The notes: generated from the letters alone by a model not told the origin. Positions 1 through 39,748 are shown, counted from the stretch's first letter. The stretch is DNA of 39,748 bases from Thomasclavelia cocleata (GCF_900102365.1 NZ_FOIN01000001.1:1-39748), one strand, 5' to 3'. Numbers and translations: made by a program.

Positions 1-303
1 TTTTATCATGGATTCATGATAGGATTCTTAAAAGCAGATGGATATGAAGTTAAATCAAATAGAGAAAGTGGAAAAGGGAGATTTGATATAGCGCTGATTC
101 CAGATAAATTAACAGGTGCAGTTATTATATTAGAATGTAAGCATAGTCAAAGTATCCAGCAACTGGTAAGGGATAGTAATATGGCTGCTAATCAAATTGA
201 GGATAAAAAATATATAAGAGATTTTGAAGAGTGTGGGTATCAAAAAATATTAGGATATGGTATCTCATTTTTCAAAAAACAATGTTATATTACAAAGGTA
301 TAG
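1..303 (+). CDS. PD-(D/E)XK nuclease-type protein, C-terminal part (5' end outside window)
   Basis: The frame is open to the left edge, so the true start lies outside; residues FYHGF precede the first internal Met at 16. The visible ~100 residues carry a PD-(D/E)XK core: GRFDIAL (the D of the motif), then VIILECKHS (E-x-K), followed by alpha/beta segments ending in ISFFKKQCYI. This is the usual C-terminal nuclease-like domain (DUF1703/PDDEXK_9) found after an 'AAA-ATPase-like' domain in large gut-Firmicutes and Bacteroidetes families. These families are multicopy and of uncertain biological role, often linked to mobile DNA. No terminator is evident right after the stop. The domain assignment is fairly sure; the N-terminal ATPase-like half is inferred from the family. 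Confidence 0.75.
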   Translation, partial: FYHGFMIGFLKADGYEVKSNRESGKGRFDIALIPDKLTGAVIILECKHSQSIQQLVRDSNMAANQIEDKKYIRDFEECGYQKILGYGISFFKKQCYITKV

Positions 304-312
304 TTGGTTTAA

Positions 313-462
313 GATAAAGTAAACATTGAAATAATTAAACTATATGCATTTATAGAAAATGTTGTTAGCTATGTAGATTATCGTGAAAAAGGTTATGAAA
401 CAAAAATAATATTGAATAGCTTTAGTTATACTAAATTTCAGTTTGTTAAATTGGAAAATTGA
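313..462 (+). other. Start-less open frame between two accessory genes, possible gene remnant
   Basis: Between the nuclease-type gene and the DUF3795 gene a frame stays open for 49 codons (D-K-V-N-I-E... to ...V-K-L-E-N stop) without a convincing start codon or Shine-Dalgarno site. It has ordinary coding-like composition, but I cannot assign it to a family. It may be a decayed gene tail or chance. Nothing else is visible in 304-487 except the RBS AAAGGGG before the next gene. Confidence 0.2.
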
Positions 463-487
463 AATTTATTGAAAGGGGCAGACAACT

Positions 488-906
488 ATGAAAATGCCAA
501 AAGAAAAAATTGATATAAGTATGTTTGCTCCATGTGGAATGAATTGCAAAGTTTGTTATAAGCACTGTTACCATAAAAAGTCTTGTGCTGGGTGCTTGAA
601 TAGTGATAAAGGGAAACCAGAACATTGTCGTAAATGCAAAATAAAGGAGTGTATCAAAGAAAAATCGTTATCCTATTGTTTTGAATGTGCTGAATATCCA
701 TGTAAGTTGCTTAAAAATCTTGAAAAAAGCTATAACAAAAGGTATCAAGCAAGTCTTATAGAAAATAGCCGTTTTGTTCAAGGACATGGCATGGTTTGGA
801 ACATTTCATGGAACAGCAGAAAATAAAATACACTTGTCTTAAATGCGGTGGCATTATTTCTATTCACGATAAAGAATGTAGCGAGTGTCAAGAAAAAATG
901 AAATAA
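488..906 (+). pseudogene. DUF3795 (cysteine-rich) protein, broken by a -1 frameshift
   Basis: The frame from 488 encodes a cysteine-rich protein: FAPCGMNCKVC, SCAGC, HCRKCKIKEC, CFECAEYPC, a spacing typical of DUF3795 proteins thought to bind metal. This frame ends at 826 with an unnatural tail (MVWNISWNSRK). Moving to the -1 frame at about 793-807 restores a normal family ending: MEQQK, then KYTCLKCGGIIS and a second CxxC (CSEC), stopping at 904-906. A single missing G near 793-796 explains the shift: ATGGGTTTGG would read M-G-L-E-H-F-M-E-Q-Q. No slippery heptamer precedes the site, so mutation or a sequence error is likelier than programmed frameshifting. The RBS AAAGGGG lies 9 nt before ATG 488. 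Function unknown. Confidence 0.75.
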
Positions 907-943
907 CAAAATTCCAGTTTACGAAGATGTTTAGTTAGTGTAC

Positions 944-982
944 AAAAAAAGTGGTATTGGTTAATTCTAACACCACTTTTAA
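944..982 (-). terminator. Intrinsic terminator of the coaBC-coaX operon
   Basis: On the minus strand AAAAGTGGT pairs with ACCACTTTT (plus coordinates about 947-955 and 972-980), followed by a run of seven T. It lies immediately after the coaX stop codon. Confidence 0.8.
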
Positions 983-1762
983 TTATATCTGCAAACTTTT
1001 TTTGTATTTATCATAAATTATTTTTAATCCTTTAAATGTTAGATCAGGATCATAAATATCTATTAAATCAGTCTCATTATAAATTATTCGACCTAAACCA
1101 CCAGTTGAAATAACAGTTAAATTTTGTCCGTATTCTTTTTTTATTTCAGTAATAATATTTTCGGTTAAACCTACATATCCATGAATAATTCCAGCTTGCA
1201 TACTAGTGACAGTGTTTTTAGCAATAATAGATTTAGGTTTTTTTATTTCAATTTCTGGTAATTTTGCTGCTTGACTTGATAAAGCATTAATACTTATTCC
1301 AATTCCTGGAGCAGTTGCTCCACCAAGAAAATCACCATTTTCATTAACAACATCAAATGTAGTGGCAGTTCCAAAATCAATTACTAAACATGGCCCTCCA
1401 TGAATATAATAGGCTCCAGCTGCATCAACAAGGCGATCTGCACCTAATTCTTTGGGATTATCAATTTTTATTCTAATTCCTGTTTTAATTCCTGGTCCAA
1501 CAATAATTGGTTCTTGATTAAAATATTTTTTAATAGAATTTGTAAATGAATACATAATTTTAGGTACTACAGAAGCAATAATAATATCTTCAATTTCATC
1601 AATAAGAATATTTGAAGCGTTTAAGAAACTTAATAACATAAATCCATATTCATCAGAAGTACGTTCTAATTTTGTTGTTAAACGATAATTGTCAATTATT
1701 TGATTTTTATCAACTAAACCCATTGTAATATTTGTATTACCTATATCAATTACTATTAACAT
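983..1762 (-). CDS. coaX: Type III pantothenate kinase
   Basis: This 259-residue protein phosphorylates pantothenate, the first step of coenzyme A synthesis; the type III enzyme does not need the usual feedback control by CoA. Visible family motifs are the N-terminal phosphate loop DIGNTNITMG, the substrate region GADRLVDAAGAY, and CLVIDFGTATTFDVV followed by GGATAPGIGIS. Length matches the family (~255-260). The start overlaps the end of coaBC by 17 nt, and its RBS (AAGGAGG, 5 nt before ATG) lies inside coaBC, which suggests translational coupling. It is the last gene of the ECF/coaBC/coaX operon and is followed by a strong terminator. Confidence 0.95.
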   Translation of the reverse strand: MLIVIDIGNTNITMGLVDKNQIIDNYRLTTKLERTSDEYGFMLLSFLNASNILIDEIEDIIIASVVPKIMYSFTNSIKKYFNQEPIIVGPGIKTGIRIKIDNPKELGADRLVDAAGAYYIHGGPCLVIDFGTATTFDVVNENGDFLGGATAPGIGISINALSSQAAKLPEIEIKKPKSIIAKNTVTSMQAGIIHGYVGLTENIITEIKKEYGQNLTVISTGGLGRIIYNETDLIDIYDPDLTFKGLKIIYDKYKKSLQI

Positions 1763-2942
1763 GTTTTTCCTCCTTAATTTTGATTAGTTCTTTTAAAATC
1801 AGATCACTTAAATTATTTTTTGTCATTAATTCAATTTGTTGGATTTTATCTTTTGCAATAAAAGTAACTTTATTAGTATCATTTTTAAAACCAGCTCCAG
1901 GTTCATTTAAATTATTAGCTACTAATAAATCACAATTCTTTTTAATGAATTTTTCTTTTGCGTGATCAATAAGATTTTTTGTTTCCATAGCAAAACCACA
2001 GATAATCTGGTCTGTTTTGTGCTGACCTAAATATGCAAGAATATCATCATTTTTTATTAATTCTAATTGTAAAATATCATCTTTCTTCTTAATTTTATCT
2101 TGAGCGATTTCTTTAACTCGATAATCACCAACTGCGGCAGCCTTAATTATATAATCTTGTTTTTGATATTTTGATTTAACTGTTTCAAACATTTCTGAAG
2201 CGGATTTTATTTGAATAACTTTTACCCCATAAGGAAAATCAAGGTTAGTAGGACCAGTTATTAAAGTTACTTTAGCACCTAATTCAAATGCTCTTTTAGC
2301 TAATGCATAACCCATTTTACCACTAGAATGATTAGTAATATATCTTACTGGGTCAATTGCTTCTTGAGTTGGTCCTGCTGTTATTAAGACACGTTTGTTT
2401 TTTAAGGGCTTATTACATAAACAATACTCAATCATTGCCATAATCTGATTTAAATCAGCCAGTTTTCCACGCCCAGTATCACCACAAGCTAATAAACCAT
2501 AACCTGGTTCAACGAATTTAATACCATAAGTTTTACATCTTTCAATATTACGCTGGGTCGCTAAATTATCATACATATTGACATTCATAGCAGGTGCAAT
2601 CAATTTTGGACAAGTAGCTGCAATAAATGTTGATGTTAAAACATCATCACAAATTCCATTTGCAATCTTACCAATAATATTAGCAGTCGCTGGAACAATA
2701 ACAAAACAGTCTGCTTTTTTTGCATAACTGATATGTTTTATCTTATATCCTTCTTTATCAAAATCATCAATTAATACAGGCTTATTTATTAATGCTCCCA
2801 AAGTAAGCGGACTAATAAATTTAGTTGCATTATGTGTCATAATTATTTCAACATCATAATTATTTTTCTTTAGAGTTCTTACTAATTCACAAACTTTATA
2901 TGCAGCAATGCTGCCACTAACTCCTACAATTATTGTTTTCAT
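1746..2942 (-). CDS. coaBC: Bifunctional phosphopantothenoylcysteine synthetase/decarboxylase
   Basis: This 398-residue fusion enzyme carries out two CoA-pathway steps. The N-terminal CoaC flavoprotein domain (~1-180) has GVSGSIAAYKVCELV, the ATANIIGKIANGICDD loop and the PAMNVNMYDNLATQRNI substrate motif. The C-terminal CoaB domain (~187-398) has LITAGPTQEAIDPVRYITN, the SSGKMGYALA dinucleotide-binding loop, and DYRVKEIAQDKIKK with the expected catalytic lysine. It lies 1 nt after the ECF S-component gene and overlaps coaX, so three genes that import and activate pantothenate are co-transcribed. No oddities. Confidence 0.95.
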   Translation of the reverse strand: MKTIIVGVSGSIAAYKVCELVRTLKKNNYDVEIIMTHNATKFISPLTLGALINKPVLIDDFDKEGYKIKHISYAKKADCFVIVPATANIIGKIANGICDDVLTSTFIAATCPKLIAPAMNVNMYDNLATQRNIERCKTYGIKFVEPGYGLLACGDTGRGKLADLNQIMAMIEYCLCNKPLKNKRVLITAGPTQEAIDPVRYITNHSSGKMGYALAKRAFELGAKVTLITGPTNLDFPYGVKVIQIKSASEMFETVKSKYQKQDYIIKAAAVGDYRVKEIAQDKIKKKDDILQLELIKNDDILAYLGQHKTDQIICGFAMETKNLIDHAKEKFIKKNCDLLVANNLNEPGAGFKNDTNKVTFIAKDKIQQIELMTKNNLSDLILKELIKIKEEKHVNSN

Positions 2943-2943
2943 T

Positions 2944-3552
2944 CTAATTTCCTTTCTTTGTAAGTATTAATAAAGGCTGACAGACAAGAAGTGTAATAAC
3001 AGCTCCAACAATAGCTTCTAGTATCCCGCTACTAGTAACAACGCCAATTAAATAAGCCATTAGTATATTAAAATCCTGACCGATTGCCTGAGCATAACTA
3101 TGACCAAAGATTAAATAAATTCCACTTAATACTAAGATAGTGTTAGTTAAGGCACCAGTTAAACTAGATATGATCATACCTAAATATTTGTTCCAATTAT
3201 ATTTTAATACTTGTTCGAAAATTAATCCAGCAATAAACCCAATCAGTACTCTAGGTAAAATTGCAATAACTGCACTTAAAATGTTCCCACTAAGAAATGG
3301 TGAAAAAACAAAGGAAGTCACAGTTGGGTTAATTGTATTATAGAACAAACTGCTTAAACCAAAAATAAGTCCAATGAGGCTACCGCCTTTTTTACCTAAA
3401 ATAATTCCAGCAATAATTACTGGAATATGTAATGTTGTTGCACGCAATGGACCAATTGGGATATATCCTAAAAAAGGAATAAATACAAGCAGCATTTCAA
3501 TTGCAATAAACATTGCATACAAAACAAGATCTTTAGTTTTTTTATTTTTCAT
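2944..3552 (-). CDS. ECF transporter S-component, probably for pantothenate
   Basis: A very hydrophobic ~202-residue protein with five or six membrane segments. It resembles the substrate-binding S subunits of energy-coupling factor vitamin transporters (PF12822-like): a short basic N-terminus, then AMFIAIEMLLVFIPFLGYIP, LHIPVIIAGIILGKKGG and a TSFVFSPFLSGN segment. The substrate is inferred from the operon: its stop is 1 nt from coaBC and coaX follows, which points to pantothenate (PanT role). I chose ATG 3552 (MKNKKTKD...) rather than the upstream GTG at 3564, because that GTG is part of the Shine-Dalgarno sequence GTGGAGG placed 5 nt before ATG 3552. The shared ATPase/T module is not in this window. 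Confidence 0.8.
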   Translation of the reverse strand: MKNKKTKDLVLYAMFIAIEMLLVFIPFLGYIPIGPLRATTLHIPVIIAGIILGKKGGSLIGLIFGLSSLFYNTINPTVTSFVFSPFLSGNILSAVIAILPRVLIGFIAGLIFEQVLKYNWNKYLGMIISSLTGALTNTILVLSGIYLIFGHSYAQAIGQDFNILMAYLIGVVTSSGILEAIVGAVITLLVCQPLLILTKKGN

Positions 3553-3662
3553 TCTTTCCTCCACTACCGTTCATTAAGATACGGTGTTTACGATATTTTT
3601 TACATAAATAATTAGATAGTTAATGCTTTGTCATTACTAAATATTTATTTAACAACAAGGCC

Positions 3663-3691
3663 ATTATAGTACGATATAACTGATAATTCAA
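3663..3691 (-). promoter_or_regulatory. SigmaA-type promoter of the ECF-coaBC-coaX operon
   Basis: On the minus strand TTGAAT (3691-3686) and a perfect TATAAT (3668-3663) are separated by 17 nt. The predicted leader is ~100 nt and contains a small hairpin (CACCGT paired with ACGGT-GTG, plus 3562-3586) that abuts the Shine-Dalgarno sequence. Confidence 0.75.
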
Positions 3692-3749
3692 TCATTAAGA
3701 TAATGCAATTTAATTTCTATAGTGGTAAAATATTATCCAAGGAGGTTTT

Positions 3750-4310
3750 ATGATGAAAAAAATAGCAGTATTATTTCATGATGGTTTTGAAGAATTAGAA
3801 GCATTATCAGTAGTAGATGTAATGCGAAGAGCAAAAATTGAATGTACAATGGTTGGAATGAATAAATTAGAAGTTATTAGTTCTCATCAAATAAAAATAG
3901 CAATGGATCGTATATTTGATGATACGATTGAAACATATGATGCTATAGTTATCCCTGGAGGATTACCTGGTGCTACTAATTTAAGAGATGATTCAAGAGT
4001 CATTAAAATCATTCAAAAATTTAATGAAGCTAATAAAATTATTGGAGCAATTTGTGCAGGACCAATTGTATTAGAAAAAGCAGGGATTATTGAAGGAAAA
4101 ACAGTTACTTGTTTTCCTGGGTTTGATACTCAGTTATCTAGTGCAAATTATCAAGAAGCTTTAGTTATAATAGATAATAATATTATAACAGGAAAAGGTC
4201 CTGCTGCTGCATTAGCTTTTGCTTATGCATTATTAGATGCTCTTGGTGGTAATAGTGAAGAAATTAAAGAAAGTATGCAGTACAAATACTTAGAAAAAAA
4301 CATCTTGTAA
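3750..4310 (+). CDS. DJ-1/PfpI family protein (YajL/ThiJ-like)
   Basis: This 186-residue protein has the DJ-1 subfamily layout: an N-terminal strand with the acidic residue near DGFEELEALSVVDVMRRA, GGLPGATNLRDD, and the nucleophile-elbow cysteine in GAICAGPIVLEKAGI, then VTCFPGF and GPAAALAFAYALLDALGG. DJ-1-like proteins have been described as glyoxalase, chaperone or deglycase-type stress proteins; the exact activity cannot be read from sequence. The RBS AAGGAGG lies 4 nt before ATG 3750, with a second ATG directly after it. It is a single-gene unit whose stop codon lies inside the stem of the following terminator. Confidence 0.88.
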   Translation: MMKKIAVLFHDGFEELEALSVVDVMRRAKIECTMVGMNKLEVISSHQIKIAMDRIFDDTIETYDAIVIPGGLPGATNLRDDSRVIKIIQKFNEANKIIGAICAGPIVLEKAGIIEGKTVTCFPGFDTQLSSANYQEALVIIDNNIITGKGPAAALAFAYALLDALGGNSEEIKESMQYKYLEKNIL

Positions 4311-4336
4311 CTTTTTTTGTTACAAGATGTTTTATT
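4296..4336. terminator. Strong bidirectional terminator between convergent genes
   Basis: The 12-bp perfect arms 4300-4311 (ACATCTTGTAAC) and 4319-4330 have a seven-T loop, with A-rich and T-rich flanks on both sides. The arms contain the stop codon of the DJ-1 gene and lie at the 3' end of the minus-strand gene, so the element can serve both. Confidence 0.9.
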
Positions 4337-4856
4337 TAAAATATTTTTCTATTTCATTTAAAGAAATTAATACTGTAAAAGTAAAAAACAGCTCAACAAT
4401 ACTATTAATAGAACCAAACATAATAATAAACATTCCTAACATCAGGATTAGACTACGATATATCATAGTCATTTTTTTATAAAAAATTAGATCAACTAGA
4501 ATAATTCGATATATAAGTATTTGAATAATTATTAATAGTGATAAAGCTCCTAAAGAAGATAGTATTATATGCAAAATAGAAATTATATTTTCATGATTAG
4601 GATCATAAGGCAAATATGAACCTATTAACATAGATAAAAAACTGAAACATATCATTACTTGATTATGGAAAGTTATATAGGTGATTTTTTTTATCAGTTT
4701 ATATATTTTATATAATAAAAAACATGACATGATTGTAATCCAAATAAGATAATGAATTCGTAGATCTTTTTGGTAAGATAAAAAAGTAAAATTATTATAT
4801 GTCCAGGAAGTTTTTAATGATAATAAAAAAGTATAGATAAGCATTAAGTAGTACAT
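4332..4856 (-). CDS. Uncharacterised integral membrane protein
   Basis: A 174-residue protein that I cannot place in a family. It has about five hydrophobic stretches: residues 1-15, ~35-55, ~67-85, ~95-118 and ~133-165, with little soluble sequence; a basic KIYKLIKK segment follows the second. No conserved catalytic motif is visible. It is a monocistronic gene opposed to the DJ-1 gene. The Shine-Dalgarno GGAGGTT lies ~5 nt before the ATG and is half of a six-base-pair hairpin, which would limit translation. Confidence 0.6.
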   Translation of the reverse strand: MYYLMLIYTFLLSLKTSWTYNNFTFLSYQKDLRIHYLIWITIMSCFLLYKIYKLIKKITYITFHNQVMICFSFLSMLIGSYLPYDPNHENIISILHIILSSLGALSLLIIIQILIYRIILVDLIFYKKMTMIYRSLILMLGMFIIMFGSINSIVELFFTFTVLISLNEIEKYFK

Positions 4857-4861
4857 TTTTC

Positions 4862-4877
4862 AACCTCCATTGAGGTT
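4862..4877 (-). promoter_or_regulatory. Hairpin enclosing the RBS of the membrane-protein gene
   Basis: In minus-strand RNA AACCTC pairs with GAGGTT around an AATG tetraloop. The right arm is the Shine-Dalgarno sequence itself, ending about 5 nt before the start codon at 4856. Confidence 0.5.
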
Positions 4878-4961
4878 ATTTTAATAAAATCCTAAAAAAA
4901 TGTAAATAATAAAAGAAAAATCACTTTTTTTAATGTAGAAAATAATAAGGAGGAAATTAAA

Positions 4962-5279
4962 ATGGAAGTTAAGTTAAAAAGTATTCATGCTAATGTAATC
5001 AATGATAAGGAAGATTATGTGCCTAAAAATGTAAAAGCACGTATTGAAGTAGGGTACAGTCATAGTCAAAAAGAGAACCTGGTACTTAATTACCAGATTA
5101 AAGTAGGTGAGAATGAAAAAAATTTTTTTGTAGTTAAATGTGTATTTGAAATAGAAGATTATGATCATGAAATAAAAGAAAAAGTAATTCTTGATCAAGC
5201 GGTTGATATGCTGCAAGAACGGATTGAAATAATTTTAGGCTTAATTACTGAAGAAATGGGCTTTAATTTACAAGGTTGA
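4962..5279 (+). CDS. Small hypothetical protein upstream of the dipicolinate cassette
   Basis: A 105-residue soluble protein with a clear RBS (AAGGAGG, 8 nt before ATG). It looks like alternating amphipathic strands (KARIEVGYS, LVLNYQIKVG, NFFVVKCVFEIE) followed by a helix (LDQAVDMLQERIEIILGLITEEMG). This strand-rich order with a C-terminal helix is loosely like SecB-fold small proteins, but I do not recognise a family and give no function. A hairpin follows its stop, and a SigmaK-type promoter then begins the next transcription unit, so it is probably not part of the dpa operon. Confidence 0.65.
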   Translation: MEVKLKSIHANVINDKEDYVPKNVKARIEVGYSHSQKENLVLNYQIKVGENEKNFFVVKCVFEIEDYDHEIKEKVILDQAVDMLQERIEIILGLITEEMGFNLQG

Positions 5280-5298
5280 TGAAATTCACCAACCTTGT
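5270..5298 (+). terminator. Hairpin at the 3' end of the 105-residue gene
   Basis: The nine-base arms ACAAGGTTG (5270-5278) and CAACCTTGT (5290-5298) include the stop codon of the preceding gene. No T-run follows, so it may act as a weak terminator or 3'-end stabiliser; it directly abuts the predicted dpaA promoter. Confidence 0.45.
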
Positions 5299-5299
5299 A

Positions 5300-5326
5300 A
5301 CAAACTTAGATAATTATCATATTTTA
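5300..5326 (+). promoter_or_regulatory. SigmaK-type (late mother-cell) promoter of the dpa cassette
   Basis: CATATTTTA at 5318-5326 matches the SigmaK -10 consensus CATANNNTA exactly. AC at 5300-5301 lies 16 nt upstream, as in the SigmaK -35 element. Transcription would start at about 5332, only ~10 nt before ATG 5342, leaving just the RBS AGAGGTG. The match is read directly; use by SigmaK is inferred from the downstream dpaA/dpaB genes and the intact sigK at 29542-30228. Confidence 0.6.
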
Positions 5327-5341
5327 TAGTAGAGGTGAAAT

Positions 5342-6091
5342 ATGTTAGTTTATATTAATGGTACTGATAATCGCTGTAAATATTTAGCCAAGCTGATGGT
5401 TAAAGATGGTTATCAGATAGAAGATGATAGCAGGTTTATATCATCTTGTCAGATTGTATATCTGGGTAAAGATGGTAAAGGATTTGAACAAGTAGATTTT
5501 GCTTGTGATTCTGTTGTATTAACTTTATTAAAAAATCAAAGATTATGTTATTTAAGTAAATTAAAAGGATTTAAATATGATTATTTATATCATGATGAAC
5601 AATTTGTTAATGAAAACACTTATATTTGTGATGAAGCATTAATTGCGTATATGATAATTGATAATAATATTAGTTTATCAAATTCAAATATCTTAATTTT
5701 AGGTTATGGGCATTGCGGAAAAGATCTAGCTGGTAAATTTGAACGTTTTAATGCAAAGATTACAGTTTCAAATCGCAATGATCATTATCATGAAGAAGTA
5801 GTTGCTAGAGGATATCGTTATATTCGTTTGAATGAATTAACTTTAGAGGGTTATGATTTTATTATAAATACGATTCCAAGCAATATTATTACAGATAAGA
5901 TGTTATCGACTAAAGATGAAAAGTGTCAAATTTATGATGTTGCATCTAAACCATATGGTTTAGAAAATAGTAAAAGGGATACTAATTATCACTTATTAAA
6001 ACAATTACCAACTAAATATGCTTATCAAAGTAGTGCTTTTGCTTTATATAAGGCAATTAAAAGGGCAGTTGATACAAATGTTAAAAAATAA
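5342..6091 (+). CDS. dpaA: Dipicolinate synthase subunit A (SpoVFA)
   Basis: This is the NAD(P)-binding subunit that, with DpaB, converts the lysine-pathway intermediate to dipicolinic acid in the mother cell for loading into the spore core. The Rossmann region near residues 116-135 reads NILILGYGHCGKDLAGKF; later come DFIINTIPSNIIT and YDVASKPYGLE, matching the DpaA 'NTIP...ASKPGG' region. At 249 residues it is about 45-50 shorter than B. subtilis SpoVFA, the loss being in the N-terminal domain. The RBS AGAGGTG is 4 nt upstream. Its 3' end overlaps dpaB by 14 nt. Confidence 0.85.
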   Translation: MLVYINGTDNRCKYLAKLMVKDGYQIEDDSRFISSCQIVYLGKDGKGFEQVDFACDSVVLTLLKNQRLCYLSKLKGFKYDYLYHDEQFVNENTYICDEALIAYMIIDNNISLSNSNILILGYGHCGKDLAGKFERFNAKITVSNRNDHYHEEVVARGYRYIRLNELTLEGYDFIINTIPSNIITDKMLSTKDEKCQIYDVASKPYGLENSKRDTNYHLLKQLPTKYAYQSSAFALYKAIKRAVDTNVKK

Positions 6092-6668
6092 AAAAATTGG
6101 GATTGGGATCACAGGTTCTTTTTGTTCTTTAAAAAAATCAATGGTTGTTATTAAGGAATTAGTTAAACAAGAATGTGATTTGTATATTTTTGTCAGTGAA
6201 AAAATATTAACTTGTGATACTCGTTTTGACCAAGCTGATGAATTGATTGAGGAAATAGAGAAAATAGTTAAACGTAAAGTTATCAGTGATGTAGTTAATG
6301 CTGAAATTTTCGGACCTAAAATACCATTAGATTTAATGCTTGTTATGCCTTGTAGTGGAAATACACTTGCAAAACTTACTTATGGAATCAATGATAATGC
6401 TGTAACAATGGCATGTAAATCAACATTAAGAAATGAGAATAATGTTGTTTTAGCAATTGCAACAAACGATGCTTTAAGTAATTCAGGGAAAAATATTATG
6501 CAGATTTTAAATACAAAACATTTTTATTTAGTACCAATGTATCAAGATGATTGTGTAAAAAAACCTAATAGTATGCTGTTTGATGAAAACCTGGTTATTC
6601 AAACATTAATTAATTCTTTAAATAATAAACAGATTCAGCCAGTGTTTGAGGGGATTAAAGATGTATAA
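6078..6668 (+). CDS. dpaB: Dipicolinate synthase subunit B (SpoVFB)
   Basis: A 196-residue flavoprotein-fold subunit of dipicolinate synthase. The match to SpoVFB is clear along the whole length: IGIGITGSFCSLKK near the N-terminus, TCDTRFDQADELIEEIEKI, EIFGPKIPLDLMLVMPCSGN, ACKSTLRNENNVVLAIATND and a C-terminal VKKPNSMLFD ... KQIQPVF. I start it at ATG 6078 (MLKNKKIG) and not at the earlier in-frame ATG 6018, because the family begins directly before KKIGIGITGS and the upstream codons lie fully inside dpaA. The RBS is weak, so coupling to dpaA translation is likely. It overlaps the next gene by 8 nt. Confidence 0.88.
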   Translation: MLKNKKIGIGITGSFCSLKKSMVVIKELVKQECDLYIFVSEKILTCDTRFDQADELIEEIEKIVKRKVISDVVNAEIFGPKIPLDLMLVMPCSGNTLAKLTYGINDNAVTMACKSTLRNENNVVLAIATNDALSNSGKNIMQILNTKHFYLVPMYQDDCVKKPNSMLFDENLVIQTLINSLNNKQIQPVFEGIKDV

Positions 6669-7722
6669 AGTATTAAAATTTGGTGGTACGTCTTTACGTG
6701 ATAATGATTCAATAAGTGCAGTAAGTAGAATTATTAAAAAAAACTTAAATCATAAATTAATCGTAATTGTTAGTGCTATGGGACGTTATCCTGAACCTTA
6801 TGCAACTGATACATTAAAAGAATTAGTATCTTGGCAATTATCATATGATGAATACAGCCGAATTGTTAGTTGTGGTGAAACTATCAGCAGTGTGGTTTTA
6901 TCAAGTGAGTTAAGGAAAAAAAATATTAAAGCAATTTCTCTTTCTAGTTTACAGGCTGGTTTGAAAGTCAGAGGTAATCGACTAGTAGATTTTGATAAGG
7001 AAAAGGTAATTGAATATTTCAAGAAATATGATGTAATTATCCTTCCTGGATTCCAGGGGGTTGATAAATATAAAAATGTACGAATATTACAACAAGGTGA
7101 CAGTGATTATAGTGCTGTTTATATTGCTAGAAGAATGGATTTAGATGAAGTATATATTTATAGTGATGTTTGTGGGATTTATACTGGAGATCCAAAATAT
7201 ATTAGTGATGCTCGTTTGATCAAGCATGTGGGATATCGTCAAGCTCTTGATTTAGCTAAGCATAAAGCTCGAATAATTTGTTATAAAGCACTTCTTGAAG
7301 GTTATCACAAAGATGGATTTAAGATCAATTTACGGTCTATTTATAATGATAGTATTGGTACTTTAATCAATCATGATGATACAAAAATCAAGACGATGTC
7401 GATTGATTTTAATTACTGGCTAATACGTTTTGATGAAGAAATAGTAAAAAAAGATTTTAATTATTTATTTGATAAATATGAAAATGATTATCTTGTTTTA
7501 GAAGAAAATCTTCATAAATTAAAAACTAAATATACGAAAATAGACGCTTATACAAAAGTGCATTTTGTAGGGTGTGAACTTGAAAATGATGATATTTATC
7601 GTGATTTTTTAGAAAAGTTTGCTCTTACCTCAAATAAAGAAGCTGATAGTTATTATGTAAAAGTAAAGATGCAAAAGCAAGATATTAATTTACTACACGA
7701 TTTAATTGTTAGAAGTGATTAA
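6661..7722 (+). CDS. Aspartokinase homologue of the dpa cassette, with altered motifs
   Basis: A 353-residue protein with the amino-acid kinase fold of aspartokinase, which would make aspartyl phosphate at the head of the diaminopimelate/dipicolinate branch. KFGGTSL (residues 6-12), SCGETISS (70-77) and the nucleotide region YIYSDVCGIYTGDPK (~165-179) are conserved. The usual GRGGSDT motif instead reads QQGDSDYS (144-151). The last ~113 residues, where the two regulatory ACT domains normally sit, are short and divergent, so lysine or diaminopimelate feedback may be lost. ATG 6661 is chosen over TTG 6646: GAGGGG lies just upstream. Cotranscribed with dpaB (8-nt overlap) and the DapA homologue (2 nt apart). 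Confidence 0.8.
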   Translation: MYKVLKFGGTSLRDNDSISAVSRIIKKNLNHKLIVIVSAMGRYPEPYATDTLKELVSWQLSYDEYSRIVSCGETISSVVLSSELRKKNIKAISLSSLQAGLKVRGNRLVDFDKEKVIEYFKKYDVIILPGFQGVDKYKNVRILQQGDSDYSAVYIARRMDLDEVYIYSDVCGIYTGDPKYISDARLIKHVGYRQALDLAKHKARIICYKALLEGYHKDGFKINLRSIYNDSIGTLINHDDTKIKTMSIDFNYWLIRFDEEIVKKDFNYLFDKYENDYLVLEENLHKLKTKYTKIDAYTKVHFVGCELENDDIYRDFLEKFALTSNKEADSYYVKVKMQKQDINLLHDLIVRSD

Positions 7723-7724
7723 AA

Positions 7725-8516
7725 ATGAAAATTTTCACTAATTTGATCACACCTTTTAAAGAAGATGGAATTATTGATTATCAAGCTGTAGATGTTTTAA
7801 TCAAACGTTTAGCATTTCAAAAGAATCATTGTTTTATTATTGGAAGTTTTACTGGTGAAGGAATGCTTTTGAATCCAATTGAACTCAAACATTTAATTAA
7901 GTATATTTGTTATCATTATGATTTAGAGATATATGTTTATATTTTGCAAGAAAGTACTAAAAAAGCAATAGAACAAATTAATGAGCTTAATGATATTAAG
8001 GGGTTAACTGGATATATTGTTAAAGTACCTAGTATGGCTAGGTATTCAAATACAAGTATTTATAAACACATTGATTTGATTTCAGTAATTACAGATAAAA
8101 AAATTATTATTGATTTTTATCATCGAAATATTTTAGAAAATGAGGATGTTAAAATTTTATTGCAAAAGCATACCAATATCTGTGGATTAATTACTGAACA
8201 GGATTTTGATAGTTCAATAATAACAAAAAAATACATTCATGACAAAAATGTTTTAAAAATTCATCATAGTTATGATGGTATCATTAGTGATTTAAGCAAT
8301 ATTGATTATCAGTCTGTTAGTCTATTAAATGATAGTGAAGTAAACAGTGATTATTTTAATTTGTTAGTTAAATATTTTTATCGTGATAATATATCTAGCA
8401 GTTTAAAATATATTTTATCTAAAAAAGGTTATATTAATTATAGATTACGTTTGCCACTAGTTAAAATAGATGATAAATTAGAGAAACAGTTGAATAAATT
8501 AATGGAGAAATATTAA
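7725..8516 (+). CDS. DapA (dihydrodipicolinate synthase) homologue lacking the Schiff-base lysine
   Basis: A 263-residue TIM-barrel homologue of DapA, the enzyme that condenses pyruvate with aspartate semialdehyde. Conserved landmarks are LITPFKEDGIIDYQA at the N-terminus, SFTGEG (41-46, the TTGES loop) and the C-terminal RLPLVKIDDKL, which aligns with RLPLVPL of B. subtilis DapA. The catalytic segment VVAIKEASGD aligns without gaps to ICGLITEQDF (152-161), so the Schiff-base lysine is replaced by Ile156. The YNVPGRT tyrosine region is also divergent (DFYHRN). The protein is ~27 residues shorter than usual. It is the last gene of the dpa operon. It may be inactive, structural, or catalytically rewired. 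Confidence 0.75.
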   Translation: MKIFTNLITPFKEDGIIDYQAVDVLIKRLAFQKNHCFIIGSFTGEGMLLNPIELKHLIKYICYHYDLEIYVYILQESTKKAIEQINELNDIKGLTGYIVKVPSMARYSNTSIYKHIDLISVITDKKIIIDFYHRNILENEDVKILLQKHTNICGLITEQDFDSSIITKKYIHDKNVLKIHHSYDGIISDLSNIDYQSVSLLNDSEVNSDYFNLLVKYFYRDNISSSLKYILSKKGYINYRLRLPLVKIDDKLEKQLNKLMEKY

Positions 8517-8545
8517 TTTATTTCTCCATTAATACTGTTTTTTTA
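8498..8545 (+). terminator. Intrinsic terminator of the dpa operon
   Basis: The perfect 14-base arms ATTAATGGAGAAAT (8498-8511) and its complement (8520-8533) enclose the DapA-homologue stop codon and are followed by CTG and seven T (8538-8544). An outer AAACAG/CTGTTT pair extends the stem. Confidence 0.85.
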
Positions 8546-8615
8546 AGTAGACATATAGTGGCTAAAATCTAATTATATTGCGCATACTATAACTAAAGCT
8601 GTATCCATCATAAAA

Positions 8616-8636
8616 AGAAATATTAATTTATTTCTC
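8616..8636 (+). repeat. Second copy of the dpa terminator-stem core
   Basis: The 21 bases at 8506-8526 (core AGAAATATT...AATTTATTTCTC) recur exactly at 8616-8636, 110 bp downstream, again as a hairpin with an A-rich left flank and T-rich right flank. It is a second terminator-like structure in the gene-free stretch 8546-8753. The rest of that stretch holds only AT-rich sequence and a possible SigmaA promoter TTGTTA-16-TATTAG (8651 onward) before rnjB. Confidence 0.6.
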
Positions 8637-8753
8637 TTTTTATTTAATTTTTGTTACAATGTTTTTAGAAAGTATTAGCCAACCATACTTTGATGTGTTA
8701 ATATATTAAGGATTGTTTTTATACATATTATAAATAATAAATTGGAGGAAAAA

Positions 8754-10448
8754 ATGAGAAAAGATGTTGTAAAGATTTTACCGCTTGGTGGACAAGCTGA
8801 GATGGGTAAAAGTATGTACTGCATTGAAATAAAAGAACAGATTTTTATTTTAGATGCAGGGTTTAGATTTCCAGAAATAAGTAAATTAGGAGTGGATATA
8901 ATTATTCCTAGTTTTGATTATTTAAAAGAAAATGCCCAAAAGGTCGTAGCGATAATTATTACTCATGGACATGATGATGTAATGGCTGCATTACCATATT
9001 TATTAGAAGCTGTAAATGCACCAATATATGCTCCAGCATTAACTGCTGATTTAATCGATCAAATGATGAGACGGCATAAAAAACATAATAATTTTAAAGC
9101 ACATTATCAACTTATAAGAGTTAAACGAAATGATTCAATTGATATAGCTGGTGTTCCTATAGAGTTTTTCCCAGTTACTCATTCGATACCTGGAAGTGTT
9201 GGAGTAGCTTTATGGACAAAAGATGGTTATATTGTCTATAGTGGTGAATTTATTGTTGATTTTGGAGCTCCAGAAGGATTTAGATGTGATATTCAAAAAA
9301 TGATGGAAATTGGAAAAAAAGGTGTCTTAGCATTATTGTGTGAATCATCATATTCTAGAAATTCAGGATATACATCTCCAAAACATAAGTTGACAGAAAA
9401 AATTGATAATATTTTTGAAGATAGTGAGGGGCGAATTATTATTTCATCATATGCCCAAAATATTTTTAGAACAAAAGAAATTGTAGAATTAACAAAAAAA
9501 TATAAGCGAAAAATTGTTTTTTATGGTCGTGATAAATATGATAGTACTAATAGTATCGTAAGAATTGGGCAACGTCTGAAAAAAGCTATAATTCAGGTTC
9601 CTAAAGAATTAATTGCTTTTTCAACTGATATTGGGAAAAAATCTGTAGATAATAATTTAGTAGTATTATTAAGTGGTACCCCTCAGCGAATTTATCATGA
9701 TATTAGTGATATTATTGATGGTGGTGATGAGTATTTAAAACTTAATAAAAATGATACTTTTATTGTTGCTTCACCAGTAATTCCTGGAACTGAAAAAATT
9801 GCTAATAAAGCTATTAATGAATTGTATAAAACTGATTCAAAAATTCATGTTTTAAAAAATAAAGAATTATATTCAATGCATGCATCTCAAGAGGATATTA
9901 AAGTTATTATTCAGATTTTTAATCCAACCTACTTTGTTCCAATTAAAGGAGAATATCAACATTTTATTTCTAATATGGATGTGGCTAGAAATATGGATAT
10001 TCCTTCAGAAAATATTGCTATTATTGATAATGGTGAATTTTTAACATTTAAAAATGGAAAACTAGAAGATTATCGTGATACTATTGAAGTCGAAGATGTA
10101 ATGATTGATGGAATTGGTGTTGGTGATGTTGGTGATAAAGTCATTGATGATCGAATTCAGTTATCAAACGATGGTGTAGTTATTATTGGTATAACAATTG
10201 ATAGTAAAACTCATGAAATCATTGCAAATACCGATGTTCAATCTCGTGGTTTTGTTTATTTAAGAGATTCTGAACATATTATCAAAGGAATAATTGATAT
10301 TGCTGAAAAGTGTACTGAACAGATGAAAAATGATCCAACTTTAGAAGCAGTTGAAGTACGTCAGGAAATTAAAGATAAATCTAGTAAATTTATTAATAAA
10401 GAAACTGGAAAACGACCTGTTATTTTGCCAATAATTATCGAAGTTTAA
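8754..10448 (+). CDS. rnjB: RNase J-family protein with degenerate metal site (RNase J2-like)
   Basis: A 564-residue metallo-beta-lactamase/beta-CASP protein of the RNase J family, which processes and degrades RNA. The fold landmarks are present: ILPLGGQAEMGKSMY, THSIPGSVGVAL (142-152), YAQNIFRTKEIV, and the C-terminal RGFVYLRDSE region. Several metal ligands are changed. HGHEDH is HGHDDV (71-76), the GDF motif is GEF (164-166), the 'HVSGHGSQEE' region is shortened to MHASQED (375-381), and PVHGEY is PIKGEY (396-401). It is therefore better read as the RNase J2-type partner of an active J1 encoded elsewhere. ATG 8754 is used; TTG 8742 overlaps the Shine-Dalgarno TTGGAGGA. Confidence 0.8.
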   Translation: MRKDVVKILPLGGQAEMGKSMYCIEIKEQIFILDAGFRFPEISKLGVDIIIPSFDYLKENAQKVVAIIITHGHDDVMAALPYLLEAVNAPIYAPALTADLIDQMMRRHKKHNNFKAHYQLIRVKRNDSIDIAGVPIEFFPVTHSIPGSVGVALWTKDGYIVYSGEFIVDFGAPEGFRCDIQKMMEIGKKGVLALLCESSYSRNSGYTSPKHKLTEKIDNIFEDSEGRIIISSYAQNIFRTKEIVELTKKYKRKIVFYGRDKYDSTNSIVRIGQRLKKAIIQVPKELIAFSTDIGKKSVDNNLVVLLSGTPQRIYHDISDIIDGGDEYLKLNKNDTFIVASPVIPGTEKIANKAINELYKTDSKIHVLKNKELYSMHASQEDIKVIIQIFNPTYFVPIKGEYQHFISNMDVARNMDIPSENIAIIDNGEFLTFKNGKLEDYRDTIEVEDVMIDGIGVGDVGDKVIDDRIQLSNDGVVIIGITIDSKTHEIIANTDVQSRGFVYLRDSEHIIKGIIDIAEKCTEQMKNDPTLEAVEVRQEIKDKSSKFINKETGKRPVILPIIIEV

Positions 10449-10475
10449 GCAAGTTTGGGCTTGCTTTTTCTTTTG
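10447..10475 (+). terminator. Intrinsic terminator of the RNase J gene
   Basis: AAGCAAG (10447-10453) pairs with CTTGCTT (10460-10466), followed by a T-rich tract TTTCTTTT. The stop codon lies at the base of the stem. Confidence 0.85.
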
Positions 10476-10500
10476 ATATCTTAATTTGTTATGATATAAT
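10473..10500 (+). promoter_or_regulatory. SigmaA-type promoter of the FtsK/SpoIIIE gene
   Basis: TTGATA (10473-10478) and TATAAT (10495-10500) are separated by 16 nt, directly after the preceding terminator and ~29 nt before the start codon. Confidence 0.75.
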
Positions 10501-10528
10501 AATTGAGTTAGAGTAGGGAGTGTGAGTC

Positions 10529-12787
10529 ATGGCTAAGACAAGTCGGTCAAAAAAATCAAAACAAGAGCAGCTAAGTGAAGATTTGAAAATTAGAATTATT
10601 GCTGTTACGGGTTTATTCTTAATTGTTGTAGCAGCAATGAAACTGGGTCCAATAGGAGAACAGTTAAATTTTTTATGTACATACATACTTGGAAATTTTG
10701 TAGGAATTGGATATATTGCTTTGATCATAATTAGCTTTTATGTAGTTTATTATGCCAAATTGCCACGGTTTAATGGTCCTAATGCAATTGGGCTATATTT
10801 ATTGACTGGATCTATATTAATTTTTATGTCATCTTTAAGTGAAGATAATATAACTGGAATGAAAGTAGTTAACCAATATATTGCTACTGCTCCATGTAAT
10901 CGTGGGGGATTTATTGGTGCGATATTATATGGTATGTTTAGTTATTTATTTGATAAAACAGGGGCTATTATAGCAGGAGGATTTACTCTTTTTATCAGTA
11001 TAGCTTTATTAGGGAGTAAATTTTATGTAAAACATAATAAAAAAGAAAAAAATAAATTAAAAAAGAAGAAAGGAAAACAACAAAATACTAGTAAGTTTAT
11101 TGATTTTTTTACAAAAAAAAGAGATATTGCCTTTTTTCCAGATGATATATTTGAAATGGATGAAAAAAAATCTGAAAAGAAAACATCTGCTAGAATACAT
11201 ACAGCTCATTTAGAAGAAGACGATAGTCTTTCTTCAGCTTTAGAATTTGATGAAAAATCAATGACTCTTGAAATAAAAGACAAAGAACCTAAAATACATG
11301 AAAACGATAATTTAAAACCAAAACAAAAAGTAAATAAAAATTATCGTTTACCAGCTTTATCACTATTAAAAAATCCTGTTTCTAAAAAGTCTGGTGATAA
11401 TAAAGGAAATGCTTTAGAAAAAGCTGATGCATTAACTAATGTTCTCCATGAATTTGGAGTCAATGCTTCAATCAGTGATATTTTTATTGGACCTTCTGTA
11501 ACCAAATATGAATTAAAACTTGAAACAGGAATAAGAGTTAATAAAATTATACAATTACAAGATGATATTAAATTAGCTTTAGCAGCAAAAGATATTCGAA
11601 TTGAAGCACCAATTCCTGGCAAACCCGCTGTTGGAGTTGAAATTCCTAATAGTGTGGCTACAATGGTTACATTTAAAGAAGTTATTAAAGATATTCCTAA
11701 AGAATTACAATCAAATAAATTGTTAGTGCCATTAGGTAAAGATGTTAGTGGCAAAACCATATATGCTGAATTAAACAAGATGCCACATTTATTAATTGCT
11801 GGAGCAACAGGAAGTGGAAAATCAGTGTGCGTAAATACTATTATTTGTAGTATTTTAATGCGTGCTAGACCCGATGAAGTTAAATTTATTTTAGTTGATC
11901 CTAAAAAAGTTGAACTTACTAATTATAATGGTATTCCTCATTTATTAGCTCCAGTAGTAACTGATCCTAAAAAAGCTGCTGCTGTTTTACAAGAAGTTGT
12001 AGCAGAAATGGAACGTCGTTATGATTTATTTGCAGGGGCTAATGTTAGAAATATTGAAGGATATAACAATTATGTACATAAAAAAAATGGTGATTTGCCA
12101 TTAGATAAACAACTTGAAGTCTTACCTTTTCATATCATTATTTTAGATGAAGTTGCTGATTTAATGATGGTTGCTAGTAAACAAGTAGAAGATTGCATTA
12201 TGAGAATTGCCCAAATGGCAAGAGCTGCAGGAATTCACTTGATTGTTGCAACACAAAGACCATCTACAGATATTATCACAGGTGTTATTAAAGCCAATAT
12301 TCCTTCAAGAATTGCTTTTGCAGTTTCTTCAGGAATTGATTCTAGGACAATTTTAGATACATCAGGAGCTGAAAAATTACTTGGTAAAGGAGACATGCTA
12401 TTTTCTCCAATGGGCTCAAGTTCACCAATTAGGGTTCAAGGGGCTTTTGTATCTGATGAAGAAGTTAGTGCTATTTCTCATCATACTGCTAATCAGCAGG
12501 AGGCTAATTATGATGAAAAATATATAAATGTTAAATTAAATACGACCACATCTAATGCAGCTTCAAAAGAAGAAGAGGAAGATGAAGAATATGAAATGTG
12601 TCGCAGTTTTGTAATTAATGCCCAAAAAGCTAGTACTTCATTATTGCAAAGACAGTTTAGAATTGGATATAATAAAGCAGCTCGAATAATTGATCAATTA
12701 GAAGCAGATGGAGTAATTGGACCACAAATTGGTTCTAAGCCTCGAGAAGTATATATACGTGGTTATCAGGAAGAAGATATCGAATAG
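10529..12787 (+). CDS. ftsK: FtsK/SpoIIIE family DNA translocase
   Basis: A 752-residue septum-located DNA pump that moves chromosome ends (FtsK) or the forespore chromosome (SpoIIIE) through the closing septum. The N-terminal ~165 residues contain four hydrophobic membrane segments (about 22-42, 50-76, 88-102, 127-163). A charged linker (~168-280, rich in Lys and Glu) follows. The motor domain has Walker A GATGSGKSVCVN (~424) and Walker B IILDEVADLMM (~537), plus MARAAGIHLIVATQRPS. The C-terminal winged-helix gamma domain is visible as SFVINAQKASTSLLQRQFRIGYNKAARI. Length fits SpoIIIE/FtsK of Firmicutes; sequence alone does not decide which role it has. Confidence 0.92.
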   Translation: MAKTSRSKKSKQEQLSEDLKIRIIAVTGLFLIVVAAMKLGPIGEQLNFLCTYILGNFVGIGYIALIIISFYVVYYAKLPRFNGPNAIGLYLLTGSILIFMSSLSEDNITGMKVVNQYIATAPCNRGGFIGAILYGMFSYLFDKTGAIIAGGFTLFISIALLGSKFYVKHNKKEKNKLKKKKGKQQNTSKFIDFFTKKRDIAFFPDDIFEMDEKKSEKKTSARIHTAHLEEDDSLSSALEFDEKSMTLEIKDKEPKIHENDNLKPKQKVNKNYRLPALSLLKNPVSKKSGDNKGNALEKADALTNVLHEFGVNASISDIFIGPSVTKYELKLETGIRVNKIIQLQDDIKLALAAKDIRIEAPIPGKPAVGVEIPNSVATMVTFKEVIKDIPKELQSNKLLVPLGKDVSGKTIYAELNKMPHLLIAGATGSGKSVCVNTIICSILMRARPDEVKFILVDPKKVELTNYNGIPHLLAPVVTDPKKAAAVLQEVVAEMERRYDLFAGANVRNIEGYNNYVHKKNGDLPLDKQLEVLPFHIIILDEVADLMMVASKQVEDCIMRIAQMARAAGIHLIVATQRPSTDIITGVIKANIPSRIAFAVSSGIDSRTILDTSGAEKLLGKGDMLFSPMGSSSPIRVQGAFVSDEEVSAISHHTANQQEANYDEKYINVKLNTTTSNAASKEEEEDEEYEMCRSFVINAQKASTSLLQRQFRIGYNKAARIIDQLEADGVIGPQIGSKPREVYIRGYQEEDIE

Positions 12788-12804
12788 ATATCTTCTTTAT
12801 TTTT
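12771..12804 (+). terminator. Intrinsic terminator of the ftsK gene
   Basis: AAGAAGATATC (12771-12781) pairs with GATATCTTCTT (12787-12797) around the stop codon, followed by a T-rich tract. Confidence 0.85.
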
Positions 12805-12807
12805 AGA

Positions 12808-12838
12808 TTGTATATTTAAAAGGATAAATGGATATAAT
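12808..12838 (+). promoter_or_regulatory. Probable promoter of the nucleoside transporter operon
   Basis: A perfect TATAAT lies at 12833-12838; the best upstream element is TTGTAT at 12808-12813 with a long 19-nt spacer. The ~45-nt leader has no room for a purine riboswitch. Confidence 0.4.
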
Positions 12839-12882
12839 TTTGATAAATGATTATTCTAAGTTTACAAGGAGGAAAATTTAAG

Positions 12883-13977
12883 ATGAGAAAATTATTAATA
12901 TTGCTTCTTATTTTTTCATTTTTATTAGTTGGATGTGGTAATAGTGGTGAAGAATTTGAAATTGCACTAGTTACTGATGCTGGTGATATAAATGATAAAT
13001 CGTTTAATCAATCTGCCTGGCAGGCAGTTGAAAGGTTTGGCAAAGATAAGAATGTCACTTATAAATATTATAAACCAGCCAGTTTTGATGATGCAGGTTA
13101 TAAAGCACAAATTGATGAGGCTGTTTTAAATGGAGCAAAAGTAATTGTTTGTCCAGGTTATAAGTTTTGCAATGCAATTGGTGAATTACAAGATGAATAT
13201 GATGAAGTTAAATTTATTTTAATTGATGCTGTTCCTACAATTCCTGATAAAAAAGATAGTACAAAATCTACAGAAATTAAACCAAAAGATAATGTTTATT
13301 GTGCATTATATAATGAACTACAGGCAGGATATCTAGCTGGCTATGCTGCCATAAAAGGTGGTTTTACTAAACTTGGATTCATGGGTGGAATTGCTTTGCC
13401 TGCTGTAATTAATTATGGATATGGATATCTTCAAGGTGCAAATGATGCTGCAATGCAATCAGGTATTAAGATTGATATGATGTATACTTATACAGGAACT
13501 TTTAATGAAGATCCAGCAGTTAAAACTAAAGCAGCTAAATGGTATGATAGTGGATTAGAAGTTATTTTTTCTTGTGGAGGCGGAATTTGTAATTCTATCT
13601 TTCCGGCTGCTAAAGAGGCAGAAAAGTTTGCGATAGGAGTAGATAGTAATCAAAATGATGATAGTACAGGAGTAGTAATTACTTCTGCTCTAAAGGATGT
13701 TAATAAAACAGTTTATGATAAATTAGTTGATTACAAAAACGATAAGTTTAAGGGTGGAATTGAAACTCTTGATGCAACAGGTGGATATATTGGATTACCG
13801 AAAGATTTTGAACATTTAGGCAACTTTAACGAGGATGCATATAATGAAATTTTTACTAAAATAGCTAATGGTAGTGTAAAAATTAAAACAAGAGCAGAAG
13901 TTGATAATGATAATAAAGATAATGGAAATCCTGCTAAGTTAAACCTTTCTAATGTTAATATTACATATGATAAGTAA
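12883..13977 (+). CDS. nupN: BMP-family nucleoside-binding lipoprotein
   Basis: A 364-residue surface lipoprotein that captures nucleosides for the ABC importer encoded by the next three genes. The signal peptide MRKLLILLLIFSFLLVGC ends in a lipobox (LVGC, Cys18). The mature part begins with the BMP/PnrA signature LVTDAGDINDKSFNQSAW and continues with LGFMGGIALPAVINYGYGYLQG and a SCGGGICNS hinge region. I use ATG 12883 (RBS AAGGAGG, ~8 nt away) instead of the in-frame ATG 12847, which would put a non-signal extension before the lipoprotein signal. Same order as the B. subtilis nup (yuf) locus. A terminator/attenuator separates it from the ATPase gene, consistent with excess binding protein. 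Confidence 0.9.
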   Translation: MRKLLILLLIFSFLLVGCGNSGEEFEIALVTDAGDINDKSFNQSAWQAVERFGKDKNVTYKYYKPASFDDAGYKAQIDEAVLNGAKVIVCPGYKFCNAIGELQDEYDEVKFILIDAVPTIPDKKDSTKSTEIKPKDNVYCALYNELQAGYLAGYAAIKGGFTKLGFMGGIALPAVINYGYGYLQGANDAAMQSGIKIDMMYTYTGTFNEDPAVKTKAAKWYDSGLEVIFSCGGGICNSIFPAAKEAEKFAIGVDSNQNDDSTGVVITSALKDVNKTVYDKLVDYKNDKFKGGIETLDATGGYIGLPKDFEHLGNFNEDAYNEIFTKIANGSVKIKTRAEVDNDNKDNGNPAKLNLSNVNITYDK

Positions 13978-14003
13978 AAGCGGGTTACCCGCTTTTTATT
14001 TAA
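13977..14003 (+). terminator. Intercistronic terminator/attenuator after the binding lipoprotein
   Basis: AAAAGCGGG (13977-13984 region) pairs with CCCGCTTTT (13988-13996) around a three-base loop, then TATTT. It sits inside the operon and would lower transporter expression relative to the lipoprotein. Confidence 0.8.
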
Positions 14004-14031
14004 AAAATAGAAAAATAAAAGGAGTAGATTT

Positions 14032-15564
14032 ATGGAATATGTAATAGAGATGTTAAATATTACTAAAGAATTTCCAGGAATCAAAGCAAATGACAATATA
14101 ACTTTACAGTTGAAAAAAGGGGAAATACATGCTTTATTAGGTGAAAATGGAGCTGGAAAATCTACTTTGATGTCTATTTTATTTGGTTTGTATCAGCCGG
14201 ATTCTGGATGTATTAAAATAAAAGGTCAATTAGTAAAAATCAATAATCCAAATGATGCTAATCGGTTCAAGATTGGAATGGTCCATCAGCATTTTAAATT
14301 AGTGGAAACTTTTAGTGTATTAGATAATATTATTTTAGGAACTGAAGAGTGTAAAAACGGTTTTTTAGTCAAGGAAAATGCACGTAAGCAAATTATGATT
14401 TTATCAAAGCAGTATAATTTAAATATTGATCCAGATGCCATAGTTAAAGATATTACAGTTGGAATGCAACAAAGAGTTGAGATTTTAAAAATGCTATTTC
14501 GAGATAATGAGATACTAATTTTTGATGAACCAACTGCCATGTTAACCCCTCAAGAAATTGATGAACTTTTAAAAATTATGAAAAGTTTAGCGAGGGAAGG
14601 GAAATCAATTATATTTATTACTCATAAATTAAATGAAATTAAAATGGCAGCTGATCGATGTACTATTATTCGTAAAGGAAAGTATATTGATACTGTTAAT
14701 GTTCAAAATGTTTCTAAAGAACAATTATCAAGAAAGATGGTTGGTCGTGATGTGAATCTTGTTGTTGAAAAAGAAATCTGTGAACCTGGTGAAATAGTAT
14801 TAAAAGTAGAAAATCTTAATTATTCAAAAAGAGGAGTTAGCAAGAAGATTTTATCAAATATTAATTTTGAAGTTAAACAAAATGAAATAGTTTGTTTAGC
14901 AGGGATAGAAGGAAATGGGCAAAGCGAATTAATATATGCTATTACTGGAATGCTGAATGGATATAGAGGTAAAATCACTTTAAATAATAAAGATATTACA
15001 AATAGCTCAATACGTCAGCGAAATTTAGAAGGCATAGCACATATTCCTGAAGATCGTCACAAATATGGATTAGTTCTTGATTATAATTTAGCAGAAAATA
15101 TGATTTTAAAAAATTATTTTACTAGGGATAATCAAAAATGGGGTTTTTTGCGTTTTGACTATATATATAAGCAGGCACAAATTTTGATTAAAAACTATGA
15201 TGTTCGTTCAGGGCAGGGAGTGTATTCAAAAGTACATGAGTTATCTGGGGGTAATCAGCAAAAAGCTATTATTGCTCGTGAAATTAATAGTAATTGTGAT
15301 TTATTAATTGCTGTGCAGCCAACGCGAGGTTTGGATATTGGAGCAATTGAATTTATTCATGAGCAGCTCATTCAATACCGTAATAATAGACATGCTGTTT
15401 TATTAGTAAGTTTAGAGCTGGATGAAGTTATGAGTATTAGTGATCGTATTTTAGTTATGCATGAAGGTCAAATAGTAGGAAATTTAGATCCTAAAAAAGT
15501 TAATGCTGAAGAATTAGGGTTATATATGTCAGGTTCTAAGCGAGGTGTAAATGATGAAAAATAA
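14032..15564 (+). CDS. nupO: Nucleoside ABC transporter, double ATP-binding protein
   Basis: A 510-residue protein with two ABC cassettes, as in sugar/nucleoside (YufO/RbsA-type) importers. Cassette 1 has Walker A LLGENGAGKSTLMSILFG, the VHQHFKLVE Q-loop region, signature ITVGMQQRVEILK and Walker B ILIFDEPTAML. Cassette 2 has the usual degenerate P-loop GIEGNGQSELI, the HIPEDRHKYGLV segment typical of this family, signature LSGGNQQKAIIARE, and VQPTRGLD. It hydrolyses ATP to drive uptake through the two permeases that follow. RBS AAGGAG is ~8 nt before ATG. It overlaps the first permease gene by 14 nt. Confidence 0.92.
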   Translation: MEYVIEMLNITKEFPGIKANDNITLQLKKGEIHALLGENGAGKSTLMSILFGLYQPDSGCIKIKGQLVKINNPNDANRFKIGMVHQHFKLVETFSVLDNIILGTEECKNGFLVKENARKQIMILSKQYNLNIDPDAIVKDITVGMQQRVEILKMLFRDNEILIFDEPTAMLTPQEIDELLKIMKSLAREGKSIIFITHKLNEIKMAADRCTIIRKGKYIDTVNVQNVSKEQLSRKMVGRDVNLVVEKEICEPGEIVLKVENLNYSKRGVSKKILSNINFEVKQNEIVCLAGIEGNGQSELIYAITGMLNGYRGKITLNNKDITNSSIRQRNLEGIAHIPEDRHKYGLVLDYNLAENMILKNYFTRDNQKWGFLRFDYIYKQAQILIKNYDVRSGQGVYSKVHELSGGNQQKAIIAREINSNCDLLIAVQPTRGLDIGAIEFIHEQLIQYRNNRHAVLLVSLELDEVMSISDRILVMHEGQIVGNLDPKKVNAEELGLYMSGSKRGVNDEK

Positions 15565-16624
15565 AGAATGGTTTAAATCATTTATCTCATCATTGATTGC
15601 TATTAGTTGTGGTTTGATTTTTGGATTATTAATCATGTTTTTAGTTGTTCCTAGTAATGCTTTGGAAGGTTTTTCTATTTTACTTAGAGGGGGAATCTAT
15701 CGTGGAATAAAAAGTATTGGCGAAGTATTATATCTATCAGTTCCTATCATGATGACAGGACTTTCAGTTGCCTTTGCGTTTAAATGCGGCTTATTTAATA
15801 TTGGAACACCAGGACAATATATAATTGGTGCTTTTGTTTCAATGTTTGCAGCTTTTAATCTAACTTTTATTCCAGATTCAATTCGTTGGCTTTTTGCAAC
15901 TTTAGCAGGAGGAGTAGCTGGAGCCTTGTGGGCTAGTGTACCAGGAATACTCAAAGCATATCGGAATGTAAATGAAGTTATTTCAGGAATCATGATGAAT
16001 TATATTGGGATGCTAATAGTGATTGAGGGTGTTAAGCAATATATGTATAATTCTACAGGGGCAGAATCATATTCAATCTCTAAAAGTTTAGCTGTTCCTA
16101 ATTTAGGGTTAGACAAAATTTTTAGAGGTTCTAGTATTAATATTGGAACATTTATTGCAATTGGTGTATGTATAATTGCTTATGTTATAATGAATAAAAC
16201 AACATATGGTTATGAATTAAAAGCTGCTGGTTATAATTCAAATGCAAGTAAGTATGCTGGAATGAATGAAAAGAAAAGTATAATCTTATCAATGATAATA
16301 GCTGGTTTTTTTGCTGGTCTAGGTGGTGCATTAGTTTATTTAGCAGGAACTGGTAGAACAATTAGTACAGCCGAGGTATTAGCAGCTGAAGGATTTAATG
16401 GAATTTCAGTAGCTTTATTAGGTTTTAATAATCCTTTAGGAGTAATTTTTGCAGCATTATTTATTGCTTATATTAATTTAGGAGGAAATTATGTTCAAGC
16501 AGTTAATATTGCAGTTGAAATAATTGATATTATAGTTGCTGCAATTATCTATTTTAGCTCTTTTACTTTATTTATTCGTTTATTTTTAGAAAAAAAGCGA
16601 CGTTATAAACGAGGAGGAAAATAA
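15551..16624 (+). CDS. nupP: Nucleoside ABC transporter permease 1
   Basis: A 357-residue polytopic membrane protein of the YufP/branched-chain-permease-like family. Landmarks are VPIMMTGLSVAFAFKCGLFNIGTPGQ near residue 60-80, VNEVISGIMMNYIG, and the cytoplasmic coupling loop YELKAAGYNSNASKYAGMNEKK. The protein ends with a basic KKRRYKRGGK tail. The start is ATG 15551 or the adjacent ATG 15554; GAGGTG lies 4-8 nt upstream. It overlaps the ATPase gene and its stop overlaps the start of the second permease, so the three genes are translationally coupled. Confidence 0.9.
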   Translation: MMKNKEWFKSFISSLIAISCGLIFGLLIMFLVVPSNALEGFSILLRGGIYRGIKSIGEVLYLSVPIMMTGLSVAFAFKCGLFNIGTPGQYIIGAFVSMFAAFNLTFIPDSIRWLFATLAGGVAGALWASVPGILKAYRNVNEVISGIMMNYIGMLIVIEGVKQYMYNSTGAESYSISKSLAVPNLGLDKIFRGSSINIGTFIAIGVCIIAYVIMNKTTYGYELKAAGYNSNASKYAGMNEKKSIILSMIIAGFFAGLGGALVYLAGTGRTISTAEVLAAEGFNGISVALLGFNNPLGVIFAALFIAYINLGGNYVQAVNIAVEIIDIIVAAIIYFSSFTLFIRLFLEKKRRYKRGGK

Positions 16625-17586
16625 TGGATTTATTTTATTTTTTATTTAGACAAAGCTTGATGTTTTCAATTCCTTTATTAGTTGTAGCATTAGGAGGATT
16701 ATTTAGCGAACGCTCTGGTGTTATTAATATTGCATTAGAGGGAATTATGATCTTTGGAGCTTTTTTTGGGATTTTGTTTATATATACAGCACAAAATAAT
16801 AATTGGATGCAGGGACAATTGTTATTTTGGATATCTTTGATAATTTCTGGAATTATTGGAGGACTATTTGCTTTATTACATGCTTTTGCATCAATTAATA
16901 TGAAAGCAGATCAAACCATTTCTGGAACTGCTTTAAACTTATTTGCACCAGCACTAGGTATTTTTATAGCTAAAACAATGTTTGGTGGTGTTAAAAGTAT
17001 TCCTTTTACAAATGAGTTTTTAATAAAAAAAATCCCAATTTTATCAAATATTCCAATAATAGGCGAAATGTTTTTTAATGATTTTTATATATCTACTTTT
17101 ATTGGAATCATCATTTTGATTTTTACATATGTTTTTTTATATAAAACTAAAACGGGTTTAAGAATTAGAACTTGTGGTGAGAATCCTCATGCTGCTGATG
17201 CAGCTGGAATCAATGTTTACAGGATACGTTATTTAGGAGTTGTTTTATCAGGCGTTTTAGCTGGAATTGGTGGATTGATCTATGTTATTCCTATTACAAG
17301 CGAATATTCAAGTACAGTAGCAGGATATGGTTTTTTAGCGTTAGCTGTTTTAATATTTGGAAATTGGAATCCTTGGCAAATTGCATTTTCAGCGATATTC
17401 TTTGCTGTTGCTAAAACTTTAGCAGTAACATATGCTTCAATTCCATTTTTATTAAATTCTGGAATTCCTGGAATTGTTTTTAGAATTTTTCCCTATCTTG
17501 CAACATTGATACTATTAGCTTTTACATCAAAAAATTCTGCTGCTCCAAAGGCAGCTGGTGAACCATTTGATAAATCAAAGCGATAA
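16624..17586 (+). CDS. nupQ: Nucleoside ABC transporter permease 2
   Basis: A 320-residue permease that pairs with the preceding gene product (YufQ type). Landmarks are FSERSGVINIALEGIMIFGAFFG at the N-terminus, ADQTISGTALNLFAPALGIF, and the coupling loop TKTGLRIRTCGENPHAADAAGINVYR. Eight or more hydrophobic segments are evident. The RBS GAGGAGG sits within the end of the previous gene. Last gene of the operon. Confidence 0.9.
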   Translation: MDLFYFLFRQSLMFSIPLLVVALGGLFSERSGVINIALEGIMIFGAFFGILFIYTAQNNNWMQGQLLFWISLIISGIIGGLFALLHAFASINMKADQTISGTALNLFAPALGIFIAKTMFGGVKSIPFTNEFLIKKIPILSNIPIIGEMFFNDFYISTFIGIIILIFTYVFLYKTKTGLRIRTCGENPHAADAAGINVYRIRYLGVVLSGVLAGIGGLIYVIPITSEYSSTVAGYGFLALAVLIFGNWNPWQIAFSAIFFAVAKTLAVTYASIPFLLNSGIPGIVFRIFPYLATLILLAFTSKNSAAPKAAGEPFDKSKR

Positions 17587-17616
17587 AAAGCAAAGTAATA
17601 TTTAGCTTTTTATTTT
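17584..17616 (+). terminator. Probable terminator of the nucleoside transporter operon
   Basis: AAAAAGC and GCTTTTT flank a ~13-nt loop directly after the nupQ stop, followed by ATTTT. The stem is AT-rich, so it is weaker than the others here. Confidence 0.6.
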
Positions 17617-17656
17617 AATAAATTGGTGTTTTAATTTTATTTTCTATTTTTTAGTG

Positions 17657-17662
17657 TATAAT
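17657..17662 (+). promoter_or_regulatory. -10 element for the M16 peptidase pair
   Basis: TATAAT at 17657-17662, preceded by TTAGTG, lies 32 nt before the start codon; no good -35 hexamer is seen at the proper distance. Confidence 0.4.
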
Positions 17663-17693
17663 ATATACATTAGATTTATAAAAGGAGTGTCAT

Positions 17694-18956
17694 ATGAAAA
17701 AAAGTTATCAGTTATCAGGATATACATTACATGTAATTCCAAGTAAGAAGTTCAAAAATATAACAATGTCATTAAAATTAGAGAATATATTAACTAAGGA
17801 AAATGTAACTAAAAGGTCATTATTAGCATTTATGCTAACAGGGGGGACTGAAAAATATCCTTCTACACAAGCTTTATCTAGTCATTTAGAAGATTTATAT
17901 GGAATGAACTTTGGAACTAATTTAGCAACAAAGGGATTAGGACAAGTATTAAATATTTCAAGTGTATGTATTAATGAAGCTTTTTTGCCATATCAAGAGG
18001 ATCTATTAAAACAGCAAATTAAATTATTTAGTGATGTTCTTTATCATCCTAATGTTCAAAATGGTAAATTTGATGAACAAACTTTTAATATAAAGAAAAA
18101 GGAATTAAGAGAACGATTAATTGTTCAAAATGATGATAAATTTATGTATGGTTTAAATCAATTATTTAAAAACATGGGTGAGGGGGGATTTTTATCAATT
18201 AGTAATAATGGATATATTGAGGAATTAGATAAAATTACTAATGAAGAATTATATCAATATTTATTACAATCAATTAAAGAAGATGTGAAAAATTTATATG
18301 TTGTTGGTGATGTGGATGAAAGTATTGTTGATGTATTTAAAGAAAATTTAAGTTTTTCAACAAATCCATCATTAATTCCAGTTGTAACTAATTTTAATTC
18401 TACTAAAACTAAAGTGCTTGAGATAATTGAAAGACAAGATATAACTCAATCTAAATTAAACTTAGGATACGTAGTAGATTGTAATTTTTTGGATGAGACA
18501 ACTTATGCAATGACTGTTTTTAATGCAATTTTTGGTGGTTTTTCACAATCTAGATTATTTAAAGTCGTTAGAGAAAAGCACAGTCTTTGTTATTATATAT
18601 CATCTAGTTATGGTGCATTTAGTGGTATCATGACAGTTAATGCTGGAATTGAAGGTAGTGATTATCAAAAAGCAAAACAGTTAATTGATGAGGAATTAAA
18701 GAATATTCAAAATGGTGATTTTAGTGATGATGAAATAAATTTAGCTAAATTAATGTTGAAAAGTTCACTTACTAAAACTAAAGATGAGCCAATGAGTTTA
18801 ATTACATTAGCTTATAATCGTGATTTAACAGGCAAACAAGAATCAAATGAAGAATATCTTGACAAGATATTAAAGGTTACTAGGGAAGAAATAATTGCAG
18901 CAAGTAAAAAGGTGCATTTAGATACTATCTTCTTGCTTACAGGGAGTGATAAATAA
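17694..18956 (+). CDS. M16-family peptidase-like protein without zinc motif (YmfF-like)
   Basis: A 420-residue protein with the M16 fold: an N-terminal domain, then the C-terminal substrate-channel region SRLFKVVREKHSLCYYISSSYGAFSGIM, typical of the non-catalytic partner. Where the zinc motif HxxEH should be, the sequence reads SLLAFMLTGGTEKYPS (about residues 42-57), with no His-Glu pair, so it is predicted to be inactive by itself. Such proteins form heterodimers with an active M16 subunit, here encoded by the next gene, whose ATG overlaps this stop (TAATG). In Firmicutes such pairs are linked to peptide processing (YmfF/YmfH, AlbE/AlbF-like); the substrate is unknown. Confidence 0.85.
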   Translation: MKKSYQLSGYTLHVIPSKKFKNITMSLKLENILTKENVTKRSLLAFMLTGGTEKYPSTQALSSHLEDLYGMNFGTNLATKGLGQVLNISSVCINEAFLPYQEDLLKQQIKLFSDVLYHPNVQNGKFDEQTFNIKKKELRERLIVQNDDKFMYGLNQLFKNMGEGGFLSISNNGYIEELDKITNEELYQYLLQSIKEDVKNLYVVGDVDESIVDVFKENLSFSTNPSLIPVVTNFNSTKTKVLEIIERQDITQSKLNLGYVVDCNFLDETTYAMTVFNAIFGGFSQSRLFKVVREKHSLCYYISSSYGAFSGIMTVNAGIEGSDYQKAKQLIDEELKNIQNGDFSDDEINLAKLMLKSSLTKTKDEPMSLITLAYNRDLTGKQESNEEYLDKILKVTREEIIAASKKVHLDTIFLLTGSDK

Positions 18957-20236
18957 TGGAAAAATTATATTTTAAAACACTAAAAGAAACTTTGTATCAT
19001 GAAACAATGGATAATGGTTTAGAAGTATTCTTACTTCCAAAACCTGATTTTGAAAAAACTTATGGTTTATTTACAACAAAATTTGGTGCTATTGATACAA
19101 CCTTTGTCCCAATTAATCAAGATGAGATGATCAAGGTCGAAGATGGAATCGCTCATTTTCTTGAACATAAAATGTTTGATATGAATGGTAGTGATGCTTC
19201 AGATGAGTTTGCTAAACTTGGTGCAAGTACAAATGCTTTCACTTCATCAAGTCGTACTGCTTATTTATTTAGCACTACTACAAATGAATATCCATGTATT
19301 GAATTATTGTTAGACTTTGTTCAAAAATTAGAAATCACACCTGATAGTGTTGAAAAAGAAAAAGGTATTATTGGTCAAGAAATTAAAATGTATGATGATG
19401 ATCCTGATTGGCGTGTTTATTTTGGTTCAATTCAAAATTTATACTGTAATCATCCTGTAGCTGTAGATATTGCTGGAACTGTAGAAACAGTAAACAATAC
19501 TACTAAAGAAATGTTAGAACTCTGTTATAATACTTTCTATCATCCTAGTAATATGATGCTTTTTGTAGTTGGAAATATTGAAGCTGATAAAGCAATTTCT
19601 GTTATTAAGGAAAACCAGGCTAAAAAAGACTTTGAAGCAGCTAAAGAAATTGTTTGTCAAAAAAATATTGAGCCTTGTAATATCAAGACAAAAGAAGAAA
19701 TATTGACAATGGATGTAGAGATGAATAAGATCATTGTTTCAATTAAAATAAATGAAATTTTAAATGATCCTAAACAAAAAATAAGACGTGAATTAGCAAT
19801 TAATTTATTATTTGATTTATTATTTTCAAAAAGCGCTAAATTATACAATGAATGGCTTAACAAAGGAATAATTAATGATTCTTTTAGTGCTAACTTTACT
19901 CAAGAACGTGATTATGCTTTTATCCAAATTGGCTGTGATTGTGATGATTATCAAATTCTAAAAGATCATTTATTTAATTTGATTGAAAATTTTAAAGATA
20001 TAGAAATTTCTAAAGATGATTTTGAACGAATTAAAAAGAAAAATATAGGTTTATTTATTAATTTATTTAATGGTCCAGAGAGTATTGCTAATTTATTTAG
20101 TCGTTATTATTTTGAAGGTACTAATGCATTGAATTTAGTAGATGAAATTGCCAAGATTACTCTTGATGATATTTATGAGATGTTTAAATATTTTGATTTA
20201 GAATATACAAGTACATGTATAGTTAAGAAAAAGTGA
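18956..20236 (+). CDS. M16-family zinc peptidase (YmfH-like), catalytic partner
   Basis: A 426-residue M16 metallopeptidase. The zinc-binding motif HFLEH is at residues 67-71 and the third ligand is probably Glu142 in GIIGQEIKMYDDDP, at the usual distance. FAKLGASTNAFTSSSRTAYLF is the conserved segment after the motif. It is translated directly after its inactive partner (1-nt overlap), so the two probably make one heterodimeric protease. No signal peptide, so cytoplasmic. No convincing terminator follows; the next element is the strong promoter at 20268. Confidence 0.9.
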   Translation: MEKLYFKTLKETLYHETMDNGLEVFLLPKPDFEKTYGLFTTKFGAIDTTFVPINQDEMIKVEDGIAHFLEHKMFDMNGSDASDEFAKLGASTNAFTSSSRTAYLFSTTTNEYPCIELLLDFVQKLEITPDSVEKEKGIIGQEIKMYDDDPDWRVYFGSIQNLYCNHPVAVDIAGTVETVNNTTKEMLELCYNTFYHPSNMMLFVVGNIEADKAISVIKENQAKKDFEAAKEIVCQKNIEPCNIKTKEEILTMDVEMNKIIVSIKINEILNDPKQKIRRELAINLLFDLLFSKSAKLYNEWLNKGIINDSFSANFTQERDYAFIQIGCDCDDYQILKDHLFNLIENFKDIEISKDDFERIKKKNIGLFINLFNGPESIANLFSRYYFEGTNALNLVDEIAKITLDDIYEMFKYFDLEYTSTCIVKKK

Positions 20237-20267
20237 AATTATGTCAAATAACAAGCATGAATAATTG

Positions 20268-20295
20268 TTGACACTTGCTATGCTTGTGTTATAAT
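20268..20295 (+). promoter_or_regulatory. Near-consensus strong promoter of the 6S-like RNA
   Basis: A perfect TTGACA (20268-20273) and perfect TATAAT (20290-20295) are separated by 16 nt, with an extended TGT just before the -10. This is the strongest promoter in the window. Transcription is predicted to begin at about G20302. Confidence 0.9.
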
Positions 20296-20301
20296 AATTT
20301 T

Positions 20302-20455
20302 GGTTAGAGAGTAAATAAATTTCCACATCATAGATAAGGGAACCTGATTTAAATCACGGTGTTGAAAACCTATCATAGAATAGGGATCCTAAAGTGAATT
20401 TAAAGGTACCCACCTGTAATTAACAGGGAAATATCTAAAGCTCTCTACCTTTTTT
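20302..20455 (+). ncRNA. ssrS: Candidate 6S RNA
   Basis: A ~154-nt rod-like RNA follows the near-consensus promoter. The ends pair as GGTTAGAGAG (20302-20311) with CTCTCTACC (20441-20449), then six T. A terminal stem pairs GGG-A-ACCT...TTAAAT-CAC (20338-20357) with GTG-ATTTAA-AGGT-A-CCC (20394-20411). The strands between these helices form a large open bubble with a small hairpin only on its 3' side (CCTG 20413-20416 with CAGG 20424-20427, preceded by ACCCA). Closing stem, central bubble with a 3' hairpin and a long terminal stem are the architecture of 6S RNA, which binds SigmaA-RNA polymerase. No SRP-RNA motif is seen. The fold was done by eye, with no covariance search. Confidence 0.68.
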
Positions 20456-20475
20456 CATATAAGGAGAAGAATAAA

Positions 20476-20706
20476 ATGAGTGGTATAGATCCTAAATTGA
20501 TTGCAAGAATCAATGAATTAGCAAAAAAGAAAAAAGAGGGTACAATTACATCTTTAGAATTAAAAGAACAAGAAAAGTTACGTCAAGAATATTTAAAAGC
20601 ATTTAGAAGTGGTTTTAAACAACAATTGATGGGAATTAAAGTAGTTGATACTAAGGGAAATGATATAACTCCTCAAAAATTAAAAGATGAAAAATCAAAA
20701 AATTAA
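20476..20706 (+). CDS. DUF896 family protein (YnzC-like)
   Basis: A 76-residue protein of the DUF896/UPF0291 family: IDPKLIARINELAKKKKEG, then LTSLELKEQEKLRQEYL-type helix and FRSGFKQQLMGIKVVDTKG. The family is a short two-helix hairpin with a flexible tail; in B. subtilis YnzC is regulated with the SOS regulon, but its function is not established. RBS AAGGAG, 9 nt before ATG. It follows the terminator of the 6S-like RNA by ~20 nt, so it may be read by rare readthrough or from a promoter not seen. Confidence 0.88.
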   Translation: MSGIDPKLIARINELAKKKKEGTITSLELKEQEKLRQEYLKAFRSGFKQQLMGIKVVDTKGNDITPQKLKDEKSKN

Positions 20707-20718
20707 AGATATTTATAG

Positions 20719-20769
20719 AAACTTATTCAAATTTAGACATTTTTGTGTATAATAAGAATAAGTTTTTTA
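20719..20769 (+). promoter_or_regulatory. Overlapping terminator-like hairpin and tkt promoter
   Basis: The ten-base arms AAACTTATTC (20719-20728) and GAATAAGTTT (20756-20765) are followed by a T-run and could end the ynzC-like transcript. The loop contains TATAAT (20748-20753), the only good -10 element before tkt, preceded by a weak TTCAAA at 20727. The two signals therefore share the same bases. Confidence 0.45.
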
Positions 20770-20794
20770 TGTGCAAAAGGAGAATTAGAAATAA

Positions 20795-22771
20795 ATGGAA
20801 ACATCGACTTTATCAATCGCAGCTATACGTGCATTAGGTATCGATACTATTAATAAAGCCAATTCTGGACATCCAGGTATGGTTTTAGGTTCAGCACCTG
20901 CTGTATATACACTATTTACTAAGGAAATGAATTTTTACCATAAGCAGTCAAAATGGTTTAATCGAGATCGTTTTGTTTTGGCTTCTGGACATGCTTCAGC
21001 TTTGTTATATACAACGCTGCATTTATCAGGTTATCAAATTTCAATGGATGATCTAAAAAACTTTAGACAGTGGAATTCAATAACTCCAGGTCATCCAGAG
21101 TGCAATATTACTGATGGAGTAGATGCTTCATCTGGACCTCTTGGCCAAGGAATTCCTATGGCTGCAGGGATGGCATTAGCAGAAAAATTTTTAGCTGCTA
21201 AATATAATCGTGAAGGTTATGAAATAGTAGATCACTATACATTTGCTTTATGTGGTGATGGAGATATGCAAGAAGGGGTAACTTATGAAGCTGCATCATT
21301 AGCTGGACATCTTTCACTTGGAAAGTTAATTGTTTTATACGATGCTAATCAAATTACTCTTGATGGGCCTTTATCAATGTCATTTAGTGAAGATGTAAAA
21401 AAACGCTATGAAGCAATTGGATGGCAAGTAATCAATGTTAAAGATGGTAATGATATTAACGAAATTCAAAAAGCTATTCGTAAAGGAAAAAAAGAATTGT
21501 ATAAACCTACTTTAATTATTGTTAATACTGTAATTGGTTATGGTTCAAGTAATCAGGGTACAAATAAAGTCCATGGTAATCCATTAGGTAAAGAAGATGG
21601 AAAAAATGCTAAATTATCTTATGGCTTCGATCATGAAGAATTTTATGTGCCAGAAGAAGTCTATGATGATTTTGCTAATACATGTATTAAAAGAGGAAAA
21701 AATCGTTTTAATAAATGGAGTCGTTTATTAAAAGAATATGAAAAAGCATATCCTGAATTAGCTAAAGAACTGCAAAGAGCTATTAATGGTGAATATTCTT
21801 TAGATATTGAAGAAATCACTAAAAAATACGTACCTGGATTTAATGACGCTACTAGAAATACTTCTCTTGAGCTGATTCAAGAAGCTGCTAAGCAAAATCC
21901 TACTTTTATGTCAGGGACAGCAGATTTGGCTTGTTCAACAAAAACGGAGATTATTGGTGAAAATTCATTTAGTGTTGAAAATTATGATGGCCGTAATTTG
22001 GTTTTTGGAATTCGTGAATTTGCAATGGTTGCCATGATGAATGGTATAACTTTACATACTGGTATAAAAGTATCAGCAGGAGGATTCTTAGTATTCTCTG
22101 ATTATTTTAAAGCAGCTCTAAGAATGGCTGGATTAATGGAATTACCAATTATTATTCCACTTTCACATGATTCGATTGCAGTAGGTGAAGATGGACCAAC
22201 CCATCAGCCAGTTGAACAATTAGTAATGCTTCGCTCAATTCCAAATGTTCAAGTTTTAAGACCAGCTGATGCTATTGAAACTGCTGCATCTTGGAAGATT
22301 GCAATGGAATCAAGCAAGAATCCAACTGCAATTATTTTAACAAGACAAAATGTCGCAACTATGGAACAAACTTCATGTGATGGTGTGAGTAAAGGCGCTT
22401 ACATTGTTGGTAAAGAAGTTAATAAACTTGATGCAATTATTATTGCTTCAGGTAGTGAAGTTAGTTTAGCAATGGAAGCTAAAACAATTTTGTTAAATGA
22501 AAATATTGATGTTCGTGTAGTTTCTATGCCATCAATGGAATTATTTGAAAAACAAGATGATTCATATAAAGAAATGATTCTTCCTAAAAATACTAGAGCA
22601 CGTTTAGCAATTGAAATGGCTAGTGATTTTGGTTGGCATAAATATGTTGGTTTAGATGGTAAAACAATGTCAGTAAATACATTTGGAGCAAGTGCCCCAG
22701 CTGATGTTGTAATTGAAAATTATGGTTTTACAGTTAATAATGTTGTAAAAAATATTAAAGAAATTTTATAA
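20795..22771 (+). CDS. tkt: Transketolase
   Basis: A 658-residue thiamine-diphosphate enzyme of the pentose phosphate pathway, transferring two-carbon units between sugar phosphates. Landmarks are NSGHPGMVLGSAP, the HxS substrate region SGHASALLY, the ThDP/Mg motif GDGDMQEGVTYEAASLAGH ending in DANQITLDG, and in the pyrimidine domain FGIREFAMVAMMNGI, plus LSHDSIAVGEDGPTHQPVEQ. Full family length. The RBS AAAGGAG is 12 nt before ATG, a little far. In B. subtilis tkt is followed by sirA and yneF; here a candidate sirA and yneF follow as well. Confidence 0.95.
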   Translation: METSTLSIAAIRALGIDTINKANSGHPGMVLGSAPAVYTLFTKEMNFYHKQSKWFNRDRFVLASGHASALLYTTLHLSGYQISMDDLKNFRQWNSITPGHPECNITDGVDASSGPLGQGIPMAAGMALAEKFLAAKYNREGYEIVDHYTFALCGDGDMQEGVTYEAASLAGHLSLGKLIVLYDANQITLDGPLSMSFSEDVKKRYEAIGWQVINVKDGNDINEIQKAIRKGKKELYKPTLIIVNTVIGYGSSNQGTNKVHGNPLGKEDGKNAKLSYGFDHEEFYVPEEVYDDFANTCIKRGKNRFNKWSRLLKEYEKAYPELAKELQRAINGEYSLDIEEITKKYVPGFNDATRNTSLELIQEAAKQNPTFMSGTADLACSTKTEIIGENSFSVENYDGRNLVFGIREFAMVAMMNGITLHTGIKVSAGGFLVFSDYFKAALRMAGLMELPIIIPLSHDSIAVGEDGPTHQPVEQLVMLRSIPNVQVLRPADAIETAASWKIAMESSKNPTAIILTRQNVATMEQTSCDGVSKGAYIVGKEVNKLDAIIIASGSEVSLAMEAKTILLNENIDVRVVSMPSMELFEKQDDSYKEMILPKNTRARLAIEMASDFGWHKYVGLDGKTMSVNTFGASAPADVVIENYGFTVNNVVKNIKEIL

Positions 22772-22800
22772 AGTGATGATTTTTCATCACTTTTTATTTA
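22770..22800 (+). terminator. Intrinsic terminator of tkt
   Basis: AAAGTGATGA (22770-22779) pairs with TCATCACTTT (22784-22793), followed by TTATTTATTTTT. Confidence 0.88.
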
Positions 22801-22863
22801 TTTTTAAACATAATATGACAATTTCTATCATTTAATCTTGATAAAATGATAGGGGTGATAAAA

Positions 22864-23244
22864 ATGAATACATATAAAATATATAAAATAAATCCAAATG
22901 TTAAAGATTTATTAAATCAATATCCAGAAATTAAAGAAAAAATTATTGAATTAGAACCTAAAAATATCTTTTTTACTAAACAAATGGAATGTCTTTTTAA
23001 TAATAATGATGGTGTTAGTGACTTTATTGAATACAAACTAAATGAACGCTATGATTATTTGCGAGAAAGAAATACTCATATTATAAAAAATCAATTAACA
23101 AAAGAAAAAATCACATGTACTGTTTTTGATTATTATATAATTATTGAAGCAACCAAAAAATCCAATATATTCTTAGATATTTTGTATCAAATTTCCAAAA
23201 GTTATGTTATAATGAGTGAGCAAGTAAAAAATTTGGAGGTATAA
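22864..23244 (+). CDS. Candidate SirA-like inhibitor of replication initiation
   Basis: A 126-residue soluble protein that no strong motif identifies. It lies between tkt and yneF, the exact place of sirA (yneE) in B. subtilis, whose product binds DnaA to stop new replication rounds at the onset of sporulation. A weak parallel can be drawn by eye: an N-terminal TYKIYKINPNVKDLL, a middle part with EPKNIFFTKQM, and a C-terminal FDYYIIIEATKKSNIFLDILYQISKSY comparable to MIEIVASGDYEAETIFFEVLKKVS of SirA. Length is close (148 in B. subtilis). ATG 22864 is preferred: AGGGGTG lies 7 nt upstream, while ATG 22846 has no RBS. Gene real; identity inferred mainly from synteny. Confidence 0.5.
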   Translation: MNTYKIYKINPNVKDLLNQYPEIKEKIIELEPKNIFFTKQMECLFNNNDGVSDFIEYKLNERYDYLRERNTHIIKNQLTKEKITCTVFDYYIIIEATKKSNIFLDILYQISKSYVIMSEQVKNLEV

Positions 23245-23246
23245 CT

Positions 23247-23450
23247 ATGGTCTTAAATATAATTATAGGTGTAATTATTGGGGCAATTATCGGTTTCTTT
23301 GGAGCTCGTTATATGTTTAAAAAACAATTACGAAAAAATCCACCAATTAATGAAAAAATGATTCGTGCAATGTATATGGAAATGGGTCGTAAACCTAGTG
23401 AAACGCAAATTAGAAAAATTATGGCATCAGTCATGTCACAATACAAATAA
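23247..23450 (+). CDS. yneF: UPF0154 membrane protein YneF
   Basis: A 67-residue protein with one N-terminal membrane anchor (residues ~3-22, rich in Ile and Gly) and the highly conserved cytoplasmic part NPPINEKMIRAMYMEMGRKPSETQIRKIM. The family is conserved across Firmicutes with no settled function. RBS GGAGG, 7 nt before ATG; only 2 nt separate it from the preceding stop, so the two genes are an operon. Confidence 0.93.
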   Translation: MVLNIIIGVIIGAIIGFFGARYMFKKQLRKNPPINEKMIRAMYMEMGRKPSETQIRKIMASVMSQYK

Positions 23451-23475
23451 GGGGAAGAGACCCTTATTTTTACTT
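23445..23475 (+). terminator. Intrinsic terminator of the sirA-like/yneF operon
   Basis: AAATAAGGG (23445-23453) pairs with CCCTTATTT (23461-23469), followed by TTACTTT. It includes the yneF stop and ends only 2-8 nt before the next start codon. Confidence 0.85.
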
Positions 23476-23476
23476 T

Positions 23477-24097
23477 ATGAAAATATTTATTACTAGACAT
23501 TCAAAAACATTGTGGAATCAAGAAAAGAAACTTCAAGGATGGAAAGATTCGCCATTAACAAAAGAAGGAATCAATGATGCTTTATTACTAAAAAAGAGAA
23601 TTAAAGATATATCAATCGATTATTGTTATAGTAGCCCAATTAATCGTGCTAAACAAACAAGTGAAATATTATTTGATCATGTTATCTTAGATGATCGTTT
23701 AAAAGAAATGAATTTTGGTATATATGAAGGTAAAAATATAGCAGAATTATTAAATGATAAACAGTATGATGATTTATGGAACCATCCTGATGATGATACA
23801 AGATTACCTGGCGGGGAATCATATAAAGAGGTTCAAAAAAGATTGTTAGATTTTATTGATGAAATATATAAAAAATATAGTGATAAAACTATTTTTATTA
23901 CTATACATGGAATGTTATTTATTATTTTACATGGCTTGATGTTAGGATATAAAACATGTGATCTAATTAAAATCAATCAACATGTTGTTCGTGGCTGTTC
24001 TTTAAGTGAAGTTGAATATGATGGAGAAAAGTTTACTATTAAATATATTGGAGATGATTCTCATTTAGCAACCAAAGAAATTATTAGCTATAAATAA
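23477..24097 (+). CDS. Histidine phosphatase superfamily protein (phosphoglycerate mutase-like)
   Basis: A 206-residue protein with the RHG-type catalytic motif written as TRHSKTLWN (His phosphorylated during catalysis), LTKEGINDA, the second basic motif SSPINRAKQTSEI, LKEMNFGIYEGKN and the late histidine in TIHGMLF. Small-molecule phosphatases and cofactor-dependent mutases share this fold, so the substrate is open. The start has no Shine-Dalgarno sequence: ATG lies directly after the T-run of the yneF terminator, and the only purine-rich stretch (GGGGAAGAG) is within that stem-loop. It may rely on readthrough or leaderless initiation. Confidence 0.88.
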   Translation: MKIFITRHSKTLWNQEKKLQGWKDSPLTKEGINDALLLKKRIKDISIDYCYSSPINRAKQTSEILFDHVILDDRLKEMNFGIYEGKNIAELLNDKQYDDLWNHPDDDTRLPGGESYKEVQKRLLDFIDEIYKKYSDKTIFITIHGMLFIILHGLMLGYKTCDLIKINQHVVRGCSLSEVEYDGEKFTIKYIGDDSHLATKEIISYK

Positions 24098-24116
24098 TTG
24101 AAAAATTATTGTAAAT

Positions 24117-24149
24117 AAAATAGTCATATCAAATTGATATGACTATTTT
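24117..24149. terminator. Bidirectional terminator between convergent genes
   Basis: A nearly perfect palindrome built on TAGTCATATCAA (24121-24132) and its complement (24134-24145), flanked by AAAA on the left and TTTTATTT on the right, serves the phosphatase gene and, from the other strand, plsY. Confidence 0.88.
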
Positions 24150-24151
24150 AT

Positions 24152-24751
24152 TTACATCCAGCTTATTTTACTTTCAGTTCCTTGTTTAACTCGCTTTAAA
24201 TTCTCGCAATGGCGGTAAACTAGTAATAAGATTATTCCTGCTGTAGCTAATTTACCAATTAATGATATATCTAAAAATGGAGTGGCTACTAAAACAGATA
24301 AAGAAGCTAATACTGATGATAGTGATACATATTTACTAATCTTCAATACTATAAAGAAAACTACTAAAGCAAGTATAGCACCTAAAGGGTTCACTGCTAT
24401 AAAATAACCAATAGCAGTAGAAACAGCCTTTCCACCTTTGAAGTTAGCAAAAACTGGATAACAGTGACCAATAACACAGAATAAGGCACATATGTAAGGT
24501 GTATCTTCATTTAATGATAATAAAGAACAAAAATATCTAGTTAAAAACATTACTAGCAATGCCTTTGAAGCATCAAGAATAATAACTAAAACACCCGCTT
24601 TTTTTCCTAAAACTCTTCCAGTATTAGTTCCTCCTAAATTCCCTGATCCGTAGTTTCTAACATCTGTTTTATAAAAAAGTCTTCCAATTACTAATGCAAA
24701 AGGAATTGATCCATAAAGATATGCAAGAATTATTAAAAATATTGAAATCAT
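24152..24751 (-). CDS. plsY: Glycerol-3-phosphate acyltransferase PlsY
   Basis: A ~199-residue membrane enzyme that transfers acyl groups from acyl phosphate to glycerol 3-phosphate in the first step of phospholipid synthesis. Motif 1, GSIPFALVIGRLF, is followed by DVRNYGSGNLGGTNTGRVLGKK. Motif 2 is GHCYPVFANFKGGKAVSTAIG, and the C-terminal LVYRHCENLKRVKQGTESKI is also typical. Five hydrophobic segments are visible. ATG 24751 is preferred over GTG 24760, because the GTG is part of the Shine-Dalgarno sequence AGGTG 6 nt before that ATG. Adjacent to, and divergent from, parE-parC, as in B. subtilis. Confidence 0.93.
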   Translation of the reverse strand: MISIFLIILAYLYGSIPFALVIGRLFYKTDVRNYGSGNLGGTNTGRVLGKKAGVLVIILDASKALLVMFLTRYFCSLLSLNEDTPYICALFCVIGHCYPVFANFKGGKAVSTAIGYFIAVNPLGAILALVVFFIVLKISKYVSLSSVLASLSVLVATPFLDISLIGKLATAGIILLLVYRHCENLKRVKQGTESKISWM

Positions 24752-24769
24752 AATTATCACCTGACACTT

Positions 24770-24797
24770 ATTATATATTATTAGACCAAAAAAGCAA
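24770..24797 (-). promoter_or_regulatory. Probable plsY promoter
   Basis: On the minus strand TTGCTT (24797-24792) and TATAAT (24775-24770) are 16 nt apart, ~20 nt upstream of the start codon. Confidence 0.55.
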
Positions 24798-24889
24798 TCT
24801 TTTTATCCCTTTCTTGTGTTAATGAAAGATTAATATGATAGAATTATAAATGATTATTTTTTAATAAACTGTTAAAAATACAATAACCT

Positions 24890-24918
24890 TTGAAAAAAAG
24901 CAACAATTTAGTTATAAT
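24890..24918 (+). promoter_or_regulatory. SigmaA-type promoter of parE-parC
   Basis: TTGAAA (24890-24895) and TATAAT (24913-24918) are 17 nt apart, ~33 nt before the parE start codon. Confidence 0.8.
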
Positions 24919-24950
24919 GACAAAAGTGATTAAAGGAGGCAATTTATTAT

Positions 24951-26879
24951 ATGGCAGCTAAAAGTAATTATAATGAATCAAATATCCAAATTCTAGAAGG
25001 GCTTGAAGCAGTTAGAAAAAGACCTGGAATGTATATTGGTTCAACTGATGCTAGGGGATTACATCATTTAGTATGGGAAATTGTTGATAATGCAATTGAT
25101 GAAGCTCTTTCAGGATTCGGTGATAATATCCAGGTAGTAATCTGTAAAGATAATAGTATTGAAGTTAGTGATCATGGACGTGGAATGCCAACAGGAATGC
25201 ATGCTTCAGGAAGACCTGCTACAGAAGTTATTTTAACAATCCTGCATGCTGGAGGGAAATTTAATGAAGATGGTGGTTATAAAACATCAGGTGGTCTTCA
25301 TGGTGTAGGAGCATCTGTTGTCAATGCTTTATCTTCATGGTTAGAGGTAACAATTTATCGTGAAGGTAAGATATGGTCACAAAGATTTGAAAATGGTGGA
25401 AGCAAAATTGGTAAACTTAAAGTAATTGGTAAAACAAATAAGACAGGAACAACAATTCATTTTTTACCTGATACTAATATTTTTTCAGTTCATGAATATA
25501 ATTTTTCTACAATTAGTGAAAGATTAATGGAAAGTGCTTTTTTATTAAAGGGGATTAAAATTGATTTAAAGGATGAACGAAATAATAAAGAAGTATCTTA
25601 TCAATATGATAATGGTTTAACTGCTTTTGTTGAATATTTAAATTATGAAAAAGAAATATTAAATCCAATTATTAATATTGAAGGTACTAATAATGGAATC
25701 GAAGTAGATGTGGCAATGCAATTTACAGCTGGTTATCAAGAGAATACATTATCTTTTGTTAATTTAGTTAGAACAGGTGACGGTGGAACACATGAAACTG
25801 GGTTTAGAGTTGCATTAACAAGAACTTTTAATGAATATGCACGTAAATATGGATTATTAAAGGAAAAAGATAAAAATTTAGAAGGAAATGATGTTCGTGA
25901 GGGGCTTTCAGCTATTATATCAATAAAAGTACCTGAACATTTTCTGCAATTTGAAGGACAAACTAAATCTAAATTAGGTACTCCTGAAGCCCGTAATGTA
26001 GTTGATAATGTTGTATATGAAAAATTATCTTTTTATCTTGAAGAAAATAAAGAAACTGCCGATACTTTAGTTAAAAAGATGATTAAAGCTGCTCAAGTTC
26101 GTGATGCGGCTAGAAAAGCTCGTGAAGCTGCAAGAAAAGGTAAAGGTTCTAAACAAGAACGTATTTTAAGTGGTAAATTAGCTCCTGCTCAATCAAAGGA
26201 TAAAAAGCGTAAAGAGCTTTACTTAGTCGAAGGGGATTCGGCTGGTGGAAGTGCAAAACAAGGACGTGATCGTAAATATCAGGCAATTTTACCTTTACGA
26301 GGTAAAGTTGTTAATACTGAAAAAGCAGCGATGAGTGACATTTTAAAAAATGAAGAAATTGCAACTATCATTAATACAATTGGAGCTGGGGTTGGAGCTG
26401 ATTTTAATGAAAAAGATAGCAATTATAGTAAAGTTATCATTATGACAGATGCTGATACTGATGGGGCTCATATACAAATACTTTTATTAACTTTTTTCTA
26501 TCGTTATATGAGAGAACTAATTATTGCTGGAAAAGTCTATATTGCTTTACCACCTTTATATAAAATCTCTAAGAAAAATGGTAAAAAAGAAGATGCTATC
26601 TATGCCTGGGAAGACGACGAGTTAGAAGAAGCAAAAAAGAAAATAGGTCGGGGATATAATATTCAGCGTTATAAAGGACTAGGAGAAATGAATGCTAATC
26701 AGCTTTGGGAGACTACTATGAATCCCGAAACTCGAACTTTAATTCAAGTATCTATAGATGATGCAGCAATTGTTGAAAGACGAGTTTCTGTATTGATGGG
26801 AGACAAAGTTGAACCGCGACGAGAATGGATTGAGCAAAATGTTCAATTCACTTTAGAAGATAATTTTGCAATTGATTAA
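24951..26879 (+). CDS. parE: DNA topoisomerase IV subunit B
   Basis: The 642-residue ATPase subunit of topoisomerase IV, which decatenates daughter chromosomes. The GHKL ATPase domain has LEAVRKRPGMYIGST, EIVDNAIDEALSG, DHGRGMP and GGLHGVGASVVNALS. The TOPRIM region has LVEGDSAGGSAKQGRDRKYQAILPLRGKV (written here in pieces: EGDSAGGSAKQGRD, PLRGKVVN) and DADTDGAHIQ. The C-terminus has RYKGLGEMNANQLWETTMNP. ParE rather than GyrB is inferred from length, from the linked parC gene and from the plsY-parE-parC order known in Bacillus. RBS AAAGGAGG, 12 nt before ATG. Confidence 0.93.
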   Translation: MAAKSNYNESNIQILEGLEAVRKRPGMYIGSTDARGLHHLVWEIVDNAIDEALSGFGDNIQVVICKDNSIEVSDHGRGMPTGMHASGRPATEVILTILHAGGKFNEDGGYKTSGGLHGVGASVVNALSSWLEVTIYREGKIWSQRFENGGSKIGKLKVIGKTNKTGTTIHFLPDTNIFSVHEYNFSTISERLMESAFLLKGIKIDLKDERNNKEVSYQYDNGLTAFVEYLNYEKEILNPIINIEGTNNGIEVDVAMQFTAGYQENTLSFVNLVRTGDGGTHETGFRVALTRTFNEYARKYGLLKEKDKNLEGNDVREGLSAIISIKVPEHFLQFEGQTKSKLGTPEARNVVDNVVYEKLSFYLEENKETADTLVKKMIKAAQVRDAARKAREAARKGKGSKQERILSGKLAPAQSKDKKRKELYLVEGDSAGGSAKQGRDRKYQAILPLRGKVVNTEKAAMSDILKNEEIATIINTIGAGVGADFNEKDSNYSKVIIMTDADTDGAHIQILLLTFFYRYMRELIIAGKVYIALPPLYKISKKNGKKEDAIYAWEDDELEEAKKKIGRGYNIQRYKGLGEMNANQLWETTMNPETRTLIQVSIDDAAIVERRVSVLMGDKVEPRREWIEQNVQFTLEDNFAID

Positions 26880-26892
26880 GGAGAAATAAAGC

Positions 26893-29508
26893 GTGGATAA
26901 AAAAATAATTATGTCATTAGAAACCATCATGGGCGATCGTTTTGCTAAATATTCTAAATATATTATTCAAGACCGAGCTTTGCCAGATGTTCGTGATGGT
27001 TTAAAACCTGTACAGCGAAGAATTCTTTACTCGATGTATAAAGAAGGTAATTTGTATACTAAACCATATCGTAAATCAGCTAAAACAGTTGGTAATGTAA
27101 TTGGTAATTACCATCCTCATGGAGATACCTCTGTTTATGATGCTATGGTGCGTTTATCACAAGATTGGAAAATGCGTGCTCCATTAGTTGATATGCAAGG
27201 TAATAATGGTTCTATTGATAATGATCCAGCTGCAGCAATGCGTTATACAGAAGCCCGTCTTTCAGCAATCGCAGTTGAATTATTAAAAGATTTAGATAAA
27301 GAAACTGTTTTAATGTCACTGAACTTTGATGATACTGAATATGAACCAACGGTTTTACCAGCTGCTTATCCAAATTTGTTGATTAATGGAGCAACTGGTA
27401 TTTCAGCAGGATATGCAACAGATATTCCACCTCATAATTTAGAAGAAGTAATTGAGGCAACTATATATCGAATCAAACATTCTAACTGTACACTAGAAAA
27501 AATTATGGAATTTATAAAAGGTCCTGATTTTCCAACAGGTGCAATAGTTGAAGGAAAACAAGGAATATTAAATGCCTTTAAAACAGGACGAGGAAAAGTA
27601 ATTGTTCGAAGTAAAACTGAGATTTTAGAAGAAAAAGCAATGAACAAGATCATTGTTACTGAAATTCCGTATGAAGTAAATAAGGCTGAATTAGTTAGAA
27701 AAATTGATGAAATTCGTTTTAATCGAAGCATTGATGGAATAATAGAGGTTCGTGATGAATCTGATCGTAATGGACTTAGAATCGTAGTTGATTTAAAAAA
27801 AGATATTTCTGTGCAAAATACATTAAACTATTTATATAAAAATACCGATTTACAAAAAAATTATAATTATAATATGGTTGCTATTAAAGATAAACGACCT
27901 GTATTAATGGGAATCATTGATATCTTAGATGGTTATATTGATCATCAAATAGATGTAGTTACAAGAAGCTCGATTTATGATTTAAATAAAGCAAGAGATC
28001 GTAAACATATTGTTGAAGGATTAATTAAAGCTATATCTATTTTAGATGATGTTGTAAAAACTATTCGTCAATCTAAAGATAAAAGTGATGCAAAAAATAA
28101 TTTAATTATTAAATTTGATTTTAGTGAAAAACAAGCTGAAGCAATTGTTATGTTACAATTATATCGATTAACCAATACTGATATTGTAACATTAGAAAAT
28201 GAAAATACTGAATTAGATGAAAAGATTACATATTTAAATAACATTTTAGAAAGTGACGATGTTTTAAGAAAAGTAATCATTGATCAACTAAAATCAATTA
28301 AGAAAAAATATCCAATGCCTAGATTATCAAAAATTCGTGATGAAATTCAAGAAATTAAAATAGATGAAAAGGCCATGATCTTATCTGAAGATATTAACAT
28401 TTCTATTACACGTGATGGTTATATTAAAAGAATTAGTAATCGTTCTATAAAAGCAAGTGAAGGAACACCTTTTGGTAAAAAAGAGAATGATTATTTAATA
28501 TCAATGTATCAAGCTAACACATTAGATCATTTATTATTATTTACTGATGCTGGTAATTATTTATTTGTACCAGTACATAAAATTGAAGAGTTTAAATGGA
28601 AAGATGCTGGTAAACATATTAGTTATTTAGTTAAAGTCAGTTCAAATGAAAAAATTATTGGCAGTATTTTAGTAAAAGATTTTAATCTTCCTTTATATGT
28701 AATGTTAGCTACTAAAAATGGTCAAATCAAACGAACTTTATTAAAAGATTTTGAAGTTTCTCGTTACTCTAAACCACTAAAATGTATGGGATTAAAAAAT
28801 GATGATAAAGTAATTGGAGTCAAATTAACTGATAATAATCAAGGTATCATTTTAACTACTAAGGCTGGTTATGGAGCAATGTATTCAGAACAAGAAATAT
28901 CTATAACAGGAGTTAAGGCTTCAGGGGTTAAAGCTATTAATCTTAGAAATGATGAACTAGTAAGTTTAAATATTTTTGATCCAATGACTAATTGTTCTTT
29001 AATGATAGTTAGTGAAAATGCAGGAATCAAACGAATTAAAGTGGGAGACATTATACCATGTAATCGTGCTACAAAAGGTTCATTGTTATATAAAAATCCT
29101 AAATCTAAAATTATCTATACAAAAAAAGCTATAGTTGTTGATAATCAACAAAAAATAGTTATAACTCTAAATGATCAATCGACATTTGAATTTAAAGCTA
29201 CAGATTACAATTATGCTTCTTTAGACCAAAAACCTACAGCTTTTACAAAACTTACTGATGGTGAATTTATTGAAGATATTTATCTAAATGAAGCAATTTC
29301 AACTGATCTTTATAATTTACATGTGGCAAAAGATATTTCGCCAAGTTTTTTTGAACAACCTAAAGAAAAAACACTGTTAGATGAAGTTGATGAATCTATA
29401 GTTGAAAGTAAACCATCTAAAAAGATTACTTCTTCTATGAAAAAAACCAAACCTGTTAAGTATGAAAAAATTAGTCTTGAAGATATTTTAAAAGAAGAAG
29501 AATTTTAA
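26893..29508 (+). CDS. parC: DNA topoisomerase IV subunit A
   Basis: The 871-residue cleavage-rejoining subunit of topoisomerase IV. Near the N-terminus are DRALPDVRDGLKPVQRRILY and the quinolone-resistance region NYHPHGDTSVYDAMVRLSQDW; the catalytic tyrosine is in AAAMRYTEARLS. The C-terminal beta-pinwheel repeats follow residue ~500. A Lys/Ser-rich tail ends the protein and makes it longer than typical (~800). The start codon is GTG 26893 with AAGGAG 9 nt upstream, 13 nt after parE, so the two subunits are co-produced. Serine/threonine and acidic positions in the resistance region look wild-type in kind. Confidence 0.93.
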   Translation: MDKKIIMSLETIMGDRFAKYSKYIIQDRALPDVRDGLKPVQRRILYSMYKEGNLYTKPYRKSAKTVGNVIGNYHPHGDTSVYDAMVRLSQDWKMRAPLVDMQGNNGSIDNDPAAAMRYTEARLSAIAVELLKDLDKETVLMSLNFDDTEYEPTVLPAAYPNLLINGATGISAGYATDIPPHNLEEVIEATIYRIKHSNCTLEKIMEFIKGPDFPTGAIVEGKQGILNAFKTGRGKVIVRSKTEILEEKAMNKIIVTEIPYEVNKAELVRKIDEIRFNRSIDGIIEVRDESDRNGLRIVVDLKKDISVQNTLNYLYKNTDLQKNYNYNMVAIKDKRPVLMGIIDILDGYIDHQIDVVTRSSIYDLNKARDRKHIVEGLIKAISILDDVVKTIRQSKDKSDAKNNLIIKFDFSEKQAEAIVMLQLYRLTNTDIVTLENENTELDEKITYLNNILESDDVLRKVIIDQLKSIKKKYPMPRLSKIRDEIQEIKIDEKAMILSEDINISITRDGYIKRISNRSIKASEGTPFGKKENDYLISMYQANTLDHLLLFTDAGNYLFVPVHKIEEFKWKDAGKHISYLVKVSSNEKIIGSILVKDFNLPLYVMLATKNGQIKRTLLKDFEVSRYSKPLKCMGLKNDDKVIGVKLTDNNQGIILTTKAGYGAMYSEQEISITGVKASGVKAINLRNDELVSLNIFDPMTNCSLMIVSENAGIKRIKVGDIIPCNRATKGSLLYKNPKSKIIYTKKAIVVDNQQKIVITLNDQSTFEFKATDYNYASLDQKPTAFTKLTDGEFIEDIYLNEAISTDLYNLHVAKDISPSFFEQPKEKTLLDEVDESIVESKPSKKITSSMKKTKPVKYEKISLEDILKEEEF

Positions 29509-29524
29509 AATATCTTAACAGTTT

Positions 29525-29557
29525 AAACCGTAAAAATAATTTTACGGTTTTTCTTTC
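29525..29557. terminator. Terminator shared by parC and sigK
   Basis: AAACCGTAAAA (29525-29535) pairs with TTTTACGGTTT (29540-29550), followed on the plus strand by TTCTTT. The sigK stop codon lies in the right arm, so the element also forms the 3' end of the minus-strand transcript. Confidence 0.85.
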
Positions 29558-30228
29558 ATATGTTCTTTTAGTAACTTTATTAGGGCTCTTTTTTCAAGAC
29601 GTGATACATAGGAACGAGAAATATTTAATTTTTTAGCAATTTCTTTTTGGGTATATTTTTTTGTGTTATTTAAGCCATAACGCATAATTAAAGTTTCTTT
29701 TTCTCGTGGCTCTAAAATTTTGAAATAAGTAGTAAATTTATCTAAAGTATCCTTTTTATCAACGATATCTATAAATTCTTCTTGTTGATCTGCAATAATA
29801 TCACCAAGTACAATTTCACTACCATCTTTATCAATTCCAATTGTTTCATTTAATGAAACATCTAGATTTGTTTTTTTATTTGTTCTTAAATGCATTAAAA
29901 TTTCATTTTCGATACATCTTGATGCATAAGTAGCTAGTTTTGTTTTATGATTCTGTTTATAACTATCTACAGCTTTAATTAAACCTATTGTTCCAATCGA
30001 AATTAAATCTTCTTGTAAATCTTTGCTATTTTCATATTTTTTAGCGATATGAGCAACTAAACGTAGATTTCTTTCTATTAAAATATTTCGTGCTTCTTTA
30101 TCGCCATTAAAAAACAATTCTAGATATTTTTCTTCTTCCTTTGCAGTTAAAGGGATTTCAAAAGATTTTGATTTTATATATGATAGAAAAAAACCATTGG
30201 TTAATAATGAGAACAATATTGAAAACAT
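29542..30228 (-). CDS. sigK: Sporulation sigma factor SigmaK, uninterrupted gene
   Basis: A 228-residue sigma-70 factor that directs late mother-cell transcription during sporulation. It matches SigmaK along its length: a hydrophobic pro-sequence-like N-terminus (MFSILFSLLTNGFFLSYIKSK), PLTAKEEEKYLELFFNGDKEARNILIERNLRLVAHI in region 1.2-2.1 (cited in part), EDLISIGTIGLIKAVDSY, KLATYASRCIENEILMHLR, and the region 4 helix-turn-helix TQKEIAKKLNISRSYVSRLEKRAL. The frame is continuous, so there is no skin-type element here. ATG 30228 is used (AGGGGTG 6 nt away); GTG 30237 is part of the Shine-Dalgarno region. The N-terminus suggests synthesis as an inactive pro-protein, as in Bacillus. Confidence 0.9.
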   Translation of the reverse strand: MFSILFSLLTNGFFLSYIKSKSFEIPLTAKEEEKYLELFFNGDKEARNILIERNLRLVAHIAKKYENSKDLQEDLISIGTIGLIKAVDSYKQNHKTKLATYASRCIENEILMHLRTNKKTNLDVSLNETIGIDKDGSEIVLGDIIADQQEEFIDIVDKKDTLDKFTTYFKILEPREKETLIMRYGLNNTKKYTQKEIAKKLNISRSYVSRLEKRALIKLLKEHMKEKP

Positions 30229-30307
30229 GAATTTCACCCCTGATACATATATATTGTAAATCTTTTATTTTAGGACAAAATATTTATAAATTGTTCATTT
30301 TATTTAC

Positions 30308-30336
30308 TTTAAAAGTAATACAAAATAGGGTACAAT
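30308..30336 (+). promoter_or_regulatory. Probable promoter of the yqeH operon
   Basis: TTTAAA (30308-30313) and TACAAT (30331-30336) with a 17-nt spacer lie ~25 nt before the yqeH start codon. Confidence 0.45.
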
Positions 30337-30361
30337 GGGTATAGTTTGAAAAGGAGAATAT

Positions 30362-31459
30362 ATGAGTGAAGAAATAAGATGTTTTGGCTGTGGGGCCATA
30401 ATTCAAAGTGATGATGAAAAAAAGATTGGTTTTGTTCCTAAAAATGCTTTGAATAATGATAAGGTTTTATGCAAGCGATGTTTTCGTTTAAAGAATTATC
30501 ATGAACTACAAAAAACCAATCTTACAAGTGATGATTTTTTAAATATTCTTCAAGAAATTGGAAATCATGACTGTTTAGTTGTTTATTTAATTGATCTTTT
30601 TGATTTTAATGGAAGTTTGATAAGTGGTTTACCACGTCACTTAAACAATAATGATATTTTAGTAGTAGGAAATAAACGTGATGTTTTACCAAAATCTTTA
30701 AAAGATATTAAAATAATTCATTGGTTACGAAGACAATTAAAAGAAATTGGAATTAAACCAATTGATGTATTATTATCGAGTGGAGTAAAAAATTATAATT
30801 TAGATCTATTGATTAATAAAATCAATGAATATCGACATGGTCGTAATGTCTATATCGTTGGTGTTACAAATGTTGGAAAGTCTTCATTAATAAATGCCTT
30901 GTTAAAACATTATGGAACTGGTGATGATACTTTAATTACAACTAGTGAATTTCCTGGCACAACACTAGATCTAATTGAAATACCATTAGATAATCAAAGT
31001 TATTTGTATGATTCACCTGGTATAATTAATCCTCATCAGATGGCGCATTTAGTTAAAACTGAAGATTTAAAAACAATTATACCAAAGAATGAACTAAGAC
31101 CTATTAATTATCAATTGAATGATAAACAAACTTTGTATTTTGGAGGTCTAGCAAGAATGGATTTTATAAAAGGAAAACATTGTTCTTTTACATGTTATTT
31201 TCCTAAATTATTGAAAATTCATCGTACTAAACTAGAAAAAAGTGATGATCTTTATAATCGTCACTTAACTTTAAAGCCAGAGATAGAAACAATTAAAAAT
31301 ATTAGCGAAATGAATACTTACAATTTTAAACTACCTGATTATAAAGTTGATTTGGTAATTTCTGGTTTAGGATTTATCAGTGTAAACTGTCCTGATGGAA
31401 ATGTGAGGGTTTATGTACCTAAAGGTGTTGGGGTATTTATTAGAGAAGCGTTAATTTAG
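30362..31459 (+). CDS. yqeH: Circularly permuted ribosome-assembly GTPase YqeH
   Basis: A 365-residue GTPase needed for 30S subunit assembly in Bacillus. It begins with a four-cysteine zinc finger (C7, C10, C37, C40: CFGC ... CKRC). The GTPase motifs are in permuted order: G4 GNKRD (~109), G5 LSSGVKN, G1 GVTNVGKSSLIN (~167), G2 FPGTT and G3 DSPG. The C-terminal part is the usual YqeH extension. RBS AAGGAG is 5-6 nt before ATG. First gene of a cluster in nearly the same order as B. subtilis yqeH-yqeI-nadD-yqeK-rsfS-yqeM; aroE is absent here. Confidence 0.95.
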   Translation: MSEEIRCFGCGAIIQSDDEKKIGFVPKNALNNDKVLCKRCFRLKNYHELQKTNLTSDDFLNILQEIGNHDCLVVYLIDLFDFNGSLISGLPRHLNNNDILVVGNKRDVLPKSLKDIKIIHWLRRQLKEIGIKPIDVLLSSGVKNYNLDLLINKINEYRHGRNVYIVGVTNVGKSSLINALLKHYGTGDDTLITTSEFPGTTLDLIEIPLDNQSYLYDSPGIINPHQMAHLVKTEDLKTIIPKNELRPINYQLNDKQTLYFGGLARMDFIKGKHCSFTCYFPKLLKIHRTKLEKSDDLYNRHLTLKPEIETIKNISEMNTYNFKLPDYKVDLVISGLGFISVNCPDGNVRVYVPKGVGVFIREALI

Positions 31460-31473
31460 AAAGGAATATAGTG

Positions 31474-31761
31474 ATGTTAACAGGTAAACAAAAAAGATAT
31501 TTAAGAGGATTAGGACATAATCTTAATGCTATTTTTCAAATTGGAAAAGATGGTGTTCATCAAAATCAAATTGAAGGAATTGATGATGCATTAGAAGCTC
31601 ATGAATTAATTAAAATAAAGATTTTAGAATCTTGCAGTGAATCAAAAAATGAGGTTGCAATTGAAATTAGTATGAAAACAAAAGCTGATGTTGTTCAGAT
31701 ATTGGGAAGAACGATTTTATTATATCGTCCAAGTGAAAAAGGAATATATAAATTGCCATGA
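31474..31761 (+). CDS. yhbY: YhbY/CRM-domain RNA-binding protein (YqeI)
   Basis: A 95-residue single CRM-domain protein that binds RNA and is associated with 50S assembly. The family features KRYLRGLGHNLNAIFQIGKDG (quoted in part: LRGLGHNL, IGKDG), the helix IDDALEAHELIKIKIL and the final strand ILLYRPSEKG are all present. I use ATG 31474; the GTG directly before it is closer to the Shine-Dalgarno AAAGGA. Its stop overlaps the start of the next gene (ATGA). Confidence 0.93.
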   Translation: MLTGKQKRYLRGLGHNLNAIFQIGKDGVHQNQIEGIDDALEAHELIKIKILESCSESKNEVAIEISMKTKADVVQILGRTILLYRPSEKGIYKLP

Positions 31762-32858
31762 TAAAAATTGGGATTTTTGGAGGAAGTTTTGATCCAATCC
31801 ATCGCTCTCATATTCGTGTAATTGAAGAAGCCTTAAGACAGTTACAACTAGATAAAATATTAGTTATTCCAACGGCAAATAATCCTTGGAAGGACTCAGT
31901 TGGCGCTACTAAAAAACAACGTTTACAGATGTTGGAGATTGCATTACAACGATATCGTAATGTAGAAATTTGTCGTTATGAAATTGATCAAGATGGAAAT
32001 GATAAAAATTATACTATTGATACAATTAATCATTTAAAAACAATCTACCCTAAAGAACAGCTTTATTTTATTATGGGAATGGATCAGGCTAGTCTATTTC
32101 ATAAATGGAAAGATGCAAAGATAATAAGTGAATTAGTATCATTAGTAGTATTTGAACGAATTGGTTATCAAACAAACAAAAATTTAAATAAATATAATTT
32201 TATTAAATTAGAATTAATTGCAAGTGACGATGCAAGTAGTGATATAAGAAATGGAAAGCTTCATGCTTTATTACCTGAAGTTTTAAAATATATTGTGATT
32301 AATGGAATTTATTTGGAAACAATCGTTAAAACTAAAATGTCAAACAAAAGATATTTACATACTATAAGTATGGCAAAATTAGCTAAGGAAATTGCTAAAA
32401 GTAATGGATTAAATGAAACAAAAGCATATGTTGCTGGAATGTTACATGATATTGCTAAAGAAATGCCACATGATCAAGCTTTATCTTTAATGAAGAAGTA
32501 TTTTCCTGATTATATTGATAAGCCTGAGGCAATTTGGCATCAATGGCTATCAGCATATTTAGCTAAAACAGAATATTTAGTTGATGATCCAGAAATTTTA
32601 CAAGCAATTAGACATCATACAACTGCTTCAATTAATATGTCAAAATTAGATATGTGTATATATGAAGCTGATAAATATGATCCAAGTCGTGATTTTGATT
32701 CTTCTAAAGAAATAGCTTTATGTAAAAAGGATGTTATAGCTGGATTTAAATTATGTTTAAAAGATTTTTATGATTTTTCAATGAAAAAAAATCGTGAAAT
32801 AGATAATTGTTTTTTTGAAATTTATAATAAATATGTAGAAGGAGATATTAATGAATAA
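31758..32858 (+). CDS. nadD: NadD-YqeK fusion: nicotinate-nucleotide adenylyltransferase plus HD hydrolase
   Basis: A 366-residue fusion of two genes that are separate neighbours in B. subtilis. Residues 1-~190 are NadD, which makes deamido-NAD from nicotinate mononucleotide: GIFGGSFDPIHRSHI (nucleotidyltransferase HxGH-type motif, here HRSH), PTANNPWK and the late SSDIRNG. Residues ~195-366 are YqeK, an HD-domain hydrolase of diadenosine tetraphosphate in Bacillus: RYLHTISM (His), AGMLHDIAKEMP (HD), WHQWLSAYLA, IRHHT and ADKYDPSRDF. The frame is continuous with no start signal between the domains. It overlaps yhbY by 4 nt and rsfS by 8 nt. Confidence 0.92.
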   Translation: MIKIGIFGGSFDPIHRSHIRVIEEALRQLQLDKILVIPTANNPWKDSVGATKKQRLQMLEIALQRYRNVEICRYEIDQDGNDKNYTIDTINHLKTIYPKEQLYFIMGMDQASLFHKWKDAKIISELVSLVVFERIGYQTNKNLNKYNFIKLELIASDDASSDIRNGKLHALLPEVLKYIVINGIYLETIVKTKMSNKRYLHTISMAKLAKEIAKSNGLNETKAYVAGMLHDIAKEMPHDQALSLMKKYFPDYIDKPEAIWHQWLSAYLAKTEYLVDDPEILQAIRHHTTASINMSKLDMCIYEADKYDPSRDFDSSKEIALCKKDVIAGFKLCLKDFYDFSMKKNREIDNCFFEIYNKYVEGDINE

Positions 32859-33195
32859 GTTAGAAATTATTATAAAAGCTTTAGATGATAAATTAGCAAA
32901 GGATATTGTAGCTATTGATATGCAGATGGCTAGTCCGATTTTTGATACATTTATAATATGTTCAGCTACTAGTGAACGTTTAATGAGCGCTCTTAGAGAC
33001 AGTGTTGAAGAAAGCATGGATAAAAATGGTTTTGTAGTTAAAAAAATAGAAGGACGTCGTAATAGTAAATGGTTATTAATGGATTATGGAGATATAATTG
33101 TCCATATCTTTGATGAAAATGAAAGAGAAAGCTATAATTTAGAGAAACTATGGTCTGATATGCCAAGAATTGATGTTTCTGAGTATTTAAAATAA
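32851..33195 (+). CDS. rsfS: Ribosomal silencing factor RsfS
   Basis: A 114-residue protein that binds L14 and blocks subunit joining when nutrients are low. The family pattern is complete: AKDIVAIDMQMASPIFDTFII, CSATSERLMSALRDSVEE, EGRRNSKWLLMDYGDIIVHIF and FDENERESYNLEKLWSD. RBS AGAAGGAG lies in the end of the upstream fusion gene. It overlaps the methyltransferase start by 1 nt. Confidence 0.95.
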   Translation: MNKLEIIIKALDDKLAKDIVAIDMQMASPIFDTFIICSATSERLMSALRDSVEESMDKNGFVVKKIEGRRNSKWLLMDYGDIIVHIFDENERESYNLEKLWSDMPRIDVSEYLK

Positions 33196-33917
33196 TGTCA
33201 TATGAAAATTTTGCTTATTATTATGATAGTTTAATGGACGAACAGTTTTATCTTGATTATTACAATTTTATAAATGAACATGCTGATTTCAAGAGTATTT
33301 TAGAACTTGGGTGTGGTACTGGAGAAATTGCCATTCGTCTTGCTAAGGATAATAAAGAAATATATGCTACTGATCTATCAAAAGACATGTTAGAAGTAGC
33401 ACGATTAAAAGCTTTAGATGCAAATGTTAATTTAATGCTTGGGCGTGTTGATATGACTGATTTTAAAACAGATAAAGCAGTAGATTTAATTCTGTGTTTA
33501 TGTGATTCAATTAATTATGTTTTAAGTAAGAAAAAAGTATTTCAAACTTTTAAAAATGTTTATGAATCTTTAAAATATAATGGCACTTTTATTTTTGATG
33601 TTGATAGTCTTTATAAAATGGATTATATTCTTGATGGTTATTTTGAAGAAGAAGATGCAGAAGACTTTTATTTTAAATGGTCAGTTAAAAAAGTTGCTTT
33701 AGGAAAAGTAGAACATTTTGTAGAAATAATTGACAAAGAAAATAATGAGCACATAAAAGAGATTCATCTTCAACAAACTTATAGCATTGAAGAATATTTA
33801 ACAATGCTTAAAAAAGCTGGATTTAATGATATTGAATATTATGGTGAATTTGAAAAATATCATGATGAATCACAAAGAATTATTTTTATTTGCCATAAAA
33901 GAAGGGATAGTAAATAA
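33195..33917 (+). CDS. yqeM: SAM-dependent methyltransferase (YqeM-like)
   Basis: A 240-residue class I methyltransferase: motif I ILELGCGTGEIAIRLA (~34-50), motif II ATDLSKDMLEVAR and a later DLILCLCDSINYVL segment. It occupies the place of yqeM in the Bacillus cluster. The methylated target is unknown; placement between RsfS and MTA/SAH nucleosidase is compatible with a ribosome- or tRNA-linked role, but this is inference. Its stop abuts the next ATG (TAAATG). Confidence 0.88.
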   Translation: MSYENFAYYYDSLMDEQFYLDYYNFINEHADFKSILELGCGTGEIAIRLAKDNKEIYATDLSKDMLEVARLKALDANVNLMLGRVDMTDFKTDKAVDLILCLCDSINYVLSKKKVFQTFKNVYESLKYNGTFIFDVDSLYKMDYILDGYFEEEDAEDFYFKWSVKKVALGKVEHFVEIIDKENNEHIKEIHLQQTYSIEEYLTMLKKAGFNDIEYYGEFEKYHDESQRIIFICHKRRDSK

Positions 33918-34607
33918 ATGATTGGAATAATTGGTGCAATGGAAGAAGAAGTTGCCGCTATTAAAGAGTATATGCATATTATAGATACAAAAAATATTCT
34001 TGATTGTATCTTTTATCAAGGAATGATTGAAAATAAAGAAGTAGTGTTATTACAAGGCGGAGTTGGAAAAGTCAATGCTGCTATATGTACTACTTTATTG
34101 TTAACTAATTATCAAATTGATATGGTCATAAATATTGGTTCTGCTGGAGGGCTTTGTTTAAAGCAGGAGGTTGGTGATATTGTTATTTCTAATGAGGTGT
34201 GTCAATATGATTTTGATATCACTGCATTTCCTAACCGTATATTAGGAGAAGTACCTGGTTTACCACCTCGAATTAAAGCTGATGAAGATTTAATAAATAA
34301 AGCTAAAATATTTTTAGAAAAATTAGATCTTAATTATGAAATCGGTTTAATTGTTTCTGGGGATAAATTTGTTGCTGATAATAAAACTGCTGAATATATA
34401 AAAAATAATTTTAAGGATGCTAAATGCTGTGAAATGGAAGCTGCTGCTATTGGACAAACATGTTATAAGTTTAAAACGAAATTTATTATTGCTCGTTCAT
34501 TAAGTGATATTTTTGGTAAAGGTGATTCAGCAGTTCAATTTGATGAATATTTAAAAAAAGCCGCAAAAGCTTCTGCTAAGATGTGTGTGGCTCTAATTAA
34601 GGATTAG
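33918..34607 (+). CDS. mtnN: 5'-methylthioadenosine/S-adenosylhomocysteine nucleosidase
   Basis: A 229-residue enzyme that removes adenine from methylthioadenosine and S-adenosylhomocysteine, clearing products of SAM use. Landmarks are IGIIGAMEEEVAAIKEYM at the N-terminus (catalytic Glu), NIGSAGGL, IVSGDKFVAD, CCEMEAAAIGQTCY (ribose-binding Met-Glu) and ARSLSDIFGKGDS with the catalytic Asp. Full length. It lies 0 nt after the methyltransferase gene, so the by-product of that enzyme would be recycled by its neighbour. Confidence 0.94.
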   Translation: MIGIIGAMEEEVAAIKEYMHIIDTKNILDCIFYQGMIENKEVVLLQGGVGKVNAAICTTLLLTNYQIDMVINIGSAGGLCLKQEVGDIVISNEVCQYDFDITAFPNRILGEVPGLPPRIKADEDLINKAKIFLEKLDLNYEIGLIVSGDKFVADNKTAEYIKNNFKDAKCCEMEAAAIGQTCYKFKTKFIIARSLSDIFGKGDSAVQFDEYLKKAAKASAKMCVALIKD

Positions 34608-34611
34608 ATAA

Positions 34612-36945
34612 ATGAAAAAAATAGAATTATTAGCTCCAGCTGGTAGTTATGAGGCTTTGGTTGCAGCTGTTCAAAATGGTGCTAATGCAATTTATTTAGG
34701 TGGAAATGCATTTAGTGCCCGAGCTTTTGCTACTAATTTTAGTCGTGAGGAATTAAAAAAAGCTGTTATTTATGCACATTTAAGAAATGTTAAAATATAT
34801 GTGACAGTTAATACATTATATGAAGATAATCAATTCGAAAATTTAAAAGATTATCTTTTGTTTTTAGCGGCAATAGATGTTGATGCCTTAATTATTCAAG
34901 ATATTGGTTTAATGCATTTTGTAAAAAAATATTTTCCTGATTTTGAAATACATATGTCAACTCAAACAAGCATTTACAATCTTTCAGCTGTAAAATATTT
35001 TGAAGGGCTTGGAGTTGATAGAATTGTTTTAGCACGTGAAAATAGTATTGAAGAGATAAAAAATATTTGTAATAATACTGATTTAGATATTGAAGTATTT
35101 GTTCATGGGGCACTTTGTATGTCATATTCTGGACAATGTTTAATGTCTAGTATGATTGCTAAACGAAGCGGTAATAAAGGAGCATGTGGGCAGCCATGTA
35201 GATTAGCTTATAAATTAGAGAAAGATGGAAAAAATCTTGATAGTGTTCCAAGTTATTTGTTATCACCAAGAGATCTATGTACACTAGATAATATTGGTAT
35301 CCTAATTGAAGCAGGAATTACTTCTTTTAAAATAGAAGGAAGAATGAAACGTCCAGAATATGTCGCAGTTATTGTTAAACAATATCGTGAAGCAATTGAT
35401 GTCTATTTAAAAAAACAAGAGTTAAATGATGTTAATAATCGAATAATTGAAATGAAACAAATGTTTAATCGTGGTTTTACTAAGGGATATTTGTTACATG
35501 ATAATAATTTTATGGCTAAAGAATATCCTGGTAATCGAGGAATTGATTTAGGAACTGTAGTAGATTATGACAAAAAAAGAAAAGTAGTCAAAATAAAACT
35601 ATTAAATAGAGTTAAGCAAGGAGATCGAATCAGTTTTAAAAGTACTGATTTTGTAAGAACAATTACTAAACTATTTTTAAATCAAAAATTAGTAAACCAG
35701 GCTAATAAAAATAGTATTGTTGAAATTGAATTAAACACAGCAGTAAAAAAGGGAGAATCAGTCTATAAAATAATTGATATTGAATTAATTGAAAAAGCAA
35801 AAACAAGCTATCAAAAAGAGCAGATTAAAAATCCAATTACAATGCACTTTAGTGGTCATATAAATAATTATGCAACACTTAAAATATATTATCGAGACAC
35901 TATAATTGAAATTAAATCAAATCAAGTTATTGAAGCTGCCACTAGTGCCCCTTTATCAAAGGAACGTATTAAAAATCAGTTAGCAAAACTTGGAAATACC
36001 ATTTTTGTTGCTGAAAAGATTAATATAGAATTTCCTGAAAATGCTTTTTTAAGTCTCAAAGAAATTAATGAAATGCGACGACGGGCAATTGATAAATTAA
36101 TTGTTTTATTAACATCTACTAAAAAACATAATATCAATATCGTAGAAAACAACAGAATTCTTACTAATAAAACAATTAAAGGTATTTATGTTCGTGTGCA
36201 TTCATTAATACAATTAAATGCCTTAATTGATCAAGATATTAAAGGATATTATTTTCCTTTATCAAAACATCTGGATGAAGCTATTCAATTAGCTAAAAAG
36301 CATCAAAAAAAAGTCATTCCTTTTATTAATTTTTTAAATAATGAAAAACAGTTAATGAACTTTAAGAATAGTAATAGTTATCAAGAAATAGATGAGATTT
36401 TAGTTGGTGATTATGGTGCTTTAAAAATATTTAATGATAAAAAATGTATTTTAGATGCAACATTTAATCTTTATAATAGTTATGCTTTAGAACACTTCAA
36501 AGATTATAATGCTATTCTATCTTTAGAAATGAGTAAAAAGCAAATTAATAATTTAACTAATATCTCACAAAACATTACTATGATAGCTTATGGTAAAACT
36601 ATTAATATGCATATAAAACATTGTTTAATTAGTGAGCATTATTTCAAAAGAAAAAAAATAGGATGTAATAAGTGCAAAGAAGGAAATTATAAATTAGTTG
36701 ATCGTAAAGGGGAAAAATTTGAAATTCAAACTGATGAGTTATGTAATAATTTAATTTATAATAATCATTGTATATATATTAAGAATCTTGATACTTTAAA
36801 AGTAGATTACATTCTTCTATCTTTTTTAAACGAAGATGCTAAAACAGTAAAATTTATTTTTGAAGAATTTAAACATATCTTATCTGATGAAAATCGACAA
36901 ATACCTGCTTTTATCAAGCATACGAGCGGATATTATAATGATTAA
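34612..36945 (+). CDS. U32-family protein with DUF3656-like C-terminus (RlhA/YrrN type)
   Basis: A 777-residue protein. The N-terminal U32 'collagenase-like' domain has LLAPAGSYEALVAAVQNGAN, IYLGG, MSTQTSIYNLSAVKYFEGLG and the family signature EVFVHGALCMSYSGQCLMSS, ending KGACGQPCR. The cysteines there match those that bind an iron-sulfur cluster in RNA-hydroxylating U32 proteins such as E. coli RlhA and TrhP. The C-terminal half (~320-777) is the long insertion/extension seen in Firmicutes members, ending with a CNKCKEG element. Hydroxylation of 23S rRNA or tRNA is the likely role, by family. It follows mtnN by 4 nt. No clear terminator follows. Confidence 0.88.
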   Translation: MKKIELLAPAGSYEALVAAVQNGANAIYLGGNAFSARAFATNFSREELKKAVIYAHLRNVKIYVTVNTLYEDNQFENLKDYLLFLAAIDVDALIIQDIGLMHFVKKYFPDFEIHMSTQTSIYNLSAVKYFEGLGVDRIVLARENSIEEIKNICNNTDLDIEVFVHGALCMSYSGQCLMSSMIAKRSGNKGACGQPCRLAYKLEKDGKNLDSVPSYLLSPRDLCTLDNIGILIEAGITSFKIEGRMKRPEYVAVIVKQYREAIDVYLKKQELNDVNNRIIEMKQMFNRGFTKGYLLHDNNFMAKEYPGNRGIDLGTVVDYDKKRKVVKIKLLNRVKQGDRISFKSTDFVRTITKLFLNQKLVNQANKNSIVEIELNTAVKKGESVYKIIDIELIEKAKTSYQKEQIKNPITMHFSGHINNYATLKIYYRDTIIEIKSNQVIEAATSAPLSKERIKNQLAKLGNTIFVAEKINIEFPENAFLSLKEINEMRRRAIDKLIVLLTSTKKHNINIVENNRILTNKTIKGIYVRVHSLIQLNALIDQDIKGYYFPLSKHLDEAIQLAKKHQKKVIPFINFLNNEKQLMNFKNSNSYQEIDEILVGDYGALKIFNDKKCILDATFNLYNSYALEHFKDYNAILSLEMSKKQINNLTNISQNITMIAYGKTINMHIKHCLISEHYFKRKKIGCNKCKEGNYKLVDRKGEKFEIQTDELCNNLIYNNHCIYIKNLDTLKVDYILLSFLNEDAKTVKFIFEEFKHILSDENRQIPAFIKHTSGYYND

Positions 36946-36975
36946 TTATCAAATTTTATAAATTTTTATTATGCT

Positions 36976-36983
36976 TTGTCGAA
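36976..36983 (+). promoter_or_regulatory. Perfect Spo0A-box match upstream of the XRE gene
   Basis: TTGTCGAA, the core of the Spo0A recognition box (TGTCGAA), lies at 36976-36983, about 27 nt upstream of the predicted -35 element of the regulator gene. I saw no other perfect match in intergenic DNA of this window; two partial or full cores fall inside coding DNA. Binding is inferred. Confidence 0.45.
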
Positions 36984-37009
36984 AATAATTATAAAAATTC
37001 AAAATTTTA

Positions 37010-37038
37010 TTGAAGAATAGTAAGGGAAATGCTAAAAT
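37010..37038 (+). promoter_or_regulatory. SigmaA-type promoter of the XRE regulator
   Basis: TTGAAG (37010-37015) and TAAAAT (37033-37038) are separated by 17 nt, ~21 nt before the start codon. Confidence 0.6.
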
Positions 37039-37059
37039 TTATTTATTGGAGGTATGGAG

Positions 37060-37389
37060 ATGATAGATAAAGATTTAGCAGCCAGATTAAAGTCGTATCG
37101 AAATTTCAAACACCTTACACAAAAAGAAGTAGCTAAGTATTTAAAGGTACCACATTCTGCTATATCTGACATTGAAAATGGAAAAAGAGATATAACAGTT
37201 GGAGAACTTAGGATTTTTTCTAATTTGTATGGTCGTAGTGTTGAAGAAATTATGAGTGGTAAAAAGTATGATTATTATAATATTGCTAATATCGCTCGAC
37301 TTTTAACGGAATTACCTGATGAAGATTTAAAAGAAGTAATGTTTATTATTGAATATAAACGTAAACGTAATGAAGAAAGAGAAAAATAA
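37060..37389 (+). CDS. XRE-family transcriptional regulator
   Basis: A 109-residue DNA-binding protein. Residues ~5-62 form a lambda-repressor-like helix-turn-helix: LAARLKSYRNFKHLTQKEVA, KYLKVPHSAISDIENGKRDI and LRIFSNLYGRSVEEIMSGK. The C-terminal ~40 residues (LLTELPDEDLKEVMFIIEYKRK) form a basic helix seen in many gut Firmicutes XRE proteins. ATG 37060 is chosen; ATG 37054 overlaps the Shine-Dalgarno GGAGGT. It stands alone, with a Spo0A-box match upstream, so a role in stationary-phase or sporulation control is possible. Target genes unknown; it is not clearly SinR or SlrR. Confidence 0.88.
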   Translation: MIDKDLAARLKSYRNFKHLTQKEVAKYLKVPHSAISDIENGKRDITVGELRIFSNLYGRSVEEIMSGKKYDYYNIANIARLLTELPDEDLKEVMFIIEYKRKRNEEREK

Positions 37390-37424
37390 GGTGAAATTTC
37401 ACCTTATTTTAGTATTTTTTTTAA
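37383..37424. terminator. Bidirectional terminator between XRE and phosphodiesterase genes
   Basis: A perfect palindrome with arms AAAATAAGGTGAAA (37383-37396) and its complement (37397-37410), followed by AGTA and eight T on the plus strand. The stop codons of both convergent genes lie in it. Confidence 0.88.
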
Positions 37425-37950
37425 ATTCTTCTAACACCAGTATGCCTTCTTCTAAAACTTTTTTACTACATTCCTCAAAAGTAATGCTATGATAAAATTT
37501 AACATCAACATAATTATTAACAATTTTAACAATTGCATATGTTCCAAACCCATAACTATTTCGATTTATCATTACACTACCAGGATTGATAATTAATTTA
37601 TTATCAACTATATTATATGCTGGTACATGAGTATGTCCATGAAAAGCAATATCAAGATTATTTTTTTTCATATATGATATTAATTCTTCATTTCCATGAT
37701 AAATATTAAAATTATTACCATGAGTAATTAAGCAATTATAATTTTCAACTTTAAAAACTATATTTGTATCAAAAACACCTGGTTTATCATGATTTCCTTT
37801 AACAACAAGATATTTATTTAAAAGAGGATCATTTTTCTCTAATGATGAATCTCCACAATGAATATAGTAATCCATATTAGGATAGTGATCGGTTATTTTT
37901 TTTAAAAGATCATTTTGTAGGTGAGTGTCACTTATAATCAAAAGTTGCAT
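37399..37950 (-). CDS. YfcE/MJ0936-type metallophosphodiesterase (YsnB-like)
   Basis: A 183-residue calcineurin-like phosphoesterase. The metal-binding motifs are in order: ISDTHLQ (D-x-H), IHCGDSS (GD), VVKGNHDKPG (GNHD), LITHGN (H) and FHGHTHVPA (GHTH), followed by INPGSVMINR. Such enzymes hydrolyse phosphodiesters; the natural substrate of the group is not settled. ATG 37950 is used rather than GTG 37959, since AAAGGAAG lies 8 nt before the ATG and overlaps the GTG. Monocistronic. Confidence 0.9.
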   Translation of the reverse strand: MQLLIISDTHLQNDLLKKITDHYPNMDYYIHCGDSSLEKNDPLLNKYLVVKGNHDKPGVFDTNIVFKVENYNCLITHGNNFNIYHGNEELISYMKKNNLDIAFHGHTHVPAYNIVDNKLIINPGSVMINRNSYGFGTYAIVKIVNNYVDVKFYHSITFEECSKKVLEEGILVLEEFKKNTKIR

Positions 37951-38108
37951 ATATTTCACTTCCTTTGTTAATAATTTTACTATATTAGCTAAATATATTA
38001 CTTTTTTATAAAAAATAATATCTAAATTAGTAAATTATATTGTTATAAATTATAGTGGAAAAATGATCTAAAATCAATTAGATACGAAAAAAAAGATTTA
38101 AGAAAGTG

Positions 38109-38137
38109 TTTACATCTTACAATATTCGTTGTAGAAT
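38109..38137 (+). promoter_or_regulatory. Promoter of the tandem PTS IIB genes
   Basis: TTTACA (38109-38114) and TAGAAT (38132-38137) are 17 nt apart. A small dyad, TACAA-6-TTGTA (38118-38133), overlaps the spacer and -10 and could be an operator. In the 209-nt gap after the phosphodiesterase gene I see nothing else. Confidence 0.6.
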
Positions 38138-38170
38138 TATAATAAGTAGAAAAAAGGAGTGAATTATAAT

Positions 38171-38485
38171 ATGAAAACTATTTTATTAGTGTGTTCAGCT
38201 GGTATGTCTACTAGCTTGTTAGTAACAAAAATGGAAAGCGCTGCTAAAGAAGCTGGTGTTGATTGTAAAATTTTCGCTTTACCTTTCTCTGATGCTCCAA
38301 GGGTATTGGAAGAAGTTGATTGTATATTACTTGGACCACAAGTTAGATTTCAAAAAGCTGCTATTGAAAAATTAGCTGCAGGACGTAAAGCAGGAGCTAT
38401 TCCTGTAGATGTTATTGATATGAGAGATTATGGGACAATGAATGGTAAAGCTGTATTTGATACTGCAATGAAAATGATTGGTTAA
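38171..38485 (+). CDS. PTS lactose/cellobiose-type EIIB protein, first copy
   Basis: A 104-residue IIB subunit of the phosphotransferase system, which passes phosphate from IIA to the incoming sugar. The phosphorylated cysteine lies in the N-terminal loop MKTILLVCSAGMSTSLLV (Cys8), followed by CKIFALPFSDA and CILLGPQVRF. ATG 38171 is used; the upstream in-frame GTG (38159) forms part of the Shine-Dalgarno GGAGTG. It is followed by a terminator and then a second, related IIB gene. No IIA or IIC gene is present in the window. Confidence 0.9.
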   Translation: MKTILLVCSAGMSTSLLVTKMESAAKEAGVDCKIFALPFSDAPRVLEEVDCILLGPQVRFQKAAIEKLAAGRKAGAIPVDVIDMRDYGTMNGKAVFDTAMKMIG

Positions 38486-38511
38486 TAAAGCTGGATTAAG
38501 TTAAAAGTGGG

Positions 38512-38542
38512 AAAGCGGGCGTTTTTTATAATGCCCTTTTTA
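38512..38542 (+). terminator. Terminator between the two IIB genes
   Basis: GGGC (38517-38520) pairs with GCCC (38533-38536) around a T-rich loop; flanking AAAG/CTTTTT extends the stem, followed by five T. It would allow unequal expression of the two copies. Confidence 0.65.
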
Positions 38543-38570
38543 TACGTATTTAATAAAGGAGAAAAATAGA

Positions 38571-38888
38571 ATGAAAACAAGAATTATGTTAATATGTGCA
38601 GCTGGTATGTCTACTAGTTTATTAGTAACAAAAATGATTAAGGCAGCACAGGAATTAGGAGAAGAAGTAGAAATCTTTGCTTTACCTTTCAGTGAAGGTG
38701 AGAAAATTATTAGTACAGTTGACTGTATATTACTTGGACCACAAGTTAGATATGCTAAACCAGAAGTTGAAAAAGCTATTAAAGAAACTGGTAAAAATAT
38801 TCCTTTTGATGTAATTGAAATGAAAGATTATGGAATGATGGATGGTAAAGCTGTTTATAATTTTGCTAAGAAACTAATGAATAAATAG
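38571..38888 (+). CDS. PTS lactose/cellobiose-type EIIB protein, second copy
   Basis: A 105-residue IIB protein, clearly a paralogue of the preceding gene product: MLICAAGMSTSLLVTKM (active-site Cys9), EIFALPFSEG, CILLGPQVRYAK and MKDYGMMDGKAVYN. More than half of the positions look identical by eye, so this is a tandem duplication. RBS AAAGGAG ~7 nt before ATG. It lacks linked IIA and IIC genes, so it may serve permeases encoded elsewhere or act as a regulatory phosphoacceptor. Confidence 0.9.
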   Translation: MKTRIMLICAAGMSTSLLVTKMIKAAQELGEEVEIFALPFSEGEKIISTVDCILLGPQVRYAKPEVEKAIKETGKNIPFDVIEMKDYGMMDGKAVYNFAKKLMNK

Positions 38889-38904
38889 TATATTCTTAAT
38901 TTGA

Positions 38905-38955
38905 AACCGAAGACAGCAATATCATTAAGTTAAGAATTTAATGACAGTTGAGGAG
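38905..38955 (+). ncRNA. L10-leader-like structured RNA without rplJL downstream
   Basis: The stretch starts with ACCGAAGACAGCA, matching the conserved 5' strand I associate with ribosomal protein L10 (rplJL) leaders, and ends with CAGTTGAGG, close to the matching 3' strand. By eye CC (38907) pairs with GG (38952), CAGC (38914-38917) with GTTG (38947-38950) across an asymmetric GAAGA/A loop (kink-turn-like), and TCATTAA with TTAATGA at the tip. A terminator follows at once, as in L10 attenuators, but an IS relic and not rplJ lies next. It may be a displaced leader or a resemblance; no covariance search was possible. Confidence 0.35.
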
Positions 38956-38982
38956 TACATAATAATGTACCTCTCTTTTTTT
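38950..38982 (+). terminator. Intrinsic terminator after the IIB genes / leader-like RNA
   Basis: GTACAT (38955-38960) pairs with ATGTAC (38965-38970), extended by GAG/CTC with a small bulge, followed by a T-rich run ending in seven T. Confidence 0.8.
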
Positions 38983-38995
38983 ATGATAAAATTAT

Positions 38996-39513
38996 TTGAG
39001 TTTCTTTAAAAATGTATTGAATTACTGCATTAAGAAAATAGCTGAAGTTCTCTCATTCTTTTGTGAAAATCTTGCTGCTGATTTCACACGCAACAGAATA
39101 CTTACTCTCGAAACGACTTTGAAAAATGTCATTTGTATAGAAATAGGTTCTTTAAAAGATGAACTTCTCAAACTCAATGATTTCTCTTTAAAAACTCCTA
39201 CTGCTTCAGTATCTGTGTAGGCTAACACTATTTAATAGTTCCGATAAAAAAACTCATAGGGATAAATTATTTAAGAGTTATAGTCATAGATTACTGGCAA
39301 TAGGTGGTAGTGAATTACCAATTGATAATACGATATATGATGAGAAAACTACATAGGACCAATCTATGGTATGAATTTCACTGCAAAGTTGAAAGATTTA
39401 AAATAACTGATGATACATATGAATGTATTATTATTAATCTTGATAGAGATGAATTCACCATGCTCTTTTATTTTGGTTTCAATTATCTTAATCTTGTTTT
39501 GTTATGTTATTAG
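38996..39513 (+). pseudogene. IS4-family (DDE) transposase relic in three frames
   Basis: Three fragments in different frames match one IS4-type transposase. (a) 38996-39220, frame 2: an N-terminal DFTRNR ... LETTLKNVI ... KDELLKLNDFSLKTPTAS, stopped early. (b) 39228-39356, frame 3: KSYSHRLLAIGGSELPIDN, where the first catalytic Asp region (normally V-D-G-S) reads I-G-G-S. (c) about 39370-39513, frame 1: RFKITDDTYECIIINLDRDEF, the region before the catalytic Glu, then a non-homologous tail. Roughly 30 residues between a and b and well over 100 between b and c are missing by comparison with my recollection of the family. The element is dead; its terminal inverted repeats cannot be located. Confidence 0.75.
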
Positions 39514-39534
39514 TAAATAAGTTTGTAATATTTT

Positions 39535-39565
39535 TTGACTATTAACAGTAATATTTGATTATAAA
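39535..39565 (+). promoter_or_regulatory. Possible promoter of the Rpn-family gene
   Basis: TTGACT (39535-39540) precedes TATAAA (39560-39565; 19-nt spacer; TTATAA gives 18). A transcript starting here would contain the whole RBS hairpin at 39585-39619. Confidence 0.35.
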
Positions 39566-39584
39566 AATTTGATTTCAAAAGTAA

Positions 39585-39619
39585 TCCTCCTGATTATTTT
39601 GTATAAAATAATAGGAGGA
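39585..39619 (+). promoter_or_regulatory. Long hairpin sequestering the RBS of the Rpn-family gene
   Basis: The left arm TCCTCCTGATTATTTT (39585-39600) pairs with the right arm AAAATAATAGGAGGA (39605-39619) across a GTAT loop: 15 base pairs with a single bulged G. The right arm contains the full Shine-Dalgarno sequence GGAGGA placed 7 nt before ATG 39627. Any transcript entering from upstream would mask the RBS. Confidence 0.8.
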
Positions 39620-39626
39620 AAATTAT

Positions 39627-39748
39627 ATGAGTGAAGTAATTAATCACCAAAATGATTTAGTTAAATTTAATAATGATCTTTTCTTTAAATATCTTCTTTC
39701 CAGAGATACTGCTGAATCTAGAATGTTAAGAAAGTACATCGTTAAACT
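39627..39748 (+). CDS. Rpn-family PD-(D/E)XK nuclease / putative transposase, N-terminal part
   Basis: The first 40 residues of a gene running off the right edge: MSEVINHQND, then the family-typical NDLFFKYLLSRDTAESRMLR. This is the start of the Rpn (recombination-promoting nuclease, PF12784-like) group, multicopy in gut Erysipelotrichia and annotated as 'Rpn family nuclease/putative transposase'. E. coli Rpn proteins stimulate RecA-independent recombination. The catalytic residues lie beyond the window. RBS AGGAGGA is strong but held in a hairpin. Identification rests on a short stretch. Confidence 0.7.
   Translation, partial: MSEVINHQNDLVKFNNDLFFKYLLSRDTAESRMLRKYIVK

Follow-up and report, generated by a model that had tools for sequence, protein, structure and literature searches.

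The heat resistance of spores depends on their supply of dipicolinate. Among the genes that sigma K transcribes in B. subtilis are dpaAB and dapA, but not dapB (PMC9024752). In DHDPS, catalytic roles have been described for the Tyr133/Thr44/Tyr107 triad and for Arg138 (PMC5109050), and in the E. coli aspartokinase LysC, Glu119 binds the amino group of aspartate and Arg198 its alpha-carboxylate (PMC5481828). Here, we analyzed a 39,748-nt stretch of DNA from Thomasclavelia cocleata (hereafter the window; contig C48, genome size 2.96 Mb) carrying a cassette of comparable content, in which the two lysine-pathway genes have departed from these models.

The cassette is a dpaA-dpaB-aspartokinase-dapA operon on the plus strand (5342-8516), almost without gaps. 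Its four intact, tightly coupled frames, as originally described, were borne out by the coordinates: dpaB (6078-6668) overlaps dpaA (5342-6091) by 14 bp, the gene of the aspartokinase-like protein (AK, 6661-7722) overlaps dpaB by 8 bp, and 2 bp separate it from the dapA-like gene (7725-8516). A ribonuclease J gene and spoIIIE lie downstream. The initial annotation regarded dpaA and dpaB as orthodox. This holds for the flavoprotein subunit DpaB, which scored 228.2 bits with PRK08305 (cut-off 156), but not for DpaA, a short and divergent protein of 249 aa whose best family, the DpsA model, gave 90.7 bits for a cut-off of 261. Pfam recognized only Rossmann-type domains in the latter, and its nearest solved structures are those of DpaA (3d4o, 2rir).

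Upstream of dpaA, we found a putative sigma-K-type promoter (5298-5326, plus strand) composed of a -35 block TAACA (5298-5302), a 14-nt gap and a -10 block TCATATTTTA (5317-5326). The sequence TAACA-N14-TCATATTTTA fits the sigma-K consensus KCACM-N14-16-GCATANNNTA (PMC3416734 for the blocks, PMC517825 for the 14-16 gap) with one mismatch per block, and it is similar to the Epulopiscium spoVFB promoter, also of the sigma-K type (PMC3416734). Across the nine genomes of the genus, the -10 block does not vary and the AC of the -35 block is kept, while the remaining spacer drifts. Of 33 loci, in which one genome is counted twice, 26 have the pattern AC-N16/17-CATAnnnTA no more than 150 bp before dpaA, against 0.23 expected; by count within the window alone, the sigma-K motif was not enriched (2 found, 2.06 expected). 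The regulatory logic of B. subtilis sigma K is inherited by this cassette, and the conserved promoter supports the proposal of a mother-cell-specific cassette, from which we infer expression in the mother cell. The genus consists of spore-forming gut bacteria. Spo0A and SpoVAD, the dipicolinate-uptake protein, are encoded in 9/9 of its genomes.

The last gene of the operon encodes a DapA-like protein of 263 aa, which passed the DHDPS profile PF00701 (46.6 bits, cut-off 22.1) and failed the DapA equivalog TIGR00674 (63.8 bits, cut-off 206.15). Its predicted structure is a DHDPS barrel superimposed on E. coli DHDPS (1dhp) with a Z of 20.8 and an rmsd of 2.9 over 235 residues, the model being of low confidence in the C-terminal third (pLDDT below 50 at 219-248). 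In several alignments, Ile156 (codon at 8190-8192) stands opposite the Schiff-base lysine, Lys161, and in the model it ends barrel strand 6 (E152-156). The residue named by the initial annotation was right but its register was not: aligned without gaps, VAIKEA pairs with C-G-L-I-T-E and not with G-L-I-T-E-Q. The N-terminal TGE and the C-terminal RLPLV are retained, as had been noticed. The loss of the active site is larger than was first claimed, since not only the lysine but also the counterparts of Thr44, Tyr107, Tyr133 and Arg138 are missing. All of these residues are lost in the five orthologues of the genus, carried by genomes G000, G006 (76% identical), G002 (46-47%), G001 (40-41%) and G007 (37-39%), and every copy has Ile at the lysine position. 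Thr45 and the TGE of the pyruvate-carboxylate loop are retained in all five. One of three alignments, a large one, puts a lysine of G007 in the catalytic column, but by shifting a gap, which disrupts the G-L-I motif common to the copies. Lysines located elsewhere were also considered as replacements: four of them (K55, K79, K125, K228) do not vary within the genus, but the secondary-structure assignment places none of these where strand 6 ends; K228 is conserved in active relatives as well. Judging from its residues, the DapA-like protein cannot be a Schiff-base enzyme, and the best reading is that it would be a genus-specific DHDPS pseudoenzyme.

The aspartokinase-like protein is the second unusual member of the cassette. 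It contains a kinase domain (AA_kinase, 122.8 bits, cut-off 24.9) and falls below the cut-off of subfamily TIGR00657 (153 bits, cut-off 208.7). The reported replacement of GRGGSD by QQGDSD was found at 7090-7107 (residues Q144 to D149), and corresponds, in E. coli LysC numbering, to Arg198 changed to Gln and Gly200 changed to Asp. The gene is present in eight of the nine genomes, and Arg198 is lost in all eight copies (Lys in six, Gln in the window, Pro in G007), so that the aspartate-binding pair with the retained Glu119 is broken throughout. The GDSD with its G200D change is likewise common to the eight, and KFGG, Glu119, Ser201 and Asp202 are kept in nearly all. The pocket motifs are strongly constrained, with 36 of 53 columns invariant, compared with 57 of 197 elsewhere in the domain (p = 4e-7). 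The ACT region had been called short and divergent. It is indeed short (353 aa for the protein, 412 aa for the DapG-type enzyme of the same genome) and Pfam gave no ACT match, yet the model (pLDDT 88.4) still carries an ACT-like pair and overlays solved aspartokinases along its whole length (Z 32 over 345 residues). Both housekeeping kinases of this genome have RGGSD. The AK-like gene accompanies the dapA-like gene in 5/5 genomes, occurs alone in three and is missing together with it in one. The AK-like protein thus does not need the DapA-like protein; nine genomes are too few to judge the reverse.

The distribution of the cassette indicates the direction of the change in DapA. In the family of the window, dpaB scored above the curated cut-off in 33 of 43 genomes. 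A DapA adjoins dpaB in 12 genomes of other genera of this family, always with Lys161, the triad and Arg138, and the sole exception at Thr45 is a Glu in G015. The order dpaA-dpaB-dapA was also found in 15 more genomes of another family of the order (one of these loci is cut off inside dpaB by the end of its contig), and 15/15 retain all six residues. Outside the genus, the 27 DapAs checked directly downstream of dpaB all keep Lys161 and the triad. A profile built on the genus DapA-like proteins found its best outside matches in these cassette DapAs, ahead of any other DapA. A single clade (100/100) unites the genus copies in the gene tree; its stem is long and a long-branch warning was raised, so descent was judged from gene order and profile matches. 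On this evidence, the ancestral cassette had an active-looking DapA, and, among the genomes searched, only this genus shows the change. Among named relatives, the nearest is a metagenome bin, Erysipelotrichaceae bacterium S24_Bin3 (genome G006), and a contig scan for relatives returned one locus, on the same contig as G006.

Within the genus, the dapA-like gene is kept in five genomes and deleted in G008, which retains about its last ten codons, and in G003/G004 and G005, which show clean deletions with no convincing remnant of the gene. The operon trees together with this deletion pattern point to at least three independent losses among nine genomes. The DapA-like protein is dispensable. In G004, a 1.6-kb stretch is occupied by an unrelated frame read from the other strand. 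A search for the second canonical genes recommended by the initial annotation returned, in the genome of the window, a separate intact housekeeping dapA with the catalytic lysine, located in a lysine operon with dapB and lysA, and two intact ordinary aspartokinases elsewhere. The housekeeping dapA is found in 9/9 genomes of the genus.

These copies raise the question of slow decay, in which the housekeeping DapA suffices and the redundant cassette copy is being lost gene by gene, the intact frames being a passing stage or being kept only because misfolding of the product or disruption of the operon would do harm. Such a process would agree with the absence of the gene from four of nine genomes, with the existence of other genera without any dapA beside dpaB, and with the rate of the gene, the fastest-evolving of the operon. 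Between the window and G006, its dN is 0.136 for a dS of 0.872, which is close to saturation, and its dN/dS is 0.156 (bootstrap 0.097-0.239), whereas the neighbouring genes have dN/dS of 0.056-0.075 and dN of 0.052-0.077; these pairwise values were taken instead of the IQ-TREE omegas across the genus (0.02-0.04), which were too saturated. However, even the upper bound of 0.24 speaks against decay, and no stop codon interrupts any of the five copies, down to 37% identity, where, under a simple model, a neutral frame would be expected to have accumulated about 17-22 stops at distances of 0.44-0.87 substitutions per site. Constraint also tracks the scaffold: a total of 31 columns are near-invariant among 28 active relatives; 15 of them, mostly at scaffold positions, persist in four or more of the five pseudo-DapAs, and 10 are lost in all five, including the triad and Arg138. 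Substitutions are clustered (p < 0.0005 by shuffling of codon order, 0/2000 as extreme), with a dN of 0.43 per 40 codons around the dead lysine and 0.03 in the N-terminal 40 codons. At the residue level, the pattern is that of a scaffold kept and a pocket abandoned, and it argues against plain decay; the initial annotation, which favoured maintenance and expected decay to appear as frameshifted and unconserved orthologues, is supported on this point, and we consider slow decay unlikely. The same clustering bears on the new chemistry once suggested for this barrel. An enzyme working without a Schiff base could be imagined, as the Thr45 and TGE kept in all five copies may still bind a carboxylate ligand, but the other residues of the former pocket vary from copy to copy, and constraint on the protein is weakest in the strand-6 region. 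Because the former pocket is the part that evolves fastest, we regard this possibility as very improbable.

For the AK-like protein, the initial annotation proposed a feedback-free kinase, which would be an active aspartokinase serving dipicolinate synthesis. The shortened ACT-like region, the KFGG, Glu119, Ser201 and Asp202 kept in nearly all copies and the strong constraint on the pocket would all suit such an enzyme, and the Lys found for Arg198 in six of eight copies could still bind the carboxylate. Against it stand the Gln of the window and the Pro of G007 at position 198, where the Arg of LysC binds the alpha-carboxylate of aspartate (PMC5481828), the Asp at Gly200 in all copies, and the ACT-like pair still present in the model. 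Moreover, the cassette kinases outside the genus (G016, G026) also have a short C-terminus, yet their GRGGSD or ERGGSD is intact, so that the altered motif is not accounted for by the short tail on its own. The proposal of a feedback-free kinase thus fares poorly, and an active enzyme of this kind appears doubtful to us. As Arg198 is lost and Gly200 changed in a pocket that is otherwise strongly conserved, an altered or regulatory protein seems likelier, and AK probably binds a ligand with altered specificity, or acts as a regulator, rather than being a normal aspartokinase. A bolder and quite speculative view is that the dead DapA and a ligand-binding AK could form a neofunctionalized mother-cell regulatory complex, which would sense metabolites of the lysine pathway and steer housekeeping DapA or DpaAB to dipicolinate.

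The explanation that we prefer, with a probability of about 0.68 for the whole, combines a dead cassette DapA, HTPA supplied by the housekeeping DapA, a non-catalytic binding role and an altered AK. We hypothesize that the ancestor was a sigma-K (mother-cell) dpaA-dpaB-(aspartokinase)-dapA cassette whose DapA made HTPA for dipicolinate, and that at the base of the genus this DapA lost its entire catalytic apparatus. The housekeeping DapA would now supply HTPA to DpaAB, a flux that we infer. As the barrel scaffold remains under purifying selection in five of nine genomes after the catalytic loss, a non-catalytic role is the most likely: the DapA-like protein may be a subunit that binds housekeeping DapA, DpaA/DpaB or the neighbouring AK, and modulates or holds this putative partner. 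AK would be the second altered member of the cassette. The scaffold or DpaA/DpaB partner suggested by the initial annotation is compatible with this preferred reading, the partner itself being a proposal. The role is minor or conditional, given that the gene evolves faster than its neighbours and has been deleted in at least three lineages.

A search of the open literature, with few subscription papers among it, returned no paper on a DHDPS pseudoenzyme. The DapA-like protein would be such a pseudoenzyme, and its retention probably reflects a non-enzymatic job of a kind not previously described. It offers a before-and-after case, with the same operon slot active-looking in sister genera, dead here, and naturally deleted in close relatives. 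This opens direct tests of how a spore metabolite cassette works on after its dedicated enzyme dies, and of whether dead subunits tune the dipicolinate supply.

In comparison with known systems, the DapA-like protein shares with the sigma-K cassette DapA its position after dpaB, the operon, the promoter type, the barrel, the N-terminal loop and the C-terminal RLPL, but lacks the Schiff-base lysine, the Tyr/Thr/Tyr triad and Arg138. Housekeeping DHDPS (PF00701/TIGR00674) agrees with it in fold (Z about 20.8) and in the scaffold residues, and differs by this same catalytic set and by the TIGR00674 score (63.8 bits for the DapA-like protein, against 206). AK has the kinase motifs of the monofunctional DapG-type aspartokinase, except GRGGSD, and its fold (Z about 32), but carries R198K/Q/P, G200D and a shortened ACT region. 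Finally, in the deoxyhypusine synthase of trypanosomatids, a dead paralogue activates the active enzyme about 3000-fold (PMC3663545). Complex formation and activation have been demonstrated there, whereas they are proposed for the DapA-like protein, and the two cases share a dead paralogue that has been kept alongside an active one with the same fold.

Immediately around the dipicolinate operon, a frame of 105 aa was observed 5' of dpaA (window 4962-5279), which is kept within the genus and in another genus, g9, and for which no match was found in Pfam. In genus g9, the DpaA frames are shorter still, at about 210-233 aa (L054, L059, L060, L061, L063, L064), and strongly divergent (26-29% identical), and the adjoining DpaB is well conserved. 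In G004, a genome of the same genus as the window, an unrelated frame, about 398 codons long, runs on the opposite strand of the stretch remaining after loss of the DapA-like gene (L053:4156-5798). As this frame is missing in the close relative G003, it is a recent insertion.

All nine genus genomes possess Spo0A-type DNA-binding domains, with 2-4 per genome (C17:5756-6787 and C48:46316-46627 in the window's own genome), and in several of them one such domain adjoins spo0A divergently.

The housekeeping lysine operon of the window's own genome (contig C31) encodes an ACT-only protein immediately 5' of dapA (L009:6206-6706, about 156 aa). This protein was also detected upstream of dapA in at least 36 other genomes of the family. 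In G026, a family genome outside the genus, a full aspartokinase occupies this slot. Thus, the ACT-only protein seems to be the retained regulatory half of an aspartokinase whose catalytic domain was lost, and it resembles an aspartokinase regulatory subunit standing alone.
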